A stretch of 64,000 bases of DNA, from contig NZ_CP097463.1 in assembly GCF_027247405.1 (NCBI RefSeq), positions 3,782,001-3,846,000 of the forward strand. The letters run 5' to 3'. Positions 1-64,000 of the stretch are shown here, piece after piece (the stretch's first letter is position 1; every line of letters starts with the position of its first letter). This DNA is from Jatrophihabitans cynanchi (GTDB taxonomy: Bacteria > Actinomycetota > Actinomycetes > Mycobacteriales > Jatrophihabitantaceae). Below the pieces are notes generated by a model that saw only the letters and a list, made by a program, of their open reading frames with translations, was not told where the DNA came from and ran no database searches. The position numbers were made by a program, and so were the translations under genes.

Positions 1-6
1 GGTCCG

Positions 7-999
7 ATGCTCGGCACCGGGTCGCAGATGGACACCGCACCACCGCCGGGCGGGATCGCCTGGCTGGACATCTCCGCGGAGACGTCCGACTCGTGGCCGG
101 TCCGCGCCCGCACGGGCCCGCTGGGGTTGCAGATCGCCCCGTTGAACCGAGGCCGTACCGCGTATTACTTCAAGGGCGCGCGGCTGCGTGGCACCCGGTG
201 CATGTGGTCGGCGTCCACCGTCAACGGCGCGTTGCTGACCCGCCCGTCCCGGGCGCCGCTGCCGCAGGGCGAGACGTCGGTGCACCTGCTGGTGCGGGCC
301 GAGTCGTCCGGTTCGGTATTCGACCCGGCGAGCACGCTGAACCGGGGCGTGCTCAAGGTGATCGACCCGGCGCAGGCCATCGAGGAGCAGTTCCACGCCA
401 ACTCGATCCTCTGCACGCTGAACGTGCACCAGCCGACCGTCGGTGTCGAGCCCGCGAGCGTCGCCGCGATGATCGGGCAGACGTTTCCGCTCAGCGCGTT
501 CCAGGCGACGCTGCTGCGTTCGGGAATCACGTTGCTGGTGGCCGGGACGGACGAGCTGGGCAGCGCGTCGAGCCTCGTCGGAGTCGACCGGTATCTCGGC
601 GCGCTGGCCGGGCTGCTGCTGCGCACCGCGGTCAACCGGCCCGCGGAGGGCACCGCCGTCGCCTCGGTGCGCACCCGCACCGAGGCGATCATCTACGAGC
701 AGGCGACGAACCCGGAGCTGACGCCCGCCGCGGTCGCCGCGCAGCTGAGCGTGTCGCTGCGCCAGCTGTACCGCGCGTTCAGTGGCGGCGAGAGCCCTGC
801 GGCGCTGATCCGCCGGCGGCGGCTGGAGCGGGCCGCCGAACTGCTCGCGGCGCGGCGGCCGATCGCGAACGTGGAGTCGGTCGCGCTCGAGTGCGGGTTC
901 GCCTCGGCGGAGTACTTCTCCCGGGCGTTCCGGCGCGAGTTCGGGCTCAGTCCGCGCGCGTACCGCTCGGCACACCGCGAGCTGCCGTCCGCCCGCTGA
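7..999 (+). CDS. AraC-family transcriptional regulator (5' end may lie outside window)
   Basis: The protein is a DNA-binding regulator of the AraC/XylS family. The last 100 residues hold the paired helix-turn-helix domain: a first HTH around AAVAAQLSVSLRQLYRAF and a second around VALECGFASAEYFSRAFRRE, followed by the family's closing FGLSPRAYR. The first ~200 residues fit an AraC-binding-like sensor domain, so an inducer is likely, but none can be named. The frame is open to base 1, so translation may start upstream of the window; ATG at 7 and ATG at 31 are the first internal candidates and neither has a clear ribosome binding site. The gene it controls is not visible; the next feature downstream is a tRNA. 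Confidence 0.85.
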   Translation: MLGTGSQMDTAPPPGGIAWLDISAETSDSWPVRARTGPLGLQIAPLNRGRTAYYFKGARLRGTRCMWSASTVNGALLTRPSRAPLPQGETSVHLLVRAESSGSVFDPASTLNRGVLKVIDPAQAIEEQFHANSILCTLNVHQPTVGVEPASVAAMIGQTFPLSAFQATLLRSGITLLVAGTDELGSASSLVGVDRYLGALAGLLLRTAVNRPAEGTAVASVRTRTEAIIYEQATNPELTPAAVAAQLSVSLRQLYRAFSGGESPAALIRRRRLERAAELLAARRPIANVESVALECGFASAEYFSRAFRREFGLSPRAYRSAHRELPSAR

Positions 1000-1122
1000 T
1001 CGGCCGCCTCGTGGCGAGGATCCCGTACTCACCCCACCGCGGTGTGGTGAATGCCGGATTCTTCGCTTCGCCGGGCCCCGATAGTCTCGTCCGGACCGGC
1101 GTACCGCGTCGGCGGTCACCTC

Positions 1123-1199
1123 GGGGCGGTAGCTCAGCCGGTTAGAGCAGGGGACTCATAATCCCTGGGTCGTGGGTTCGAGTCCCACCCGCCCCACCA
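1123..1199 (+). tRNA. tRNA with CAU anticodon (Ile2 or elongator Met), CCA encoded
   Basis: The 77 bases fold as a full cloverleaf. The acceptor stem is GGGGCGG with CCGCCCC, the discriminator base is A, and CCA is encoded. The anticodon stem GGGGA/TCCCT closes the loop CTCATAA (anticodon CAT), and the T arm is GTGGG TTCGAGT CCCAC. The perfect acceptor stem argues against initiator tRNA-fMet. CAU could be elongator Met or the lysidine-modified Ile2; I cannot separate these by eye. Its 3' 36 bases recur at 3554-3589, so it looks like the attachment site of an integrated element. Confidence 0.95.
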
Positions 1200-1545
1200 C
1201 AGCAGCAAATACGAGGGTGTAGCGCGAGCCGAGCCATCGACGCGGTGCTTCGCCGTGCTCACCGTTGTGCGCGCCGACCGGCCGAGCCGACAACGTGACC
1301 GTCCTGCACCGCGATCCGCCGGGTCAGGTACGGGTAGCCGTGACCCGCGGTGATCGGATGCGTGCCCATCACCACGCACCACCCGCGTCGCGCGGCTACG
1401 TCCCACCGGCGAGCACCTCATCGAGTGGCCGGACGCTCAGCCGGCTCGACTCGGCGCGGTTAAGTTCGCCGAGATCGCAGCGGCCCTGCAACCGGGACAA
1501 CGTCGAGCCGAGAAGCGAGTTGCTGCGGCTTCGCGCGGGTGACCG

Positions 1546-1577
1546 ATGGTGTAACACCTGCCTCCATGGTGATACAC
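1546..1577 (+). promoter_or_regulatory. Putative vapBC operator: two ATGGTG-NN-ACAC repeats 20 bp apart
   Basis: ATGGTGTAACAC (1546-1557) and ATGGTGATACAC (1566-1577) are direct copies spaced exactly 20 bp, two helical turns. The first copy also contains the palindrome GGTGTAACACC. The second covers a possible -10 element (GATACACT) just ahead of the GTG start at 1586. The position suits autoregulation by the VapBC complex, as is known for this family; the binding itself is inferred. Confidence 0.45.
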
Positions 1578-1585
1578 TGCGGATT

Positions 1586-1855
1586 GTGCCCACTACTCGA
1601 CCGCGACATTTGATCACCGAGTCTGACGACCTGGCACGGGCGCTCGACGATGCGGCGCGGCGCTGGCCCGAGGACCGGCACAGTCGCGCCAAGCTGCTGG
1701 TACACCTCGCCGAAGAAGGGCACCGTGCGCTGATCGCCGGCTCGCAGCGGAAGCGGAGCCGACGCCTGGCCGCGATCCAGTCGACGAGCGGCGCGCTGAG
1801 CGGCACCTACGGACCGGATTACCTCAAGCAGCTGCGCGAGGACTGGCCCGAGTGA
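1586..1855 (+). CDS. VapB-like antitoxin
   Basis: An 89-residue protein encoded directly before, and overlapping by 4 bases, a PIN-domain toxin gene, so it is called the antitoxin mainly from context. It is rich in charged residues (ARALDDAARRWPEDRHSRAK) and ends YLKQLREDWPE, a tail typical of small antitoxins that wrap the toxin. The start chosen is GTG at 1586, because the paired operator-like repeats end just upstream and no Shine-Dalgarno is seen. This suggests a leaderless or nearly leaderless message. A longer open frame reaches back to 1265 but has no coding-like features. Confidence 0.7.
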   Translation: MPTTRPRHLITESDDLARALDDAARRWPEDRHSRAKLLVHLAEEGHRALIAGSQRKRSRRLAAIQSTSGALSGTYGPDYLKQLREDWPE

Positions 1856-2235
1856 TCGTGCTCGATGCCAGCGTGCTGATAGCGCACCTGGAGGGGGCCG
1901 ACGCCCACCACGATCGCGCCACCGCACTGCTCGCCGATGCCGTCGATCAGGCCTGGGGCATCAGTCCACTGACCCTGGCCCAAGTACTTGTCGGGCCGGC
2001 TCGCGCCGGCCGACTCGCGCCGGCGCAATCAGCGCTCCGAACGCTCGACGTCGTGACAGTCCCGCTCTCGGACGACGCACCGGTGCAGCTGGCGACTCTC
2101 CGGGCGACAACGGGGCTGCGCCTTCCGGACTGTTGCGTCCTGCTCGCGGCCGAAACCACGGCCGGCGACGTTGCCACCTTGGACGAGCGGCTGGCGATGT
2201 CCGCGTCCGAGCTCGGCTACGCCGTGCGATCCTGA
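1852..2235 (+). CDS. VapC-like PIN-domain toxin with a substituted catalytic residue
   Basis: A 127-residue PIN domain: MIVLDASVLIAHL carries the first metal-binding aspartate (D5), LPDCCVLLAAE the third acidic position, and VATLDERLA the fourth. PIN toxins are Mg2+-dependent ribonucleases that cleave tRNA or rRNA. The second acidic position, usually Glu in a SPLT-x-x-E-VLVGP context, reads SPLTLAQVLVGP here, so residue 44 is Gln. This could weaken or abolish activity. GTG start at 1852 overlaps the antitoxin stop, giving translational coupling. It sits in the tRNA-bounded element. Confidence 0.85.
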   Translation: MIVLDASVLIAHLEGADAHHDRATALLADAVDQAWGISPLTLAQVLVGPARAGRLAPAQSALRTLDVVTVPLSDDAPVQLATLRATTGLRLPDCCVLLAAETTAGDVATLDERLAMSASELGYAVRS

Positions 2236-2440
2236 CCGACGGCGCTCACGCCACCCGTCCACAGTCCTCCAGGTCCCATCTGCACGCTACGACCTCGCGC
2301 CTCGGCCGGGGCATCACCCGTAGCCGTGCCTGCCTTGTCGAGTCGAAGGCTGCCATCGTCCCTCCGTGTTCCTGTGGCGGCGGTGTGGTCGCGCGGCTAG
2401 GTTTCAGGCACTGGCAAGATCCACAAGGAGGGCGAGATCC

Positions 2441-3133
2441 ATGAAGTGTCGTGCTGTCGCGGTCGGAGCCATCCTCGCGAGCGGCCTCGGGCTGGTGGCG
2501 TGTTCGTCATCGGGTGGCGATCCGAGTCCGTCGTCGCCTGTCGCGAACCCGCCAACGTCGGTTGCGAGCCGGCAAAGCGTGGTCCCGACCGTACGAAGCA
2601 CAACTTCGGTCCACCCGCGCGACCTGAAGTCACAACTGCTTTCTGTCGCAGAGGTTCCGGTTGGCTGGGCCGTCGACAACTCCTCCGACAAGAGCGACGA
2701 CAGCGACGCCCCGCCCTGCTTCAAGCACGTGAAATCGACACTTCACACCTCGGACAGGGCCGAGGTGCGCTTCGTCAAGGGCACCGATCTGCCGACGCTG
2801 CAACAGTCGCTCGGCTACTTCGGCAGCAGCGCCGCCGGCACGTATCAGGCTGGTGCCGCCGTTATCAACAGCTGCAAGGACATATCGTTCACGAACGGCG
2901 GACACAGGATCTCCGGCTCGATCGGCGCGCTATCGTTCCCCAAGCTGGGACAGCAGTCGTCGGCCTGGCAGTTCGTTCTCTCGACGGAGGGCGTCACGTT
3001 CGGCATTGATGTAGTACTGGTGCAGAAGGGCTCGGAGCTGACAGAGCTGATCTACGCCGACATTGGCACTCCCGACATCGACGAGGCAACGTTGCTCGCA
3101 CGCAAGGCTGTCGCCAAGATGCCCGCGACGTAG
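2441..3133 (+). CDS. Secreted lipoprotein of unknown function
   Basis: A 230-residue protein with a clear lipoprotein signal: MKCRAV, a hydrophobic stretch, then the lipobox LVAC ending at Cys20. A Ser/Pro/Thr-rich linker follows (SSSGGDPSPSSPV...), as in actinobacterial lipoproteins anchored outside the membrane. The mature part (~170 residues, with two cysteines that could pair) resembles the sensor-type lipoprotein domains of actinobacteria, but I cannot name a family. ATG at 2441 has the strong ribosome binding site AAGGAGGG at 2425-2432; longer in-frame starts lack one. It stands alone between vapC and the decayed phd-doc, inside the tRNA-bounded element. Confidence 0.8.
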   Translation: MKCRAVAVGAILASGLGLVACSSSGGDPSPSSPVANPPTSVASRQSVVPTVRSTTSVHPRDLKSQLLSVAEVPVGWAVDNSSDKSDDSDAPPCFKHVKSTLHTSDRAEVRFVKGTDLPTLQQSLGYFGSSAAGTYQAGAAVINSCKDISFTNGGHRISGSIGALSFPKLGQQSSAWQFVLSTEGVTFGIDVVLVQKGSELTELIYADIGTPDIDEATLLARKAVAKMPAT

Positions 3134-3179
3134 GCGGTTGGCCGGCGCGCAGCGCGACCGGCGTACCGCGGGCCCGGGT

Positions 3180-3239
3180 GAGCGGTTCGACCAGGTGTCC
3201 GCTGAGGACGCCGAGTTACTTGACCGTCTTTCGAAGTGA
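3180..3239 (+). pseudogene. C-terminal tail of a Phd-like antitoxin (remnant)
   Basis: The frame ending at the TGA at 3237 reads GERFDQVSAEDAELLDRLSK, an acidic tail of the kind that ends Phd/YefM antitoxins. It stops 8 bases before the Doc-like remnant, the normal phd-doc arrangement. No antitoxin DNA-binding part can be found upstream, where the lipoprotein gene ends. The assignment rests mostly on the neighbouring Doc remnant. Confidence 0.35.
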
Positions 3240-3247
3240 CGCGGTAC

Positions 3248-3480
3248 GTGCAGTTCGTCGATCTGCTGCACCAGGCGGAGCGCGCTCAGTTCGTGATCCG
3301 CGATGCCGGACTGCTTGCCGCAGCAGTTGCGCGGCCGCACGCAGCCGCTTCGGTGCCGATGCCTATCCGACGGTGTGGCTGAAGGCTGCTGCGCGGTGCC
3401 AGTCGAGCGCCATCAATCAGAGCCTTGTTGACGGGAACACGCCCCTGGCGTGGTCGGCGACGCCGAACTGCGGGAGAGCC
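3248..3480 (+). pseudogene. Doc/Fic-family toxin, frameshifted and degraded
   Basis: Two frames together give a Doc-like protein. The first, from GTG 3248, reads VQFVDLLHQAE, VIRDAGLLAAAVARPHAAA. After a one-base deletion near 3347-3349 the second frame continues FGADAYPTVWLKAAARCQSS, INQSLVDGNTPLAW. Doc enzymes are Fic-fold kinases of EF-Tu with a core of H-x-[FL]-x-D-G-N-[KR]-R. Here the His is Gln and KR is TP, so the active site is gone as well as the frame. Homology fades after WSAT. It is clearly dead and marks decay of the element. Confidence 0.75.
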
Positions 3481-3541
3481 AGGAGATCCAGACCTATCTG
3501 GGTGTCGGGGCGAGTGTCCCGACCGCACCGGCGCGAGCGGA

Positions 3542-4957
3542 CTAGCCGCCTGATCCGTGGGTCCTGGGTTCGCGTCCCACCCGCCCCACGGCACGGTGAT
3601 CGCTCGGCCGCACGCGCGTCGGACGGTGCGCCTCGACGAGTTCGTGCAAGCCGGCCCTGATCTCGGCGAGCAGCCGGCCGGGGTCGGCGATCAGCGTGTC
3701 GTCGGTCAGCAGGCCCACCGTCAGCCCGCCGTCGTAACTGATGATCGCCACGCCGAGCCCCAGGTTGCCCGATTCCGGTGGCCAGCCGATGGTGCCGCGC
3801 ACCCTGCGACCGGCGAGCAATACCGGGTGCGGCGGGCCGGCGACGTTGGTGATGACCGCGGTCGCCTTGGTGGCGAACACGTCGACGAACGCGTGCTGCA
3901 CCGCATACGTCGTGTGCCCGGTCAGCTCGAGGATCTGGAACGCCACCAGCCCCTCGGCCGAGCTCTTGAGCCTGCTCGTACTGGCGATCACCCGTTCCAG
4001 CCGCGCCGACGGGTCGTCGATCGACAGCGGCAGGTCGAGGAACACGAGCCCGAAGCGGTTGCCCAGCTCGGCCGGCAGCGGCTCGTCGAGCGGGCGCAGG
4101 TTCACCGGCAGGATCGCGCGGATATCCGCGACCTTGCCGTCAGTGCGCGCCAGGTAGCTGCGCAGCCCGCCGCACACCGCGGTGAGCACCAGGTCGTTGA
4201 CAGTCGCGCCGGACGCGTGCGCAGCGTCCCGGACGCGCGAGAGCGAGAGCGGTTCGGTCCACCGGACCGACTTCTCGGTGCCGAGCCGCCCGCGCAGCGC
4301 CGTGTGCGCGTCCGGGCTCAAGGCGAGCAGCCGGGCCAGGGCGCGCGCTTCGGCGCCGGCCTGCGCGAGTTCCCCGAGCAGGTGCCCGGGATGCGTGCTG
4401 TCGTAGGCGACCTCGCCGATCAGCGTGCCGAGCAACGGCAGCCACCGGCCGTCCCGGGGTTTCTCGGCGAAGTTCACGCCGGCGAGCGCGGCCTCGCTCG
4501 GATCGTCGGTCAGTGACATGAGCACGCGTGAGAGCGCCACACCGTCGGCAATGCAGTGGTGGATGCGCGAGACGAGCGCACAGCCGTTGCCGCCATAGCC
4601 GTCGACGAAGTGCATCTCCCACAACGGGCGATCGTGCCGAAGCCGCCGGCCGGCCACCATGCTGACGAACTGCTGGAGCTCGCGGCGGCCACCGGGTTCG
4701 GGCAGCCGCGCGGTGTGCAGGTGCGCTTCGAGGTCGAACGCCTCCACGTCCTCCCACCACACCGACGTGGTGCGGTCGACGACGCGCTGGGTGAACCTCG
4801 GGTACCGGGCGAGCAGGCGGTCCCTGAGCACCTGCCGGACGGCGTTCCAATCGAGCTGCTCGTCGAACCACATCACCGACGTCACGATCAGTCGGTTGGT
4901 CCTGCGGTCCATGTGCAGCCAGGACGCATCCGGCCCGCTCATCGGGTGCAGGCTCAT
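3542..4957 (-). CDS. WS/DGAT-family acyltransferase (wax ester synthase/diacylglycerol acyltransferase), copy 1
   Basis: A 471-residue O-acyltransferase that joins acyl-CoA to a fatty alcohol or diacylglycerol, giving wax esters or storage triacylglycerol at the membrane/lipid-droplet surface. The active-site motif HHxxxDG is present as HHCIADG (residues 133-139), and PLWEMHFVDGYGG and an NVAGPPHPVLLAG block are family landmarks. Length is normal. It is translationally coupled to the upstream paralogue (TGATG overlap at 4955-4959). The last ~15 residues and the stop codon are encoded by the att-like tRNA copy, so the native C-terminus was probably replaced when the element inserted. Confidence 0.92.
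   Translation of the reverse strand: MSLHPMSGPDASWLHMDRRTNRLIVTSVMWFDEQLDWNAVRQVLRDRLLARYPRFTQRVVDRTTSVWWEDVEAFDLEAHLHTARLPEPGGRRELQQFVSMVAGRRLRHDRPLWEMHFVDGYGGNGCALVSRIHHCIADGVALSRVLMSLTDDPSEAALAGVNFAEKPRDGRWLPLLGTLIGEVAYDSTHPGHLLGELAQAGAEARALARLLALSPDAHTALRGRLGTEKSVRWTEPLSLSRVRDAAHASGATVNDLVLTAVCGGLRSYLARTDGKVADIRAILPVNLRPLDEPLPAELGNRFGLVFLDLPLSIDDPSARLERVIASTSRLKSSAEGLVAFQILELTGHTTYAVQHAFVDVFATKATAVITNVAGPPHPVLLAGRRVRGTIGWPPESGNLGLGVAIISYDGGLTVGLLTDDTLIADPGRLLAEIRAGLHELVEAHRPTRVRPSDHRAVGRVGREPRTHGSGG
3554..3589 (+). repeat. tRNA 3'-end duplicate (attR-like)
   Basis: 36 bases match the 3' end of the CAU tRNA (1162-1197) with three substitutions. The copy spans the variable region, the T arm and the 3' acceptor strand, but has no 5' half, so it is not a tRNA gene. 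It lies at the far end of the accessory segment, in direct orientation, as an attR should. It also encodes, on the other strand, the last residues of the WS/DGAT gene. Confidence 0.8.
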
Positions 4958-6291
4958 CAGTGCGCTTCCGTAACCTCGCGGGCGGCCTTGAGGAGGTCAC
5001 CCAGCCCGGCGTCGAGAGCGCGCACGAACGCGTCCGCGTCCGGCACGGAGTTCCGGTCGCACGTCACGCCGAACATCAGCCGGCCGGCGTACGAGGTGAC
5101 GGCCACGCCGATCCGGATGCGATCGGCGATGGGCACGTACGGGAACAGCGCGACCATGCGCCGGCCCAGCAGTCGCTGTTCGAGCGGCGGCCCGGGCACG
5201 TTGGTGGTGACGGTCGTCAGCACGCGGTGCGGTACGCGCAGCACGGCCTTGACCAGGATGCTGACCAGCAGGGCCGGCATGTGCGTGGCGAGCGAGAGCG
5301 TGGCCTGACCGGCTTCGGACTCGTGGGAGTGCTTCACCTCGCGGGTCCGGACGACGACCGCGCCGTACGCCGCGGCCGGGTCGTGGAAGTCGACGGGTAA
5401 CTCGACCACCAGCGCCGACACCGCGTTCTCCACGCCCGTCTTGGGCGCGACCGCGACAGGCACCAGGCAGCGAACCGCGTGCGGCGCCGCCACTTCGTCG
5501 CGGCCGATGAGCAGTTCGCGGAACCCGCGGGTCACCATGGCGAGCACCACGTCGTTCCGGGTTCCGCCGAGGGCGGCGCGCACCGCGTCGACGTCGGCGA
5601 GGTCGGCCGAGGTGGTGCGGTAGCGCCGCGCCACCCCGAGTTCACCGGTGACCGACGACGCGGTGAACGGGCGGACGGCGCGCAGGTAACCCATCCCACC
5701 GCGGATGACGCCGGCAGCGCGCTGCACGGTGCGCCGCGGTTCCAGCACGGCAACCGTGATGGCGTGCACGAACTCGCGGACCTCGCCCACAGCTGACGTC
5801 CGCTCGGCCGGGTGACGCACCGGAAGATCCACGTCGTCCAGGAAGGCGGCGAACACCTCCATCCCGCCCATGCCGTCGACCATGCTGTGGTGCATCTTGA
5901 GCACGAGGGCCCACTGGCCGCCGGCAAGACCCTGGACGACCCACACCTCCCACAGCGGACGGGCCTGGTCGAGGCGGTAGCTCATGATCTGACCGACGGC
6001 ACTGTTGAGCTGTTCCGGCGTGCCCGGGTTCGGGATCGTCGCCCAGTGCAGGTGATACGTCAGGTCGAAGTCCCGGTCGTCCGACCACCGCGGCCTGGTG
6101 AGGCCGAACGGCGTGCCGCGCATCCTCTGCCTCAGGCGCGGCAGCGAGCCGAGGCGTTCGAGATAGCGGTCGCGCAGTTCGTCGGCGGACGGGACGGGGC
6201 CGTCGAAGACCGCGATACCGCCGATGTGCAGCGCCACGTGCTCGTCCTCGAGATCCCAGAACTCGGCATCCAACAGGCCCATGCGTTCCAT
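4957..6291 (-). CDS. WS/DGAT-family acyltransferase, copy 2
   Basis: A second 444-residue WS/DGAT enzyme with the catalytic HHSMVDG (residues 134-140), RPLWEVWVVQGL and NVPGPP motifs. Start at 6291 (MERMGLLDAEFWDLED) is chosen because GGAGGAG lies 7 bases upstream and the family begins at this point; the open frame runs to 6402 without conserved sequence. It is diverged from copy 1 and placed first in a two-gene operon, a common arrangement in oil-storing actinobacteria. The two may differ in preference for alcohol or diacylglycerol acceptors; sequence alone does not say. Confidence 0.92.
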   Translation of the reverse strand: MERMGLLDAEFWDLEDEHVALHIGGIAVFDGPVPSADELRDRYLERLGSLPRLRQRMRGTPFGLTRPRWSDDRDFDLTYHLHWATIPNPGTPEQLNSAVGQIMSYRLDQARPLWEVWVVQGLAGGQWALVLKMHHSMVDGMGGMEVFAAFLDDVDLPVRHPAERTSAVGEVREFVHAITVAVLEPRRTVQRAAGVIRGGMGYLRAVRPFTASSVTGELGVARRYRTTSADLADVDAVRAALGGTRNDVVLAMVTRGFRELLIGRDEVAAPHAVRCLVPVAVAPKTGVENAVSALVVELPVDFHDPAAAYGAVVVRTREVKHSHESEAGQATLSLATHMPALLVSILVKAVLRVPHRVLTTVTTNVPGPPLEQRLLGRRMVALFPYVPIADRIRIGVAVTSYAGRLMFGVTCDRNSVPDADAFVRALDAGLGDLLKAAREVTEAH

Positions 6292-6437
6292 CGCGGCGCT
6301 CCTCCGCCTCCAGGATCGTGCGCGGGACCGGGGCGGCGAAGCTGTCTTTCGCCCCAGGTCGACCGGGTCGAAGGTCGCAGTCGCCGGCCCGCCGCGGGTC
6401 ACGCGCGTGCGGCCCGATGACCGTGCGGTCCGATGGC

Positions 6438-7406
6438 TCAGTCGCGCCGGGAGAGGTACGCGTCGAGCTCGGCACGGGTGGGCGGATCGGCGCCCGGGCG
6501 CTGACAGGTGATCGCCGAAACCGCGACCGCGACGCGCAACACCTGCTCGAGGCGCCCGTCCCGCGTCTCGACGGCGCGCGCCAGGTCGGCGGGTGCGGCC
6601 AGTCCGGTCTCGGCCAGCGCCGAGAGCAGCGCGCCGGCGAACGAATCGCCCGCCCCGACCGTGTCGGCGACCGTGATCCGCGGCGCCGGCCGCCGGGCGA
6701 GCTCACCGCCCGGCCCGAACGCGACAGCGCCGTCGGCCCCGCGCGTCACCACCACCAGCGTGGCGCCGAGCGCGCACCAGCGCGCTGCGACGGCGTCGAC
6801 CGGTTCGCCCGGGTGGAGCGTCGCGAGGTCCTCGTCGCTGGCCTTGACGACGTGCGCGAGCGCGATGCACCGCTCGATCTCGGCGGTCGTGGCAGCGCGG
6901 TCGGCGAGCAGCGCGGGGCGCACGTTCGGGTCGTAGCTGACCAGCGTCGTCCCGCTCGCACGCGCCGAACGCAGGACGCCCTGGACGAATCCGGCCGCGG
7001 GGGGCAGCCAGCTCGCGATCGAGCCGGCGTGCACCACGTCGGCCGCGGGCAGCGGGCCGAGCGCGTCGAACGCCAGCCCGGCGGTGCCGTCGAAGTAGAA
7101 GCTGTAGTGCGCCTGGCCGCCGTGGTCCAGCGCGGCGACCGCGAGCGAGCTCGGCAAGGCCAGGGTGCGCCAGTGGTCCGGGCGCACACCGGAGCCGAGC
7201 AACTTCGCGCTGAGCAACTCGCCGAATCCGTCCGTACCGCGCTGTCCGGCGAAGACGACCCGGTCGCCGAGGCGGCCGAGCGTGATCGCCACGTTGAAGG
7301 CGCTGCCGCCGGGGTGCGCGGCGAAGCGGGCGTCCTCGCGGGACTGGACGAGGTCGACGAGTGCCTCGCCGATGACGGTGAATCGCACGGCATCATCTTG
7401 CTGCAC
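6438..7406 (-). CDS. PfkB-family carbohydrate kinase (fructokinase-like)
   Basis: A 322-residue ATP-dependent sugar kinase of the ribokinase/PfkB family. The N-terminal glycine motif GGSAFNVAITLGRLGDRV (~33-50) and the C-terminal signature DTVGAGDSFAGALL (~248-261, catalytic Asp in GAGD) are intact. The GEALVDLV start and overall form resemble bacterial fructokinases and related 2-keto-3-deoxysugar kinases; the substrate cannot be fixed. GTG at 7406 is the longest start; GTG at 7388 (VRFTVIGEALVDLV) fits the family equally well. No obvious metabolic partner sits beside it. Confidence 0.88.
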   Translation of the reverse strand: MQQDDAVRFTVIGEALVDLVQSREDARFAAHPGGSAFNVAITLGRLGDRVVFAGQRGTDGFGELLSAKLLGSGVRPDHWRTLALPSSLAVAALDHGGQAHYSFYFDGTAGLAFDALGPLPAADVVHAGSIASWLPPAAGFVQGVLRSARASGTTLVSYDPNVRPALLADRAATTAEIERCIALAHVVKASDEDLATLHPGEPVDAVAARWCALGATLVVVTRGADGAVAFGPGGELARRPAPRITVADTVGAGDSFAGALLSALAETGLAAPADLARAVETRDGRLEQVLRVAVAVSAITCQRPGADPPTRAELDAYLSRRD

Positions 7407-7454
7407 GTCACGCGGCGTACGGCAGGAAGTGCCGCAAGATCGCCGGAGTGAGGA

Positions 7455-8729
7455 TCAGTGCGGCGTGATCACCCAGGCAGCCGCAACACCTACCTGCACC
7501 TCGGCCCCGACCGGCAGCCCGTAGCCCTTGGTCGTGATCACGATGTCCAGCACCTTCACCAGCGCCTGGTTCGCCGACCGCGCCTCGGACCGGATCGTCA
7601 CCTTGCCCAGGCGGGCAACGCGGATCACCGTGTTCGGCGAGACATCGGCCGGGACGGAGCGGCCGGCGATCACCAGGTTCACCAGGGACGTCGAGGTGCT
7701 GGCGCGGGTCGAGCCGTCCGGCAGCTCCTTGACGCTCGCGGAGCCGGTGAGCGCGTCGGCCCGGATCAGCCCGTTGAACAGGTTGATCCCGGCCAGCTTC
7801 GTCGACATCGTCGAGTAACTCGCCGTGCCGGCGGACTTGACCCCGTTCGCAGTCGAGGTGATCGCACTGACGGTCGCCACCGGTGCCAGGTCGACGGCGG
7901 CGGTCCGGTTGTACCGGTTCATGCCGTGCGTGCCGTTCATCGGCTGCGAGATCTGCGCGGTCGGGCCGGACTTGGCGTCGAGCAGCCTGCCCGCCGACGC
8001 GTACACGCTGCTGCCGTAGGCATAGCCGCCGATGTTCGCCCCGGTCACCGGCGCGGTCGGCGCGATCGCTCCGTAGGTCGGGTTCAGGTAGATCTCGGTG
8101 CCGATCGGGTTGGTGCCGCGGGCCTTGAGCAGGCTGACGTACAGCCCGACCCCGGTGGTCATGATCGTGCCGTCCTTCGCCGCGCTGTACGCCCCGTTGA
8201 GCGTCACCTGCGCGACGCCGGGGATCCGGACGCCGAAGTTCTGCGGGATGTTCGCGGGCAGCGTGGTACCGGCGATCTTGAGGCCCACGAACGTGGTGCG
8301 GATCGTGCTGCTCGCCTTGCCGTTGACCACCTTCGCGACGTCGACGGTGTCGACCGCCCGGGCCGTGATCGCACCGCCGAGCAGGTTGACGTTCGCCGTC
8401 CGCGCGTGGGTGGTGAGTTGGACGCCGCGCGGGACGGCCGCGGACGACGCGTCGGTCGAGATCGCGCCGACGGTGAGCAACCTGGTGACCGACGCAGTCG
8501 CCAGGGTGTTCCTCGAGCGCACCCCGGTGTTCGTGGTGTCCACGCTGGACTGGGACGTCAGGTCCGACGTCACGGTGTGACCGAGCCCGCGCACCATGCT
8601 GCCGCCCGCCCAACCGACGAGGTGGGCGTGGCTGGGCGTGGCGCCGAAGACGCCGCCCGGCGCGACGGCGACGGCGGCGATCAGGCCCGCCGCGGTGGTC
8701 AGGGGGACGACTGCCGACTTGATTCGCAT
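7455..8729 (-). CDS. Secreted choice-of-anchor P-like repeat protein
   Basis: A 424-residue exported protein. MRIKSAVVPL, a hydrophobic segment and GATPSHA make a Sec signal peptide. The mature part is Ala/Thr/Val-rich with no cysteines and appears to be two related beta-rich domains: NLLGGAITARAV...IAGTTLPANIPQN and NLFNGLIRADAL...IAGRSVPADVSPN. This pattern fits the actinobacterial choice-of-anchor P family, whose function is unknown. There is no transmembrane C-terminus or sorting motif, so release or non-covalent surface attachment is expected. ATG at 8729 follows AGGTGAGCT. Confidence 0.75.
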   Translation of the reverse strand: MRIKSAVVPLTTAAGLIAAVAVAPGGVFGATPSHAHLVGWAGGSMVRGLGHTVTSDLTSQSSVDTTNTGVRSRNTLATASVTRLLTVGAISTDASSAAVPRGVQLTTHARTANVNLLGGAITARAVDTVDVAKVVNGKASSTIRTTFVGLKIAGTTLPANIPQNFGVRIPGVAQVTLNGAYSAAKDGTIMTTGVGLYVSLLKARGTNPIGTEIYLNPTYGAIAPTAPVTGANIGGYAYGSSVYASAGRLLDAKSGPTAQISQPMNGTHGMNRYNRTAAVDLAPVATVSAITSTANGVKSAGTASYSTMSTKLAGINLFNGLIRADALTGSASVKELPDGSTRASTSTSLVNLVIAGRSVPADVSPNTVIRVARLGKVTIRSEARSANQALVKVLDIVITTKGYGLPVGAEVQVGVAAAWVITPH

Positions 8730-8842
8730 AGCTCACCTGGGCCGATCGAAGGGTCACGGATCGGTCGAAGCCTCCCCGTGGACCCCAACGTGATCAGCTT
8801 GCTGAGTGTGCGGGCGTCCGGCAAATCGAAACGAATACTGCT

Positions 8843-9430
8843 TCACGCTGATCTTGCGCGACCGTTCGGCGCGGGGGCGATGAGCACGCTCAGGATCCGC
8901 CCCACCATGTCCGCGTCGGCCGGCTCACCGGTGATCGCGGGCAGGTAGAGGTACGACTCGCAGATCCGCACCGCCGCGTACGCCAGCTCCTCGACCGGCA
9001 GCGGCGACGCGGCGCGGCCGGCCGCGATGTCGGCCGCGACGAGATCGCGCACCAGTGCGAACAGCCGCGGCTGGTACCCGCCGGACTTGAGCGTGAGCAG
9101 CCGCATCGCGAACTCGCTCTCGCCGTGCAGGAACCGGCGCACCCCGGGGTTGTCGATCGTGGCCTGGCTCCAGCGCCGCAGCACCTCCGGGACGCGCGGC
9201 AGTGGCGAATCGTCCAGGTCGGCCCACATGCCCATGATCGTCCGCTCCGTCATCGACCAGAGCACGTCGACCAGCAACTGTTCACGTGAGCCGACCCAGC
9301 GGTAGAGCGTGACCCGGTTGATGCCGAGCTGGCCGGCCAGCGCCTGCATGTCCAGGCGCTGGCCGTCGAGCAGGGTGCGCCGCGCGAGCCGGAACGCGTC
9401 TCGCGGCGTCGGCCGCGTTCGCGCGACCAC
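8843..9430 (-). CDS. TetR-type transcriptional regulator, QsdR-like
   Basis: A 195-residue repressor. The DNA-binding HTH is at residues ~22-52 (DMQALAGQLGINRVTLYRWVGSRE, the last motif being typical of the QsdR branch). The C-terminal ~130 residues form the ligand-binding helical domain (HGESEFAMRLL, PVEELAYAAVRICESYLYLP). In Rhodococcus the namesake QsdR controls a quorum-signal lactonase, but no such gene is here. It lies just downstream of, and in the same direction as, the Liv-type importer, so control of that transporter is the simplest guess. GTG start at 9430. Confidence 0.82.
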   Translation of the reverse strand: MVARTRPTPRDAFRLARRTLLDGQRLDMQALAGQLGINRVTLYRWVGSREQLLVDVLWSMTERTIMGMWADLDDSPLPRVPEVLRRWSQATIDNPGVRRFLHGESEFAMRLLTLKSGGYQPRLFALVRDLVAADIAAGRAASPLPVEELAYAAVRICESYLYLPAITGEPADADMVGRILSVLIAPAPNGRARSA

Positions 9431-9439
9431 CGGCGTCGG

Positions 9440-10741
9440 TCAGCCCGGCAGCCCGCTGGCCGGAGCCTCCGCGGGAGCCGTCGTGTACTCGGTCAGCGGC
9501 GCGTCCTTGTCATCGGTCGTGTAGACCGGCCCGGTGAGCTTGGCGACGCCGCCATGGATGACGGCGATCTGGGTGCCGCCGTAGCCGGAGTGGTCGGTCT
9601 TGGAGAAGCGGAACGGGACTAGGCCCGGCCCGGTGAGCCCGCCCTTCTCGACCGCGGCGAGCAGCGAACCGCGGGTCAGGTCCTTGCCCGCCTCCTGCAG
9701 CACCTGCACGGTCGTGTAGGCCATCGCCATGCCGTACTCGACGTTGCCGTCGAACGGGACGTTGCTGTTGTACTTCTCGTTGACCATCTGGAACAGCTTG
9801 ATCCAGCTGTTGGACGAGTCGCTCGGGATCGGCATGTAGAGGTCGGTCACCGCCCCTTCGAGCAGCGGCGTGGTCGCGTCCTTGAGGAAGCCCTGCAGCG
9901 TGACGATGTCCGAGCCGACGTTCGAGATGACCCACTGCGGCTGGTACTTCAGCTTGGCCGCGGTGCCCAGTGCTAGCGCGGTGAAGCCGGGAACGGTGAA
10001 GGACACCACGACCTGGCAGCCGGCCGCCTTCAGCGCGCCGATCTGCGGTGCGACGTTGGTGTTGGTCGGCGTGTAGGTCTGCTTCGACTTCAGCGAGCCC
10101 TGGCCGAGCGTGAGCTCGACGCCCTGCGCGCCGTCGGTGCCGAAGTCATCACCCTGGCCGAAACTGCAGACCGTCTTGCCCGCGAAGTTCTTCTTGATGT
10201 AGTCACCGAGGACCTTGCCCTCGACGGTGTAGTCGGTCTGCCAGCCGAACGTCATCGGGTACTTGCTCGGCTGGTTCCAGCTGCGGCTGCCGGAGGACAC
10301 GAACAGGTCGGGCACCTTGTTCTGGTTGACGAAGTCGAGCACCGCGGTGTGCGTGGGAGTGCCGAGGGCGCCGACGAGCGCGAACACCTTGTCCTGCAGC
10401 ACCAGCTTGCGCGTCTTGGTGGCGGTGTTGGCCGGGTTGTAGCCGTCGTCCTCGACGTTGAGCGTGATCTTGCGCCCGTTCACGCCGCCCTTGTCGTTGA
10501 CGAAGGCGAAGTAGGCCTTCATCGCGGCGCTGATCTTCGAGTAGCCCGGTGCCGCGGGCCCGGTCAGCGGTTGCGTGGTGCCGAGCAGGATCGAGTCCGA
10601 GGTCACCCCGGGCGCGCTCTTGTCCCCGGTGGCGTTGTTGCCGCCGTTCTTCTTGCTGCTACCGCAGGCCGTCACCGTGAGCGCGGCGGCCACCGCGATC
10701 GCGAGGACGGCACGCCTGCGCCGCCGGATCGGGATTGTCAT
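9440..10741 (-). CDS. Liv-type ABC transporter substrate-binding lipoprotein
   Basis: A 433-residue periplasmic-binding-protein-like lipoprotein: MTIPIRRRRR, hydrophobic core, lipobox TVTAC with Cys26. The mature part has the Leu/Ile/Val-binding fold landmarks ILLGTTQPLTGPAA, ATKTRKLVLQDKVFALVGALGTPT and a C-terminal GYGGTQIAVI. It captures the substrate outside the cell for LivHMGF. These proteins bind branched-chain amino acids but also amides, urea and aromatic acids, so the substrate is open. ATG at 10741 overlaps the livM stop (ATGA). An apparent longer frame to 11548 is only the shadow of livM. Confidence 0.9.
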   Translation of the reverse strand: MTIPIRRRRRAVLAIAVAAALTVTACGSSKKNGGNNATGDKSAPGVTSDSILLGTTQPLTGPAAPGYSKISAAMKAYFAFVNDKGGVNGRKITLNVEDDGYNPANTATKTRKLVLQDKVFALVGALGTPTHTAVLDFVNQNKVPDLFVSSGSRSWNQPSKYPMTFGWQTDYTVEGKVLGDYIKKNFAGKTVCSFGQGDDFGTDGAQGVELTLGQGSLKSKQTYTPTNTNVAPQIGALKAAGCQVVVSFTVPGFTALALGTAAKLKYQPQWVISNVGSDIVTLQGFLKDATTPLLEGAVTDLYMPIPSDSSNSWIKLFQMVNEKYNSNVPFDGNVEYGMAMAYTTVQVLQEAGKDLTRGSLLAAVEKGGLTGPGLVPFRFSKTDHSGYGGTQIAVIHGGVAKLTGPVYTTDDKDAPLTEYTTAPAEAPASGLPG

Positions 10742-11823
10742 GACAGACCTCCAGTTGGTTGGGTGGTGCTGCGAGTTGGTTGGCTGGTGCCGCGACGGGG
10801 GCGAAGCGCGAGGAGCCGCCGGAGCAGGCCCTGGATGCCGCCGGGCAACGCGAGGATGACCACGATCAGCAGCAGCCCGTAGACGGCGCTGGGCAGGTTG
10901 TCGTGCAGCTTGGCGGTGGACGCCGCGGACAGCCCCAGGTCGTCGACCCGGTCGCTGATGAACGTGCCCAGGTACACGACCAGCAGGCAGCCCCACACCG
11001 CGCCGGCGAGGCTGCCCAGGCCGCCGATGACGACGGCCGACAGCAGGGTCAGTGACAGCACCAGGTCGAACGAACCCGGCGAGGCGGTCTGCAGCCAGAC
11101 CGCGAACACGCCGCCGCCGAGACCGGCAGCGGCCGCGCTGACGGCGAACGCGAGGATCTGTACCCGGGGCACGGACAGCCCACACAGCGCCGAGGCGATC
11201 TCCTCGTCGCGCACCGCCCGCATGTGCCGGCCGACGGCGGACCGGTTCAGGTTGGCCAGCAGGAACAGCACGATCAACGCGGCGAACAGGCTGATCCACG
11301 CCTGCCAGTGCTGCAGGGTGAAGCCGGTGCCGAGCCCGGAGGGCGGTCCGTCGAACGGCACGAACAAGCCCTGGTCGCCCTTGAAGAAGCCGCTGTAATG
11401 CGACGTGATCCCGGGCAGCGCGACGCCGAGCGCGAGGGTGGCGCCGGCCAGGTACGGGCCGCGCAACCGGGCGGCCGCGATCCCGAACAGCGCACCGGCG
11501 GCAGCGGTCACGAGCATGCCGACGAGCAGCGAGACAGGCAGCACCCACGGTCCGCTCACGCCGTGGTCGGAGAAGCGCGTCTGCAGCAGCGCGACCGTGT
11601 AGCCGCCGATCGCCATCAGCGCGGCATGCCCCAGTGACACCTGCCCGTTGCCGCCGGTGAGGAACGTCAGGCCGGCTGCCGCGCAGACGTACGCGCCGAG
11701 CTGGGCGAGCTCGTAGTTGTGGTAGTCGCTGAACGTCGCGGTCATCGCGATCACCAGCACGACACCGATCACCAGCAACAGCAGGTGCCGGAGCAGCGTC
11801 GAGTCGCGCAGCGTGCGCATCAC
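10738..11823 (-). CDS. livM: Liv-type ABC transporter permease (LivM-like)
   Basis: A 361-residue integral membrane permease with about nine hydrophobic segments. Family landmarks are AGLTFLTGGNGQVSLGHAALMAIGGY near the N-terminus and the EAA-like loop region SLAGAVWGCLLVVYL. It pairs with the LivH-type permease encoded immediately upstream to form the translocation channel. The gene overlaps both neighbours by four bases, so subunits are made in a coupled series. The C-terminal cytoplasmic tail is basic (LALRPRRGTSQ) and Thr/Gln-rich, longer than usual. Confidence 0.9.
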   Translation of the reverse strand: MMRTLRDSTLLRHLLLLVIGVVLVIAMTATFSDYHNYELAQLGAYVCAAAGLTFLTGGNGQVSLGHAALMAIGGYTVALLQTRFSDHGVSGPWVLPVSLLVGMLVTAAAGALFGIAAARLRGPYLAGATLALGVALPGITSHYSGFFKGDQGLFVPFDGPPSGLGTGFTLQHWQAWISLFAALIVLFLLANLNRSAVGRHMRAVRDEEIASALCGLSVPRVQILAFAVSAAAAGLGGGVFAVWLQTASPGSFDLVLSLTLLSAVVIGGLGSLAGAVWGCLLVVYLGTFISDRVDDLGLSAASTAKLHDNLPSAVYGLLLIVVILALPGGIQGLLRRLLALRPRRGTSQPTRSTTQPTGGLS

Positions 11824-12698
11824 ACCCGCCTCGCCTCGGTGCCGCTGAACAGCCCGCTGGGCCTGGCGAGCAGCACGACGAGCAGCAGCGCGAGCGCCGC
11901 GATCTGGGTGAGATCGCTACCGAGGTAACCGCTGGCGTACGACAGCGCGAGCCCGGTGCCGATGCCGCCGACCACCGCGCCGACCGGGCTGTCCAGGCCG
12001 CCGACCACGGCCGCGGTGAAGCCGAGCACGAACACCCCGTCCATCGCCTGCGGGTACAGCCCGAGTCCGGACGGGATCACCAGCATGCCGGCGAGGGCGC
12101 CGACGAGACCGGCGAGGGCCCAGCCGAGGGTGAGCATCCGGGACACCCGAACGCCGAGCAGCCGGGCGATCTCGGGCGCGAACGCCGAGGCGCGCATCCG
12201 CAATCCGGACGGCGTCCAGGTCAGCAGCGCGGCGAGCACGAGCATCAGGCCGAGCACGGACACGACGGTGAAGATGTCCTGATCGGAGAACAGCGCGGTG
12301 CTGCCGAGCGAGTACGTCTGCGTGTCGAAGGAGGCGGGGAAGTCCCGGTAGCCGATGCCGTAGATCATCCCGACGACGGCCTCGATCACGATCAGCAGGC
12401 CCACGCCGACGACGATCGTGTTCAGCGGCGGCATCGACTCGGCCGTGCGGAACGCGCTGAGCTGCACGATCGCGCCGAGGACGATCCCGGCCGCCAGCGC
12501 CGCGGCGAAGCCGAGCCAGTACGAGCCGGTCGCCTGGGACACGGAGATCGCGACGTAGGCCGTCGCCATCGCCATCGCGCCCTGCGCGAAGTTGAGCACC
12601 CGCGTCGTTCGCCAGATCAGCACGAGTGCGAGGGCGACCGCGGCGTAGACCGCGCCGAAGGACAACCCGTTGAAGGTCAGGAACACGAATCTGCTCAT
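11820..12698 (-). CDS. livH: Liv-type ABC transporter permease (LivH-like)
   Basis: A 292-residue permease with about eight membrane spans and the family N-terminus LTFNGLSFGAVYAAVALALVLIWRTTRVLNFAQGAM. It forms the heterodimeric channel with the LivM-like protein. The gene lies between livF (2-base gap) and livM (ATGA overlap). The order here is livG-livF-livH-livM-binding protein, so the ATPases are transcribed first, the reverse of the E. coli order. The ATG at 12698 is the family start. Confidence 0.9.
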   Translation of the reverse strand: MSRFVFLTFNGLSFGAVYAAVALALVLIWRTTRVLNFAQGAMAMATAYVAISVSQATGSYWLGFAAALAAGIVLGAIVQLSAFRTAESMPPLNTIVVGVGLLIVIEAVVGMIYGIGYRDFPASFDTQTYSLGSTALFSDQDIFTVVSVLGLMLVLAALLTWTPSGLRMRASAFAPEIARLLGVRVSRMLTLGWALAGLVGALAGMLVIPSGLGLYPQAMDGVFVLGFTAAVVGGLDSPVGAVVGGIGTGLALSYASGYLGSDLTQIAALALLLVVLLARPSGLFSGTEARRV

Positions 12699-12700
12699 CG

Positions 12701-13429
12701 TCAGAACCCCAGATAGCTGTGCCGGAGGGACTCGTCGGCCTTCAGCTCCGCGGCCGGTCCGCGTGCCACGACCCGGCCGAGCGCGAGCACCAGCGCCTCG
12801 TCGGCGATCGCGAGCGCGCTGTGCACGTTCTGCTCGACCAGCAGCACGGTGAGCCCGGTGCTGTCGCGCAGGGCGCGTAGCAGCGCCATGATGCGCGCGG
12901 TCACCAGCGGCGCGAGGCCGAGCGACGGCTCGTCCAGCAGCAGCAGCGCCGGCCGGGCGACGAGAGCGCGGCCCAGCGCGAGCATCTGCCGCTCGCCGCC
13001 GGAGAGTTGGTGGCCGTGGTAGCGGCGCCGCTCGCGCAGCGGCTCGAACAGCTCGAGCACCTCGGCGATCGCCGAGGACGTCTCCCGCGCGGCGTCCGCA
13101 CCACGACGCCAGAGTCCGCCGAGGCGCAGGTTCTCCTCCACGGTCAGTTCGGCGATCACGCCGCGACCCTCCGGCACGTGCGCGATCCCCATCGTGACCA
13201 GGCGTTCGACGGGCACCCGGGCCAGGTCCTGGTCGCGGTAGCGCACCGTGCCGCCGGTGGGCCGCATCAGTCCGGACAGGGTGCGCAGCAACGTCGTCTT
13301 GCCTGCGCCGTTCGCGCCGAGCACCGCTGTGATCGTGCCCGGCTCCAGCGCGAGATCGAGTTGGTGCAGCACCGGGACCCGTCCGTACCCGGCGCTGAGG
13401 TTCTCCGCCTCGAGCAGGGCGGCGGTCAT
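12701..13429 (-). CDS. livF: Liv-type ABC transporter ATPase (LivF-like)
   Basis: A 242-residue ABC ATPase that powers the importer. Walker A is GANGAGKTT (residues 38-46), the signature is LSGGERQMLALGRAL, and Walker B LLLLDEPSLGLAP is characteristic of LivF. All ATPase motifs are canonical. ATG at 13429 overlaps the livG stop (ATGA). The frame remains open far upstream, but the protein family begins at MTAALLEAENLSAGYG. Confidence 0.92.
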   Translation of the reverse strand: MTAALLEAENLSAGYGRVPVLHQLDLALEPGTITAVLGANGAGKTTLLRTLSGLMRPTGGTVRYRDQDLARVPVERLVTMGIAHVPEGRGVIAELTVEENLRLGGLWRRGADAARETSSAIAEVLELFEPLRERRRYHGHQLSGGERQMLALGRALVARPALLLLDEPSLGLAPLVTARIMALLRALRDSTGLTVLLVEQNVHSALAIADEALVLALGRVVARGPAAELKADESLRHSYLGF

Positions 13430-14232
13430 TGGTCGGCCCTGCTGAGCGTGACGTCCTCGCCCGCGGGTGGCACGTCGGCGCCGAGGTAGGCGGTGGCGAC
13501 CGCCGGGTCGGCCTGGACCTCGGCCGGGGTCCCGGTCGCGATCCGCTTGCCGAAATCGAGTACGACGACGCGGTCGCACACGTCCATGACCAGGTCCATG
13601 TGGTGCTCGACGAGCAGCACCGAGCAGGGCGTGTCCGAACCCGGCAGCGAACGGATCAGCCTGGCGAGCGGCTCGAGGTCCTCGGCGCCGAGCCCGCCGG
13701 CCGGTTCGTCCAGCAGCAGCAGCCGGGGGCGGCTGACCAGGGCACGGGCCAGCGCGATCCGCTTCTGCACCGGGTAGGGCAGGGTCGGGGGCAGCCGGTC
13801 GGCGAACTCGGCGACCTCGAGGCGGCCGAGCCAGTCGAGGGCGTCCGCCCGCAGCCGCCGTTCGTCCCGGTCGCTGCCCGGCAGGCCGAACAGCGCGCCG
13901 GCGAACCCGGCCCGACGCGAACGCGCGCCGCCGACCATCACGTTCTCCAGCGCGGTGAGCCGCGGGAACAGCCCGACGGCCTGCAGGGTGCGGGCCAGGC
14001 CGGCGTCGACCAGGCGGTCCGGACGGGGGTGGAAGGGCTGGTCGTCCCACTCCAGCGAGCCGGCGGTCGGGGCGACGAAGCCGCTGATGACGTTGAACAG
14101 GGTGGTCTTGCCGGCGCCGTTCGGGCCGATCACCCCGACGACGGAGCCGGGCAGCACGTCGAAGGACACGTCCTCGAGCGCCTGCAGGCCCCCGAAACGC
14201 ACGCTCACCGCGCGTACGGCCAGTCCTGGCAT
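13426..14232 (-). CDS. livG: Liv-type ABC transporter ATPase (LivG-like) with altered signature motif
   Basis: A 268-residue ABC ATPase, first gene of the importer operon. Walker A is GPNGAGKTT, Walker B is LLLLDEPAGGLG, and the switch His is in LLVEHHMDLVM. The ABC signature is LPYPVQKRIALARAL: where LivG proteins usually have an LSYG or LPYG core, a proline replaces the glycine that touches ATP. LivF keeps a normal signature, so the pair may have one degenerate ATP site. ATG at 14232 is preferred; GTG at 14238 is also possible. Confidence 0.9.
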   Translation of the reverse strand: MPGLAVRAVSVRFGGLQALEDVSFDVLPGSVVGVIGPNGAGKTTLFNVISGFVAPTAGSLEWDDQPFHPRPDRLVDAGLARTLQAVGLFPRLTALENVMVGGARSRRAGFAGALFGLPGSDRDERRLRADALDWLGRLEVAEFADRLPPTLPYPVQKRIALARALVSRPRLLLLDEPAGGLGAEDLEPLARLIRSLPGSDTPCSVLLVEHHMDLVMDVCDRVVVLDFGKRIATGTPAEVQADPAVATAYLGADVPPAGEDVTLSRADQ

Positions 14233-14252
14233 GCGCACCGCCCTGTGCTTCC

Positions 14253-14305
14253 CGGTGGTGAATGGCTTCTCGGTGGTGAATGCAACAGATCGTCAAGGTG
14301 TTGCA
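14253..14305 (-). promoter_or_regulatory. Putative operator/promoter region of the liv operon
   Basis: Upstream of livG there are two direct copies of CGGTGGTGAATG (14253-14264 and 14271-14282, 18 bp apart) and an inverted repeat TGCAAC / GTTGCA (14281-14286 and 14300-14305). Between the arms, read toward livG, lies TTGACG, a -35-like hexamer. A dimeric repressor such as the TetR-type protein at the operon's far end could bind here. No -10 element is convincing, so the exact start of transcription is unknown. Confidence 0.35.
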
Positions 14306-14507
14306 TGACCGTAGGACAGGTCCCGGGAGCGGGCAAGGGCGTCCGGCACGAACGATGCCGGAATGTTGCCTACCCGGCGGTGGATCGGCGCGGTTCGCGC
14401 CGATTGGCTCACCTTCGCCCACCTGCCGGCCTGCCCTGCCCGGAAACTGTCAGAGCCGGCCGCATACTCGCAAAGGACGGGACCGACCAGGAAGGGAACG
14501 GGCACCG

Positions 14508-15650
14508 ATGCGGTTGTTGCACACCTCGGACTGGCACCTGGGCCGTACCCTGCACGGCGCGCCGCTGATCGAGCATCAACGCGGCTTCCTGTCCTGGCTG
14601 CAGGACGTGGCGGTGCGCGAGCAGGTGGCCGCGGTGCTGGTGGCCGGCGACGTGTACGACCGGGCCGTGCCACCGACCGACGCGGTGCGATTGCTCGACG
14701 ACGCGCTGGCCGGGTTCGCGGCATCCGGTGTCCCTGTCCTGCTGACCAGCGGCAATCACGACTCGGCGATCCGGCTCGGATTCGGGCGCGCGCTCAACCG
14801 GGCGGCGGGCATCCACCTGCGCACCGACCTGAGCGGGCTCACCGATCCGCTGGTACTGCGCGACGACGCCGGCGAGCTCGCGGTCTACGGCATCCCGTAC
14901 CTGCTGCCGGACGCGGTGATGGACGACCTCGGCACCGAGCGCACGCACGCCGCCGTGCTGGCCGCGGCGGTCGACCGGATCCGCGCCGACGCTCGCGCGC
15001 GCGAGATCTCGCGGGTGGTGGCGGTGGCGCACGCGTTCGTCACCGGGGGCACCGAGTCCGGCTCCGAACGCGACATCCGGGTCGGCGGCCTCGCCGACGC
15101 ACCGGCCGCGGTCTTCGCCGGCCTCAGCTACACCGCGCTGGGGCACCTGCACGGCCCGCAGCAGGTGGCCGACCGGGTCCGCTACTCCGGTTCGCCGCTC
15201 GCCTTCTCCTTCGGCGAGCGGCAGCACGTCAAGTCGGTCACGCTGGTGGACATCGACGCCGCCGGCGCCGTGACGACCGAACTGCTCGCGACTCCGGTGC
15301 CGCGGCCGCTGCGCGAGGTGCGCGGCCGGCTGGCCGATCTGCTCGCCGACCCCGACCCGTCCCTCGCCGGCGCCTGGGTCAAGGCGGTGCTCACCGACCC
15401 GCAGCGTCCGCTGGCGCCGATGGAACGGCTGCGCGAGCGCTGGCCCCACACCCTGGTGCTCGACTTCGCGCCCGAGGGCATGCAGGTGGACACGGCCACC
15501 GACCTGCAACGGCTGTCCGAGGCGAGCGATCCGGTCGAGGTGTGCGCGCACTTCATGGAGTGGGTCGACGCCACCCGTCCGGACCGCGCCCAGCAGGACG
15601 AACTGCGCCGCACCGTCGAGGCCGTGCGCGCCCTGGAGGCCTCAGCATGA
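14508..15650 (+). CDS. sbcD: Exonuclease SbcD subunit (Mre11-like nuclease)
   Basis: A 380-residue Mn2+-dependent nuclease of the Mre11 family. The metallophosphoesterase motifs are in order: HTSDWHLG (6-13), AGDVYDR, SGNHDS, AHAFV and LGHLHGPQ. With SbcC it forms the complex that cuts hairpins and degrades double-strand ends during replication and repair. ATG at 14508 is the family start (MRLLHTSDWHLGR). An open frame runs back to 14280 without conserved sequence. The stop overlaps the sbcC start. Confidence 0.97.
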   Translation: MRLLHTSDWHLGRTLHGAPLIEHQRGFLSWLQDVAVREQVAAVLVAGDVYDRAVPPTDAVRLLDDALAGFAASGVPVLLTSGNHDSAIRLGFGRALNRAAGIHLRTDLSGLTDPLVLRDDAGELAVYGIPYLLPDAVMDDLGTERTHAAVLAAAVDRIRADARAREISRVVAVAHAFVTGGTESGSERDIRVGGLADAPAAVFAGLSYTALGHLHGPQQVADRVRYSGSPLAFSFGERQHVKSVTLVDIDAAGAVTTELLATPVPRPLREVRGRLADLLADPDPSLAGAWVKAVLTDPQRPLAPMERLRERWPHTLVLDFAPEGMQVDTATDLQRLSEASDPVEVCAHFMEWVDATRPDRAQQDELRRTVEAVRALEASA

Positions 15651-18619
15651 GGCTGCACGAGCTTCGGCTGCGGGCGTTCGGGCCGTTCGCCGACGAGCAG
15701 GTCGTCGACTTCGACCAGCTCGGTGCGTCCGGACTGTTCCTCCTCGACGGCCCGACCGGCGCCGGCAAGACCAGCGTGCTGGACGCGATCACGTTCGCGC
15801 TGTACGGGCCGGGGGAGCGGGGCGGCGACGGCCGGCTGCACTCGGACTTCGCGGCGGCCGGCGTCGAGCCGCGGGTGCAGCTGGAGTTCTCGATGCGCGG
15901 CAGCCGGCACCGGGTCACCCGGACGCCGGAGTACGCGCGGCCCAAGCACCGCGGCACCGGATTGACCAGGCAGGCGGCCACGGTCCACCTGGAGCGCCGC
16001 GAGGCGGGGCGCTGGGTGAGCCGTTCGAGCAACAAGGCCGAGGTCGCCGACCTGCTCGCCGACGAACTGCGCCTGACGCGCGACCAGTTCACCCAGGTGG
16101 TGCTGCTGCCGCAAGGGGAGTTCGCGCGCTTCCTGCGCGCCGACGACGACGAGCGGCGCACGGTGCTGACCAAGCTGTTCGGCACGCACCTCTACGACCA
16201 GATCACCGATGAGCTGGACCGGCGGCGGGCGGTCGCGGTCAAGGACCTGGACGCGTCCCGGCTGCGGGTGCGGGCGTGCGCGGCGGCAGCGGCCGAGGCG
16301 GCCGGGCTGGACGCCGTCGAGCGCGAGGCACTGATCGTCCTGCCCGACGCCGAGTTACGCACGCGGCTGAGCCGGATCGCCGCCGCGCTGCAGGCCGAGC
16401 AGGAGTACAGCGCGGGGCAGCGCGTCGAGCGGGACGCGGCACTCGACGCCGCCCGGCGCGAGCACGCCGAGTCGATCGCGCTGGCCGAGCGGGCCGACCG
16501 GTTGGTTGCCGCACGGGCCGCGCTGGCCGAGCACCGGCGCGGCAGGGCCGAGCACGAACGCCGCGTCCAGGCCCTCGCGGCGGCCCGGCGCGCCGAACCG
16601 GTGCGCGCGCTGCTCGAGGCGCTCGCCGACGCAGACGCCGACGCCGCGCGGGCGCGCGCCGCCGTCCTCGAGGTCGACCCGCACGTGTCCGGCGAGGTTC
16701 TCGCCGGCGCCGGCGGCGCGGCGTACGCACAGCTGGCCGCCGAGGCCGCGCGGGAGGCGGCCGAGCTGCAGCACCTCGTCGCCCGCGAGGCCGACGCGGA
16801 GGCAGCCCAGGCGGCGGTGGCCGCCGAGCTGGCCGCGTTCGAGCGGACCGGGCACGAGCTGGAGTCGAGGCAGGCCCGGGTGGCCGAGCTGCCCACTCGG
16901 GTAGCCGGCGCGTCACGACAGCTCGCCGCAGCGCGCGCGCGTTCGGACCGGGCCGGCTCGCTGCGGGCGTCGTGCGCCGAGTTGCAGGCGCGCCTGGACG
17001 CGACGCGGCAGCTGGCCGAGCTGGCGCCGCGGATCGAGCGTGCCCGGCGGGCCGACGACCGCGCACTCGCCGCCTACCGGACCGGACTGGCCGAGCACGT
17101 GCGGCTGCTGGAGGCGCGCGCGGCGGGGATTGCCGCCGAGCTCGCCGCCGGGCTGGTCGCCGGTGAGCCGTGTGCGGTGTGCGGGTCCCGTGAGCACCCG
17201 GCCGCTGCCACGGGGACCTCGCAGCCGGTCCGAGCCGAGGACGTCGCGGTAGCCGCCGCGGTGGCCGAGCGGGCCGGGAAGCAGCGGGAGAGCTGCGCCG
17301 CGACGCTCGCCCGGCTCGAACGCGACCAGGCCGCGGTCGCCGCGCTGGCCGGCACCGAGACCGCGGCGGAGCTCGCCGACCAGCTCGCGGCCGCGCAGGC
17401 GGCGCTGGCCGACGCCGAGTGCGCCGACGCCGAGGTCCAGCCGGGCGCCGAAGCTCTCGCCGCGCTCGAGGCCGAACAGTCCCGCTGCGCCGAGGAGCTC
17501 AGCGCGGCCGTGGCCCGGCACAGCGCCGCGGCGAGCCGCCTGCAGGCCGCGCAGAGCCGGCTGGCCGAGCAGACCGAGACCTTGGCCGCCGCCGCCGGGA
17601 GTTCGGCCAGCGTCGCCGACAAGCAGCGCGAGCTGGTCGAACTCGGCCGGCGCGGCGCGGCGCTCGCGGCGGCCGCTGACACGCTCGCCGCCGCGCTGGC
17701 CACCGCGCGGGCGGCCCGCACGCGCGCGGAGCACGAGTCGGCCGCCGGCGGGTTCGCCACCCTGGAGGCGGCAGCCGCCGCGGTCCGGACCACCACGCAG
17801 GCCGAAGAGCTGGCCGAGCACGTCGCGCGGTGGACGGCCGAGCAGGAGCGGCTTCAGGCGCGACTTGCCGAATGCGGCGATCTCGGCGGCGCCGACCCGG
17901 CCGAGGTCGCGGCACGTGCCCAGGCCGGTGGCCGGGCGCTCGAGGCCGCCCGGTCGGCGGCCGCGGCCGCAGCCGATCGTGCCGAGGTGGCGCGGCACGC
18001 GTGCGAGCGGTTCAGCTCCGCGCTGCGCGACGTCGAGCAGGCGCAGGACGAACTGCTCGCGCGAGATGAGCAGGCGGCGCCGGTGCTGTACCTGGCCAAG
18101 CTCACCAAGGGCATGACCGGGCAGCGCCGGGTAGCGCTCACCACCTACGTGCTGCGGCACTGGTTCGAGCGCGTGGTGCAGGCGGCCAACCAGCGGCTGG
18201 GCAGCATGTCCAGCGGGCGGTACGAGCTGGTCCGCGTCGACGAGGGCACGTCCAAGGGCGAGCGCACCGGCCTCACCCTGTGCGTGCTCGACCGGCACAC
18301 CGGGGAGCGGCGCAGCACGCGTTCACTGTCCGGCGGCGAGACGTTCTACGCCTCGCTCGCGCTGGCGCTCGGGCTGGCCGACGTGGTGCGTGCCGAGGCC
18401 GGCGGCATCGACCTGGACACGCTGTTCATCGACGAGGGGTTCGGCACGCTCGACGCCGACACCCTGGAGGAGGTGATGTCGGTGATCGACGAGTTGCGTG
18501 ACCGCGGCCGGGTCGTCGGCATCGTCAGCCACGTCGCCGAGCTGAAGGACCGCATCGCCGAGCGGGTCGAGGTGCGGCGCCGCCCCGACGGCAGCAGCTG
18601 GCTACGGGTCGTCGCCTGA
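15647..18619 (+). CDS. sbcC: Exonuclease SbcC subunit (Rad50-like ATPase)
   Basis: A 990-residue SMC/Rad50-type ATPase, partner of SbcD. Walker A GPTGAGKTS is at residues 35-43. Two very Ala/Glu/Arg-rich coiled-coil arms flank a zinc-hook CAVC (Cys509, Cys512) that dimerises two arms. The C-terminal half carries the signature LSGGET (~894) and Walker B/D-loop TLFIDEGFGTLD (~925-936). ATG at 15647 overlaps the sbcD stop by four bases. The arms are extreme in GC and alanine, which produces the many long antisense open frames in this region. Confidence 0.97.
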   Translation: MRLHELRLRAFGPFADEQVVDFDQLGASGLFLLDGPTGAGKTSVLDAITFALYGPGERGGDGRLHSDFAAAGVEPRVQLEFSMRGSRHRVTRTPEYARPKHRGTGLTRQAATVHLERREAGRWVSRSSNKAEVADLLADELRLTRDQFTQVVLLPQGEFARFLRADDDERRTVLTKLFGTHLYDQITDELDRRRAVAVKDLDASRLRVRACAAAAAEAAGLDAVEREALIVLPDAELRTRLSRIAAALQAEQEYSAGQRVERDAALDAARREHAESIALAERADRLVAARAALAEHRRGRAEHERRVQALAAARRAEPVRALLEALADADADAARARAAVLEVDPHVSGEVLAGAGGAAYAQLAAEAAREAAELQHLVAREADAEAAQAAVAAELAAFERTGHELESRQARVAELPTRVAGASRQLAAARARSDRAGSLRASCAELQARLDATRQLAELAPRIERARRADDRALAAYRTGLAEHVRLLEARAAGIAAELAAGLVAGEPCAVCGSREHPAAATGTSQPVRAEDVAVAAAVAERAGKQRESCAATLARLERDQAAVAALAGTETAAELADQLAAAQAALADAECADAEVQPGAEALAALEAEQSRCAEELSAAVARHSAAASRLQAAQSRLAEQTETLAAAAGSSASVADKQRELVELGRRGAALAAAADTLAAALATARAARTRAEHESAAGGFATLEAAAAAVRTTTQAEELAEHVARWTAEQERLQARLAECGDLGGADPAEVAARAQAGGRALEAARSAAAAAADRAEVARHACERFSSALRDVEQAQDELLARDEQAAPVLYLAKLTKGMTGQRRVALTTYVLRHWFERVVQAANQRLGSMSSGRYELVRVDEGTSKGERTGLTLCVLDRHTGERRSTRSLSGGETFYASLALALGLADVVRAEAGGIDLDTLFIDEGFGTLDADTLEEVMSVIDELRDRGRVVGIVSHVAELKDRIAERVEVRRRPDGSSWLRVVA

Positions 18620-18670
18620 TTGTCGTCGCCTGATTGTCGTCGGCTGATTGTCGTCGGCTGATTGTCGTCG
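18617..18670 (+). repeat. 14-bp tandem repeat, about four copies, over the sbcC stop codon
   Basis: TGATTGTCGTCG recurs at 18617, 18631, 18645 and 18659, separated by CC or GC, giving a 14-bp period. The first copy contains the TGA stop of sbcC. Because 14 is not a multiple of three, copy changes would not extend the protein. It is a short minisatellite-like array; no terminator hairpin is apparent. Confidence 0.85.
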
Positions 18671-18725
18671 CGTCGCCGCGCGCCGGGCCGCCGCCCTCCG
18701 GGACCGAGCGACCAAGTCTCGACCT

Positions 18726-18902
18726 CTAGTCCAGGTCGTACCTGTCCTCATCCTCGTCGTCCGGCAGCTCCTGCTTCTGCTCCAGGACGTCGCCGTCCTC
18801 GGCCTCGAACGGAGCGGGGCGGTCGAAGTCGTCGACCAGATCGGCCTCGGCCTCGGCCAGGTCGGCGGGCCGGGTGGAAACGGTGTCCTCGGGGTCGGTC
18901 AT
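18726..18902 (-). CDS. Small acidic protein of unknown function
   Basis: A 58-residue, strongly acidic protein: MTDPEDTVSTRPADL, then EAEADLVDDFD, and the tail LPDDEDEDRYDLD. More than a third of residues are Asp or Glu, so it is probably disordered. The call rests on a good ribosome binding site (AGGAGG about 7 bases before ATG 18902) and its fit between sbcC and cysQ. No family is recognised. It lies 25 bases downstream of cysQ and may be the last gene of that operon. Confidence 0.6.
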   Translation of the reverse strand: MTDPEDTVSTRPADLAEAEADLVDDFDRPAPFEAEDGDVLEQKQELPDDEDEDRYDLD

Positions 18903-18927
18903 CTCGTGCCTCCTGGCGGCAGTCGGG

Positions 18928-19701
18928 CTACCGGTTCCCACCGTACGAATCGGAATGCGCCGCGGCAATCGCGGCCAGCAGCGGTGCGGCGAGCTCACGC
19001 CTGCAGATGAGCAGATCGGGCAGGTACGGATGCGCGCTGTTGTAGACCAGCGGTGAGCCGTCGACGCGGCTCGCGTGCAGCCCGGCCGCCGCCGCGACGC
19101 CGACGGGGGCGGCCGAGTCCCATTCCCACTGGCCCCCCGCGTGCAGGTAGGCGGCCGCCTCGCCGCGCACGACGGCCATCGCCTTGGCGCCGGCCGAACC
19201 CATCGGCCGCAGTTCGGCACCGACCGCGGACGCGACGGCCGGTGCGAACTGCGGCGGCCGGCTGTCGCTGACCAGGATCACCGCGCGTTCCGCGGCGGGC
19301 CCGGCGTGGACGTCGTCGCTCGCGTAGACGGCCTCGAGCGCGGGCTGCGCGACGGCCGCATCGGTGATCTCGCCGGACCCACCGGAGCCGCGCTGCCAGA
19401 GCGCGACGTGCACCGCCCAGTCGGTCCTGCCGGTCAGGCCGTACTCGCGGGTGCCGTCGAGCGGGTCGATGATCCAGACCCGGTCGTGCGAGAGCCGGGC
19501 GGGGGAGTCCGCAGACTCCTCGGACAGGACGGCGTCGTCCGGTCGCTGCGCCGCGAGTTCGCGTAGCAGCAGCGCGTTCGACTCGCTGTCGCCGCGCTTG
19601 CCGAGTTCCTTACCGGTCAGCCCGCTGTCGGCCTGCAGCCTGAGCAGCAACTGCCCGGCCTGCTCGGCCAGCGTAGCCGCCAGCCGCGCGTCGCTGGTCA
19701 C
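18928..19701 (-). CDS. cysQ: 3'(2'),5'-bisphosphate nucleotidase CysQ
   Basis: A 257-residue Mg2+-dependent, Li+-sensitive phosphatase of the inositol monophosphatase superfamily. The metal-site motifs are [17 protein letters not shown] and [12 protein letters not shown] (the last with the conserved WD-x-A). It hydrolyses PAP, the by-product of PAPS-using enzymes, to AMP and can also hydrolyse PAPS. Its GTG start at 19701 overlaps the cysNC stop (GTGA), putting it in the sulfate-activation operon. Context and motifs favour PAP phosphatase over inositol phosphatase. Confidence 0.9.
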
Positions 19702-21554
19702 TGCCCGAGGCGTTCGACGCGGTCCAGGACGATGCCGGCGAGCGCGGCCGTGTCACCGTCGGCGGGGCGCAGCAGCAGGTCGGGGCTCTGCGGCGCCTCG
19801 TACGGGTCGTCGATGCCGGTGAAGCCGGTGATCTCCCCGGCTCGAGCCTTGGCGTACATGCCCTTCGGGTCGCGCTGCTCGCACACCTCCAGCGGGGTGT
19901 CCATGAACACCTCGAGGAACGGCAGCCCGGCCTGCTCGTGCGCGGCGCGCGCGGCGTCGCGGTCGGCGCGGTACGGCGAGACGAGTGAGACCAGCGCGAC
20001 GACACCGGCGTCGGCGAGCAGTTGCGCGACGGCGGCGACGCGGCGCACGTTCTCGGCGCGATCCGCTGCGCTGAAGCCGAGGTCGCTGTTGAGCCCGTGC
20101 CGCAGGTTGTCACCGTCGAGCAGGTAGGCCGGCCGCCCGGACGCGACCAGCCGCCGCTCGAGTTCGACCGCGACACTGGACTTGCCGGAGCCGGACAGGC
20201 CGGTGATCCAGACGGTCAGGCCCTTGGTCGGGCGCTGCTCGCGGGTGACCGCGCCGCCGTGCCAGACCACGTTCGCCTCGCTCTGGCTCGGCCCGGTGAT
20301 CATTCCAGCAGCGACGGTGTTGTTGGTCGCCTCGTCGATCAGGATGAAGCTGCCGGTGTCGCGATTGCGCCGGTACGAGTCGAACAGCAGCGGCTGCTGG
20401 GTGCGCAGCCGGACGCGCCCGATCTCGTTGAGGCTCAGCTGCTCGGCGTCCTCGTCCCGGTGCAGCGTGTTGACGTCCAGCCGGTAGTCAAGCTGCTTGA
20501 CGCTCGCCCGGGTGCTGCGGGTGGTGTGCATGATCGTGTACGTGGCGCCCTCGGTGAGCGCGCTCGCCGAGGTGAACCAGCAGACCATCGCGTCGATGTC
20601 CTGCCCGACGTGCGGACGGTTCGCCGGCCTGGCGATCAGGTCGCCACGGGTGATGTCGATGTCGTCGGTGAGTTCGATCGTCACCGCCTGGCCGGCGAAG
20701 GCCTCGGTCACGGTCGTCCCGCCGGGGCCCCAGACCTTGGCGACCCGGCTGTGGAACCCGGACGGCAGCACCGCGACCTCGTCACCGGCCTTGAACGTGC
20801 CGCCGGCGACGGTGCCCGCGTAGCCGCGGAAGTCATGCAGTGTCGCGTGGCTGGACTGGTGCGGCCGGATCACGTACTGCACCGGGAATCGCGCGTCGAT
20901 CAGGTTGCGGTCGCTCGCGACGTGCAGGTCCTCCAGGTGCCGCAGCAGGCCGGTGCCCTCGTACCACGGCATGTTCTCGCTGCGGGTCACCACGTTGTCA
21001 CCGACCAGGGCCGACACCGGGATGAAGGTGAGGTCGGAAACCGCGAGCTTGGTGGCGAACGCGCGGAAGTCGGCGCGGATCTCCTCGAAGCGCTCCTGGC
21101 TGTAGCCGACCAGGTCCATCTTGTTGATGCAGAGGACGAGGTGCGGGATGCCGAGAAGGGACGCGAGGAAGGCGTGCCGGCGGGACTGCTCCAGCACCCC
21201 GTTGCGCGCGTCGATCAGGATCAGCGCGACGTCGGCGGTCGAGGCGCCGGTGACCATGTTGCGCGTGTACTGGATGTGCCCGGGGGTGTCGGCGATGATG
21301 AACTTGCGCTTGGGCGTGGCGAAGTAGCGGTAGGCGACGTCGATCGTGATGCCCTGCTCCCGCTCGGCGCGCAGCCCGTCGGTGAGCAGCGCCAGGTCCG
21401 GAGCGTCCTGGCCGCGGGCGTGGCTGGTGCGCTCGACCGAGCTGAGCTGGTCCTCGAAGATCGCCTTCGAGTCGTACAGCAGCCTGCCGATCAGGGTCGA
21501 CTTGCCGTCGTCCACGCTGCCGGCGGTGGCGATGCGCAGCAGTTGCGAGGCCAT
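19698..21554 (-). CDS. cysNC: Bifunctional sulfate adenylyltransferase subunit 1 / APS kinase
   Basis: A 618-residue fusion. Residues ~1-430 are CysN, the GTPase that drives APS formation by CysD: P-loop [18 protein letters not shown]. Residues ~440-618 are CysC, APS kinase: P-loop GLSGSGKSS (~451-459), then [16 protein letters not shown] and the [20 protein letters not shown] block. The protein thus converts sulfate plus ATP to APS and then PAPS. The gene abuts cysD with no spacer. The same fusion is known in mycobacteria. Confidence 0.96.
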
Positions 21555-22466
21555 CTAGAAGTACCCCTCCTTCTTGCGGTCTTCCATCCCGGCCTCGCTG
21601 ATCCGGTCGTCGGCACGCGTGGCGCCGCGCTCGGTGATGCGCGCCGCGGCGACCTCGGTCACCACCTCGGCGGCCGTCGCGGCGGTCGACTCCACGCAGC
21701 CGGTGCAGGTCGCGTCGCCGATGGTGCGGAACCGCACCATCGCCTCGAACGGCGCTTCCCCCTCGATGCGCTGCAGGAACCTGGTGTCGGCCAGCAGCAT
21801 CCCGTCCCGCTCGATCACCGGGCGCTTGTGCGCGTAGTACAGCGGCGGCAGTGCGATGTTCTCGCGCAGGATGTAGTTCCAGATGTCCAGCTCGGTCCAG
21901 TTCGACAGCGGGAACACCCGGATGTTCTCGCCCCTGCGGTGCCGCCCGTTGTACAGGCTCCACAGCTCCGGACGCTGGTTGCGCGGGTCCCAGGCGCCGA
22001 ACTCGTCGCGGAAGGAGAACACCCGCTCCTTCGCGCGGGCCTTCTCCTCGTCGCGGCGCGCCCCGCCGAACACGGCGCCGAACTGGTTCTCCCGGATGCC
22101 GCGCAGCAGCGTGACGGTCTGCAGCCGGTTCCGCGACGCCCGCGGCCCGGTGTCCTCGACCACGCGGCCGGCGTCGATGTCGTCCTGCACGCTGGCCACG
22201 ACCAGCCGCACGCCGAGCTGGTCGGCCACCCGGTCGCGGAACGCGATCACCTCGTCGAAGTTGTGCCCGGTGTCCACGTGCATCACCGGAAACGGCACCG
22301 GAGCCGGCCAGAACGCCTTGGCCGCGACGTGCAGCATCACGACCGAGTCCTTGCCGCCGGAGAACAGCAGGCCGGGGCGCTCGATCGTCGCCGCCACCTC
22401 GCGGAAGATGTGCACCGCCTCGGCCTCGAGCTTGTCGAGATCGGTCAACTCATAGGTCGCCGTCAT
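21555..22466 (-). CDS. cysD: Sulfate adenylyltransferase subunit 2
   Basis: A 303-residue ATP sulfurylase catalytic subunit of the PAPS-reductase-like PP-loop family: the pyrophosphate loop is FSGGKDSVVMLH, and EIERDGMLLA-type and C-terminal RxSERGA-type blocks are recognisable (ITERGATRADDRISE, KKEGYF). With the CysN half of the next gene it makes APS from sulfate and ATP. It is first in the operon. ATG at 22466 has AAGGGGGG four bases upstream, and a stable hairpin lies directly before that site. Confidence 0.95.
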   Translation of the reverse strand: MTATYELTDLDKLEAEAVHIFREVAATIERPGLLFSGGKDSVVMLHVAAKAFWPAPVPFPVMHVDTGHNFDEVIAFRDRVADQLGVRLVVASVQDDIDAGRVVEDTGPRASRNRLQTVTLLRGIRENQFGAVFGGARRDEEKARAKERVFSFRDEFGAWDPRNQRPELWSLYNGRHRRGENIRVFPLSNWTELDIWNYILRENIALPPLYYAHKRPVIERDGMLLADTRFLQRIEGEAPFEAMVRFRTIGDATCTGCVESTAATAAEVVTEVAAARITERGATRADDRISEAGMEDRKKEGYF

Positions 22467-22478
22467 GCTGCCCCCCTT

Positions 22479-22503
22479 GCGCCGAGAGCATGATTCTCGG
22501 CGC
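22479..22503 (-). promoter_or_regulatory. Leader hairpin directly upstream of the cysD ribosome binding site
   Basis: Perfect 9-bp arms GCGCCGAGA / TCTCGGCGC (22479-22487, 22495-22503) with a 7-base loop end one base before AAGGGGGG, the cysD ribosome binding site. The hairpin could set ribosome access or mRNA stability. It does not show the conserved elements of a known riboswitch. Confidence 0.45.
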
Positions 22504-22525
22504 TACTTCACCTGATTCGACTATT

Positions 22526-22546
22526 TCGACAAGTCTGCCTTGTCGA
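22526..22546 (-). promoter_or_regulatory. Perfect inverted repeat upstream of cysD (operator candidate)
   Basis: TCGACAAG (22526-22533) and CTTGTCGA (22539-22546) are perfect arms around a 5-base centre, about 60 bases before the cysD start and 100 bases before the divergent gene at 22644. The size suits a dimeric repressor or activator of sulfate activation. The protein that binds is not in the window as far as I can tell. Confidence 0.45.
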
Positions 22547-22618
22547 GACATCGGCATCTACGGCGGGTTCTAAAGCCGCCGTTGTGCGGCCGGTGCGGCC
22601 AGCTGGATTGACGGCCGT

Positions 22619-22632
22619 TAGAACAAGTTCTA
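22619..22632 (+). promoter_or_regulatory. 14-bp palindrome matching the KstR-type operator consensus
   Basis: TAGAACAAGTTCTA is a perfect palindrome that fits TnnAACnnGTTnnA, the consensus of the TetR-type sterol-catabolism repressor KstR. It ends 11 bases before the ATG at 22644 and overlaps a possible -10 (TAGTTT, 22631-22636), the position expected for repression of a leaderless transcript. Identification of the regulator as KstR is inference from the motif only. Confidence 0.5.
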
Positions 22633-22643
22633 GTTTGAGGGCC

Positions 22644-23810
22644 ATGCTCACCGGGGTTCTCGCGGACGCGATCGTCGAGGCGGAGAAGCTGATCGAGTCG
22701 GCACCGCACGTGCGCACCGAGCAGGATCTGCGCGAGGGCTACGACTACCTGGCCGGGATGGTGCGCCAGGCGATCGCCTCGGCGTGGTCGCGCGATCACG
22801 AGTTCCCGCACTTCGTCCGGTCCGCCACGCCGTACACCAAGGTCGGTCTCGACAACCCGGACACGCTGTACTTCAGCGCGCGGATCCGCGACGACGCCGA
22901 GTACGTGGTGACCGGGCGGCGCGGGACGACGGCGGACCTGAGCTTTCAGGTGCTCAACGGCGACTACACGCCGGCCGAGGTGCCGCAGAGCCTGTCGGCG
23001 TTCGACGACCGCGAGCTCGAGATTGCGGCCGACGGGACCTTCCAGCTGCGCTTCGGGCCGGCCGGTGCGGATGCAGGCGCCAACTACTTCGTGCTGGGGC
23101 CGGGCGCGGCGATGCTGCTGGTGCGCGAGGTGTTCAGCGACTGGACGAGCCGCGCCGGGTCGATCCGGATCCAACGCACCGACCGCATCGGGCGCGCGCC
23201 GGCGACTCCGCCGGAAGGGCTGTACGACAAGCGGTTCGCCGCAGCCGCGAAGACACTGGTGGCGCAGCTGAAGACCTTCCTGGCCTTCCCCGAGTGGTTC
23301 TACCTGAAGCTGCCGGCCAACACGATGACCGAGCCGCGGCTGACGCCGGGCGGACTGGCCACCCAGTACTCGTCGGTCGGTCACTACGAACTGGCCGACG
23401 ACCGCGCGCTGGTGATCACGGTGCCGGTGTCCGACGCCCCGTACCAGGGCTTCCAACTCGGCTCGATGTGGTACCTGTCGATGGACTTCGCCAACCACCA
23501 GACCTCGCTGACCGCGCAGCAGGCGCGGCACGACCCGGACGCGATGATCCGCTTCGTCGTCAGCGAGCGTGACCCGGGACTGGCCAACTGGCTCGAGTGC
23601 ACCGGCCATCCGCGTGGCTACCTGCAGCTCCGGTGGCAGCGCACGTCGCGCGAGTTCACCGCCGCCGACGGGCCGATCGTGCAGGAGGTCGCGTTCGACG
23701 AACTGGCGAGCGTGCTGCCGCACCACCCGCACGGACGGATCTCGCCGGGCGAGTGGCGCGAGCGCATCGCCGCCCGCCAGGCCTCCGTCGCTGACCGGAT
23801 GCTGGGTTAG
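22644..23810 (+). CDS. DUF1214-like protein of unknown function
   Basis: A 388-residue soluble protein without signal peptide or membrane spans. Landmarks are TPYTKVGLDNPDTLYFSARI, a Trp/Tyr-rich core (GSMWYLSMDFANHQTSLT) and LGPGAAMLLVREVFSDWT. The pattern resembles proteins annotated with DUF1214, but I hold that loosely. ATG at 22644 is chosen because the KstR-like palindrome and a -10-like element end just before it; no Shine-Dalgarno is obvious. It is the first gene of a run with an SDR, a sulfotransferase and a sirtuin, so a role in lipid or sterol modification is a reasonable guess. Confidence 0.6.
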   Translation: MLTGVLADAIVEAEKLIESAPHVRTEQDLREGYDYLAGMVRQAIASAWSRDHEFPHFVRSATPYTKVGLDNPDTLYFSARIRDDAEYVVTGRRGTTADLSFQVLNGDYTPAEVPQSLSAFDDRELEIAADGTFQLRFGPAGADAGANYFVLGPGAAMLLVREVFSDWTSRAGSIRIQRTDRIGRAPATPPEGLYDKRFAAAAKTLVAQLKTFLAFPEWFYLKLPANTMTEPRLTPGGLATQYSSVGHYELADDRALVITVPVSDAPYQGFQLGSMWYLSMDFANHQTSLTAQQARHDPDAMIRFVVSERDPGLANWLECTGHPRGYLQLRWQRTSREFTAADGPIVQEVAFDELASVLPHHPHGRISPGEWRERIAARQASVADRMLG

Positions 23811-23815
23811 CCCAC

Positions 23816-24601
23816 GTGTCGGGGAGCGTGCTCGCGAGCCGGATCGTCGTGATCTCCGGTGTCGGTCCCGGGCTGGGCCGCGCGATCGCCGAGCAGTGCG
23901 CGCGGGCCGGTGCCGACCTCGTCCTCGCCTCCCGCACCGAGCCCCGGCTGCAAGAGGTGGCCGCCGGTGTCCGCGCGCTCGGCCGCCGCGCACTCGTGGT
24001 GCCCACCGACATCAACGACGACGCCGCGGCGCAGCACCTGCTCGACGCGGCGGTCGGGGAGTACGGACAGGTCGACGCGCTGGTCAGCAACGCGTTCGCG
24101 GTGCCGCCGCTCGGGCCGCTGCAGACGGTCGACTTCAACGCCGCGCGCGCCGGGTTCGAGACGAACGTGTTCGCGGCGTTGCGCCTGTCGCGGCTGTTCC
24201 TGCCCACCCTGGCCGCGTCGCGCGGCAACATCGTCATGATCAACTCCTCGGTGCTGCGTCACTCCAGCCAGCCCTACGGCGCGTACAAGATGACCAAGGC
24301 CGCGCTGCTGGCGCTGGCGCAGTGCCTGGCAAGCGAGTTCGGGCCGCGCGGGGTCCGGGTGAACTCGGTCGCGCCGGGCTGGATCTGGGCCGAGACGCTG
24401 CAGAACTACTTCGGCTACCTCGCCGGCAAGCGCGGGGTCGACGCGCAGGTCGTCCACGACGAGATCGCCGCGACGATCGACCTGCGCCGGTTGCCCGTTC
24501 CGGACGAGATTGCCGATGCGGTGGTGTTCATGGCCTCCGACCTCGCCCGCGGCATCACCGGGCACTGCCTCGACGTCAACTGCGGCGAGTATCACCACTA
24601 G
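23816..24601 (+). CDS. Short-chain dehydrogenase/reductase (SDR)
   Basis: A 261-residue NAD(P)-dependent oxidoreductase of the classical SDR type. The Rossmann motif is SGVGPGLG near the N-terminus, the NAG-like position reads VSNAF, catalytic Ser is in MINSSVLRHSS and the active-site YxxxK is YGAYK. It ends ITGHCLDVNCGEYHH. The usual NAG motif (NNAG) is SNAF here, seen in some mycobacterial SDRs. GTG at 23816 lies five bases after the preceding stop, so it belongs to the same transcript. The substrate is unknown; a hydroxylated lipid or steroid fits the context. Confidence 0.88.
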   Translation: MSGSVLASRIVVISGVGPGLGRAIAEQCARAGADLVLASRTEPRLQEVAAGVRALGRRALVVPTDINDDAAAQHLLDAAVGEYGQVDALVSNAFAVPPLGPLQTVDFNAARAGFETNVFAALRLSRLFLPTLAASRGNIVMINSSVLRHSSQPYGAYKMTKAALLALAQCLASEFGPRGVRVNSVAPGWIWAETLQNYFGYLAGKRGVDAQVVHDEIAATIDLRRLPVPDEIADAVVFMASDLARGITGHCLDVNCGEYHH

Positions 24602-24656
24602 ACCCCACGAAAGGCTTGTCGCACAGAACGCTCCGACCTTTCCGCGGGGGCCCCGA

Positions 24657-25835
24657 ATGACCGAAAGAATTTCCGTTGGAACCATTGCGGATCTGCAGGC
24701 GTCGGCGGCGCAGCTGACCGGGCTGTCCGACTTCGGCGACGTGAGCTACCGCACCGGCCTGACCACCCTGCTCGACTCGTACGCCGAGGACGAGGAGCTC
24801 ACCCCGCTCGGCTGCAAGATCAAGCGCGCGGAGTTGCGTGGCGCGCTGGTCGCGCGGCTGCTGAGCGAGGCGGCGTGGACGCAGTATCCGGCGTCGGCCG
24901 ACGTCCCGATCGAGCGGCCGATCTTCGTCACCGGGCTGCCACGCACCGGCACGACCGCACTGCACCGGCTGCTGTGCGCCGACCCTGCCGCGCAGGGCCT
25001 GGAGCAGTGGCTGTGCGAGGTGCCCCAGCCGCGGCCGCCGCGCGATAGCTGGCCGGACAACCCGATCTTCCAGCACATCCAGCACGGGTTCGAGCAGTTC
25101 CACGCCGCCAACCCGGAGTTCGCCGGCGTGCACTACATCGCCGCGGACACGGTGGAGGAGTGCTGGCAACTGCTGCGCCAGTCGGCGATGTCGATCTCGT
25201 ACGAATCGCTCGCGCACGTGCCCGGCTACTCCGCCTGGCTGGCCCGGCAGAACTGGACGCCAGCCTACGCGCGGCACCGGCGAAACCTGCAGCTGATCGG
25301 CCTGAACGACGCCGGGAAGCGCTGGGTGCTGAAGAACCCGAGCCACCTGTTCGCGCTGGACGCCTTGCTCGCGGTGTACCCGGACGCGCTGATCGTGCAG
25401 ACTCATCGCGACCCGCGCGTGGCGGTTGCGTCCAGCTGCAGCCTGTCCGCGCTGGCCACCCGCGGGCACTCGACCCGGTTCGTCGGCGGCACGCTCGGAG
25501 CGGACCAGCTGGACCTGCTGGCCCGGGGCGCAGCGCTGTTCGCAGCGAGCCGCGCCCGGCACGACCCGGACCGGTTCGTCGACGTGCAGTACGAGGACCT
25601 GGTGGGTGACCCGGTCGGCACGGTCGCGGGCGTGTACGCGGCGTTCGGCCTGCCGTTCGACGAGCAGGTCCGTGCGGCCGTTACCGCCGAGGACGCCGCG
25701 TCCCGGGCCGGGGCACGCGCGCCGGCGCATCGGTACACCCTTGCCGACTTCGGGTTGACCGGCGCCGACGTCGACGCCCGGTTCGCCGACTACGTCGCCA
25801 CCCACCGGCCGGCGCCGGGCACCATGGACGGGTGA
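24657..25835 (+). CDS. PAPS-dependent sulfotransferase family protein
   Basis: A 392-residue cytosolic sulfotransferase of the bacterial Sulfotransfer_3 type. The 5'-phosphosulfate loop is FVTGLPRTGTTALHRLL (~residues 85-101) and the 3'-phosphate binding region includes WVLKNPSHLF and VQTHRDPRVAVASSCSL. C-terminal VQYEDLVGDPVGTVAGVYAAFGLPF is typical. Such enzymes move sulfate from PAPS to an alcohol or lipid. The PAPS-making operon is transcribed divergently only 2 kb away. A 55-base gap separates it from the SDR. Acceptor unknown. The ATG at 24657 begins MTERISVGTIADL. Confidence 0.88.
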   Translation: MTERISVGTIADLQASAAQLTGLSDFGDVSYRTGLTTLLDSYAEDEELTPLGCKIKRAELRGALVARLLSEAAWTQYPASADVPIERPIFVTGLPRTGTTALHRLLCADPAAQGLEQWLCEVPQPRPPRDSWPDNPIFQHIQHGFEQFHAANPEFAGVHYIAADTVEECWQLLRQSAMSISYESLAHVPGYSAWLARQNWTPAYARHRRNLQLIGLNDAGKRWVLKNPSHLFALDALLAVYPDALIVQTHRDPRVAVASSCSLSALATRGHSTRFVGGTLGADQLDLLARGAALFAASRARHDPDRFVDVQYEDLVGDPVGTVAGVYAAFGLPFDEQVRAAVTAEDAASRAGARAPAHRYTLADFGLTGADVDARFADYVATHRPAPGTMDG

Positions 25836-26656
25836 GTGTTGCGACCGAGACGCTGACCCCGCTGCGGGAGCTCGTGCAACGGGGGCGCGTGGTGGTGCTC
25901 AGCGGCGCGGGGCTGTCGACCGAGTCGGGCATCCCGGACTACCGCGGCCCGAGCGGCGCGCTGCGGCGGCACGCCCCGATGACCTACCAGGCGTTCGTCG
26001 GCGACGCGGCGGCGCGGCACCGCTACTGGGCGCGCAGCTACCTCGGTTGGCGGCAGATCAGCGGCGCCGAACCGAACCGCGGGCACCGTGCCGTCGCCGC
26101 GCTGCAGCGCAGCGGACGGGTCGAGGCGATCATCACCCAGAACGTGGACGGACTGCACCAGCGGGCCGGAGCGCGGGACGTCGTGGAGCTGCACGGTGGC
26201 CTGGACCGCACCGTGTGCCTGGCGTGCCACGACCGCGCGCCGCGCGCCGAGCTCGACGCGCGGCTGCGCGCGGCCAATCCGGAGTTCGACGCCGAGGTCG
26301 CCGCGGTCAACCCGGACGGTGACGCCGAGCTCGCCGACGACCAGCTCGCCGGGTTCGTGATGCTCGACTGCGCCGCGTGCGGCGGCGGACCGCTCAAGCC
26401 GGACGTCGTGTTCTTCGGTGAGAACGTTCCGCGGCCGCGCGTGGACCGCTGTTTCCAGGCCGTCGAGGAAGCCGCCGCCCTGCTCGTGCTCGGATCGTCA
26501 CTGACCGTGCTGTCCGGGTTCCGCTTCGTCCGGCACGCCGCCCGGCGCGCGACGCCGATCGCGATCGTGAACCAGGGCGCGACGCGTGGCGACGACTTGG
26601 CGACGGTGCGTGTCGACGGCGCGCTCGGCGAGGTGCTCAGCGCGCTGGCCGACTGA
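25832..26656 (+). CDS. Sir2-family NAD-dependent protein deacylase
   Basis: A 274-residue sirtuin. NAD-binding GAGLSTESGIPDYRG (25-39), TQNVDGLH (102-109), catalytic His121 in ELHGG, and a complete zinc site Cys129/Cys132 and Cys180/Cys183. The insert between the zinc pairs is long, as in SIRT4-like class II sirtuins, which remove acyl or ADP-ribosyl groups from lysines. GTG at 25832 overlaps the sulfotransferase stop, so it is co-translated with that gene. Whether it regulates the enzymes of this operon, for example acyl-CoA synthetases, is unknown. Confidence 0.93.
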   Translation: MSVATETLTPLRELVQRGRVVVLSGAGLSTESGIPDYRGPSGALRRHAPMTYQAFVGDAAARHRYWARSYLGWRQISGAEPNRGHRAVAALQRSGRVEAIITQNVDGLHQRAGARDVVELHGGLDRTVCLACHDRAPRAELDARLRAANPEFDAEVAAVNPDGDAELADDQLAGFVMLDCAACGGGPLKPDVVFFGENVPRPRVDRCFQAVEEAAALLVLGSSLTVLSGFRFVRHAARRATPIAIVNQGATRGDDLATVRVDGALGEVLSALAD

Positions 26657-26661
26657 CCGCC

Positions 26662-27702
26662 TCACTCGAGCACGTGCCGCACGATCACCAGCCGGTCACC
26701 CGGCTGCACGGTGATCGCCTCGCTCTCGCCCTGCGTCCCCAGCCTGCCACCGCGCACCACCCCGAGCAGCGTCTCGTCGGCCGGCGCGAGCACACGGCCG
26801 GTGTCGGCCGGCCCGGCATCGCGTTCGATCAACTCGAGGCCGGTGGCCGAGTCGAGCAGATCGGTGATCAGGTCCGCGGTCGCCGGCGAGTTGGCCGACA
26901 TCCCGAGCAGCCGGCCGGCGGCCTCGGCGGACACCACGACCGCGTCCACGCCTGCCGAACGAAGCAGCGCGGCGTTCTCCGAGTGCCGGACCGCGGCGAC
27001 CACCGTCGCCGACGCGGTGAGCTGGCGGACGGTGAGTGCGACCAGCACGCTGGTGTCGTCCCGGTCGGTCGCGATGATGACCCGCGCGGCCCGTTCGGCC
27101 GCGACCTGGTGCAGCACCGCGGTGCGCGTGGCGTCGCCGCAGATCGCGGTCGCCCCGTCGTCGGCGGCCTGTGCGACGCCGGCCGGGTCGAGGTCGATGA
27201 CCGCGATCTGCTCGATCGTGCAGCCGGCGTCGACGAGCGCGGTCGCGGCGGCGCGCCCCTTCGTCCCGTATCCCACGATCACTGCGTGGTCCTTCACGGC
27301 AGCCCTCCAACGGCGAGCGCGAGCGCGGTGGCTGACGGTCGCGGTCAGCACCTCGATGGTCGTGCCGACCAGCACGATCAGGAACAGCAGCCGCAGCGGG
27401 GTGATCACCACGACGTTCACCACGCGTGCGGACGTGGAGATCGGGGTGATGTCGCCGTAGCCGGTCGTCGAGAGCGACACCGTCGCGTAGTAGAGCGAGT
27501 CGATGACCCCGAGCGACCTGCCGCGGACGTCGTGATAGCCGCCGCGCTGCAGGAACACCGTGACGGTCGAGATCAGCAGCACCGACAGTGCGATCAGCAG
27601 CCGGCGCGCGAGGATCCGCCCGGGCCCGGTGTCGTTCCTCGGCAGGACGAGGTTCAGCGCGGAGACGTTCAGCGCCTCGCGCAGCCGCGATCTCCTGCTC
27701 AC
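26662..27702 (-). CDS. Two-span potassium channel with RCK/TrkA domain
   Basis: A 346-residue membrane protein. Two transmembrane helices (~33-50 and ~93-117) flank the pore loop with selectivity filter TTGYGD (79-84). The cytoplasmic part starts with the Rossmann motif VIVGYGTKGRAA (~140) for nucleotide or ion sensing (TrkA-N), followed by a TrkA-C-like end (EAITVQPGDRLVIVRHVLE). It likely forms tetrameric, ligand-gated K+ channels of the MthK/Kch type. It converges with the sirtuin gene with only five bases between stops. GTG start. Confidence 0.92.
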   Translation of the reverse strand: MSRRSRLREALNVSALNLVLPRNDTGPGRILARRLLIALSVLLISTVTVFLQRGGYHDVRGRSLGVIDSLYYATVSLSTTGYGDITPISTSARVVNVVVITPLRLLFLIVLVGTTIEVLTATVSHRARARRWRAAVKDHAVIVGYGTKGRAAATALVDAGCTIEQIAVIDLDPAGVAQAADDGATAICGDATRTAVLHQVAAERAARVIIATDRDDTSVLVALTVRQLTASATVVAAVRHSENAALLRSAGVDAVVVSAEAAGRLLGMSANSPATADLITDLLDSATGLELIERDAGPADTGRVLAPADETLLGVVRGGRLGTQGESEAITVQPGDRLVIVRHVLE

Positions 27703-27711
27703 GCCTACTTT

Positions 27712-28944
27712 CTACAGGTCGGCGAAGGCCACCGCGGGATCCGACAGGCGCGCCGGGTCGACCGCCCGGCCCTCGGCGATCAGCGGCTTCACCGCGTCCG
27801 GCACGTCCCACACGTTGACGTTCATCGCCGCCTTGATCCGGTTCTCGCCGTCGAGCCAGAACGCGACGAACTCGCGGGAGCCGAGGTCGCCGCGCACGAC
27901 GACCTGCGCGTACGAGCCGCGCGGCGCGTAACCGACGTACTCCATGCCCAGGTCGTACTGGTCGCTGAAGAAGTACGGCAGGTTGGTGTACTGCACGTCC
28001 TCGCCGAGCATCGCCCGCGCGGCGGTGGCCGGCTGGTTGAGAGCGGTGGACCAGTGCTCGACACGCACCCGGGTGCCCAGGACGGGGTGGTCGTGGTTCG
28101 CGATGTCGCCGACGGCGTAGACGTCCGGGTCGCTGCTGCGCAGGGCGGCGTCGACCTCGACGCCGTTGTTCAGCGTCAGGCCCGCGGCACCGGCGAGGGC
28201 CACGTTCGGCAGGATGCCGACGCCGACCACGACCGCGACCGCCGGAACCGTGTCGCCGTCGCCGAGCCGCACGCCGGTCGCCGTGCCGTTGTCGTCGACC
28301 GTGATCTCCTCCAAGGTGGCGCCGAGGCGCAGGTCGACACCGTGGTCGCGATGCAGGTCCGCGAACACCTGCGCCACCTCGGGCCCGAGCACGCCGAGCA
28401 GCGGCAGGTCCGCCATCTCGACCAGGGTGACCTCCGTTCCGGCATCGCGCGTGGCCGCGGCCACCTCGAGCCCGATCCAGCCGCCACCGACGATCGCGAT
28501 CCGCCGGCCCGGGCCGAAGATCGAGCGGATCGCGTCGGAGTCCTCGCGGGTGCGCAGGTAGTGCACGTTCGCGGCGGCGGCGCCCGGCAGGTCCAGGCGC
28601 CGCGGGAGCGCGCCGGTCGCGAGCAGCAGCTTGTCGTACGGCAGCCTGGCTCCGTCGCCGAGCGTCACCTCGTGGGCAGCGAGGTCGAGCGAGGTCGCGT
28701 GGCAGTGCAGGCGCAGGTCGACGTGCTGCTCGTCGTACCACTCGCGCGGGTGGACCACGGCGTCCTCGAACGCGCTCTTGCCCGCCAGATAGCTCTTGGA
28801 CAGCGGCGGCCGCTCATAGGGCAGGTGCGCCTCGTCGCCCACCAGCGTCAGCGAGCCGGTGAACCCGGCGGCGCGCAGTGCCTCGACGGCCTTGCCGCCC
28901 GCCAGCCCTCCGCCGACGACGACGATGTTCTGCGGTGCGCTCAT
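27712..28944 (-). CDS. FAD-dependent ferredoxin reductase-type oxidoreductase
   Basis: A 410-residue flavoprotein with two nucleotide-binding folds: FAD site VVVGGGLAGGKAV (8-20) and NAD(P)H site IAIVGGGWIGLEVAAA (~150). It has YLAGKS and the second FAD motif DVYAVGDIANHDH, as in rubredoxin/ferredoxin reductases that feed P450 or dioxygenase systems. The usual redox-active CxxC of disulfide reductases is absent, consistent with this class. Its partner ferredoxin is not in the window. The ATG at 28944 follows folE by 19 bases; the two may be co-transcribed. Confidence 0.88.
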   Translation of the reverse strand: MSAPQNIVVVGGGLAGGKAVEALRAAGFTGSLTLVGDEAHLPYERPPLSKSYLAGKSAFEDAVVHPREWYDEQHVDLRLHCHATSLDLAAHEVTLGDGARLPYDKLLLATGALPRRLDLPGAAAANVHYLRTREDSDAIRSIFGPGRRIAIVGGGWIGLEVAAATRDAGTEVTLVEMADLPLLGVLGPEVAQVFADLHRDHGVDLRLGATLEEITVDDNGTATGVRLGDGDTVPAVAVVVGVGILPNVALAGAAGLTLNNGVEVDAALRSSDPDVYAVGDIANHDHPVLGTRVRVEHWSTALNQPATAARAMLGEDVQYTNLPYFFSDQYDLGMEYVGYAPRGSYAQVVVRGDLGSREFVAFWLDGENRIKAAMNVNVWDVPDAVKPLIAEGRAVDPARLSDPAVAFADL

Positions 28945-28963
28945 CTGCCTGTCCCTTCCGCGT

Positions 28964-29599
28964 TCACACTCGGTGCTCGGTCAATGCGAAGAACTCCTGG
29001 CGGCTACGTGCATCATCGCGCAGGGTGCCGAGCAGGGTCGAGGTCACCGTGGACGATCCGGCAGCGCGCACGCCGCGCAGTGTCATGCAGGTGTGCTCGG
29101 CCTCGATCACGACGCCGACGCCCTTGGGTGCGAGCTCTGCCTGGAGCAGGGCCGCGATCTGCTTGGTGAGCCGTTCCTGCACCTGCGGCCGGGAGGCGAA
29201 GTGGGTGACCACGCGGGCCAGCTTGGACAACCCGACGATGCGGGCGCCCGGCAGGTACCCGACGTGGGCGACCCCGACGAACGGCAGCAGGTGGTGTTCG
29301 CAGACCGAGCGAAGCGGGATGTCCCGAGCCAACACCAGCTCGTCGTAGCCCTCGTCGTTGTCGAAGGTGGTCAGGTCGAACGCGGGCGGGGTGAACAGTT
29401 CGGCGTACGCGCGGGCCATCCGGCCGGGCGTGCCGCGCAGGCTCTCGGTGTCGGTGCTGATCCCGAGCGCGTGCAGCAGGTCGGCGGCGGCGTGCTCGGC
29501 GGCCGCCAGGTCGACCTGGCTGGCGGGGGCGGGGACGTGCAGCGGCCGCACGTTCGTCGCGGCGGCCTCCCGGTCGGTCAGTACGGGCTGGCTCGTCAT
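28964..29599 (-). CDS. folE: GTP cyclohydrolase I
   Basis: A 211-residue enzyme converting GTP to 7,8-dihydroneopterin triphosphate, the first step of folate/tetrahydropterin synthesis. Conserved: CEHHLLPFVGVAHVGYLP, VVTHFASRPQVQERLTKQIA and the zinc-binding C-terminal EAEHTCMTLRGVRA. ATG at 29599 is chosen since AAGGAGG lies five bases ahead; the longer start at 29617 would place that site inside the protein. The gene is separate from any other folate gene and faces a SufR-like regulator, so it may serve a pterin-dependent or stress function rather than housekeeping folate. Confidence 0.95.
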   Translation of the reverse strand: MTSQPVLTDREAAATNVRPLHVPAPASQVDLAAAEHAAADLLHALGISTDTESLRGTPGRMARAYAELFTPPAFDLTTFDNDEGYDELVLARDIPLRSVCEHHLLPFVGVAHVGYLPGARIVGLSKLARVVTHFASRPQVQERLTKQIAALLQAELAPKGVGVVIEAEHTCMTLRGVRAAGSSTVTSTLLGTLRDDARSRQEFFALTEHRV

Positions 29600-29630
29600 C
29601 GTCGCCTCCTTGGCCATCGCGTGCCTATTT

Positions 29631-29643
29631 AGATAACCAATCT
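29631..29643. promoter_or_regulatory. A/T-rich intergenic site AGAT-N5-ATCT between folE and the divergent regulator
   Basis: AGATAACCAATCT lies in the only A/T-rich patch of the region, 32 bases before the folE start and about 80 before the regulator start. A possible -10 for the regulator is TATGCT at 29709-29714. The inverted AGAT/ATCT half-sites suggest an operator for the neighbouring Fe-S-type regulator, but this is unproven. Confidence 0.3.
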
Positions 29644-29721
29644 TTCCGTAATTGCCATGCGCCCGTCAAGGGTTTGCTTCGACACTGTTTCACTAGCGGT
29701 CGTAGGTCTTATGCTGGCAGC

Positions 29722-30438
29722 GTGGATGTCCGGTCCGTCGCCGCGATCGCGGCGCTCGACGATCCGGTGCGCGCTGCCTTGTTCACCTTCGTCCGGGACG
29801 CGGGCGCGCCGGTCAGCCGGGAGTCCGCCGCCGCCGCGGTGGGCATCAGCCGCAAGCTCGCCGCCTTTCACCTGGACAAGCTCGTCGCCGTCGGGCTGGT
29901 CACCTCGCGCATCGGCACCGGATCCGGCCGCGTCGGCCGGGCACCGCGGCTCTACGAGCCGTCCGGGCAGGACGTGCAGGTGTGCGTGCCGGCGCGTGAG
30001 CACGGCACGCTCGCCGAGATCCTGCTCGCCGCGGTGCTCGACGAGCAGCCGGACGAGCGGGCCGAGCAGAGCGTGCTGCGGGTGGCGCGGGACTGCGGCA
30101 CCCGGATGGGCCGTGACGAGCGCGACAGGGTACGTCCCGGCCGGATGGGCGCCGAGCGGGCGCTGGGCCTGGCCGCGGCGCTGCTCGAGCGGCACGGATT
30201 CTCGCCCGCCCGTGAGGGGCAGCAGGTGATCTTGCGCAACTGCCCGTTCCACCCGTTCGCGCAGGCGGCGCCGGAGTTGGTGTGCGGGCTGAACCACGCG
30301 TTCCTGTCCGGCGTGCTCGAGGGGCTGCAGGCCGACGCCGTCAAGGCCGTGCTCGCCCCGTGCGAGGGGCAGTGCTGCGTCCGCCTGTCGAGCGATCCGG
30401 AGCGCCGGATCGCCCCGGCGGCGCGCGCGGCGACGTAA
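29722..30438 (+). CDS. SufR-like helix-turn-helix regulator with cysteine cluster
   Basis: A 238-residue regulator. The N-terminal winged HTH (ALDDPVRAALFTFV, VSRESAAAAVGISRKLAAFHLDKLVAVGLV) is ArsR/DeoR-like. The C-terminal part has NCPFHPFAQAAPELVCGLNHAFLS-type sequence and ends CEGQCCVRL: Cys-X13-Cys-X25-Cys-X3-Cys-Cys, as in SufR-like proteins that bind an Fe-S cluster. It could therefore sense iron, oxidants or NO. GTG at 29722 is the likely start (a leaderless transcript is possible). It is divergent from folE and the ferredoxin reductase, its probable targets. Confidence 0.78.
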   Translation: MDVRSVAAIAALDDPVRAALFTFVRDAGAPVSRESAAAAVGISRKLAAFHLDKLVAVGLVTSRIGTGSGRVGRAPRLYEPSGQDVQVCVPAREHGTLAEILLAAVLDEQPDERAEQSVLRVARDCGTRMGRDERDRVRPGRMGAERALGLAAALLERHGFSPAREGQQVILRNCPFHPFAQAAPELVCGLNHAFLSGVLEGLQADAVKAVLAPCEGQCCVRLSSDPERRIAPAARAAT

Positions 30439-30447
30439 TATCGACGC

Positions 30448-31056
30448 GTGCTCGTCGCCGTCGCCGCCTTCACGCTGGCCGCCGTCCTGATCGTGCTGCT
30501 CCCCGGGCCGGACACCCTCGTCGTGGTACGCGGCATCATGCGCGGCGGACGCCGGCAAGGACTGGTCACCGCGCTCGGCAACCTGTGCGGCCTCGCCGTC
30601 TGGGTCGCGGCGGCGGCCCTCGGGTTGGCCGCGTTGCTGCGCGCCAGCGAGGTGGGCTACGAGGTGCTGCGCGTCGTGGGCGCCGCCTATCTGGTGTGGC
30701 TCGGCGTGCAGGCGTGGCGCACGCGCGGGCGCACCGAGCAGGCGCACGGCCGCGGTGGAGTGCTCGGCACCGGCTACCTGGCCGGGCTGCTGACCAACCT
30801 GCTGAACCCGAAGGTCGGCGTCTTCTTCGTGACCTTCCTGCCCGGGTTCGTGCCGCGCGGCTACCCGGTCGGGGCCACGTCACTGCTGTTCGGGGCCATC
30901 TTCGTGGTGCTCACCGCGCTGTACTGGGTCGTCCTGCTCGGCGTGGCCGCCAAGGTCACGGCGTGGATGAGCACGCCGCGGGTGCGCCGCCGGCTCGACG
31001 CGCTCACCGCGGCCATCCTCGTCGGCTTCGGCGTCCGGCTGGTCACCGAGTCCTGA
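30448..31056 (+). CDS. LysE-family amino acid exporter
   Basis: A 202-residue membrane protein with about six hydrophobic segments. The family start VAVAAFTLAAVLIVLLPGPDTLVVVRGIMRGGRRQGL and the central GYLAGLLTNLLNPKVGVFFVTFLPGFV (with the NPK motif) define LysE/RhtB exporters, which remove lysine, homoserine, threonine or related compounds. Start is GTG at 30448, nine bases after the regulator's stop, so it is likely co-transcribed. The substrate is not predictable. Confidence 0.9.
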   Translation: MLVAVAAFTLAAVLIVLLPGPDTLVVVRGIMRGGRRQGLVTALGNLCGLAVWVAAAALGLAALLRASEVGYEVLRVVGAAYLVWLGVQAWRTRGRTEQAHGRGGVLGTGYLAGLLTNLLNPKVGVFFVTFLPGFVPRGYPVGATSLLFGAIFVVLTALYWVVLLGVAAKVTAWMSTPRVRRRLDALTAAILVGFGVRLVTES

Positions 31057-31095
31057 GCGTTGTCGGTCGTGCCGCGCAGAAGGCATGATCGGGCG

Positions 31096-32181
31096 ATGGC
31101 ACACGAGGTTCGCGGGGTCGTCAGCATCGCCAAGGGCGAGCCGGTTCGGCTGGAGACGGTGCTGGTGCCCGACCCCGGGCCCGGCGAGGCGCTGGTGCGC
31201 GTGCAGGCCTGCGGCGTCTGCCACACCGATCTGCACTACCGCGAGGGCGGCATCTCCGACGACTTCCCGTTCCTGCTCGGCCATGAGGCCTCCGGTGTCG
31301 TCGAGTCCGTGGGCGACGGCGTCAGTGCCGTCGCCCCCGGTGACTTCGTGATCCTGAACTGGCGCGCGGTCTGCGGCAACTGCCGGGCCTGCCGGCGCGG
31401 CCGCCCTTGGTACTGCTTCAACACGTTCAACGCGAGCCGGCCGATGACGCTCGCGGACGGCACGCCGCTGTCGCCCGCACTCGGCATCGGCGCGTTCGCG
31501 GAACTGACCCTCGTGCACGCGGGCCAGTGCACCAAGGTCGACCCGTCGGTGCGTCCCGAGGTCGCCGGGCTGCTGGGCTGCGGCGTGATGGCCGGGCTCG
31601 GGGCCGCCATCAACACCGGCGCGGTCGGCCGGGGCGACTCGGTCGCGGTGATCGGCTGCGGCGGCGTGGGCGGCGCTGCCGTAGCCGGTGCGCGACTGGC
31701 GGGCGCCTCGCGGATCATCGCTGTCGACGTGGACGAACGAAAGCTCGCCACCGCGCGTGAACTCGGCGCGACCGACACCGTGAACTCCCGTGACGCCGAC
31801 CCGATCGAGGCGATCCGCGCGCTGACCGGTGGCCACGGTGCCGACGTCGTGATCGACGCGGTCGGCCGTCCAGAGACGTACCGGACCGCGTTCTACGCTC
31901 GTGACCTCGCCGGCACGGTTGTGCTCGTCGGCGTCCCCACGCCGGAGCTGCAGTTGGAGCTGCCGCTGCTGGACTTGTTCGCCCGCGGCGGCGCGCTCAA
32001 GTCCTCCTGGTACGGCGACTGCCTGCCCTCGCGCGACTTCCCGCTCCTGGTCGACCTGCACCTGCAGGGCCGGCTGCCGCTGGAGCGCTTCGTCAGCGAG
32101 ACGATCGGCCTGGGCGACGTCGAGGCGGCGTTCGCCGCGATGTCGCGCGGCGACGTGTTGCGCAGCGTTGTCGTGTTCTGA
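31096..32181 (+). CDS. mscR: S-(hydroxymethyl)mycothiol dehydrogenase
   Basis: A 361-residue zinc-dependent medium-chain dehydrogenase very like mycobacterial MscR. It oxidises the formaldehyde-mycothiol adduct and reduces S-nitrosomycothiol. Catalytic zinc ligands are Cys39 and His63 (GHE), structural zinc Cys93/96/99/107 ([16 protein letters not shown]), NAD fold VIGCGGVGG, and the family's [17 protein letters not shown] block near the C-terminus. It marks the host as a mycothiol producer. ATG at 31096 is the family start. No MBL-fold hydrolase follows, unlike in mycobacteria. Confidence 0.95.
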
Positions 32182-32311
32182 TCGGAACGGACGACGCTTC
32201 GTCGTAGTTGGTCCCGGTTTTCGCTGCGCTCGTGTGACCGAACTGGTCCGGCCGGTCATGGTCGGCCTACCGTCGGACCCTCACAGGTCGGCACGGTGGG
32301 GGGTGTCAGCT

Positions 32312-35257
32312 ATGCGCGGTTCTCGGCTGCTCAGGCTGCTGGTGAGTGTCTCGTTCGCGGCCTCGGCGGGCGTCAGCGTGCAAGCGCTCACCGCCGCGCC
32401 GGCCGCAGCGGCCACCGCGGCGGTCCCGCGTCCGGACCACGTGGTGATCGTGGTCGAGGAGAACCGCGGCTTCGGCACCGTTCTCGGCAGCCCGAACGCC
32501 CCGTTCATCAACTCACTCGCCGCCGCGGGAGCCGACTTCACCCAGTCGTTCGCCGAGACGCATCCCAGCCAGCCGAACTACCTCGCGCTGTTCTCCGGCT
32601 CGACGCAGGGCCTCACCGACGACAGTTGCCCGCACACCTACACCGCCGGCGACCTCGGCTCGCAACTTATCGCGGCCGGATTCGGCTTCGCGGGTTACTC
32701 CGAGTCGCTGCCGAGCGTCGGCTACACCGGCTGTGGCTCGGGCAAGTACGCGCGCAAGCACGCGCCGTGGGTGAACTTCAGCAACCTGGCTGCGTCGACC
32801 AACCAGCCGTTCACTGCCTTTCCGACCGACTACTCGTTGCTGCCCGAGGTCTCGTTCGTCATCCCGAACCTGGACAACGACATGCACGACGGGACGGTGG
32901 CGCAGGGCGATCAATGGCTGCAGAACAACCTCGGCGGGTACATCACATGGGCGCAGACACACAACAGCGTGTTCGTGCTGACCTTCGACGAGGACGAGGG
33001 GACGTCGCCGAACCAGATCCCGACGATCATCACCGGCCAGGGCGTCGTGCCCGGCAGTTACGTCGAGACGATCAACCACTACAACCTGCTGCGCACCCTC
33101 GAGGACGCGTACGGGCTCGCGCCGCTGGGAGCGGCCGCGAGCGCCGCACCGATCGTGGACATCTGGGCGCCGCCGTCCGGCAATCAGCCGCCGGTTGCCG
33201 CGTTCACGTCCTCGTGTGATCAACTCGGGTGCTCGTTCGACGGGTCGGGTTCAGCTGATCCGGACGGCTCGATCTCCTCGTATGCCTGGGATTTCGGTGA
33301 TGGTGCGACGGGGTCGGGGGTGGCGCCGACGCATTCCTATGCTGCTGGCGGCACGAACCAGGTGACCTTGACGGTGACCGACGGCGGTGGCGCGACGGGC
33401 GCGGTGACGCACGCGGTGACCGTTTCGGCGCCGGCTGGTTCGGCGGTTGCGGCGGATGGGTTCGGGCGGTCGGTGTCCGGTGGGTGGGGCACGGCTGATG
33501 TGGGTGGCGTGTGGTCGCGGGTCGGGTCCTCGAGTCTGTTCTCGGTGGGGGCCGGGGTGGGGCAGATCCGGGTGCCGTCGGCGGGGTCGGGTCCGACTGT
33601 GTTGTTGGGGTCGGTGTCGGCTGCGGATGTGGATCTGTTGGTCGATGTGGGCGTGGACAAGGTGGCGACCGGTAGCGGTGACACGGTGGTGTTGATGGCT
33701 CGTCGTTCGGGGTCCTCGGATTACCGGTTGAAGCTGCGGTTGCTGTCCGGTGGGGTGGTGCATCTGGCGTGGTCGCGGGTGGTTGCCGGTGCGGAGCGGA
33801 CGTTGGGGGAGGTGCTGGTGAAGGGTTTGACGTACTCGCCGGGTCAGCTGTTGCGGGTGCGTTTTGATGTGTCCGGTGCGGGTGTGACGGCGGTGTCCGG
33901 GTCGGTGTGGCCGGTGGGTTCGGTGGAGCCGGTGGCGCCGGTGATCTCGGGTACTGATTCCGAGCCGTCGTTGCAGGGTGCTGGTTCGATCGGTATCCAG
34001 GCCGGGTTGGCGTCGACGGTGACGAACGCGCCGGTCAGCTTCAGCTTCGACAACCTCGCGGTCACCGACACGTCGGGTCCGGGTCAGCCGCCGGCGAACG
34101 AGCCGCCGACCGCCGCCTTCGTCTCGTCCTGCACGGGGTTGGCGTGCACGTTCGACGGATCGGGTTCAGCTGATCCGGACGGCTCGATCTCCTCGTATGC
34201 CTGGGACTTCGGTGATGGTGCGACCGGCTCGGGGGCGGCGCCCACGCACGCCTACGCTGCTGGCGGCTCGAACCAGGTGACCTTGACGGTGACCGACGGC
34301 GGCGGCGCGACGGGCGCGGTCACGCACGCGGTGACCGTATCGGCGCCGGCCAATCAGCCGCCGGTTGCCGCGTTCACGTCCTCGTGTGATCAACTCGGGT
34401 GCTCGTTCGACGGGTCGGGTTCAGCTGATCCGGACGGCTCGATCTCCTCGTATGCCTGGGATTTCGGTGATGGTGCGACGGGGTCGGGGGTGGCGCCGAC
34501 GCATTCCTATGCTGCTGGCGGCACGAACCAGGTGACCTTGACGGTGACCGACGGCGGTGGCGCGACGGGCGCGGTGACGCACGCGGTGACCGTTTCGGCG
34601 CCGGCTGGTTCGGCGGTTGCGGCGGATGGGTTCGGGCGGTCGGTGTCCGGTGGGTGGGGCACGGCTGATGTGGGTGGCGTGTGGTCGCGGGTCGGGTCCT
34701 CGAGTCTGTTCTCGGTGGGGGCCGGGGTGGGGCAGATCCGGGTGCCGTCGGCGGGGTCGGGTCCGACTGTGTTGTTGGGGTCGGTGTCGGCTGCGGATGT
34801 GGATCTGTTGGTCGATGTGGGCGTGGACAAGGTGGCGACCGGTAGCGGTGACACGGTGGTGTTGATGGCTCGTCGTTCGGGGTCCTCGGATTACCGGTTG
34901 AAGCTGCGGTTGCTGTCCGGTGGGGTGGTGCATCTGGCGTGGTCGCGGGTGGTTGCCGGTGCGGAGCGGACGTTGGGGGAGGTGCTGGTGAAGGGTTTGA
35001 CGTACTCGCCGGGTCAGCTGTTGCGGGTGCGTTTTGATGTGTCCGGTGCGGGTGTGACGGCGGTGTCCGGGTCGGTGTGGCCGGTGGGTTCGGTGGAGCC
35101 GGTGGCGCCGGTGATCTCGGGTACTGATTCCGAGCCGTCGTTGCAGGGTGCTGGTTCGATCGGTATCCAGGCCGGGTTGGCGTCGACGGTGACGAACGCG
35201 CCGGTCAGCTTCAGCTTCGACAACCTCGCGGTCACCGACCGCTCCGCGGGAGTCTGA
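32312..35257 (+). CDS. Secreted phosphoesterase-PKD multidomain protein with internal duplication
   Basis: A 981-residue exported protein. Signal peptide ~1-34 (ending AAPAAAA). Residues ~38-286 are a phosphoesterase-family domain (VVIVVEENRGFGTVLG, THPSQPNYLALFSGST, VLTFDEDEGTSPNQIPTI), related to acid phosphatase/phospholipase C enzymes. After that come PKD domains, each with YAWDFGDGATGSG, and two copies of a ~200-residue beta-sandwich module (DGFGRSVSGGWGTADVGG...FSFDNLAVTD). Residues 290-586 and 680-976 are encoded by identical DNA. ATG at 32312 follows GGTGGGGGG; GTG at 32303 is possible. It has no membrane anchor. Likely an extracellular phosphatase with adhesion modules. Confidence 0.88.
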   Translation: MRGSRLLRLLVSVSFAASAGVSVQALTAAPAAAATAAVPRPDHVVIVVEENRGFGTVLGSPNAPFINSLAAAGADFTQSFAETHPSQPNYLALFSGSTQGLTDDSCPHTYTAGDLGSQLIAAGFGFAGYSESLPSVGYTGCGSGKYARKHAPWVNFSNLAASTNQPFTAFPTDYSLLPEVSFVIPNLDNDMHDGTVAQGDQWLQNNLGGYITWAQTHNSVFVLTFDEDEGTSPNQIPTIITGQGVVPGSYVETINHYNLLRTLEDAYGLAPLGAAASAAPIVDIWAPPSGNQPPVAAFTSSCDQLGCSFDGSGSADPDGSISSYAWDFGDGATGSGVAPTHSYAAGGTNQVTLTVTDGGGATGAVTHAVTVSAPAGSAVAADGFGRSVSGGWGTADVGGVWSRVGSSSLFSVGAGVGQIRVPSAGSGPTVLLGSVSAADVDLLVDVGVDKVATGSGDTVVLMARRSGSSDYRLKLRLLSGGVVHLAWSRVVAGAERTLGEVLVKGLTYSPGQLLRVRFDVSGAGVTAVSGSVWPVGSVEPVAPVISGTDSEPSLQGAGSIGIQAGLASTVTNAPVSFSFDNLAVTDTSGPGQPPANEPPTAAFVSSCTGLACTFDGSGSADPDGSISSYAWDFGDGATGSGAAPTHAYAAGGSNQVTLTVTDGGGATGAVTHAVTVSAPANQPPVAAFTSSCDQLGCSFDGSGSADPDGSISSYAWDFGDGATGSGVAPTHSYAAGGTNQVTLTVTDGGGATGAVTHAVTVSAPAGSAVAADGFGRSVSGGWGTADVGGVWSRVGSSSLFSVGAGVGQIRVPSAGSGPTVLLGSVSAADVDLLVDVGVDKVATGSGDTVVLMARRSGSSDYRLKLRLLSGGVVHLAWSRVVAGAERTLGEVLVKGLTYSPGQLLRVRFDVSGAGVTAVSGSVWPVGSVEPVAPVISGTDSEPSLQGAGSIGIQAGLASTVTNAPVSFSFDNLAVTDRSAGV
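33181..34069 (+). repeat. 889-bp exact direct repeat, copy A (inside the PKD protein gene)
   Basis: Every line compared is identical to 34351-35239, offset exactly 1170 bp. Copy A encodes PKD domain 1 and the first beta-sandwich module. The offset is a multiple of three (390 codons), so recombination between copies would delete or add one unit in frame. Identity at silent sites means the duplication is recent or is being homogenised. Confidence 0.95.
34351..35239 (+). repeat. 889-bp exact direct repeat, copy B (inside the PKD protein gene)
   Basis: Second copy, encoding PKD domain 3 and the second beta-sandwich module. It ends at GTCACCGAC, where the copies diverge (ACACG after copy A, CGCTC after copy B), three codons-worth of bases before the gene's final segment. 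The 281 bp between the copies hold a diverged PKD domain. Confidence 0.95.
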
Positions 35258-35368
35258 GTCGAAGAACTGGCGCAACAGCGGCCACATGGGTCACAATGAC
35301 CGCGTACGCATCTCGTGACCTGGGACGGACCGCTGGGGAAGGCGTCGCCGTCGAGTCGGAGGTGTGTG

Positions 35369-35899
35369 ATGTCGAATGCCCGCACTGGGGTGCCTGGCCG
35401 GGCCATGCCCGCGACCCGCGGCGTGGTCTACCTGCACTGTGTCCCGTCGGCGATCGCGCCGCACGTGGAGTGGGCGCTGGCCGGCGTGCTCGGCCGGCCC
35501 GCGCGGCTGGAGTGGACCGGACAGCCGGCCGCCCCGCAGCACCTGCGCGCCGAGGCGGCCTGGACCGGTGCGATCGGCACCGGCGCGCGGCTGGCCGCAT
35601 CGCTGCGCGCCTGGCCGATGCTGGTCTTCGAGGTGACCGAGGACGCGACCTGGGCCAGCGACGGCGAGCGGCTCGCCTACGTTCCCGGCCGGGGCTTTCA
35701 CCGCTCGATGATCTCGGCGAACGGCGACGTCGTGGTCGGTGAGGAGCGGCTGCGCGGCCTGCTCTCGCGCGCCAAGAACGCCGACGACTACCGGCACGGG
35801 CTGGAGGAGCTACTCGGTTCGGCTTGGGACGCCGAACTTGAGCCGTACCGCTTCGGTGGTGACGGCGCCCCGGTGACCCTGCTGCACCAGGTGGTGTAG
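35369..35899 (+). CDS. DUF3145 family protein
   Basis: A 176-residue protein of the actinobacterial DUF3145 family. Recognisable blocks are TRGVVYLHCVPSAIAPHVEWAL, VFEVTEDATWASDGERLAYVPGRG and GHHSMISANGDV-type sequence (FHRSMISANGDVVVGEERLR). Its function is not known. Start ATG 35369 has GGAGG six bases upstream; an earlier in-frame ATG at 35315 lacks one. It converges with the DinB-like gene with a five-base gap. Confidence 0.9.
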   Translation: MSNARTGVPGRAMPATRGVVYLHCVPSAIAPHVEWALAGVLGRPARLEWTGQPAAPQHLRAEAAWTGAIGTGARLAASLRAWPMLVFEVTEDATWASDGERLAYVPGRGFHRSMISANGDVVVGEERLRGLLSRAKNADDYRHGLEELLGSAWDAELEPYRFGGDGAPVTLLHQVV

Positions 35900-35904
35900 G
35901 GCCG

Positions 35905-36417
35905 CTACCGGCGGGTGACGATGCCGCGGACGAAGGCGGCCTGCCCGACGTGCTGCAGATCGTCGCTGATGACGCTGACCAGCCGCACTGCCAGCGTGAC
36001 CGGCGGATCCCACGCGGTGTCCACGAAGCGGTCCAGGTCCGAGTCGCTCAGTTGTCGCACGTAGTCGATCGTCTGCCGGTGCGCCGCGTCGAAGTAGCCG
36101 GTCAGCAGGTCGGCGGACTCGACGCGCACCTGGCCCACCTCCTCGGACGACTGCCCGTAGCCGACGGTGTGCACGTCGAACGGCAGGCCGAACCGGTCCG
36201 ACCAGCCCTGCCCGAGCCAGACCTGCTCGGTGCCTGCGACCTCGGCGACGTGATCGTCCTGCACGCGGCTCAGGTGCCAGACCAGCCAGCCGATCGAGTT
36301 CGCCTCGCGGTCGACGCGGAACGCGAGTTGCTCGGCGTCCAGTCCGTCGACCGCGCGATGCACGCTGTCGCTGATCCGGGTGAAGCCGTCTATCAACAGC
36401 TGCGCTGTCGTCGCCAT
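35905..36417 (-). CDS. DinB/DUF664-family protein (possible mycothiol-dependent transferase)
   Basis: A 170-residue four-helix-bundle protein of the DinB superfamily. The metal-binding histidines fit VWHLSRVQDDH near residue 50 and DDLQHVGQAAFVRGI near the C-terminus. In mycothiol producers this family includes thiol S-transferases and maleylpyruvate isomerase-like enzymes that handle electrophiles and antibiotics. Substrate unknown. ATG at 36417 (MATTAQLLIDGF). It stands alone between two convergent or separate units. Confidence 0.8.
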   Translation of the reverse strand: MATTAQLLIDGFTRISDSVHRAVDGLDAEQLAFRVDREANSIGWLVWHLSRVQDDHVAEVAGTEQVWLGQGWSDRFGLPFDVHTVGYGQSSEEVGQVRVESADLLTGYFDAAHRQTIDYVRQLSDSDLDRFVDTAWDPPVTLAVRLVSVISDDLQHVGQAAFVRGIVTRR

Positions 36418-36515
36418 GGTTCCACGCTATCCCGGGCGGACAATCCCGCCGCGACCACACCCCGATGTGACGGGTCCGGGAACGATCACGGGACCGTGGC
36501 CGGGCCGGGACGCGC

Positions 36516-37925
36516 TCAGAGCGGGATGTTGCCGTGCGCGCCGCGCCCGGTGGGAGCCGCGGCGAGTGCCTCGGCGAGCGCGGCCCGGGTCCGCGACGGG
36601 TCGAGCAGTTCGTCCACGACGCCGAGTTCCATCGCCCGCCCGACACCGCCCGCGATCCGCTCGTGCTCCTCGGCCAGTTGCGCGTGCAACGCCTCGCGCT
36701 CGCCGGGCTGCGCCGCCGCCAGCTTCTTGCGGTGCAAGATTCCTACCGCCGCCGAGGCGCCCATCACGGCGACCTCCGCGCCGGGCCACGCGAACACCCG
36801 GCTCGCGCCGAGTGATCGCGAGTTCATCGCGATGTAGGCGCCGCCGTACGTCTTGCGGGTCACCAGCGTGACGCGTGGGACGACCGCCTCGCCGAACGCG
36901 TGCAGCAGCTTGGCGCCGCGTCGCACGATGCCGTCCCACTCCTGGCCCACGCCGGGCAGGTAGCCGGGGACGTCGACCAGCACGAGCAGCGGGATGCCGA
37001 ACGCGTCGCACATGCGCACGAACCGCGCCGCCTTCTCCGCCGATGGCGAGTCCAGGCAACCGCCCAGGCGCAGCGGGTTGTTCGCGATCACCCCGACCGT
37101 CCGGCCGGTCAGCCGGCCGAGGCCGGTGACGATGTTGGGCGCCCATTTCGCGTGCAGCTCGAGGAACGACGCGTCGTCGAGGACGGCACCGACCAGCGGG
37201 TGCACGTCGTAGGCCCGCTTCGGGTTGTCGGGCAGCATGGCCCGTAGGTCGGTGTCCGGGCCGACCTGCGAGAGGTCGAAGCCGCCCTGTTGCGCGAACA
37301 GCGTGCTCGCCTCGCGGGCCGCGGCGATCGCCTCCGCCTCGGTGTCGGTGACGATGTGCACCACGCCGCTGCGCCTGCCGTGCGTGTCGGCGCCGCCGAG
37401 TGATTCCATGTCGACGTTCTCGCCGGTCACCGAGCGCACCACGTCGGGTCCGGTCACGAAAACCCGGCCGCTCTGCGACATGATCACCAGGTCGGTGAGC
37501 GCCGGACCGTACGCCGCGCCACCGGCGGCAGCGCCGAGCACGACCGAGAGCTGCGGCACCCGGCCGGACGCGCGGATCATCGCCTGGAACACCAGGCCGA
37601 CCGCGTTCAGGGCGAGCACGCCCTCGGCGAGCCGTGCGCCACCGGAGTGCCAGAGCCCGAGCACCGGCACCCGCTCGCGCACCGCCAGGTCGATCGCGTC
37701 CACGATGTGCGCGCAGCCCTCGGCACCCATCGCGCCGCCCATGACCGTCGCGTCGGTGCAGAACGCGATGGCCGGCGCGCCGTTGATCAGGCCGCGCCCC
37801 GCGCTCGCACCGCTGTCATCGCGCGGGCGCAGCAACTCGAGCGTCCCGGCGTCGAACAGGGCGCCCAGGCGCAGTTCGGGGTCGCGCGGATCGACTGCGG
37901 CCGGCGACTCGGCGAGCGCGGTCAC
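36516..37925 (-). CDS. Acyl-CoA carboxylase carboxyltransferase (beta) subunit, AccD6-like
   Basis: A 469-residue carboxyltransferase that moves CO2 from biotinyl-BCCP to acetyl- or propionyl-CoA. Both crotonase halves are complete: N-terminal GGAMGAEGCAHIVDAIDLA, WHSGGARLAEGV and GAAAGGAAYGPALTDL; C-terminal DVPGYLPGVGQEW, GGAYIAMNSRSLG and EVAVMGASAAVGILHRKKL. As the last gene of the fab cluster, 13 bases after fabF, it corresponds to accD6 of mycobacteria, which supplies malonyl-CoA for fatty acid elongation. The partner biotinylated alpha subunit is not in the window. GTG start. Confidence 0.92.
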   Translation of the reverse strand: MTALAESPAAVDPRDPELRLGALFDAGTLELLRPRDDSGASAGRGLINGAPAIAFCTDATVMGGAMGAEGCAHIVDAIDLAVRERVPVLGLWHSGGARLAEGVLALNAVGLVFQAMIRASGRVPQLSVVLGAAAGGAAYGPALTDLVIMSQSGRVFVTGPDVVRSVTGENVDMESLGGADTHGRRSGVVHIVTDTEAEAIAAAREASTLFAQQGGFDLSQVGPDTDLRAMLPDNPKRAYDVHPLVGAVLDDASFLELHAKWAPNIVTGLGRLTGRTVGVIANNPLRLGGCLDSPSAEKAARFVRMCDAFGIPLLVLVDVPGYLPGVGQEWDGIVRRGAKLLHAFGEAVVPRVTLVTRKTYGGAYIAMNSRSLGASRVFAWPGAEVAVMGASAAVGILHRKKLAAAQPGEREALHAQLAEEHERIAGGVGRAMELGVVDELLDPSRTRAALAEALAAAPTGRGAHGNIPL

Positions 37926-37938
37926 GGCCTGCAGTTCC

Positions 37939-39174
37939 TCAGGCCTTGCAGAACAGCAGTGACGCGTTGTGGCCGCCGAACCCGAACGAGTCGTTGATCG
38001 CCGCCGTCACGGTCACCTTGCGGGGCTCGCGCGGGACGTCGACGCGCAGTTCGTCGTCGGGGTCGTCCAGGTTGATCGTCGGCGGGACGAGGTCCTCACG
38101 CACCGCGAGCACGGTGGCGATCGCCTCGATCGCGCCGGCCGCGCCGAGCAGGTGACCGGTCATCGACTTGGTGCTGGTGACCACGGTGTCCTCGCCGAAC
38201 AGTTCGGCGAGCGCGGACGCCTCGCCCATGTCGCCGACCGGTGTGGACGTGGCGTGCGCGTTGACGTGCACCACCTCGTCGTAGGACAGCCCGGACCGCT
38301 CCACCGTCGCGCGCAGGGCACGCACCTGCCCGGCCTTGTCCGGAGCCACGATGTCCTTCGCGTCCGACGTGATGCCGGCGCCGGCGAGCACCGCGTACGG
38401 CGTGCGTCCGCGTGCCGCGGCCGAGGAGGCGCGCTCGATCACCAGCACGCCGGCGCCCTCGCCCAGCACGAACCCGTCACGCGCCTTGTCCCAGGGGCGG
38501 GACGCACGCTGCGGTTCGTCGTTGCGGCGGGACATCGCCTGCATCTTCGCGAAGCCGGCGATGTTCAGCGGGTGGATGCACGCCTCGGTGCCGCCGACGA
38601 CGACGACGTCGGCGCGGTCCAGGTGGATCAGGTCGAGGCCGTGCGCGATCGCCTCGGACCCGGACGCACACGCCGAGACCGTCGTGTGCACGCCGGCCTG
38701 CGCGCCGACGTCCAGACCGACGTAGGCGGCCGGGCCGTTCGGCATGTTCATCGGGATCAGCAACGGCGACACCCGGTCCGGGCCCCTGTCGAGCAGGATG
38801 TCGTACTGGGCGAGCAGCGACGTCACCCCGCCGATGCCGGTGCCGATCACGACCGCGACCCGGGTCGGGTCCAGCCCCGCCTCGGCGGCCTTGCCCTCGA
38901 ATCCGGCGTCGGCCCAGGCCTGGCGTGCGGCGACCATCGCGGCCTGCTCGCTGCGGTCCAGCCGGCGTGCCTGCACCCGCGGCAGCACCTCGGCCGGGTC
39001 GACGGCCATCGGCGCGCCGATGCGCACGGACAGGTCGGCGTAGCGATCGCCGGTCAGTGCCACGACGCCGGACCGGCCTGCGAGCAGGCCGGCCCAGAAC
39101 GTCGCAACATCGCCCCCGATCGGCGTGGTGGCACCCAACCCGGTGACGACAACTGCTTCATGGCGAGCACTCAT
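37939..39174 (-). CDS. fabF: 3-oxoacyl-ACP synthase II
   Basis: A 411-residue elongating ketosynthase. The catalytic Cys169 is in TTVSACASGSEA, His307 in VNAHATSTPVGD, Lys336 and His341 in KSMTGHLLGAAG. It condenses malonyl-ACP with growing acyl-ACP. ATG at 39174 follows AAGGAG by five bases, and an 8-bp GC hairpin sits directly before that site. It is in the order fabD-fabH-acpP-fabF shared with Streptomyces. Confidence 0.96.
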   Translation of the reverse strand: MSARHEAVVVTGLGATTPIGGDVATFWAGLLAGRSGVVALTGDRYADLSVRIGAPMAVDPAEVLPRVQARRLDRSEQAAMVAARQAWADAGFEGKAAEAGLDPTRVAVVIGTGIGGVTSLLAQYDILLDRGPDRVSPLLIPMNMPNGPAAYVGLDVGAQAGVHTTVSACASGSEAIAHGLDLIHLDRADVVVVGGTEACIHPLNIAGFAKMQAMSRRNDEPQRASRPWDKARDGFVLGEGAGVLVIERASSAAARGRTPYAVLAGAGITSDAKDIVAPDKAGQVRALRATVERSGLSYDEVVHVNAHATSTPVGDMGEASALAELFGEDTVVTSTKSMTGHLLGAAGAIEAIATVLAVREDLVPPTINLDDPDDELRVDVPREPRKVTVTAAINDSFGFGGHNASLLFCKA

Positions 39175-39185
39175 TGGATCTCCTT

Positions 39186-39205
39186 CCCCCCGCTGGCGCG
39201 GGGGG
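39186..39205 (-). promoter_or_regulatory. GC hairpin abutting the fabF ribosome binding site
   Basis: Arms CCCCCCGC / GCGGGGGG (39186-39193, 39198-39205) with a four-base loop lie immediately next to AAGGAG of fabF in the 129-base acpP-fabF gap. There is no U-run, so it is not a standard terminator. It may trim or protect the acpP message, which must be made in excess over fabF, or affect fabF initiation. Confidence 0.4.
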
Positions 39206-39303
39206 TCGTCGCGCCAAGCGCCTGACGGCGCAGCGAGTGCCTACCCAGCTCGCGCCGGGGATACCGCCCGCTTGCGGGGGAGCTCATCGCGTGTGGGTCG
39301 CCC

Positions 39304-39543
39304 TCAGTGGCTTTCGATGTACTTGACCGCGTCGCCGACGGTCTTGAGCTTGGGCAGCTCGTCGTCCGGGATCTTCACGCCGAACTGCTCCTCGGCGGCC
39401 ATCGCGACCTCGACCATGGACAGCGAGTCGACGTCCAGGTCATCGGTGAAGCTCTTCTCGTCGGACACGTCCTCGGGCGAGACGTCGGCGACCTCCTGCA
39501 GGATGGAGGCGAGTCCGGTTCGGATCTCGTCGGCACTGGCCAC
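39304..39543 (-). CDS. acpP: Acyl carrier protein
   Basis: A 79-residue acidic four-helix ACP. Ser40 in DVDSLSMVEVAM is the phosphopantetheine site. ACP carries the growing acyl chain through the FabD/H/F cycle. GTG at 39543 is chosen: AAAGGGA precedes it and the family begins ASADEIRTGLASILQEV. It is 70 bases after fabH and 129 before fabF. Confidence 0.96.
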   Translation of the reverse strand: MASADEIRTGLASILQEVADVSPEDVSDEKSFTDDLDVDSLSMVEVAMAAEEQFGVKIPDDELPKLKTVGDAVKYIESH

Positions 39544-39613
39544 GTGATTTCCCTTTCTGGTGGGGTACTGCGATGGGGGCGCGCCGGCCACAGCGGACGG
39601 CGCGCTAGCAAGC

Positions 39614-40603
39614 CTACGGAGCGAGGACGACCTGGGCTGCGTACGCCAGGCCGGAGCCGAAGCCGAGCAGCAGGATCGGGGCGCCGGACGGGATCTCACC
39701 GCGCTCGACCATGCGCGAGAGCGCCAGCGGGATCGTCGCGGCGGAGGTGTTGCCGGACGTCACGATGTCCTTGGCCACGATCGTGTCCGGGATGTCCAGC
39801 CGCCGCGCGATGGCGTCGATGATGCGCAGGTTCGCCTGGTGCGGGACGAACGCGGCGAGCTCGCGCGGCTCGATGCCGGCGCGGTGGCACGCCTCGATCG
39901 CGATCGGCGCCATGGACCCGGTCGCCCAGCGGTAGACGGCCTGCCCCTCCTGGCGGAAGAACCGGCTCTCGGCGTCGATGGCGACCGAGTCGAACTGGGC
40001 GCCGTCGCTGCCCCACACGATCGGGCCGATCCCGCGCTGCTCCGAGCCGCCGATCACGGCGGCGCCGGCGCCGTCGGCGAGGATCACGCAGGTGCTGCGG
40101 TCGTTCATGTCCAGCCACCCGGAGAACCGCTCGGAGGCGACGAGCAGCACGTTGCGGGCCTGGCCGGCGCGGATCGCGGCGTCGGCTGCCGCCAGCCCGT
40201 ACTCGAAGCCGGAGCAGCCCGAACTCAGGTCGTACGCGCCGGGCGCGACGATGCCGAGCCGGCTGGCCAGCTGCGGTGCCGCGGCCGGGATCGGCTCGGG
40301 CATCGTGCAGGTGGCGACGAGCACGAGGTCGACCTCGCCGGTGGCCACGCCGCTGGTGGCCAGCGCCTTGCTCGCCGCGGCCTCGGCCATGTCGATGACG
40401 GTCTCGCCCGGGTCGGCCCAGCGCCGCTCGGCGATGCCGACGCGGGACTTGATCCACTCGTCGTCGGTGTCGACACCGCGGGCGATCAGGTCGTGGTTGG
40501 TGACGACGTTGGCCGGCCGGTAGTGGCCCAGCCCGAGGATCCGGGAGCCGGACGGGCCGCTGGTGCCCTTGAGTGTCGTGGTTCCCCTGAGCGTCGTGGC
40601 CAT
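39614..40603 (-). CDS. fabH: 3-oxoacyl-ACP synthase III
   Basis: A 329-residue initiating ketosynthase that joins acyl-CoA primers to malonyl-ACP. Active-site Cys130 is in DLSSGCSGFEYGL (most FabH have ACSGF), His in VPHQANLRI and Asn in TSGNTSAATIPLAL. It has ~20 extra N-terminal residues (TLRGTTTLKGTSGPSGS) before the usual ILGLGHYRP. ATG at 40603 overlaps the fabD stop (TGATG). In actinobacteria FabH primer choice sets branched versus straight chains; this cannot be told here. Confidence 0.95.
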   Translation of the reverse strand: MATTLRGTTTLKGTSGPSGSRILGLGHYRPANVVTNHDLIARGVDTDDEWIKSRVGIAERRWADPGETVIDMAEAAASKALATSGVATGEVDLVLVATCTMPEPIPAAAPQLASRLGIVAPGAYDLSSGCSGFEYGLAAADAAIRAGQARNVLLVASERFSGWLDMNDRSTCVILADGAGAAVIGGSEQRGIGPIVWGSDGAQFDSVAIDAESRFFRQEGQAVYRWATGSMAPIAIEACHRAGIEPRELAAFVPHQANLRIIDAIARRLDIPDTIVAKDIVTSGNTSAATIPLALSRMVERGEIPSGAPILLLGFGSGLAYAAQVVLAP

Positions 40604-41787
40604 CAGAGGTCCGCCCCGCTGTGGATGCGGGCGACGGGTAGCCCGGCCGGCACGATGTCGCCGCTGGCACGCAGCCACTCGGTCAGCACGCCCGCCTGCG
40701 GCGCGAGGATCTCGTGCTGCTCGCGGTTGGTGGCGATGGTGCCGAGCGTGGCGCCGCGCGCGACGTCGCGGCCCTCGTCCAGACCGTCGGCGCGGGTGAA
40801 CACGCCCTTGGCCGGCGTGACCACGATGCGAAAGTCCGGGACGTGCTCGCCCTGCGCGTACTGCCCGTGGTTCTCGATCAGCTGGCGGGCGCGGTCCAGG
40901 TCGTCGGGGGACTTGATCGCGAGCAGTTCGACCCCGGTGAGTTCGCGCTTGGCGATGCCGGTGAGGGTGCCGGCGGGGGCCAGCTCGATGGCGGCACCGA
41001 CGCCCAGGTCGCGGCAGGTGCGCAGGCACAGGTCCCAGCGCACCGGCAGGGTCACCTGGCGCACCAGCCGGGCGATCAGTTCGGCGCCGGTGACCACCGC
41101 GGCGCCGTCGGCGTTGGACAGCAGGATCGGCCGCGGGTCGGCGATGCGCAGCGTGGCGGCGAACTCGGCGAGCGCCGTCTCGGCCGGTGCCATGTAGTGC
41201 GTGTGGAACGCCCCGGCAACGGCGAGCGGGCGGACGCGGGCACCGGCCGGTGGCGCCGCCGCAAGCTGGGCCAGCTTGTCCAGGGCGCCGGCGGCGACGA
41301 TCTGGCCGGCGCCGTTGCGGTTGGCGGGGACGAGACCGGCTGCCTCGATGCCCGCGGCCACCTCGTCCGGGTCACCTCCCAGCAGCGCGGACATCCCGGT
41401 CGGGGTGAGCGCACACGCCGCGGCCATCTCGCTGCCGCGGCGGGCCGCGAGGCCGACCGCCTCGGCGCCGGTGAGCGCGCCGGACACGGCGGCCGCGGTC
41501 AGCTCGCCCACACTGTGGCCCGCGACCACGCGTTCGGCGTCGGACTCCAGCCCCAGCCGTTCGGCCACGATCACGCCCAGCGCGACGATCAGCGGCTGGG
41601 TGACCGCGGTGTCCTTGATCTCCTCGGCGGTGGCGGTCGTGCCGAGCCGCAGCAGGTCCAGTCCGGCGGCCTCGGACAGCTCGGCGACCTGCTCCGGGAC
41701 TCCCGGCAGCTCCAGCCACGGCGCCAGCATCCCGGGACTCTGCGCACCCTGGCCCGGTGCGAAAACGGCGATCACGGCATCCACCAT
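40603..41787 (-). CDS. fabD: Malonyl-CoA:ACP transacylase with C-terminal lipoyl-like domain
   Basis: A 394-residue protein, about 80 longer than usual FabD. Residues 1-~310 are the transacylase: GQGAQ, nucleophile Ser92 in GHSVGEL, His195 in GAFHTHYM, and LAPAGTLTGIAKR. Residues ~318-394 look like a biotinyl/lipoyl hammerhead fold: VTPAKGVF, GRDVARGATLGTI, NREQHEILAPQAGVLTE, ASGDIVPAGLPVARI. At the turn where these domains carry a modified Lys the sequence is NREQHEI, so it is probably not lipoylated or biotinylated. It is the first enzyme gene of the cluster. A docking role, for example to the carboxylase, is speculation. Confidence 0.92.
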   Translation of the reverse strand: MVDAVIAVFAPGQGAQSPGMLAPWLELPGVPEQVAELSEAAGLDLLRLGTTATAEEIKDTAVTQPLIVALGVIVAERLGLESDAERVVAGHSVGELTAAAVSGALTGAEAVGLAARRGSEMAAACALTPTGMSALLGGDPDEVAAGIEAAGLVPANRNGAGQIVAAGALDKLAQLAAAPPAGARVRPLAVAGAFHTHYMAPAETALAEFAATLRIADPRPILLSNADGAAVVTGAELIARLVRQVTLPVRWDLCLRTCRDLGVGAAIELAPAGTLTGIAKRELTGVELLAIKSPDDLDRARQLIENHGQYAQGEHVPDFRIVVTPAKGVFTRADGLDEGRDVARGATLGTIATNREQHEILAPQAGVLTEWLRASGDIVPAGLPVARIHSGADL

Positions 41788-41848
41788 CTCGTGCGGCGGG
41801 TCGGCACCGCGACGGCGACACGGACAGCGTTTGACCGCGCCGGTTTGT

Positions 41849-41854
41849 AGGATA
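41849..41854 (-). promoter_or_regulatory. Possible -10 element of the fab operon
   Basis: Read toward fabD the sequence is TATCCT, about 62 bases before the ATG, within the 138-base gap between the PucR-type regulator and fabD. This is the only A/T-rich part of the gap (ATTTGGAGCTATCCTACAAA). No convincing -35 hexamer is seen. The regulator product may bind nearby, as FasR does in Streptomyces. Confidence 0.35.
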
Positions 41855-41925
41855 GCTCCAAATCTGAAGGGGAACTGTGCGCGACTGGCCGGTAACCATT
41901 GTGGGGTCGTCCCAAACGGAACGCC

Positions 41926-43092
41926 TCAGCCGGTCTCGTCCAGCCGGCCCAGCGTGAGCGCCAGGCGCAGCGTGAACGCACCGCGCGGATCGGTCGGGCT
42001 CTCGCCGCACACGTCGGTGACCCGGCGCAGCCGGTAGCGCACGGTGTTGGCGTGCACGAACAGCGCTCGCGCGGTCGCCTCGAGGGCACCCCCCGACTCC
42101 AGGAACGTGCTCACCGTCCGGACCAGGACCTCGCCGGCGGCCACCAGCGGGCGGTACACGGCCTCCAGCAGCGCCTCGCGCGCCAGCTCGTCGCCGGCCA
42201 GCGTCCGCTCCGGCAGCAGCGCGTCGGCCGCCACCGGCCGCGGTGCCGCCGGCCACGCCACGACGGCACGCAGCCCGCTCAGCGCGGCCCGGGTCACGGT
42301 GCTGGCCGCGGTCACCTCGCTCGCCTCCGGGCTGATCACGATCGGGCCCTCGCCGAACAGCGGCACCAGTTGCGCGGCGGCCGCCGCGGGGTCGGCGGCG
42401 CCGGCGAAGACGATCACCAGCCGGTTGCCGTGTACGCCGGCGAGCGCGTCCAGGCCCAACCGGCGGGTCAGCTCGTGCACCTCGTCCAGGGCATCGCGCG
42501 AGGACCGGCCGCCGTCGGGCTGCGTGCCGGCGATCGCGGTGATCGGCCCGGAGGCCCGCCAGCCCAGGGCGGCCAGCTGGCTCGGCAGCGGATCGCCGAT
42601 GTCGGTGCCGCGCACCAGGCTGTCGATCACCAGGGCCTCGAGCCGGTCGTCCCACGAGCCGCGTGACTCGGCGGCCGTCGCGTACACCCGGGCCGAGGCG
42701 AACGCGATCTCGCGGCTGAACCGCAGCAGCTCCTCGCTGACGATCTCGGCCTCGTCCGGGCCGGCGAGCAGCGGCAGTTGCTCCTCGGCGACGAGGATCG
42801 ACTCGCGGACCAGCTCGACGGTCTGCTGCAGGGTGACCGAGCGCGCCATCGCCTGCGGGGCGGCCGCGAACACCTCGCCGGTCAGCCGCAGCACGTCGTC
42901 AGGAGACCGCAGCCAGTCGACGTAGGACTGCAGCCCGGCCTGCACCACGAGCGTCACCCAGGACCGCTGGTCGGCGGGCAGCTCGCGGAACCAGACGAGC
43001 TCGTCGTCCATTCGGGCCACGCTCTGCGTGGCGAGCCGGCCGGTCGCCTGCTCGATGCGGCGGATCGTGTCCTCGCGCAGACCGGATCTCAC
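41926..43092 (-). CDS. PucR-type regulator of fatty acid synthesis (FasR-like)
   Basis: A 388-residue regulator. The C-terminal PucR HTH is ALEATARALFVHANTVRYRLRRVTDVCG; the central region is a GGDEF-like/CdaR-type domain (HGNRLVIVFAGAADPAAA), and the N-terminal half is helical and likely senses a ligand. Position just upstream of fabD matches FasR of Streptomyces, an activator of this operon. GTG at 43092 has GGGAGG eight bases ahead; the frame remains open much farther upstream without conserved sequence. Confidence 0.85.
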   Translation of the reverse strand: MRSGLREDTIRRIEQATGRLATQSVARMDDELVWFRELPADQRSWVTLVVQAGLQSYVDWLRSPDDVLRLTGEVFAAAPQAMARSVTLQQTVELVRESILVAEEQLPLLAGPDEAEIVSEELLRFSREIAFASARVYATAAESRGSWDDRLEALVIDSLVRGTDIGDPLPSQLAALGWRASGPITAIAGTQPDGGRSSRDALDEVHELTRRLGLDALAGVHGNRLVIVFAGAADPAAAAAQLVPLFGEGPIVISPEASEVTAASTVTRAALSGLRAVVAWPAAPRPVAADALLPERTLAGDELAREALLEAVYRPLVAAGEVLVRTVSTFLESGGALEATARALFVHANTVRYRLRRVTDVCGESPTDPRGAFTLRLALTLGRLDETG

Positions 43093-43128
43093 CGGAGCAG
43101 CCTCCCACGCAGGCGCATCGCTACGGTG

Positions 43129-44205
43129 ATGACCGTGGCCGATCCCCGCGATCCCGTCGCCGACCTGAAGCAGATCGCCTTCCTGCTCGAGCGCGCGCTC
43201 GAACCCAGCTACCGGGTGAAGGCGTTCCGGCGCGCGGCCGGCACGATCGCGGCGCTGCCGGCGGCCGAACTCGCCCAGCGCACCGCGGCGGGCACGCTCA
43301 CCGAGCTGGCCGGCGTCGGCGACGTCACCGCCCGCTGCGTGACCGAGTCGTCGGCCGGCGAGGAGCCGGTCTATCTGCGCCGGCTGCTGGCCACCGAGGA
43401 CACCCCGCTGGACGAGTCGACGGCGGCGATCCGGGCCGCGCTGCGCGGTGACTGCCACGCGCACTCGGACTGGTCCGACGGCGGCTCGCCGATCGAGGAG
43501 ATGGCGCGCACCGCTCGCGGTCTCGGTCACGAGTACCTCGTCCTCACCGACCACTCGCCGCGGCTGACGGTCGCCCACGGGCTGACCGCCGAGCGGCTCG
43601 AGCAGCAGTTGGACGTCGTGGCCGAGCTCAACGCGACGTTCGCTGCCGAGGCCGCCGCCGGCGCGGCCGAGCCGTTCCGGATCCTCACCGGCATCGAGGT
43701 GGACATCAACGAGGACGGCACGCTGGACCAGAAGCCGTCGCTGCTCGGCCGGCTCGACCTGGTGGTCGCCAGCGTGCATTCCAAGCTGCGGATGCCGGCG
43801 CGGGAGATGACGCCGCGGATGGTTGCGGCGATCTCGAACCCGCACACCGACGTGCTGGGCCACTGCACCGGGCGGCTGGTGACCGGGGGACGCGGTAAGC
43901 GGCCGGAGTCCGAGTTCGACGCCGAGCTCGTCTTCGCCGCCTGCGCGCAGTTCGGGGTCGCGGTCGAGATCAACTCGCGGCCGGAGCGGCTCGACCCGCC
44001 GAAGCGGCTGCTGCGGCTGGCCGTGGAGGCCGGCTGCCTGTTCTCGATCGACACCGACGCTCACGCGCCCGGCCAGCTCGACTGGCAGCGCAACGGCTGC
44101 GAGCGTGCCGCCCGGTGCGGGGTCGACGTCTCGCAGGTGGTGAACAGCTGGGCGATTGCCGACCTGCTGGCCTGGACCGCCGGCCGGAGCGTCCCCGCAC
44201 GCTGA
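43129..44205 (+). CDS. PHP-domain phosphoesterase with PolX-like helix-hairpin-helix
   Basis: A 358-residue protein resembling the C-terminal part of family X DNA polymerases without the polymerase. Residues ~1-85 hold helical hairpins (KAFRRAAGTIAALP, LTELAGVGDVTA). The PHP metal site is complete: DCHAHSDWSDGG, LTDHSP, GIEVDI, SVHSK, GHCTGRL, EINS and DTDAHAP. PHP domains hydrolyse phosphoesters with three metals; this protein may be a DNA 3'-end trimming enzyme or a histidinol-phosphatase-like hydrolase. Start ATG 43129 or GTG 43135. It diverges from the FasR-like gene. Confidence 0.88.
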   Translation: MTVADPRDPVADLKQIAFLLERALEPSYRVKAFRRAAGTIAALPAAELAQRTAAGTLTELAGVGDVTARCVTESSAGEEPVYLRRLLATEDTPLDESTAAIRAALRGDCHAHSDWSDGGSPIEEMARTARGLGHEYLVLTDHSPRLTVAHGLTAERLEQQLDVVAELNATFAAEAAAGAAEPFRILTGIEVDINEDGTLDQKPSLLGRLDLVVASVHSKLRMPAREMTPRMVAAISNPHTDVLGHCTGRLVTGGRGKRPESEFDAELVFAACAQFGVAVEINSRPERLDPPKRLLRLAVEAGCLFSIDTDAHAPGQLDWQRNGCERAARCGVDVSQVVNSWAIADLLAWTAGRSVPAR

Positions 44206-44251
44206 CCTGGATCCGGTCCGCGACCCGTCGTCCGCCTGGCACGATGGGTCG

Positions 44252-44833
44252 ATGCAGCGGTTCGGCGGGCTCACCGTGTTGCGCGCGGGGGAGCGGTACC
44301 GCACCGACCTGCCCGGCGTGCGCTCGTGGCACTGCTTCTCGGCCGGCTCGCACTACGACCCGGACAACCTCTCGTTCGGGTCGGTGCTCGGCGTCGACGA
44401 GCACCTGGTCGAACCGGGCGCCGGTTTCGACTGGCACGCGCACCGCGGCGTCGAGATCGTCTCGTTCGTGCTGGACGGGGTACTGCGGCACGAGAGCGAT
44501 ACGGACGAGCGGCTGGTGTCGCAGGGCGAACTGCTGCGGCAGGACGCGTCCGACGGGTTGCGGCACCGGGAGACGAACGGCGGGGACACGCCGTTGCGGT
44601 TCGTGCAGACGACCTGGCTGGCCGGTGCCGGAACGTCCCTCGACCTCGTGCACGGCGCCGCCCGGGTGAGCGCGCCGCGAGCGCACCTGTTCGTGGCACG
44701 CGGCGCGTTCGGCTGCAACAGCGGGCCGGCGGACGACGGCGTGGCGTTGCGCGCCGGCGACAGCGTGCGGGCGGACGGGCTGGTGACCCTCAGCGGCTCG
44801 GGCGCGGTGCTCGTCGTGCGCTTGGCCCGGTAG
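44252..44833 (+). CDS. Pirin/bicupin-family protein
   Basis: A 193-residue cupin of the pirin family. The metal-binding pattern is FDWHAHRGVEIVSFVLDGVLRHESD, followed by LLRQDASDGLRHRE and the second cupin half (GAARVSAPRAHLFVARG). Pirins bind Fe and act as quercetinase-like enzymes or redox-sensitive cofactors; in actinobacteria one binds the pyruvate dehydrogenase region or acyl-CoA dehydrogenase. Here it lies tail-to-tail with aceE. It is shorter than typical pirins (~290), so closer to the YhaK type. The stop lies inside a terminator arm. Confidence 0.82.
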   Translation: MQRFGGLTVLRAGERYRTDLPGVRSWHCFSAGSHYDPDNLSFGSVLGVDEHLVEPGAGFDWHAHRGVEIVSFVLDGVLRHESDTDERLVSQGELLRQDASDGLRHRETNGGDTPLRFVQTTWLAGAGTSLDLVHGAARVSAPRAHLFVARGAFGCNSGPADDGVALRAGDSVRADGLVTLSGSGAVLVVRLAR

Positions 44834-44874
44834 CAGGGCGACACGCCGGCCGGCGCCCTGCTACCGGGCCAAGC
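44820..44874. terminator. Bidirectional terminator between pirin and aceE
   Basis: Perfect 21-bp arms (44820-44840 and 44854-44874) around a 13-base loop make a very stable hairpin on both strands. It lies between the convergent genes and overlaps the last codons and stop of the pirin gene. No T-tract follows on either strand, as is common in high-GC actinobacteria. Confidence 0.8.
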
Positions 44875-44878
44875 CAGA

Positions 44879-47635
44879 TCAGCTGTCGCCGCCGATCGTG
44901 CCGGTGCCCGCCGCGTTCACGTCGAGCAGCCGGTAGCGGTCGAACGCCTCCTGCGGCGCCTCGGCCTTGACCTCGCCGCGCTTGGCGAGCTGCTCCAGCA
45001 CGCCGACCACGATCGACTGGGCGTCGACGTGGAAGAAGCGCCGGGCAGCCCCCCGGGTGTCCGCGAAGCCGAACCCGTCGGTGCCCAGCGAGTTGTACTC
45101 ACCTGGCACCCAGCGCGAGATCTGGTCCGGGACGGCCCGCATGTAGTCCGACACCGCGAGGAACGGGCCCTCCGCGTCGGCCAGCTTGGCGCTCACGTAC
45201 GGCGTGCGCGGCTCCTCCGCCGGGGCGAGCAGGTTGGCGCGCTCGCACTCGATCGCCTCGCGACGCAGCTCGTTCCAGGACGTCACCGACCAGACGTCGG
45301 CGTCGACGCCCCACTCGTCGGCCAGCTCGCGCTGCGCGTCCAGCGCCCACGGCATCGCCACACCGGACGCGAGCACCTGCGCCCGCGGGCGGTTGTTCGG
45401 ATTGTCGTTGGCGGGCGCATACCGGTAGATCCCCTTCAGCAGTCCCTCGACGTCCAGGTCGTCGGGCTGCGCCGGCTGGTTGATCGGCTCGTTGTAGATC
45501 GTCAGGTAGTAGAAGACGTCGTGCTCGCTCACCTCGGCGGTGTCGTAGGAGCCGATGCCGTACATCCGCTTGAGCGCGTCCTGCACGATGTAGGACACCT
45601 CGAAGGCGTAGGCCGGGTCGTAGGCGACGCACGCCGGGTTCGTCGAGGCCAGCAGCAGCGAATGGCCGTCGGCGTGCTGCAGCCCCTCACCGGTCAGCGT
45701 GGTGCGACCGGCCGTGGCGCCGAGCACGAAGCCCCGGCCGAGCTGGTCCGACAGCGCCCAGAACTGGTCGCCCGTGCGCTGGAACCCGAACATCGAGTAG
45801 AAGATGTAGAACGGGATCATCGGCGTGCCGTGCGTCGAGTAGGACGTGGCAGCGGCGGTGAACGAGGCGAGCGCGCCGGCCTCGCTGATCCCCTCGTGCA
45901 GGATCTGGCCGGTCTTGGACTCCTTGTACGACAGCAGCAGATCGCGGTCGACCGCGTCGTACTGCTGGCCGTGCACCGAATAGATCTTGGCCGTCGGGAA
46001 GATCGCGTCCAGGCCGAACGTGCGCGCCTCGTCCGGGATGATCGGCACGAAGCGCGAGCCGATCTCCTTGTCCTTGATCAGGTCCTTGAACAGCCGCACC
46101 GTGGCCATCGTGGTCGCGATCTGCTGCTTGCCCGAGCCCGCGCGCAGCTCGGCGTAGGCGGACTCGCCAGGCAGCGTGAGCGGCTTGGACCGCACGATCC
46201 GCTTCGGCGACGCACCACCGAGCGCCGCGCGGCGCTCCTTCATGTACTGGATCTCGTCGGACTTCTCGCCCGGGTGGTAGTACGGCGGCAGGTCGGCCTC
46301 GAGCGCCTCGTCCGAGATGGGCAGGTACAGCCGGTCGCGGAAGGCCTTCAGATCGGCCTTGGTCAGCTTCTTCATCTGGTGCGTGGCGTTGCGTCCCTCG
46401 AACGACTCCAGGGTCCAGCCCTTGATCGTCTTGGCCAGGATCACGGTCGGCTGCCCGACGTGGTTGCGTGCCGCCTCGAACGCCGCGTACACCTTGCGGT
46501 AGTCGTGGCCGCCGCGGGACAGCTTGCGCAGGTCGTCGTCGCTGAGGTCCTCGACCATCCGGCGCAGCCGCGGGTCGCCGCCGAAGAAGTGCTCGCGGAT
46601 GTAGGCGCCGGTCTCGACGGTGTATGTCTGGTACTGCCCGTCCGGCGTGGTGTTCATCTGGTTCACCAGCACGCCGTCGCCGTCCTTGGCCAGCAGCGGA
46701 TCCCAGTCCCGTCCCCAGATCACCTTGATCACGTTCCAGCCGGCGCCGCGGAAGTAGGACTCCAGCTCCTGGATGATCTTTCCGTTGCCGCGGACCGGAC
46801 CGTCCAGCCGCTGCAGGTTGCAGTTGATGACGAAGGTCAGGTTGTCCAGCTCTTCGCGGGCCGCCACGCCGATCGCGCCGAGCGACTCGATCTCGTCCAT
46901 CTCGCCGTCGCCGAGGAAGGCCCATACGTGCGAGTTCGACGTGTCGGCCAGCCCGCGCGCGTGCAGGTAGCGGTTGAACCGCGCCTGGTACACGGCGCTG
47001 ATCGGGCCGATGCCCATCGAGACGGTGGGGAACTCCCAGAACTCGGGCATCAGCCGCGGGTGCGGGTAGGAGGACAGGCCGTACGGGGCGTGCGACTTCT
47101 CCTGGCGGAACCCGTCCAGATGCCGCTCGGTGAGCCGGCCCTCGAGGAACGCGCGCGCGTAGATGCCGGGGGAGGCGTGCCCCTGGAAGTAGACCTGGTC
47201 GCCGGTGCCGGTGGCGAGGTCCTTGCCGCGGAAGAAGTGGTTGTAGCCGACCTCGTAGAGCGAGGCTGCGCTGGCGTAGGTGGCGATGTGGCCGCCGACG
47301 CCGACCAGCTTGTTCGCCCGGGAGACCATGATCGCCGCGTTCCAGCGGATGTACGCGCGGATGCGGCGCTCGATGTCCTCATCGCCCGGGAACCACGGCT
47401 CGCGCTCGGGCGGGATGGTGTTGATGTAGTCGGTGCTGCGCAGCGCGGGGACGCCCACCTGGCGCTCTCGCGCGCGCTCGAGCAACTTGAGCATCAGGAA
47501 CCTGGCGCGTTGCCGGCCGTCGGTGTCGATGGCGGCGTCGAAGGACTCGAGCCATTCGCGCGTCTCGTCCGGATCGATGTCCGGAAGCTGGCTGGGCAGA
47601 CCGTCAGTGATGATGCTGAACCTGTCGCGTGTCAC
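44879..47635 (-). CDS. aceE: Pyruvate dehydrogenase E1 component (homodimeric)
   Basis: A 918-residue thiamine-diphosphate enzyme that decarboxylates pyruvate and acetylates the lipoyl E2. The ThDP motif is [18 protein letters not shown]...NLTFVINCN, and early blocks [20 protein letters not shown] and [16 protein letters not shown] are typical of AceE. The C-terminal part ([33 protein letters not shown]) is complete. E2 and E3 genes are not near, the usual case in actinobacteria, where AceE joins a shared complex with 2-oxoglutarate dehydrogenase. GTG start at 47635; its GGAGG is unusually close. Confidence 0.97.
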
Positions 47636-47725
47636 CCCTCCAGTGTGCTCTACTGCGGGCCACTAAGGTCAGCAGGTGGGTTACCGCTTGGTAGCGCAGC
47701 GCAGTCGACGTAGGAGGGTGGCACC

Positions 47726-48172
47726 GTGAGCAGCAACCCCGCCGGGGGTCCAGCGGCCGTGAGTGGGCCGGGCACCGCCGAGCGGATGGGGATCAAGCCC
47801 CAGATGATCGTGATGGAGTTCGGCAGCGACGAGGACATCGACCAGGAGCTGCGCACTGCGATCGAGCAACTCACGGGCGAGGAGATCGTCGGCGAGGACT
47901 CCGACGAGGTCGTGGACGTGGTGCTGCTCTGGTACCGCGACGGTGACGGCGACCTGGCCGACCTGCTGGTGGACGCGATCGCGCCGCTGGCCGACGACGG
48001 GTTCATCTGGCTGCTGACGCCCAAGCGTGGTCGCGACGACTACGTCGAGCCCTCCGACGTCACCGAGGCCGCGGCGATCGCCGGCCTGTCGCAGACTTCC
48101 ATCACGACGGCCGGGCCGCACTGGTCCGCCGCACGGCTGGTCGGGCGCAAGGCGCGGGGGAGCAAGCGATGA
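47726..48172 (+). CDS. DUF3052 family protein
   Basis: A 148-residue acidic protein of the actinobacterial DUF3052 family: AERMGIKPQMIVMEFGSDEDIDQ, DEVVDVVLLWYRDGDGDLADLLVDA and GFIWLLTPKRGRDDYVEPSDVTEAA. Function is unknown. It is usually found divergent from aceE and next to a peroxiredoxin, as here. GTG at 47726 follows GTAGGAGGG. Its stop overlaps the ahpE start by four bases, so the two are co-translated. Confidence 0.9.
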   Translation: MSSNPAGGPAAVSGPGTAERMGIKPQMIVMEFGSDEDIDQELRTAIEQLTGEEIVGEDSDEVVDVVLLWYRDGDGDLADLLVDAIAPLADDGFIWLLTPKRGRDDYVEPSDVTEAAAIAGLSQTSITTAGPHWSAARLVGRKARGSKR

Positions 48173-48627
48173 CGGTCGCGGCCGGGGAGCAGGCCCCGGA
48201 CTTCACGCTGCGGGACCAGAACAACGAGGAGTTCACCCTGTCGGCGTACCGCGGCAAGCAGGCGGTACTGATCATCTTCTACCCGCTCGCGTTCACCGGC
48301 ATCTGCACCGGCGAGCTGTGCTCGGTGCGCGATGACCTGCACACCTTCCAGAACGACGCGGTGCAGGTGGTGAGCGTCAGCGTCGACTCGGTCTACTCGC
48401 ACAAGATCTTCAGCGAGCGCGAGGGGTACCAGTTCCCGCTGCTGGCGGACTTCTGGCCGCACGGTGCCGTCGCCCAGCTGTACGGCGTGTTCAACGAGGA
48501 CGCGGGCTTCGCCAACCGCGGCACGTTCCTGGTCGACAGGACCGGGGTCGTGCGGTTCGCCGAGCTGAACGGCCCCGGTGAGGGACGTGACGCGCAGACC
48601 TGGCGGGACGCCATCGCCGCTCTCTAG
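48169..48627 (+). CDS. ahpE: Peroxiredoxin, AhpE type
   Basis: A 152-residue thiol peroxidase close to mycobacterial AhpE: APDFTLRDQNNEEFTL, LAFTGICTGELC and LLADFWPHGAVAQLYGVFNE. The peroxidatic Cys46 sits in FTGIC. The mycobacterial enzyme is a one-Cys peroxiredoxin reduced by mycothiol/mycoredoxin; this one has an extra Cys51, so an intramolecular disulfide could be possible. It reduces hydrogen peroxide, fatty acid hydroperoxides or peroxynitrite. Confidence 0.93.
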   Translation: MTVAAGEQAPDFTLRDQNNEEFTLSAYRGKQAVLIIFYPLAFTGICTGELCSVRDDLHTFQNDAVQVVSVSVDSVYSHKIFSEREGYQFPLLADFWPHGAVAQLYGVFNEDAGFANRGTFLVDRTGVVRFAELNGPGEGRDAQTWRDAIAAL

Positions 48628-48642
48628 GCGCTGCAGCCCTCG

Positions 48643-49245
48643 CTAGGCGGGGCGATGGGCGCGCAGCAGCGTGTCGATCGCGGGGCGCGGCGCGCCGTCG
48701 ACCGGGCGCAGCACCTGCTCGGCCTTGTCGATCCCGAGCCCCGTGCCGTCCAGGTCCTCGACGAGGTCCTCGGCGCTGTACAGCACGGTCGCGTCCTGCG
48801 GGCCGCCGGTTCCCGCGGTCAGGTTCAGCGAGTGATGGGCCACCACGAGCAGGACGCCGCCCGCGGTCAGGCTCTGGGCGGCGGTTCGCACGACGGCCCG
48901 GCGTTCTGCCGCGATCACCTGCAGGTAGCTGATCAGGACGAGGTCGACGGGCTGCCGATGCCGGTAGCGCGTCACGTCCGCGCAGATCCACTCGATCGGG
49001 TGCCCGACGGCGGTGCGCAGTTCGGCCGCGCCGCCTTTCTGCAGGCCGACCGCGGAGAAGTCGACCGCGCTGACCCGCCAGCCGAGTTCGGCCAGCCACA
49101 GTGCGTTGCGGCCCTCGCCGCAGGCCAGGTCCAGGACGGTGCCGGGGTCCAGCGCGGCGCACTCCTGCTCCACCCAGCGGTTGGGCGCGGCTCCCCAGAC
49201 CAGCTCGCTCGCCGCGTACCGCTCGTCCCAGGTGTCGGCGTTCAC
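48643..49245 (-). CDS. Class I SAM-dependent methyltransferase
   Basis: A 200-residue methyltransferase of the tellurite-resistance TehB-like group. SAM motif I is VLDLACGEGRNALWLAELGWRVSAVDFS, and the start NADTWDERYAASELVWGAAPNRWV is typical. DLVLISYLQVIAAERR is motif post-II/III. The substrate is unknown. GTG at 49245 overlaps the SURF1 stop by four bases, so the two are coupled; no functional link to SURF1 is obvious. A longer open frame is antisense to nothing real and lacks conserved sequence. Confidence 0.85.
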   Translation of the reverse strand: MNADTWDERYAASELVWGAAPNRWVEQECAALDPGTVLDLACGEGRNALWLAELGWRVSAVDFSAVGLQKGGAAELRTAVGHPIEWICADVTRYRHRQPVDLVLISYLQVIAAERRAVVRTAAQSLTAGGVLLVVAHHSLNLTAGTGGPQDATVLYSAEDLVEDLDGTGLGIDKAEQVLRPVDGAPRPAIDTLLRAHRPA

Positions 49246-50099
49246 CGCACCACCCGGCCGTAACGGTCGGCGAGCCGGGCCGCGCGTGCCTGCTCGGGCG
49301 TCTGCTGGTCGGGTATCACGACGTCGTCGACCTCTCGGTCGTCGTCGCGGTGGCTGCGGGTTTCCGCGCGGGCGACCACGAACGGGGCAGCGAGGGCGAG
49401 CAGCGCGAACAGGTACCACTGGATGATGTAGGCCACGTGCTGCGGTTCGATCGCGCCACCTGCCGGGTTGGACAGGTCGGGGGCGGGGATGGCGGTGAGG
49501 CCGGCGGTGCCGGGTTGTCCGGCGTGCAGCTCGACGTAGCCGGCGTACACGGGCGTGCCGAGCCGGACGGCCTGCAACCGCGGGTTGATCGCCTCCAACT
49601 GCTTTCCGCCCAACTGCGTGGCGCGGTCGTTTCGCGTCTCGGCGGGTTGCACGCGGGCGGTCACGCTGACCTGGCCGGTCGGCGCTGCGGGGACGGTGGG
49701 CAGGCTGCCGCTCCGGGCCGCGGTGCCGGAGATGAAGCCGCGGACGACGAGCAACGTGCCCTGCGAGGTGCGCAGCGGGGTGAGCACGAGATAGCCGGTG
49801 TCTCCGTCGACGGTGCGCTGGCGGACCAGCGCCTGCCCGGCGGGCTGGTATGTCCCGGTCGCGGTGACCGTGCGGTACTGGATCGAGTCCGCCGACGGCG
49901 TGCCCTTGCCGACGAGCGGCAGTACGTCGCCCACCGCAGTCGTGGCCGCGTGGGCGTTGTTGCGCAGCGCGTCGTTCTCGGTGACCTTGCCGGACAGCCG
50001 GGAGATCTGCCACGTCCCGGCGAGGACGCAGATCGCCGCCACGATCAGCATGAGCACCGACAACGCCGCGTAACGCGGCTCGCGCAACGTCCTCAGCAC
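49242..50099 (-). CDS. SURF1-family cytochrome oxidase assembly protein
   Basis: A 285-residue membrane protein. An N-terminal span (YAALSVLMLIVAAICVLAGTWQISR) and a C-terminal span (YIIQWYLFALLALAAPFVVA) flank an extracellular domain with GTYQPAGQALVRQR, GYLVLTPLRT and VVRGFI, the SURF1 layout. SURF1 helps insert heme a in cytochrome c oxidase. The tail has a charged extension (ETRSHRDDDREVDDVVIPDQQ). Start is GTG at 50099. Confidence 0.9.
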   Translation of the reverse strand: MLRTLREPRYAALSVLMLIVAAICVLAGTWQISRLSGKVTENDALRNNAHAATTAVGDVLPLVGKGTPSADSIQYRTVTATGTYQPAGQALVRQRTVDGDTGYLVLTPLRTSQGTLLVVRGFISGTAARSGSLPTVPAAPTGQVSVTARVQPAETRNDRATQLGGKQLEAINPRLQAVRLGTPVYAGYVELHAGQPGTAGLTAIPAPDLSNPAGGAIEPQHVAYIIQWYLFALLALAAPFVVARAETRSHRDDDREVDDVVIPDQQTPEQARAARLADRYGRVVR

Positions 50100-50171
50100 G
50101 ACTCAACGGTACGGCGCGCCCGGCCGCCGCGGGCCGGTACCCTGATCCGAGCCCGCGGACCGCGGGTGACA

Positions 50172-50246
50172 GGGCGCTTAGCTCAGCGGGAGAGCACTCG
50201 GCTTACACCCGAGCGGTCACTGGTTCGATCCCAGTAGCGCCCACCA
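50172..50246 (+). tRNA. tRNA-Val (UAC anticodon), CCA encoded
   Basis: 75 bases form a cloverleaf: acceptor GGGCGCT/AGCGCCC, discriminator A, encoded CCA. Anticodon stem CTCGG/CCGAG closes the loop CTTACAC (anticodon TAC, valine). T arm CTGG-TTCGATC-CCAG is normal. Directly downstream (from 50259) starts an accessory patch with an IS remnant, but no second copy of the tRNA end is seen. Confidence 0.97.
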
Positions 50247-50266
50247 CCTACAAATCCGGATTTCGG

Positions 50267-50907
50267 GGCTCTTCGGATCTCAGCGGGGTCGCTGAGTGTC
50301 GTTGGGTTGGAAGTGGGACGAAGGCGCTTCAGCTTGAGGTGTGAGCCAACAAGTTCGAAGCACCTTCGTCGTGTCCGAGCCTAGCGAGATCGTCCAGGCC
50401 TTGGTCGGGCTGAAGGATGTTCGGGTCCTGCGCTATGCCCGTCGTGGTCCCGAGGTCGAGCTAGTCATCGAGCAGGTCGTCGTCGACCCGCGCTGCCCGG
50501 CCTGCGGTGGCCCGGCGCGGGTCAAGGAGCGGCCGTTGGTCCGTTACGTCGATCTGCCGGTCTATGGCACGCCGATGCGGTTGGGGTGGCGTAAGCATCG
50601 GATGCGCTGCCCGGGCTCCGGCGTGCCCGACACGGACCTGGGTGCTCGGCGATCACCGGATCGCGGCGAAGTCCTGCACGACCGCGATCGGGTTGGACGA
50701 GACCAGCTTCGTGCGCCTGGCCCATGCCCGCACCAGCTACGCGACCACGGTCTGCGACGTGGCGCATCATCAGATCATCGACATCCAGTTCCGCAAGTTC
50801 CACAACTACCGAATCCGAGCCCTGCTCTACGCCGGCAAACCCAACTGGCGCGTCCTCGGATCCATCGTCGTACAGTGACAGCCCACCCCGCCAGAATCCG
50901 ATGAGCC
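50267..50907 (+). mobile_element. ISL3-family insertion sequence remnant with intact ends
   Basis: The left end begins GGCTCTTCGGAT, the hallmark of ISL3 ends. The right end, read inward, begins GGCTCATCGGAT; over 23 bases the two match 18. An 8-bp target duplication GATTTCGG flanks both sides (50259-50266 and 50908-50915), as expected for this family. At 641 bp it is under half the usual length because the transposase gene has internal deletions. It is therefore a dead but precisely bounded copy. Confidence 0.88.
50341..50878 (+). pseudogene. ISL3-family transposase, frameshifted with internal deletions
   Basis: GTG 50341 starts an intact N-terminal part: zinc-binding CPACGGPARVKERPLVRYVDLPVYG and LGWRKHRMRC. 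Near 50635 the frame shifts, and the next parts read WVLGDHRIAAKSC, then directly TAIGLDETSFVRLAHARTSYAT (start of the DDE domain), then FRKFHNYRIRALLYAGKPNW to the normal C-terminus. At least two blocks are missing: the linker before TAIGLDE and most of the catalytic domain. It cannot encode an active transposase. Confidence 0.88.
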
Positions 50908-50929
50908 GATTTCGGCCGGATGTGTGACA
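50908..50929 (+). repeat. 22-bp dispersed direct repeat, copy 1
   Basis: GATTTCGGCCGGATGTGTGA plus CA here and 51785-51806 match at 21 of 22 positions. The first eight bases are the IS target duplication, so before the IS inserted the match extended left through CCG. The two copies bracket the unknown two-gene unit at 50977-51663. Confidence 0.75.
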
Positions 50930-50976
50930 CGGGTCAGCAACATTCACAGTCAGCAGTCTTCGAGCGGGCTCTGGTG

Positions 50977-51243
50977 TCAGGTGGCGTTGGTGAGGCGGCT
51001 GCGTTCGGCGGCGGCGTGATACTGCGCCGGATCTCCGGGCAGGATGTCGAGGTGGACGATACGGTCGGGGTCTTCGCCGACAATGTCGATCACCAGCGCG
51101 TACGCGGGCTCCTCGTCGGCGCCGGCGACGACGATCTCGCCGGGGACGATGACCGCGGGATCGCGGGCGTCGTCGAGAAACGTCCAGACATAGCCGGTGT
51201 CATCGATCTGCTGGACGTCGCACACGATGTCGACTGCACTCAT
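50977..51243 (-). CDS. Small acidic protein of unknown function
   Basis: An 88-residue acidic protein: MSAVDIVCDVQQIDDTGYVW, PGEIVVAGADEEPAYALVIDIV and DRIVHLDILPGDPAQYHAAA. No signal peptide or membrane span; a small beta-rich domain seems likely. ATG at 51243 has AAGGAGG four bases ahead and overlaps the stop of the gene upstream (ATGA), so the two form an operon. I do not recognise the family. Small size, operon form and accessory location would suit a toxin-antitoxin or defence accessory, but there is no direct evidence. Confidence 0.65.
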   Translation of the reverse strand: MSAVDIVCDVQQIDDTGYVWTFLDDARDPAVIVPGEIVVAGADEEPAYALVIDIVGEDPDRIVHLDILPGDPAQYHAAAERSRLTNAT

Positions 51244-51663
51244 CGTTCCTCCTTCCACGCCCGATGGTAGGGGTTCTGCACCACGTCCCGCAGCGCCAAT
51301 TCCAGCAATCGTTCGAGGCTGGCTTCGGGAGCACGTTCGGCCACGATCGTCTGGTGTGGCGCCGAGAAGGTCGGCAACACGAGGAAACCGCCTGCGAGCG
51401 TGTCCGACACGCTGATGCAGGCGACGAACGACCTGGTCCGGACCCGTCCCTCTCGGAGCAGGTGGTCGACGTCGTCGCCGTCTGCTGCCAGCTCGGCGCT
51501 GATGCCGCGGCAGGGCGTCCCGGCGAAGGTGAACGCCCGCGCTGTTCGCGCCGCGTCGTGCTCGATCTGGTCGAGGGTCAATGGCGAACCACGCAACAGC
51601 AGACTGCTGCCGAGCAGATCCTCGTCGCGTCGGTATGTGCTGCTCGATCGGCTTGACCGCCAT
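51240..51663 (-). pseudogene. Unknown protein, apparent +1 frameshift near 51627
   Basis: From ATG 51663 the frame reads MAVKPIEQHIPT and then loses coding character. Skipping one base near 51627, a second frame continues DEDLLGSSLLLRGSPLTLDQ, AGTPCRGISAELA, GGFLVLPTFSAPHQTIVAER and ends YHRAWKEER at 51240. Joined, they give a plausible ~140-residue protein. Either the gene is disrupted, or it uses another start (GTG near 51690 in the second frame), or the base is a sequencing error. I do not recognise the family. It precedes the 88-residue gene with an ATGA overlap. Confidence 0.5.
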
Positions 51664-51784
51664 GATCGCGATCGTCCCAGCACCCACCGACAGATTCGGA
51701 TCCGTCCTACCAGCCGAGGACCGGGCCGGCGGCCAACACCCGGTTCGCATGAGGGAAAGTAAGGCCCACCGCCTACAGCCCCCG

Positions 51785-51806
51785 GATTCCGGCCGGATGT
51801 GTGACA
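51785..51806 (+). repeat. 22-bp dispersed direct repeat, copy 2
   Basis: One mismatch against 50908-50929 (GATTCCGG for GATTTCGG at the left). It lies about 50 bases before the second vapB start. The stretch between it and the frameshifted gene (51664-51784) shows no gene. Confidence 0.75.
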
Positions 51807-51818
51807 GCTCAGGGTCGA

Positions 51819-51847
51819 CATACAACGATTCACATGTGGCATACAAT
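51819..51847 (+). promoter_or_regulatory. vapBC-2 promoter/operator with CATACAA repeats
   Basis: CATACAA occurs at 51819-51825 and 51840-51846, 21 bp apart, with the palindrome CACATGTG between. The second copy forms a good -10 (TACAAT, 51842-51847) seven bases before ATG 51855, so the transcript is probably leaderless. The layout parallels the first vapBC at 1546-1586. Confidence 0.5.
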
Positions 51848-51854
51848 CAAGGCC

Positions 51855-52088
51855 ATGACCGCTGACCGTGTCATGACGATCTCTCGTAACGGCCAGGTCT
51901 CCATCCCTGCCGATACGCGTGCGCGGTGGAACACCCGGCACGTGATCGTGGTCGACCTCGGCGACCGAGTCGTGCTACGTCCCGCAGCGGCGGCTCCTGT
52001 CGCGGAACTCCAAGGCAAGTACCGCGGGCGTGGGCCGTCTTCCGACGCAATGCGCCAAGAGGAGCGTCGACGGGCCCGCGTGCGTTGA
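51855..52088 (+). CDS. VapB/AbrB-type antitoxin
   Basis: A 77-residue AbrB/MazE-fold antitoxin: MTISRNGQVSIPADTRARW is the swapped-hairpin DNA-binding signature, followed by HVIVVDLGDRVVLRP. The C-terminal basic/acidic tail (ELQGKYRGRGPSSDAMRQEE) should bind the toxin. ATG at 51855 is preceded by a -10 element and no ribosome binding site; ATG at 51870 is a second choice. Its TGA overlaps the TTG start of the PIN toxin. Confidence 0.85.
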   Translation: MTADRVMTISRNGQVSIPADTRARWNTRHVIVVDLGDRVVLRPAAAAPVAELQGKYRGRGPSSDAMRQEERRRARVR

Positions 52089-52522
52089 CCGTCTTGGACG
52101 CGTATGCGGTTCTCGCGTTCCTGCGTGACGAGCCAACTGCGGCCGAGGTCCGCCCACTACTGGAGGCCGGTGATGCGCTGCTCACCGCGGTCGGGCTAGG
52201 AGAAGTCCTCGACCACCTTGTCAGGCTCACCGGTGTCGACGAGGAAGTAGCCGTGCTCGACCTGGCCGAGTTGGGATTGATCGATGCTGTCGCTGTAGAC
52301 GCTAGGACGGGCGCCGCGAGCGGACGATTGAGGGCCCGGCACTACCACCGCCTGCGATGCGCAGTGAGCATGGCCGACTGTGTCGCGGCAGAGATCGCCC
52401 GGGCCAGGAGCGACGTGCTTGCTACCTCCGATCCGCACCTGCTGGATGTATGTGCCCGCGAGTCCGTCGACGTCGTCGTCCTGCCCGGATCTGACGGGAC
52501 ACGGTGGACAGCCCCGACCTGA
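52085..52522 (+). CDS. VapC-type PIN-domain toxin
   Basis: A 145-residue PIN ribonuclease. All four acidic positions are present: LDAYAVLAFLRDEP (Asp), GLGEVLDHL (Glu), SMADCVAAEIA (Asp) and LATSDPHLL (Asp), unlike the first VapC in this window. TTG at 52085 overlaps the antitoxin stop, favouring coupled translation at a low rate. It stabilises or regulates growth together with the AbrB-type antitoxin. It ends a short accessory patch beginning at tRNA-Val. Confidence 0.85.
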   Translation: MTVLDAYAVLAFLRDEPTAAEVRPLLEAGDALLTAVGLGEVLDHLVRLTGVDEEVAVLDLAELGLIDAVAVDARTGAASGRLRARHYHRLRCAVSMADCVAAEIARARSDVLATSDPHLLDVCARESVDVVVLPGSDGTRWTAPT

Positions 52523-52530
52523 GCGGTTGG

Positions 52531-52783
52531 GTCGCGGTGCACCGCGACCAGTTCGGCGAAGGTGCGTTGAGTGCGTTCGAGCATCTGCTGGCGCTGTTGG
52601 GCAGTCTTGCTGGTCACGCTTGGATAGTTTGATCCAACGGAGGCTCTTGACTCCGATCTTGGCGAAGGTGCCCCGTTGCTGGTAATCCAAGACCCGTGGG
52701 TCGATCGCGCGCGCCTGCCGCCAAGAAAGCAGGTCATCGCGTGTCATCGCGCGTTGGAAACCGTCCGCGGCGAGGTCGATCAA
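52531..52783 (-). other. Possible decayed gene between vapC-2 and the ABC permease
   Basis: On the minus strand two frames show non-random sequence: one from ATG 52783 reads LIDLAADGFQRAMTRDDLLS, WRQARAIDPRVLDY and FAKIGVKSLRWIKLS; the other, overlapping, reads VTSKTAQQRQQMLERTQRTF and AELVAVHRDPTAQ. They could be a frameshifted gene or chance. No family is recognised. The rest of the gap to 53031 holds only a short hairpin at 52923-52941. Confidence 0.25.
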
Positions 52784-52922
52784 ATCGACCTCGTGCCCGC
52801 CTAGCCTCGCGCCGCGGATCGCCGCAGCGGCGACCGCCGCTGCGGCAGGAACTCGACGAGACCGGGAACACGGCTACAGCCGGACGGGCCAGCCAGCGAC
52901 TACCAGGTGCCGGTTCGTAGGT

Positions 52923-52941
52923 GGGTGGGTAAGGCCCACCC
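52923..52941. terminator. Small hairpin, possible terminator
   Basis: GGGTGGG / CCCACCC arms (52923-52929, 52935-52941) with the loop TAAGG lie in the gap between convergent vapC-2 and the ABC permease operon. No T-run follows, so the terminator role is tentative. Confidence 0.35.
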
Positions 52942-53031
52942 CTGCTTGCGCCTCGGCCATTGCCGCTCGCTCACGGCGGCCAGCACCTGAGGGTCAGCGC
53001 AGCCACGAGTAAACGATCGCGTCCCATCGGT

Positions 53032-53835
53032 TCAGGCGTCGCGCAGCCGCAGGGCGGCGGTGGCGGCGAGCAGGGCCGCGCCGGCCCAGGCCGCCAGGAC
53101 GCCGAGCCCGGCCCACGGTCCGATCGGGAGGTCGCTGACGTCGCGGGTGTGCTGGATGGCCAGTCCGGCGTCCATCGGACCGATCTGCGTCAGGTGCCGC
53201 CGCCAGGTCGGGTTGCCCACGGCGGCGGCGATGATGGGGAACAGGTAGAGCAGCGCGAGCACGATGCCGACTGCGACAGCCGAGTCGCGCACGGCCGTCG
53301 CGATCCCGAGGCTGAGCAGCGCGATCAGGACGAGGTAGAGCACCGAGCCGCCGGCGGCGCGCAGGGTCGGGCCGTCGCCGAGCGACACGAGCGCATAGCC
53401 GTGCGCGGCGGTGAAGCCGTTGCCGGGCAGCAGGAGCCGGGCGGCGAGCAGCGAGCAGAGGACGGCAGCGGTGCCGGCGGCAAGGGCAACGGCGACCACG
53501 ACGGCGGCCTTGGCGGCGAGCATGCTGACGCGCCGGGGTATCGCGGTGAGCGTAGCCGCGATCATGCCGGTGCCGTACTCGGCACTGATGGCCGACACGG
53601 CGAGGATGGCGATCATGGCCTGGCCGAGGTCGATCCCGGTGAGGCCGGTCCTGGCGAGGTCCTGCTGGCCGCCGGTGCGGTACTCGGCCGCTGCGGCGGA
53701 CGCGGCGCTGAGCCCGGCGGTCAGGATGATCGCGGCCAGCGCGAGCCAGGCCGCGGCCGGGGTGGTGCGCAGCTTGGTCCATTCGGCGTGCAGTGCGTGG
53801 CTGAAGTCGATCCGCGTGGCCCGACCGGTTCTCAT
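53032..53835 (-). CDS. ABC-2 type transporter permease
   Basis: A 267-residue integral membrane protein with about six spans. It begins FSHALHAEWTKLRTTPAAAWLALAAII, the start typical of actinobacterial ABC-2 permeases, and contains ISAEYGTGMIAATLTAIPRRVSMLAAKA, the conserved loop after span 2. It pairs with the larger permease and the ATPase upstream. ATG at 53835 overlaps the stop of the larger permease. Likely exports lipids or antimicrobial compounds, or serves in resistance. Confidence 0.88.
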   Translation of the reverse strand: MRTGRATRIDFSHALHAEWTKLRTTPAAAWLALAAIILTAGLSAASAAAAEYRTGGQQDLARTGLTGIDLGQAMIAILAVSAISAEYGTGMIAATLTAIPRRVSMLAAKAAVVVAVALAAGTAAVLCSLLAARLLLPGNGFTAAHGYALVSLGDGPTLRAAGGSVLYLVLIALLSLGIATAVRDSAVAVGIVLALLYLFPIIAAAVGNPTWRRHLTQIGPMDAGLAIQHTRDVSDLPIGPWAGLGVLAAWAGAALLAATAALRLRDA

Positions 53836-55436
53836 GCGTCCCGCCGGCGCAGCAGGACCGCTGCCGCGCCCAGCGCGAGCGCGGTGTAGCCGGCCAGCAC
53901 CGCGAGCCCGGCCCACGCCGGCAGCGGGTAGTAGCCGTTGCTCGGGGTGTAGTCACCGGCCACCTGCGGGTACTGGATCAGGGTTTGCTGGACGGCGAAC
54001 GACGCGGCCGGGGTGAGCCGCAGCAGCCACTGGCCGGCGCCGACCGGTAGCAGCGAGGCGACGGCCAGGACGTAGGGCAGCACGATGGCCACGATGACGG
54101 CAGTGACCGCGCCGGCGCCGCGACGCACGATGACACCCATGGCGAGCGCGGCGACGGCGGCCAGGGCCAGCAGCGCGCCTGTGCCCAGAACGATCCGTAG
54201 CCACGCGGCCGTGCTGAGCGGGTAGAGGAAGTTGCCGTTGCTGTGCAGCAGGTTCCGGGCGAGCGGCACGGTGATCGCCGCGGCGACCAACCCGGTGACG
54301 AACGCGGCGGCGCCGATGACGACGGCCTTGGCGGCCAAGACGCGGTGCCGGCGCGGGCTCGCGGTCAGCGTCGTGTGGATGAGACCACGCCGGTACTCGG
54401 AGGTGACGAACAGGCCGGCCACCACGATCAGCGCGATCAGCCCGGCGAAGGTGCCGATGAGCACGCGGTCCGGGTCCAGCCCGGGGCCGGTCCCGGGCAC
54501 GACCGGCCCGATGTCGCCGGAGCCGGTCACTCCGATCGCGTCACCGGACCCGCTGAAGCTGCCACGGTGGATTGCCGGGCCTTGATTGTTGCCGCCGAGC
54601 TCGGTGCCCGTCCACGCCGCGCTGGGCCAGCCGCCCTGCAGGCTGAGCCGATCGAAGCGGGCGCTCGCCTGGGTGGGGTCGCCGTGCGCGCTCTCCCCGC
54701 CGCCGATCGGGTTGCTGATTCGCACATGGTCCGGCGAGGCGGCGAACAGCCCGGCCGGGACGGTCGAGGGCAGCCCGGTGAGGCGGGCGCTGCCGACCTT
54801 GCTCCAGCGCGTGCCGTCGAGCGAGTCGTAGCCGGTCACCGTGTCGCCGTGGCGGGCCAGTCGCAGCCAGCGCGGCGAGGCCGCGGAGGGAGTGCCGGGT
54901 GTTCCCGCTGCGTCGTGCGTGTAGTCGTACTGGAACCGCACCCCGTGCGCACCGGTGATCATGATCGCCGCGTACGCCGAGCCGGGGGCCGTGCTCGCTC
55001 TGATGATCAGCCCGGCCTTCGACCACGGTTGCACACCGGGCTTGGCGTCGGCGAACGGCCGGTCCGGTGCGGCGTCGCTGGAGGCGATGAGGCCGGTGAG
55101 CGAGTCCGCCCGAACGGTGATGCTGCCGTCAGCGGTCAGCGGTCGGTTCACGAAGTAGAACTCGTCGTTCACCGGCTCACCGCCCGGGCCGGTCAACGGC
55201 GCGGGGGCGCTGCCGCACACCGGCGTGGACTGTCCCGGGCCCGGGCGGCAGACGGAGCTGTTACCGAGCGAGCTGAACACGCCTAGCGACACGATCAGCA
55301 GGGCCGCCACGACCAGGCCGATCAGCCAGCCGCGGACGGTGCGTAGCTTGGTCCACTCCGCGTGCAGCAGCTGGGCGAACCCGTCGCGGCCGGCCGGCGT
55401 GGGCGAGCGGTAGCCGGGCATCGTGGCGGCGCTCAC
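53832..55436 (-). CDS. ABC-2 type transporter permease with extracellular ConA-like insert
   Basis: A 534-residue permease. It starts like its partner (FAQLLHAEWTKLRTVRGWLIGLVVAALLI), but between span 1 (~40) and span 2 (~325) carries ~270 extracellular residues. Part of the insert (SKAGLIIRASTAPGSAYAAI, ITGAHGVRFQYDY, PRWLRLARHGDTVTGYDSLD and GTRWSKVGSARL) resembles the concanavalin-like DUF1349 sandwich. The remainder is a normal permease with FVTSEYRRGLIHTTLTASPRRHRVLAAKA. The insert could bind the substrate or an inducer outside the membrane. GTG start overlaps the ATPase stop (GTGA). Confidence 0.88.
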   Translation of the reverse strand: MSAATMPGYRSPTPAGRDGFAQLLHAEWTKLRTVRGWLIGLVVAALLIVSLGVFSSLGNSSVCRPGPGQSTPVCGSAPAPLTGPGGEPVNDEFYFVNRPLTADGSITVRADSLTGLIASSDAAPDRPFADAKPGVQPWSKAGLIIRASTAPGSAYAAIMITGAHGVRFQYDYTHDAAGTPGTPSAASPRWLRLARHGDTVTGYDSLDGTRWSKVGSARLTGLPSTVPAGLFAASPDHVRISNPIGGGESAHGDPTQASARFDRLSLQGGWPSAAWTGTELGGNNQGPAIHRGSFSGSGDAIGVTGSGDIGPVVPGTGPGLDPDRVLIGTFAGLIALIVVAGLFVTSEYRRGLIHTTLTASPRRHRVLAAKAVVIGAAAFVTGLVAAAITVPLARNLLHSNGNFLYPLSTAAWLRIVLGTGALLALAAVAALAMGVIVRRGAGAVTAVIVAIVLPYVLAVASLLPVGAGQWLLRLTPAASFAVQQTLIQYPQVAGDYTPSNGYYPLPAWAGLAVLAGYTALALGAAAVLLRRRDA

Positions 55437-56365
55437 CGGCTCGGCTCCTCTGCCGCCGTGGCTCGGAACTCGACCTGATCGCGAGTCAGCTCCATGTACG
55501 CCTCCTCCAGCGTGGCCCGATGGGCGGAGATCTCGGTGAACGGGATAGCCGCCTCGTTCAGCATCGCCACGACCTCCCCCGTGCCGAGGCCGGCTACGGT
55601 CAGCGCGTCGCGGTCGCTCATCGTCACGGTGGCGCCGGAGTGCGCGAGCACTCTCATCGCGTCTGAGCGCGCCGCCGTGCGCAGCGTGACTCGCCCCCCC
55701 GATGCGGCGGCGATCAACTCCGCCACGCCGGCATCGGCGACCAGCTGCCCCCGGCCGATCACCACCAGGTGAGTGGCGGTGTCCTGCAGTTCGCTCATCA
55801 GGTGGCTGGATACCAGCACCGCGCGCCCCTCGGCCGCCAGCGCGCGCAGGAAGCCGCGCATCCAGACGATGCCCTCCGGGTCCAGGCCGTTGAACGGCTC
55901 GTCGAGCATCAGTACCGCGGGGTCGCCGAGCAGTGCGGCCGCGAGGCCCAGCCGCTGCCGCATTCCGAGGGAGTACCCGCCGGCCTTACGCCGGGCCGCG
56001 CTCTGCAAGCCCGCTTGCTCGATCACGTCATCGACCCGCTTGGCGCCGAGGCCTTGCGAGTGGGCCAGCCACAGCAGGTGGTTGCGGCCGCTGCGACTCG
56101 GCTGCAGCGCGGCGGCGTCCAGCAGCGTCCCGAGATGGCTGAGCGGGTGGCGCAGGCTTGCGTACGGGCGCCCCCCGATCGTCGCGCTGCCCTCGTCGGC
56201 CGCGTCCAGGCCCACGATCACCCGCATGGTGGTTGACTTGCCCGCGCCGTTCGGGCCGACGAATCCGGTGACCTGCCCAGCGGTGACGGTGAATGACAAC
56301 CCGTCCAGCGCTACGGTCGCGCCGAACCGCTTGCGCAGTCCGGCGACCTCGATGCTTGCGTCCAT
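55433..56365 (-). CDS. ABC transporter ATPase
   Basis: A 310-residue DrrA/CcmA-type ATPase for the two permeases. Walker A is GPNGAGKST; the signature is SLGMRQRLGLAAALL and Walker B is AVLMLDEPFNGLDPEG. A C-terminal ~80-residue domain (GRVTLRTAARSDAMRVLAHS... LEEAYMELT) is typical of the subfamily. ATG at 56365 starts MDASIEVAGLRKRFGA. The operon is divergent from a histidine kinase/response regulator pair with an operator-like palindrome between. Confidence 0.94.
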   Translation of the reverse strand: MDASIEVAGLRKRFGATVALDGLSFTVTAGQVTGFVGPNGAGKSTTMRVIVGLDAADEGSATIGGRPYASLRHPLSHLGTLLDAAALQPSRSGRNHLLWLAHSQGLGAKRVDDVIEQAGLQSAARRKAGGYSLGMRQRLGLAAALLGDPAVLMLDEPFNGLDPEGIVWMRGFLRALAAEGRAVLVSSHLMSELQDTATHLVVIGRGQLVADAGVAELIAAASGGRVTLRTAARSDAMRVLAHSGATVTMSDRDALTVAGLGTGEVVAMLNEAAIPFTEISAHRATLEEAYMELTRDQVEFRATAAEEPSR

Positions 56366-56423
56366 GGCGTCGACGCTAGGCAGCCGCACCCGGCAGGTCG
56401 TCACTCTCAGGAGCCATCTTCAA

Positions 56424-56443
56424 CGTCCCTCGTAGGAGGGACG
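56424..56443. promoter_or_regulatory. Palindrome between the ABC operon and the two-component system
   Basis: CGTCCCTC / GAGGGACG (56424-56431, 56436-56443) around GTAG is a perfect 8-bp inverted repeat midway in the 103-base gap, 26 bases before the kinase start. Its form suits a NarL/LuxR-type response regulator dimer. I infer that the response regulator encoded at 57689 binds here to control both its own operon and the transporter. Confidence 0.5.
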
Positions 56444-56468
56444 ACGAGCTGGCGGGTGGGCGGCGACA

Positions 56469-57692
56469 ATGATCAGCGTGCACCACATGAGGTCGCGGGT
56501 CGGTGGCTGGGTGGAGACCGGACGCCGGCTCGCCGCCGCCCGGTCGGCCCCGGCCGTCACGGTCCTCGTGCTCGCGCTGGCCGCGGCGAGTGAGGCGACC
56601 GGGCGTGCGCTGGTCACCGGTCTGGACGCACAGGCGACCATCGTGCTCGGCGTGCTCGCCCTGGCCGGCACGCTGCCACCGGCCGTCCTGGGCGTGACCG
56701 GGTCCGCGATCGCGGTCAGCGCGGTCAGCGTGACGTCGCTGGCGGCGTTCCACGCCCTCACCGTCGCCGGCGCGATCATGCAACTCGGGGTCCTGTTCCG
56801 GCTCGGACGCAGCGGCGAATGGCGCCACGCGGCGGGCCTGCTCGCGCCGGCGCTCGCCGTCCCGTTCCTGGCGCTCGCCCTGGCCGGCTCCCGCCCGAGC
56901 GCCTCCGAGGCCGGGATCCTGACCGTCCTGCTCGCTGCCCTGGCGCCGGCAGCCGCGTGGTCCGGCCGCGCCTACCGGGCGCGCAGCGAAGCGATCGCGC
57001 ATGACGCCGCCCGGCGGGTCGTCGCCGACACCCTGCTCGAACACACCGCTCGCGGCGAGCGGGCGCGCATCGCCCGCGAGTTGCACGATGTGGTCGCGCA
57101 CCACATCTCCATGATCGCGGTGCAAGCCGAGACCGCGCGGCTCACCACTGCGGGCCTGACACCTGCCGGCGCACGCAGGCTGGCCGCGATCGGCGACACC
57201 GCGCGCGCCGGGCTCTTTGAGATGCGCCGGTTACTGGGCGTGCTTCGTGACGACACCGGCGAGCCCGCCGCGCGGGCGCCGCTACCTGGTCTGGCGCAGC
57301 TTGCCGAGCTGGTCGACGAAGCCCGGGACATCGCCGGCGCGGCCACCCGCCTGATCCTGCACGGAGCTCCCGCGCCGCTGGATCCCGGTGTCGAACTCGC
57401 CGCCTACCGCATCGTCCAGGAAGCCCTCACCAATGCGCGCCGCCACGCCCCCGGAGCGGCCGTCGACGTGGAGTTGCACTTCACCGGCGACACGCTGCAG
57501 CTGCGCGTCCGCGACAACGGCCCCGGCCCACCCCTTGCGCCGCGCACCGACTCGGACCCGGCCGGACACGGCCTGCTCGGCATGCGCGAGCGCGCCATCG
57601 CGGTCGACGGCCGGCTGCAGACCGGCCCGGCCCCCGGCGGGGGCTTCCTCATCACCGCTGTGCTGCCCGCCGGGGCCGGGGCCGGCGCATGA
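56469..57692 (+). CDS. Sensor histidine kinase (HisKA_3/DesK type)
   Basis: A 407-residue membrane kinase. About four to five hydrophobic segments occupy residues ~28-165, with no large extracellular sensor. The phospho-acceptor His206 is in ARELHDVVAHHISMI, the HisKA_3 signature, and the ATPase has EALTNARRHAPGA (N box), RDNGPGPP and GHGLLGMRERA. Such kinases often sense membrane stress or peptide antibiotics through their partner transporter. The stop overlaps the response regulator start. Start ATG 56469 or 56487. Confidence 0.93.
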   Translation: MISVHHMRSRVGGWVETGRRLAAARSAPAVTVLVLALAAASEATGRALVTGLDAQATIVLGVLALAGTLPPAVLGVTGSAIAVSAVSVTSLAAFHALTVAGAIMQLGVLFRLGRSGEWRHAAGLLAPALAVPFLALALAGSRPSASEAGILTVLLAALAPAAAWSGRAYRARSEAIAHDAARRVVADTLLEHTARGERARIARELHDVVAHHISMIAVQAETARLTTAGLTPAGARRLAAIGDTARAGLFEMRRLLGVLRDDTGEPAARAPLPGLAQLAELVDEARDIAGAATRLILHGAPAPLDPGVELAAYRIVQEALTNARRHAPGAAVDVELHFTGDTLQLRVRDNGPGPPLAPRTDSDPAGHGLLGMRERAIAVDGRLQTGPAPGGGFLITAVLPAGAGAGA

Positions 57693-58393
57693 CCACGACC
57701 GCGCTCTCACCCATTCGCGTCGTCGTCGCCGACGACCACCAGGTGGTCCGCGCCGGGTTCGCCGAGCTGCTCGACACCCAGCCGGACTTCCGCGTCGTCG
57801 GCACCGCCGCCGACGGCGCCGACGCCGTGCGCACCTGCCGTGAACTGAACCCGGACGTCGTGCTGATGGACGTGCGAATGCCCGGCATGGACGGCATCGA
57901 GGCCACCCGGCAACTCACTGCCGCCGGCGACGGCCCGCGCGTGCTCATCCTCACCACCTTCGACCTGGACGAATACGTGTACGACGCACTGCGCGCCGGT
58001 GCCAGCGGCTTCCTGCTCAAGGACGCCACCGCCGAACGGCTCTTCGACGCCGTCCGGGTGATCGCCGCCGGTCAGGCGCTGCTCGCGCCGGCCGTCACCC
58101 GCCGCCTCATCACCGAGTTCGCGCACCAACGCCCCGTCGCCGACAGTCCCGCTACCGTGCTGCTCGCAGCACTGACCGCTCGCGAGACCGAGGTCCTGCG
58201 CCTGCTCGCCGAAGGCCTGACGAACCTCGAGATCGCCGAACGCCTCGTCGTCACCGAACAGACCGTCAAGACCCACGTGAGCCGCCTGCTTGCCAAACTG
58301 GGGCTGCGCGATCGCACGCAGGCCGTCATCACCGCGTACGAAACCGGGCTGGTCCGCGCACGCAACGGCCGACCGGAGAGCGGACCGAGCTGA
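57689..58393 (+). CDS. NarL/LuxR-family response regulator
   Basis: A 234-residue regulator. The receiver has the acidic pocket VVVADDHQVVRAG, phospho-acceptor Asp61 in VVLMDVRMPGMDG, and a conserved Lys in FLLKDATAERLF. The LuxR HTH is LTARETEVLRLLAEGLTNLEIAERLVVTEQTVKTHVSRLL. It is the partner of the kinase just upstream (ATGA overlap) and presumably controls the divergent ABC transporter. Confidence 0.95.
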   Translation: MTTTALSPIRVVVADDHQVVRAGFAELLDTQPDFRVVGTAADGADAVRTCRELNPDVVLMDVRMPGMDGIEATRQLTAAGDGPRVLILTTFDLDEYVYDALRAGASGFLLKDATAERLFDAVRVIAAGQALLAPAVTRRLITEFAHQRPVADSPATVLLAALTARETEVLRLLAEGLTNLEIAERLVVTEQTVKTHVSRLLAKLGLRDRTQAVITAYETGLVRARNGRPESGPS

Positions 58394-58435
58394 CACCGGC
58401 CGGTGTGGAAACGGCAGACCGGGCAGTATGGGGGC

Positions 58436-59308
58436 ATGGGCCTGGCAGAGATCGCCGACCGGCTGTACGGGGTGCACCCCGGCGAGTTCACGCACAGCCG
58501 CGACGACGAGGTGCGCGCGGCCAAAGCAGCCGGTGACTCGGCGCTCGCGGCCCGGGTGAAGCTGCTGCGCCGCCCTTCGACCAGCGCGTGGCTGGTGAAC
58601 ACGCTGGTGCGGCAGGCCCCGGACCAGCTGGACGAACTGCTGCAGCTGGGCGAGGAGTTGCGTGCGGCCCAGCTCAACTTCGGCGGGCCGCAGCTACGCC
58701 GGCTGGTGGAACGGCGCCGGTCGGCGATCAGTGAACTGACCGTCACCGCGGTGCGGCTGTCGGTCGCCGCCGGGCATCAGGTGGGCGATCCGGCCATCCG
58801 CGAGGTCGCCGCAACGCTCGACGCCGCCGTGATCGACGAGGCTGCCGCGGAGGCGGTGCGCTCGGGACGGCTGCTGCGCCGGTTGGACGCCGCAGGGTTC
58901 GACGCGGTCGACGTGGAGGGCGCGGTGGCGGTGCCGGATGCCGACGGCGGCGCCGGGTCCAACGGACGGGCCCGGCCGGCGTTGCGCGCGGTTCGGACGC
59001 CGCCACGCGAGCTGCCCGCGCGCCCCAGCGCTCAGCAGCAGGCCGCGGACGCCGCCCGAGAGAGGGCGGCGGTCGCCGAGCGGGCGCTGGTGCGCGCCGA
59101 GGCCGCCCTCGGCTCCGCCGCCGAGGCGTTCGAGCGGGCGTGCCGTCACGTCGAACACATCGAGCAGGAACTCGCCGACGCGCGCAAGGCGCTGGCCGAC
59201 TCCCGGCACGCCGCCGCGTCGGCGCGGCAGGACCGCGACGCAGCCAAGCGCGCCCGCGACTCGGCCCAGGCCGTACTGACGCGCGCCGACGCGGCGCTGG
59301 GGTCGTGA
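58436..59308 (+). CDS. Coiled-coil protein of unknown function
   Basis: A 290-residue Ala/Arg/Glu-rich protein with no signal peptide or membrane span. The N-terminal half has a conserved-looking part (FTHSRDDEVRAAKAAGDSAL, LLRRPSTSAWLVNTLVRQAP, QLGEELRAAQ). A Pro/Ala-rich linker near 185-210 is followed by a long heptad-rich coiled coil to the end. Actinobacterial proteins of this form are annotated only as hypothetical. ATG 58436 follows a GTATGGGGGC stretch. It is one base before the metallophosphoesterase start, so an operon is certain in layout and a functional link is likely. Confidence 0.8.
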   Translation: MGLAEIADRLYGVHPGEFTHSRDDEVRAAKAAGDSALAARVKLLRRPSTSAWLVNTLVRQAPDQLDELLQLGEELRAAQLNFGGPQLRRLVERRRSAISELTVTAVRLSVAAGHQVGDPAIREVAATLDAAVIDEAAAEAVRSGRLLRRLDAAGFDAVDVEGAVAVPDADGGAGSNGRARPALRAVRTPPRELPARPSAQQQAADAARERAAVAERALVRAEAALGSAAEAFERACRHVEHIEQELADARKALADSRHAAASARQDRDAAKRARDSAQAVLTRADAALGS

Positions 59309-59309
59309 C

Positions 59310-60929
59310 GTGCAGGAGCTGACAAGGCGGCGATTGCGCCGGGTGGGTGAGTTCGTGCTGCGCTGGGCGCTGCGGATCGCGCTGCCGTTGGCGGGGGCGT
59401 CGGCCATGCTGCACCTGTTCCCGTACCACGCGATCGCCGGCGGCGTCCGGTTCAAGGTCGCGGCGACCCTGTTCACCCGGTCCGGCATCACCGCCGACAC
59501 CACCTTCGGCAGCTGGATCTTCGGCAACGTCGACGGGTTGCCGATCGGGATCCACCTGAGCCCGCAGAACGTGGACGTGGTGAAGATGGCGTCGGCCGCC
59601 ACCGCGGACCCGCAGGCCTACGTCGACTCGCTGCGCGAGGACTTCTCCGCGCAGGTGCCGAAGATCGTGGCCTGGTTGGCGGGTGAGGCGCTGCTCGGGG
59701 TGTTGCTCGGCCTGCTGGTGTCCGCGGCAGTGAACCTGGCGGTGCGGCAACTGCGTGGCCTGCCGCGGCGTGAACGCGAACTGCGGCTGCGCGGACGCCA
59801 ACTGGCAGCGTCGTTCGCGGTCCTCGTCGTGGTAGCCGCGTACGGCGCCGCGAGCTACAACCCGGACTGGACGAAACAGTCGCGGCTGACAGGCACGCTC
59901 GGGGCGCTGCAGCTGTTCCCGGGCCAGTTGCGCGCGTACTACCAGCAGCGCGCGACCGCGTTCGACGTCGTCAGCGGCATCGCCAGCATCCAGGCGCAGT
60001 TGCAGCAGCGCATCGAGCAGAAGTCCACGCCGCCGACCTCGTTCAACATCATGTACATCTCCGACATGCACCTGGCCGGTACCTATCCGCTGGTGCAGCA
60101 GTACGCGCAGAACTTCGACGTCTCGCTGATCATCAACACCGGCGACGAGTCGCAGTTCGGGACGGCGGCGGAGTTGTCACCCGGGTACGTCGCGCAGATC
60201 ACGTCGCTGACCAAGGTGGCGCCGATGATCTGGCTGGCAGGCAACCACGACTCGCCGACGACGGCTCAGATCATGGCGAAGATCCCGGGGGTCACGGTGC
60301 TCGGTGGCAAGACCACGGACGCCTCCGGCGGGTTCGCCGTCACCGCCCAGCAACTTCAGGCGTTCGGGCTGCACATCGCAGCCATCCCCGACCCGAGGGT
60401 GTACGGCGCGGCCGGTGTCTACGGCGCGGACGACGACAAGCTCACCGACCCGCTGGAGCGGGGCGCGATGGACCACGCGCTGCAGAAGGTGTCCGAGGAC
60501 GACCGGTTCGACATCTTCGCCACGCACGAACCGGTCGCGGCCGACGAGATCGCCAAGGTGCTGGACGGACGGGTGCGTCAGACGAACAGCGGCCACACCC
60601 ACAAGCAGAACGCCGACAGCGAGGTGCAGGGCGGCAAGACGATCAAGCTGGTCGAGGGTTCGACCGGCGCGGGCGGGTTGAAGGAGGTCGGGCTCGAGGT
60701 CAAGCCGTCGCCGGTCGCGTTCAGCATCGAGTCGGTCGCGCAGGACTGCCAGTTCACCAAGGTGGTGCGCTTCCAGGTGAACGGGGCCGCGCCGACGAGC
60801 ACGGACCTCAGCACGGCCGACGCGCAGAACGTCACGGCGTCGACGCTGTATCTCAAGCCGCAGGACGTGGCCGACGGTCGCACCTGCTCGACTACTCAGG
60901 GCATCAGCACGGCGGCGCAGCTCAGCTGA
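59310..60929 (+). CDS. Membrane-anchored metallophosphoesterase
   Basis: A 539-residue protein. Hydrophobic segments at ~19-40, ~118-140 and ~168-188 place a calcineurin-like domain outside or at the membrane. Metal-binding motifs are complete: YISDMHLAG (~249), INTGDESQF, AGNHDSP (~310), FATHEPV and NSGHTHKQ (~428). A ~90-residue C-terminal domain has two cysteines that could form a disulfide. Substrate unknown (phospholipid, nucleotide or phosphoprotein). GTG at 59310. It converges with, and overlaps by eight bases, the next gene on the other strand. Confidence 0.88.
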   Translation: MQELTRRRLRRVGEFVLRWALRIALPLAGASAMLHLFPYHAIAGGVRFKVAATLFTRSGITADTTFGSWIFGNVDGLPIGIHLSPQNVDVVKMASAATADPQAYVDSLREDFSAQVPKIVAWLAGEALLGVLLGLLVSAAVNLAVRQLRGLPRRERELRLRGRQLAASFAVLVVVAAYGAASYNPDWTKQSRLTGTLGALQLFPGQLRAYYQQRATAFDVVSGIASIQAQLQQRIEQKSTPPTSFNIMYISDMHLAGTYPLVQQYAQNFDVSLIINTGDESQFGTAAELSPGYVAQITSLTKVAPMIWLAGNHDSPTTAQIMAKIPGVTVLGGKTTDASGGFAVTAQQLQAFGLHIAAIPDPRVYGAAGVYGADDDKLTDPLERGAMDHALQKVSEDDRFDIFATHEPVAADEIAKVLDGRVRQTNSGHTHKQNADSEVQGGKTIKLVEGSTGAGGLKEVGLEVKPSPVAFSIESVAQDCQFTKVVRFQVNGAAPTSTDLSTADAQNVTASTLYLKPQDVADGRTCSTTQGISTAAQLS

Positions 60930-61296
60930 CCGGTCCGGCCGGCGGCTCGTCCTCGTGCGGCTCGGCCCGGCGGGCCCGGCGGCGCTGTTCCTCGGCGCGG
61001 GCGCGCAGGCCGGCGAGGAACTCCTCGTCGTCGTCCGGGTTGGTCGCGACCGGGCGGCGGTCGGCCGGGCGGCGCGCGGCGGGCGCGCGCTTCGATCCGG
61101 CGGCCGCGGCGTCCCACGGGCGGCCGGCGAACAGCCAGACGATCGAACCGACGAAGGTGAGCAGCAGGACGATCAGCACCCACACGACCTTGGGCAGGTT
61201 GCGGCAGCGGTCCTCGGGGGTGGTGATGACGTCGATGATGCAGAAGATCCAGAGGCCGAGCAGGGCTAGGCCGAACACTCCGTCGAACATCAGCAT
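60922..61296 (-). CDS. PLDc_N-type small membrane protein
   Basis: A 124-residue protein with two membrane spans (FGLALLGLWIFCIIDVITTP and VVWVLIVLLLTFVGSIVWLFAGRP), the phospholipase D N-terminal-like domain found alone in many actinobacteria. The cytoplasmic tail is charged (DDDEEFLAGLRARAEEQRRRAR). No catalytic HKD motif is present, so it is not a nuclease or lipase. ATG at 61296 has AGGAGG seven bases ahead. Function unknown. Confidence 0.85.
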   Translation of the reverse strand: MLMFDGVFGLALLGLWIFCIIDVITTPEDRCRNLPKVVWVLIVLLLTFVGSIVWLFAGRPWDAAAAGSKRAPAARRPADRRPVATNPDDDEEFLAGLRARAEEQRRRARRAEPHEDEPPAGPVS

Positions 61297-61345
61297 GTCG
61301 TGGCCTCCTGCCGTTGACGTCCAGTATGCGCGGTAGGTTCGCGAC

Positions 61346-62503
61346 GTGCCGACGTTAGCCGACATCATCACCGTGCTGGACGGCTGGTTCGACCCGGTTT
61401 GGGCCGAGTCGTGGGACGCGGTGGGCCTGGTGTGCGGAGATCCGGTGGAGCCGGTCGAGCGGATGGTGCTCGCCGTCGACGCGGTGCCGGCCACCGTTGC
61501 CGAGACGCTCGCGACCCGCTCGCAACTGCTCTTCACGCATCACCCGTTGCTGTTGTCCGGCGTGCACGGTGTGCCGGCGGACGATCCGAAGGGCGCTCTC
61601 GTGCATCGCCTGGTCACCGGCGCGGCCGCGTTGTTCGTGGCCCACACCAACGCCGATGTCGCCGAGCCCGGCGTCTCGGACGCCTTGGCCGGTCGGCTCG
61701 GCCTGACCGGGTTGCGGCCGCTGCAGGCGTTGCCCGGCGAGCCGCTCGACAAGCTCGTGGTGTTCGTCCCGCGGGTCGATGCGCAGCGGCTGATCGACGC
61801 GCTGGCCGGCGCCGGCGCGGGGGCGCTCGGTGACTACGACCGGTGCGCGTGGACCACGGAGGGCACCGGGACGTTCCGTCCGCTGACCGGTGCGACGCCG
61901 GCGATCGGAAAGGTCGGTCGGGTCGAGCAGGTCGCCGAAACGCGGGTCGAGATGGTGGTGCCGCCGTCCCGGCGCGCCGCCGTGCTGGCCGCCCTGCGGG
62001 CAGCGCATCCGTACGAGGAGCCGGCCTTCGACCTGCTCGCGGGTGTGCCGTTGCCGAGTGGCCGCGGGACGGGCCGGATCGGCGAACTCGCCGAGCCGAT
62101 GACGTTGCGCGGGTTCACCGCGCGAGCGGCGGCGCAACTGCCCGGCACCACGTGGGGTGTCCGCGCGGCCGGGGATCCCGATCGGCAGGTGCGCACTGTC
62201 GCCGTCTGTGGCGGGTCCGGCGGGTCGCTGGCCGAGCGGGCGCGCCGGGCGGGCGCGGACGTCTACCTGACCGCCGACCTGAAGCACCATGCCGCCGTCG
62301 AAGCGGTGACCGAGCGCGGCGCCGGCGCGATGGCGCTGGTGGACGTGGCGCACTGGGCGAGCGAGGCGCCGTGGCTGGATGAGGTGGCGGATCGTCTGCG
62401 CAGCCAGTTCGGCACTACGGTGGAGGTGCGAGTCTCCCGTCGCGTCACCGATCCGTGGACGCTGCACACCCCGTCACCCGAAACGAGTCCGAAGCGCACG
62501 TGA
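61346..62503 (+). CDS. Nif3-like dinuclear metal centre protein
   Basis: A 385-residue Nif3/YqfO-type protein. Metal-binding histidines are in LLFTHHPLLLSG and FVAHTNADVAEPG, and the C-terminal half has GSGGSLAERARRAGADVYLTADLKHHAA and VDVAHWASE. The length matches the long form with a PII-like insert (~residues 130-230, ending AHPYEEPAFDLL). Nif3 proteins are hexameric; they are described as GTP cyclohydrolase-like or of unknown role. It overlaps the zinc-ribbon gene (GTGA), a pairing conserved in actinobacteria. GTG start. Confidence 0.92.
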   Translation: MPTLADIITVLDGWFDPVWAESWDAVGLVCGDPVEPVERMVLAVDAVPATVAETLATRSQLLFTHHPLLLSGVHGVPADDPKGALVHRLVTGAAALFVAHTNADVAEPGVSDALAGRLGLTGLRPLQALPGEPLDKLVVFVPRVDAQRLIDALAGAGAGALGDYDRCAWTTEGTGTFRPLTGATPAIGKVGRVEQVAETRVEMVVPPSRRAAVLAALRAAHPYEEPAFDLLAGVPLPSGRGTGRIGELAEPMTLRGFTARAAAQLPGTTWGVRAAGDPDRQVRTVAVCGGSGGSLAERARRAGADVYLTADLKHHAAVEAVTERGAGAMALVDVAHWASEAPWLDEVADRLRSQFGTTVEVRVSRRVTDPWTLHTPSPETSPKRT

Positions 62504-63240
62504 ACGCAGACCACGCCGTCCAGCTCCGCCTGCTCGATCTGCAGGCCGCTGACACCGTCCTCGCCCAGCTCGCGCACCGGCGCACCAACCTGCCCGAACT
62601 CGCCGCGATCGCCGAACGCGGCAAGCACGGTGTCGACCTGCATAACGACGCCATCGACGCTGAGACGCGACTGGCCGACATCGCCGAGGATCAGCGGCGG
62701 CTGGAGAACGAGGTCGACACCGTCCGGTCCCGGCAGGCACGCGATGAGCAACGCCTGCAGTCCGGTGGGCTGCCGGCCAAGGAGCTGGAGGGCTTGCAGC
62801 ACGAGCTGGTCAGCCTGAAGCGGCGGCAGGCGACGCTCGAGGACGAGCTGCTCGAGATCATGGAGGTGCGCGAGGATGCGGACAGCTCCGTCGCCGAGAT
62901 CGGCGCGAAACGTGCGGCGCTCGCGGCCGAGCTGGCCGAGCTCGAAGCGGCGCGGGACGCCGCGTTCGAGGAGATCGACGCGGCTGTCGCGTTGCGCCGC
63001 GCCGAGCGTGACTCGATCGTCGCGGAGATCCCGGCCGATCTGCTGGCTCTCTACGAGCGGGCCCGCGAGCACGGCGGCGGTGTCGGCGCCGCGATGTTGC
63101 GGCACCGACGTTGCGAGGGTTGCCACATCGAATTGTCCGGTAGCGAACTGACCGCGGTGCGCTCCGCCGCACCGGATGCCGTGGTGCGGTGCGAGGAGTG
63201 CCGCCGGATCCTGGTGCGCACGGCCGAATCCGGCCTGTGA
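62500..63240 (+). CDS. Zinc-ribbon coiled-coil protein (CT398/Rv2229c-like)
   Basis: A 246-residue protein: a long antiparallel coiled coil (residues ~5-170, e.g. RLLDLQAADTVLAQLAHRR, LPAKELEGLQHELVSLKRRQ) followed by a C4 zinc ribbon (CEGCHIELS... CEECRRILV). The family binds partners such as sigma-54/FliH in Chlamydia and is nucleic-acid-associated elsewhere; in actinobacteria the function is not set. GTG at 62500 overlaps the nif3 stop. In mycobacteria an RNase H gene follows, which is not the case here. Confidence 0.9.
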   Translation: MNADHAVQLRLLDLQAADTVLAQLAHRRTNLPELAAIAERGKHGVDLHNDAIDAETRLADIAEDQRRLENEVDTVRSRQARDEQRLQSGGLPAKELEGLQHELVSLKRRQATLEDELLEIMEVREDADSSVAEIGAKRAALAAELAELEAARDAAFEEIDAAVALRRAERDSIVAEIPADLLALYERAREHGGGVGAAMLRHRRCEGCHIELSGSELTAVRSAAPDAVVRCEECRRILVRTAESGL

Positions 63241-63360
63241 GCCGGTGCGGCGGTCGTCAGAACGGCGGCGGCTCGTCGTCGAGGTCCGGGCCGGCAGGGG
63301 TGGCGGGTGCCGTCGGGGGCAGCAAAGGCGAACCCACCGGCACTGAGTCGCTCCGCTGCC

Positions 63361-64000
63361 TCACACGCCCACGAGGCGCACGCCGAGCCAGAGCCCGGCT
63401 GTCGCGACGGCGACGATCAGCGGCACGCTAAGCAGCCCGAAGGCGTGGAACTCGCGCACCCGCGGCCGTTCCTCCGCAGGCAGCATCCGCCGCCACAGCA
63501 GTGTCGCGAGTGAGCCGCCGAAGGTCGCGTTCGGCCCGACGTTCACGCCGACCAGCATCGCGAGTACCGCCGCCGGGTTTGCCGCAACCAGCGGCAGCAG
63601 CACGAGCGTGGCCGGCAGGTTGTTCACGACGTTCGCCAGCAGCGCGGCCAGGAACGCGATGCCGAGCAGTGCGGCGAGGGAACTGCCCGACGGGACCAGT
63701 TGTGCCAGCGCCGACCCGAGGCCGTGCCGCGCGACGGCGTCGACCACGACCGCGAGCGCGAGCACGAACGCGCAGAAGCCGAGACTGGCCTCGTCCAGCA
63801 GACGTCGCGGCGAGATGTCGCGCCGGGCGAACCGTGGTGCGAGCAGCAGGAGGCATCCGGCGCCGGCCGCCCACGCGACCGGAACGTCGAGCGAGGACAG
63901 CAGCACGAACCCGCACACGGTGACGACGAGCACGGCCAGCGCGTAGCGCGGCGCCGCCGGCTGCGCGAGTTCCGGTGCCTCGCCGGCATTGGGCAGGTCG
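63361..64000 (-). CDS. ArsB/NhaD-superfamily ion permease (N-terminus beyond window)
   Basis: The C-terminal ~210 residues of a multi-span transporter; the frame is open through base 64000, so the start lies outside. VDAVARHGLGSALAQLVP and LANVVNNLPATLVLLPLVA, then GVNVGPNATFGGSLATLLW and a last span are the conserved C-terminal half of ArsB-type arsenite/SLC13-like permeases. The NN-LPA and GPN/GSLATLLW motifs point to arsenite or dicarboxylate/Na+ transport. No arsenic genes are next to it in the window. It converges with the zinc-ribbon gene across a 120-base gap without a clear terminator. Confidence 0.85.
   Translation of the reverse strand, partial: DLPNAGEAPELAQPAAPRYALAVLVVTVCGFVLLSSLDVPVAWAAGAGCLLLLAPRFARRDISPRRLLDEASLGFCAFVLALAVVVDAVARHGLGSALAQLVPSGSSLAALLGIAFLAALLANVVNNLPATLVLLPLVAANPAAVLAMLVGVNVGPNATFGGSLATLLWRRMLPAEERPRVREFHAFGLLSVPLIVAVATAGLWLGVRLVGV

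Follow-up and report, generated by a model that had tools for sequence, protein, structure and literature searches.

Downstream of a CAU tRNA gene in the window, by which we mean the whole 64-kb stretch of DNA analysed here (all coordinates are positions within it; the genome is a single contig of 4.5 Mb), a second copy of the tRNA 3′ half is found, and the question raised by this locus is what the 2.4 kb between the two copies represents. Comparison of the sequence with that of related bacteria indicates, with a probability of about 90%, an integrase-less relic of a tRNA-integrated element, in other words a CIME-like remnant. The earlier note on this DNA had already suggested a relic with an attR and no integrase, and this suggestion is upheld both by the anatomy of the locus and by 13 other genomes, in which this tRNA presents the same arrangement. 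The features of the locus are listed in Table 1.

Table 1. Features of the CAU tRNA locus and its flanks
Feature	Position	Strand	Basis
AraC-type regulator, left flank; adjoins the tRNA in G007 too	7–999	+	Pfam; synteny
tRNA gene, CAU anticodon; integration target, restored at attL	1123–1199	+	ARAGORN
attL copy of the common core, from the anticodon loop up to the 3′ end of the tRNA	1155–1197	+	Boundary from the relatives' attR copies
Debris without recognisable gene; site of the integrase gene in six relatives	1200–1585		Filters-off search
vapB-like antitoxin gene	1586–1855	+	60% to protein upstream of vapC, Mycobacterium avium plasmid
vapC toxin gene, PIN domain	1852–2235	+	Pfam PIN, E 1.1e-12; alignments
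Open gene, lipoprotein-like protein of 230 aa	2441–3133	+	No family match; distant relatives in G014 and G008
Antitoxin scrap, C-terminus of Doc antitoxin	3180–3239	+	Ending as in the antitoxin of the intact Doc pair, same genome
doc pseudogene in two frames	3236–3474	+	3236–3352 and 3340–3474 in different frames
WS/DGAT gene, right flank; tail reads through attR	3542–4957	-	TIGR02946, residues 6–443 of 471
attR, displaced tRNA 3′ half; 34/37 over 3553–3589, diverged loop at 3547–3553	3547–3589	+	

ARAGORN labels the tRNA as Met (anticodon CAT), and it is either an elongator Met or a CAU isoleucine tRNA. Its bases 39–75 (1161–1197) are repeated in direct orientation within attR with three mismatches; the recurrence of the 3′ 36 bases at 3554–3589 (33/36), reported in the earlier note, is the same match. 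No comparable match to the tRNA 3′ half arose in 100 shuffles of the window. Furthermore, a search of the whole 4.5-Mb genome returned, besides the tRNA itself, this segment as the sole copy (E 1.4e-8) and no third att copy. When the alignment is carried on to the first base of the anticodon loop, 37 of 43 positions agree (33/36 in the tRNA 3′ half, 4/7 in the loop), and the sequence to the left of the attR loop agrees with the 5′ half of the tRNA at 9 of 32 positions, which is the level of chance. One of the three substitutions turns TTCGAG of the T loop into TTCGCG and thus breaks a conserved sequence, as would be expected for DNA without selection as a tRNA. An open frame at 1134–1421 on the minus strand runs antisense to the tRNA and ends in WDSNPRPRDYESPALTG; tRNA-antisense open frames with the ending WDSNPRPRDYESPALTG are a known kind of spurious frame.

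The relatives sample comprised 61 genomes including this one, a small set with partly fragmented assemblies in which a fragment located on a different contig would escape notice. In 14 of these 61 genomes, this one included, a 3′ fragment of the CAU tRNA lies downstream of it on the same strand (G000, G003, G008, G015, G017, G018, G031, G033, G034, G036, G038, G041, G047 and G056). The distance from tRNA to fragment in the 13 relatives of the order is 2–18 kb, except in one, where it is 35–101 kb. Scoring of 13 attR copies from 12 genomes gave 7/7 in the loop for nine, and in every copy agreement falls to the level of chance on the 5′ side of the loop. Since most of the 13 relatives have fragments whose identity begins at the anticodon loop or inside it, the CAU tRNA is, on this comparative evidence, a recurrent integration hotspot in the order. 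The tRNA itself is present nearly everywhere among the matches listed for 299 genomes of the order.

Inspection of the hotspot revealed an intact tyrosine integrase gene directly after the tRNA in G018, G031, G033, G036, G041 and G056. These integrases fall into one group of about 300 aa (G018, G031, G033 and G056; 55%–63% identical) and another of about 420 aa (G036 and G041; 48%). At the corresponding position, G014, G019 and G003 have broken pieces of the 300-aa type and G038 has a scrap, and in G002 a piece lies at the end of a contig; just after the tRNA, no intact integrase was found in eight of the 14 genomes that carry tRNA and fragment. No cargo related to that of the window island was found at the CAU tRNA in the relatives. 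As read from these loci, the relatives form a graded series of decay, from an intact element down to a scar, with the window island at the decayed end. Given how commonly elements land at the CAU tRNA in related bacteria, the island is an ordinary one.

Several further arrangements were seen at or around this site. Truncated pieces of hotspot-type integrases lie beyond attR in G015 (L056) and G018 (L062), at distances from the tRNA of about 12.4 and 11.7 kb, respectively, which suggests tandem insertions. G013 (L067) presents a mirror case, in which a 5′ fragment of the tRNA (bases 1–39) follows the AraC gene and the full tRNA is located 5 kb further; it could be a 5′-type insertion or an element with its own tRNA. 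On a 113-kb viral contig (IMGVR_UViG_3300037419_001822), positions 5591–5632 (L123) contain the tRNA 3′ half and the contig has no complete tRNA gene; this looks like an attP for the CAU tRNA site. The 11.6 kb of this contig that were read contain no integrase related to those of the hotspot.

Within the window, the interval between tRNA and attR contains no integrase, and no trace of one appeared even with filters off. The earlier note had envisaged a satellite served by an integrase in trans, to be checked by searching the genome for an integrase with a matching att core. The genome has 32 matches to the tyrosine recombinase family. In the regions compared, these resemble the hotspot integrases at 28%–33% over long stretches, an Xer-like level, and none is closer. 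With neither a third att copy nor a close integrase in the genome, integration in trans finds no support. Moreover, the attR loop of the island agrees at 4/7, as against 7/7 in the scored copies from relatives whose integrase is intact. There are tyrosine integrases that accept mismatches within the overlap (PMC10865867); with so diverged a loop, excision of the island would be unlikely. Beyond the window, the genome contains a cassette with three tandem tyrosine recombinases in five copies of equal score (L004–L008); this cassette is probably a transposon.

The DNA between the att sites has a G+C content of 67.3%, compared with 71.5% for the window, which places it at the third percentile of the window. 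A peptide-like stretch within the debris that follows the tRNA gave no match in a plasmid search. Next to it, a PIN-domain toxin gene is preceded by an overlapping antitoxin gene, as in VapBC pairs; both are open frames, and relatives of the pair reside on mycobacterial plasmids, with one relative of VapC on a viral contig. The vapB-like product has no Pfam match. In VapC, the acidic residues Asp5, Asp93 and Asp111 of the conserved PIN active site are present, and Gln44 replaces the Glu found in six aligned relatives (L083, L084, L085, L089, L122 and L124). This Glu is catalytic in PIN proteins. The toxin may thus be inactive. The lipoprotein-like protein matched nothing in family scans, and no relative of it was found in phage records or viral contigs. 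Read across its frameshift, the doc pseudogene yields a Fic/Doc family match (E 1.3e-4) that falls slightly below the curated cut-off, and its product is 62% identical to an intact Doc encoded at C1:1247674-1248075 of the same genome, with a tyrosine integrase gene some 1.4 kb away. This intact Doc pair (L098, C1:1247674-1250586) lies near an excisionase-like gene as well as the integrase gene, with no tRNA in the 10 kb read. The cargo described in the earlier note is thereby confirmed for VapBC, the lipoprotein-like gene and the decayed Doc; the label Phd was dropped for the scrap ahead of Doc, which resembles the antitoxin of the intact Doc pair and no recognised Phd. A defence-system search gave no match, and no promoter or terminator patterns were found. 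Two cargo genes are still open frames and not even a remnant of an integrase is left in the island; both are points against reading it as a fossil.

The flanks bear on what the site looked like before insertion. On the left, the gene order oxidoreductase, AraC, tRNA is common to the window and G007. On the right, the tail of the WS/DGAT gene that crosses attR lies beyond the conserved domain. Joining the two flanks at the loop makes the WS/DGAT frame stop inside the tRNA loop after 469 residues, and the overlap between this gene and attR is thus probably older than the island. None of the 60 relatives closely matches the DGAT side. At 6.3–7.6 kb beyond the tRNA lies a gene whose 44% relative in G012 adjoins the CAU tRNA and AraC; the right side therefore seems ancestral in part.

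Islander, a catalogue of tRNA-integrated genomic islands, contains 2083 islands of the anticodon-centred class (PMC4383910), into which the anatomy of the locus fits as an insertion by a tyrosine integrase at the anticodon loop; among mycobacteriophages this class is common as well (PMC10865867). Like Islander islands, the window island has an intact tRNA, a 3′ fragment downstream in the same orientation, an anticodon-centred crossover and a length of more than 2 kb, thus exceeding the minimum of 2 kb; unlike them, it has no integrase gene between tRNA and fragment, which Islander demands. Of the elements and phages that occupy tRNA genes in actinobacteria, the AICE Faln5456 is integrated in a tRNA-Met (PMC3218068) and Boilgate in a tRNA-Lys (PMC10865867). 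As in these elements, the common core spans the tRNA 3′ half and the tRNA is rebuilt at attL, whereas the window island has no integrase, conjugation or phage gene. None of the integrase, replication and FtsK-like transfer genes of an AICE is among the called genes, and family scans of these genes found no transfer genes. A cis-mobilizable element (CIME) has lost its integration and transfer genes and kept attL and attR (PMC5704250). The island likewise retains both att sites and is devoid of such genes, which it would once have possessed, judging from the relatives. It differs from a CIME in that its attR is diverged and a partner element is absent from the genome, and for these reasons mobilization in cis is unlikely.

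These observations enable us to propose a putative history of the island. Initially, an integrative element would have inserted into the CAU tRNA at the anticodon loop by means of a tyrosine integrase, an enzyme deduced from the relatives. As the anatomy and the relatives show, insertion restored the tRNA at attL and displaced the original 3′ half to the far end as attR. Afterwards, the integrase and most of the element were presumably lost, attR drifted, doc was frameshifted and VapC may have lost its activity. The island is most likely unable to excise and would be inherited as ordinary chromosomal DNA; the VapBC pair may have slowed its loss.

The island could instead be a still-mobile minimal satellite, with only a toxin–antitoxin pair and a lipoprotein between tRNA att sites, which borrows the integrases of elements using the CAU tRNA and is kept by VapBC. 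Integrase-less islands flanked by att sites are indeed frequent at this tRNA (G003, G015, G017, G034, G038 and G047 besides the window), and attR is intact in G017 (two copies), G038 and G047. Against this stand the diverged attR loop, the decayed doc, the lack of a further att copy or a close integrase in the genome, and relatives without related cargo at the site, and we regard such a satellite as very improbable. Should it be one, it would count as a very small satellite of integrative elements in an actinobacterium.

Equally slim are the odds of a larger or tandem insertion, of which the island would be the portion nearest the tRNA and which would have delivered the DGAT genes on the right of attR as well. 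A single tRNA is followed by several fragments in G017, G056 and G041, and the DGAT genes are not beside the CAU tRNA in relatives; however, the genome has no further att copy, and the gene with a counterpart in G012 makes the right side look partly ancestral. The absence of integrase and phage genes would also suit a chance match or a partial tRNA duplication with no mobile element involved. Both were rejected on the shuffles, the uniqueness of the copy in the genome and the arrangement in relatives, where 13 other genomes repeat the same tRNA half with identical strand and side, and six of them have an integrase between tRNA and copy; this account is the hardest of all to credit. The relic of a tRNA-integrated element is thus our preferred reading.

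In summary, the island matters little alone, and it is the comparison that reveals how integration at the CAU tRNA has recurred within the order. Islands like the eight of 14 without an intact integrase gene after the tRNA are missing from catalogues in which an integrase is mandatory.

Follow-up and report, generated by a model that had tools for sequence, protein, structure and literature searches.

The window analysed here, a 64,000-nucleotide stretch of the Jatrophihabitans cynanchi genome, contains a forward-strand operon headed by a gene of the MSMEG_5932/Rv3531c family (22644..23810), assigned by homology and by a fold match to PDB entry 6ans and to VPA0735-type proteins. It is followed on the same strand by genes encoding a short-chain dehydrogenase (23816..24601; NF005909, 369 bits against a cut-off of 258) and a Stf1-type sulfotransferase (24657..25835; PF13469). 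The stop codon of the latter is overlapped by a gene encoding a Sir2-type NAD-dependent deacetylase (25832..26656, forward strand), identified through domain profiles and likely co-transcribed with the sulfotransferase gene. Back to back with this operon, on the reverse strand and spanning 18928-22466, lie cysD (21555..22466) and cysNC (19698..21554), the latter encoding the ATP sulfurylase large subunit and the APS kinase that makes PAPS, both assigned via family profiles, together with a gene for an inositol-monophosphatase-family protein (18928..19701; PF00459), possibly CysQ. A palindrome, TAGAACAAGTTCTA, occupies positions 22619..22632 in the gap between the two gene groups. It is assigned no strand, and we annotate it as a predicted KstR operator based on its pattern match and on the presence of the strict motif upstream of the operon in 72 of the 80 best related loci.

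The sulfotransferase carries a recognizable sulfotransferase domain, and its nearest solved structure is M. tuberculosis Stf1 (PDB 2zq5; E 6.8e-149), with which it superimposes well (Z 36.8, rmsd 2.6, 329 aligned residues, 55% identity). By this homology the operon's enzyme is a relative, from a different genus, of Stf1, which we take to be Rv3529c, and it would presumably use PAPS as sulfate donor. The first gene matched no family in Pfam or NCBIfam. Its structural model aligns closely with 6ans (Z 35.1, rmsd 2.6, 343 aligned) and more weakly with VPA0106/VPA0735 (Z 10.7-13.4), entries whose titles name no function. We place it in the MSMEG_5932 family because the peptides TSLNGT and KGYLQF, encoded by the MSMEG_5932 primers given in a passage of PMC1995591, both occur, in that order, in its homologues at loci L152 and L153.

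A preliminary description of this DNA had read the palindrome as a binding site for KstR, the TetR-family regulator of cholesterol catabolism, and a pattern scan confirmed that TAGAACAAGTTCTA matches the KstR consensus TnnAACnnGTTnnA. The site consists of two perfect 6-bp arms, TAGAAC and GTTCTA, around a 2-bp AA centre, and fits both TnnAACnnGTTnnA and TAGAAC(N2)GTTCTA. The degenerate pattern occurs twice in the window against 0.07 matches expected from shuffled sequences, with two matches seen in 1 of 100 shuffles; the second match, at 31417-31430, falls within a predicted gene and looks like a chance occurrence. A count over the entire genome (4,515,412 bases) gave 34 matches to the degenerate pattern versus 10 for a reversed control. 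Since 24 of these 34 matches were intragenic by rough gene calls based on codon usage, the loose consensus carries little weight by itself, and we rejected a match to it as proof of an operator. Two of these intragenic matches, at 2351567 and 4428119, sit where a gene is predicted to start and could be genuine. A half-site-plus-spacer pattern was likewise discarded as too loose (25 strand hits against 18 in the control). The exact palindrome TAGAACNNGTTCTA, by comparison, is found four times in the genome versus none for its reversed control, and all four copies sit between predicted genes: upstream of the sulfotransferase operon (22619-22632 of the window), upstream of a SnoaL_4-domain gene (739343), between an acyl-CoA dehydrogenase gene and a small ferredoxin gene (4361535), and beside kstR (4433320).

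The preliminary description had made its reading depend on a KstR homologue and on other steroid genes sharing the motif, and the genome holds both. The kstR orthologue with its own copy of the palindrome encodes a protein (L033:9508-10119; G000 4433534-4434091) that reaches 334 bits with the KstR equivalog model NF033703, whose cut-off is 280, and it is the only KstR above that cut-off in this genome. A phmmer search of the PDB returned KstR entries as its best matches (5aqc, 5cw8, 3mnl and 5ua2; E about 1e-82, best 1.1e-82). The first alignment to a PDB KstR shows 132 identical residues in 199 columns, and 42 of the 47 residues at alignment positions 14-60, in the N-terminal DNA-binding part, are identical. 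Sites or near-sites also accompany several steroid catabolism genes: a CYP125 gene (E 1e-176), with an exact match to the loose consensus at 4345072 and a near-site at 4344993; the 3-oxosteroid 1-dehydrogenase KstD (4428119); a KshA-like Rieske oxygenase with a KshA_C domain (near-site at 4424206); an acyl-CoA synthetase (near-site at 4355948); and an acyl-CoA dehydrogenase (sites at 4361436 and 4361535) that matches PDB 4x28, presumably FadE26/FadE27. Far from the steroid cluster, a GMC oxidoreductase gene (L020) has a KstR-like site at 2351567-2351580, 29 bp upstream.

Upstream of the first gene, a -35 box (TTGACG, 22608..22613) and a -10 box of the TAnnnT form (TAGTTT, 22631..22636) can be recognized on the forward strand, separated by a 17-bp spacer and followed by the ATG at 22644. 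The palindrome does overlap the likely -10, as initially noted, by two bases only, the first two of the box. A promoter scan with the E. coli consensus reported no promoter at 22608-22636, so our promoter call, including the overlap of operator and -10 region, rests on conservation across relatives: 64 of 73 conserved sites have TTGAC upstream within one fixed stretch of 8 bases, and the T closing TAnnnT is invariant in all 74 aligned sites, the window included. The site stands at -24 in ten loci and, besides the window, at -25 in one, and the promoter layout seen here would also serve these loci. With most of the spacer and the start of the -10 box (its first two bases) taken up by the operator, the promoter would have room for either KstR or RNA polymerase but not both, as has been proposed for the kstR promoter in a passage of Kendall et al. 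2007 (PMC1995591). A transcription start 7-8 bases past the -10 box would fall on or next to the ATG, and the operon mRNA is therefore probably leaderless.

To follow the site across relatives, we retained the best 80 of 485 stretches encoding a relative, drawn from 530 stretches of the genome collection that matched a pattern. Of these best 80 of 485 loci, 72 have the strict motif in the 300 bp ahead of the first gene, as against 7 of 1485 random control windows from the same loci; 28 of the 1485 control windows reach 11 of 12 positions. Outside the operon upstream regions, the 80 loci hold 51 further 11- or 12-of-12 matches, distributed over 49 loci, versus a single match for the reversed pattern in the same 832,976 bases, and 38 of the 51 lie within 250 bp upstream of a SnoaL gene. 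The random-window control thus errs against the KstR reading, since it is contaminated by these probable real extra sites. The sulfotransferase gene is downstream in every one of the best 80 loci, and 75 have the dehydrogenase at the corresponding position; the Sir2 gene is found downstream in three (L034, L036 and L089).

Eight of the best 80 loci lack the strict motif. For L081 and L113 just 38 and 159 bp of upstream sequence are available, the site of L093 is one base off the strict motif, and the nearest 11-of-12 match in L036 is 883 bp upstream. L086 and L090 have no strict site at the operon; their 11- or 12-of-12 site stands in front of the upstream SnoaL gene and could serve the whole unit. 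L038 and L042 come from bins labelled Chloroflexi/Dehalococcoidia, with neither a KstR site nor a KstR above the cut-off, and their operon copies may reflect transfer or mis-binning. The first gene and the sulfotransferase of these two loci are found at 61-68% identity. Among 24 further loci, the strict motif is present in 15, six have it with one or two mismatches, and three (L134, identical in sequence to L036, L149 and L154) show nothing close to it.

The SnoaL gene emerges from this comparison as a partner of the operon. In 43 of the best 80 loci the operon is preceded by a SnoaL_4 gene oriented the same way, and in 38 of these 43 that gene is in turn preceded within 250 bp by an 11- or 12-of-12 KstR-type site, mostly TAGAACnnGTTCTT. 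The SnoaL_4 gene of J. cynanchi itself (G000 739370-739828; L007:3871-4329), whose product is 44-52% identical to the four homologues compared, is placed away from the operon and yet directly behind the exact palindrome at 739343, so that regulation keeps together what position does not.

Regulator and operon also tend to occur together. Among 101 genomes, that of J. cynanchi included, the first gene is present in 23 (E up to 1e-60) and a KstR above the cut-off in 25, and all 23 are among the 25, with G056 and G139 having KstR only; this nesting counts related genomes, and a Fisher p value computed on it is not a true probability. Within the organism's own family (f1), the first gene is found in 6 and KstR in 7 of the 24 listed genomes. 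A caveat attaches to this picture: the first gene never occurs without KstR in the 101 genomes, yet only 59 of the genomes behind the best 80 loci (35/50 and 24/30) have a KstR above the cut-off, leaving 21 without. The site is kept in 18 of these 21, and 17 of the 18 encode a divergent full-length KstR-like protein scoring 130-152 bits against the cut-off of 280; in L112, where the site is also kept, the KstR-like score is only 56 bits. The 17 loci come from genera including Actinomadura and Microtetraspora, both Streptosporangiales, and the other genera among them presumably belong to the same order. In all five stretches fetched around the divergent KstR-like gene (L125-L129), an 11-of-12 match to the site separates it from its divergent neighbour, which encodes an acyl-CoA dehydrogenase in four and an AMP-binding enzyme in one.

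These 17 loci bear directly on the possibility that the palindrome is recognized by a TetR-family repressor other than KstR, one sharing the same half-site, for which the 43 TetR_N matches in the J. cynanchi genome would offer candidates. However, the one KstR of this genome above the cut-off has the same palindrome beside its gene, and the sites beside the divergent KstR-like genes point to a descendant of KstR as their reader; we consider control by a different repressor very unlikely. That the palindrome is a chance match could be argued from the loose consensus, with its largely intragenic occurrences, but not from the exact form, counted at four against zero and conserved in 72 of the best 80 loci, mostly beside TTGAC, which makes coincidence improbable to the point of being negligible.

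A third alternative accepts KstR and shifts its target: bound here, it might also or mainly control the divergent cysD-cysNC genes, making PAPS supply steroid-inducible. The cysD gene lies 152 bp away and is found divergently upstream of the operon in 54 of the best 80 loci, and 29 of the 80 have an additional 11- or 12-of-12 site no more than 250 bp ahead of cysD, in most cases a site held in common with a divergent SnoaL gene. Against this, the -35 and -10 boxes on either side of the site at 22619 are oriented toward the sulfotransferase operon, and many relatives have an iclR or SnoaL gene between the operon site and cysD. Moreover, the genome has only two PAPS_reduct-domain matches, this cysD and 819702-820232, probably CysH, and as the only cysD of the genome it should serve general sulfur assimilation. 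We therefore regard steroid control of the cys genes from this site as unlikely.

The explanation that we hold with high confidence is that the palindrome is a KstR operator repressing the operon promoter, with repression lifted by a steroid intermediate. It is supported by the presence of kstR and its regulon in the genome, by the conservation of the site, and by the mycobacterial precedent, where passages of Kendall et al. 2007 (PMC1995591) describe binding of KstR to a Rv3531c/Rv3532 probe in a gel shift and a 6-fold de-repression of MSMEG_5932, the Rv3531c orthologue, in the absence of kstR, measured by RT-qPCR. Rv3529c, Rv3530c (a possible oxidoreductase) and Rv3531c are listed side by side in a passage of PMC6429209. 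By analogy with mycobacteria, where binding has been demonstrated, a KstR dimer would sit at 22619-22632, over the spacer and the margin of the -10 box, and keep RNA polymerase off. A steroid catabolic intermediate, the presumed ligand here as well, would bind KstR and release it from the operator, and a leaderless transcript would then start on the ATG at 22644 or beside it and encode the first-gene protein, the short-chain dehydrogenase, the Stf1-type sulfotransferase and, here, probably the Sir2 deacetylase. CoA esters, too, are probable ligands of KstR. A passage of PMC8399759 mentions 3-oxo-4-cholestenoic acid, and with KstR in control, induction of the operon by steroid intermediates is to be expected.

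KstR control of the first gene's family is thus already known from mycobacteria (Kendall et al. 2007). The locus resembles the mycobacterial regulon, as described in passages of PMC1995591, in its palindrome, the partial overlap with the -10 box, the first-gene family and the regulator family. It differs in lying 0.5-0.6 Mb from the kstR-CYP125-KstD genes, and in its divergent cysD, perfect palindrome arms and trailing Sir2 gene. KstR sites are presented in PMC3388012 as the most conserved motif found, kept out to Rhodococcus and Nocardia, in passages that make no mention of this operon; we trace the site to records of Jatrophihabitans, Amycolatopsis, Actinomadura, Microtetraspora and Micromonospora. 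What is new is this reach across the actinobacteria, the SnoaL partner with its own KstR-type site, and an element linked to an IclR-family gene in relatives and absent here.

A divergent gene similar to that of an IclR protein from locus L040 lies directly upstream of the operon in 49 of the best 80 loci; the L040 protein itself (L040:4022-4885), the only one on which the profile was run, has the IclR helix-turn-helix PF09339. All 49 of these loci have a TACC within 45 nt past the KstR site, versus 4 of 24 site-bearing loci without iclR, a post hoc count given that the element pattern was drawn from the same 80 loci. A relaxed form of GGTACATATTTGTACC occurs in the 5' leader of 48 of 49 iclR loci versus none of 29 without iclR, the strict TAC-N6-GTA in 26 of 49 versus 1 of 29, and the element in 17 of 1600 random windows of the same loci, true regions included. 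With the patterns fixed, a later test on 19 loci (the 24 further loci minus L132-L136, repeats of genomes already used) found the element in 5 of 8 loci with iclR and 0 of 11 without, or 4 of 7 and 0 of 10 after dropping the duplicates L140 and L141; the three later iclR loci without the element encode IclR proteins at only 46-49% identity. A search of the J. cynanchi genome for the operon's IclR found none with a query that was positive in three of three genomes known to have it, and a search of the window's operon upstream region found no GGTACATATTTGTACC-type element.

In the article passages covered by a literature search, there was no account of an IclR beside this operon or of the operon's function. 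A TAC-N6-GTA palindrome before mycobacterial fatty-acid genes, described in a passage of PMC3388012, resembles the IclR-linked element. SRTF2, a sterol-induced IclR-family regulator encoded beside a ketosteroid dehydrogenase gene (PMC7062782), is like the relatives' operon iclR in belonging to the IclR family and in its tie to steroid growth; it differs in its neighbouring genes, and the likeness is one of description. We tentatively propose, as a possibility somewhat short of probable, that the operon and its SnoaL partner form a conserved steroid-triggered sulfation module of steroid-eating actinobacteria, beside PAPS-making genes, which in most sampled relatives would be doubly locked: KstR would sit on the promoter core, and in the 5' leader a GGTACATATTTGTACC-type palindrome would be bound by an IclR-family regulator. 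In the J. cynanchi lineage the second operator would have disappeared along with the leader and the iclR gene, leaving KstR alone and a leaderless mRNA.

The analysis assigns a sulfotransferase to the regulon of steroid catabolism in a broad range of actinobacteria. Since the operon sits in that regulon, the substrate of the enzyme is probably met during growth on steroids; that the substrate is itself a steroid does not follow from KstR control. The role of Stf1 thereby becomes directly testable in harmless soil species.
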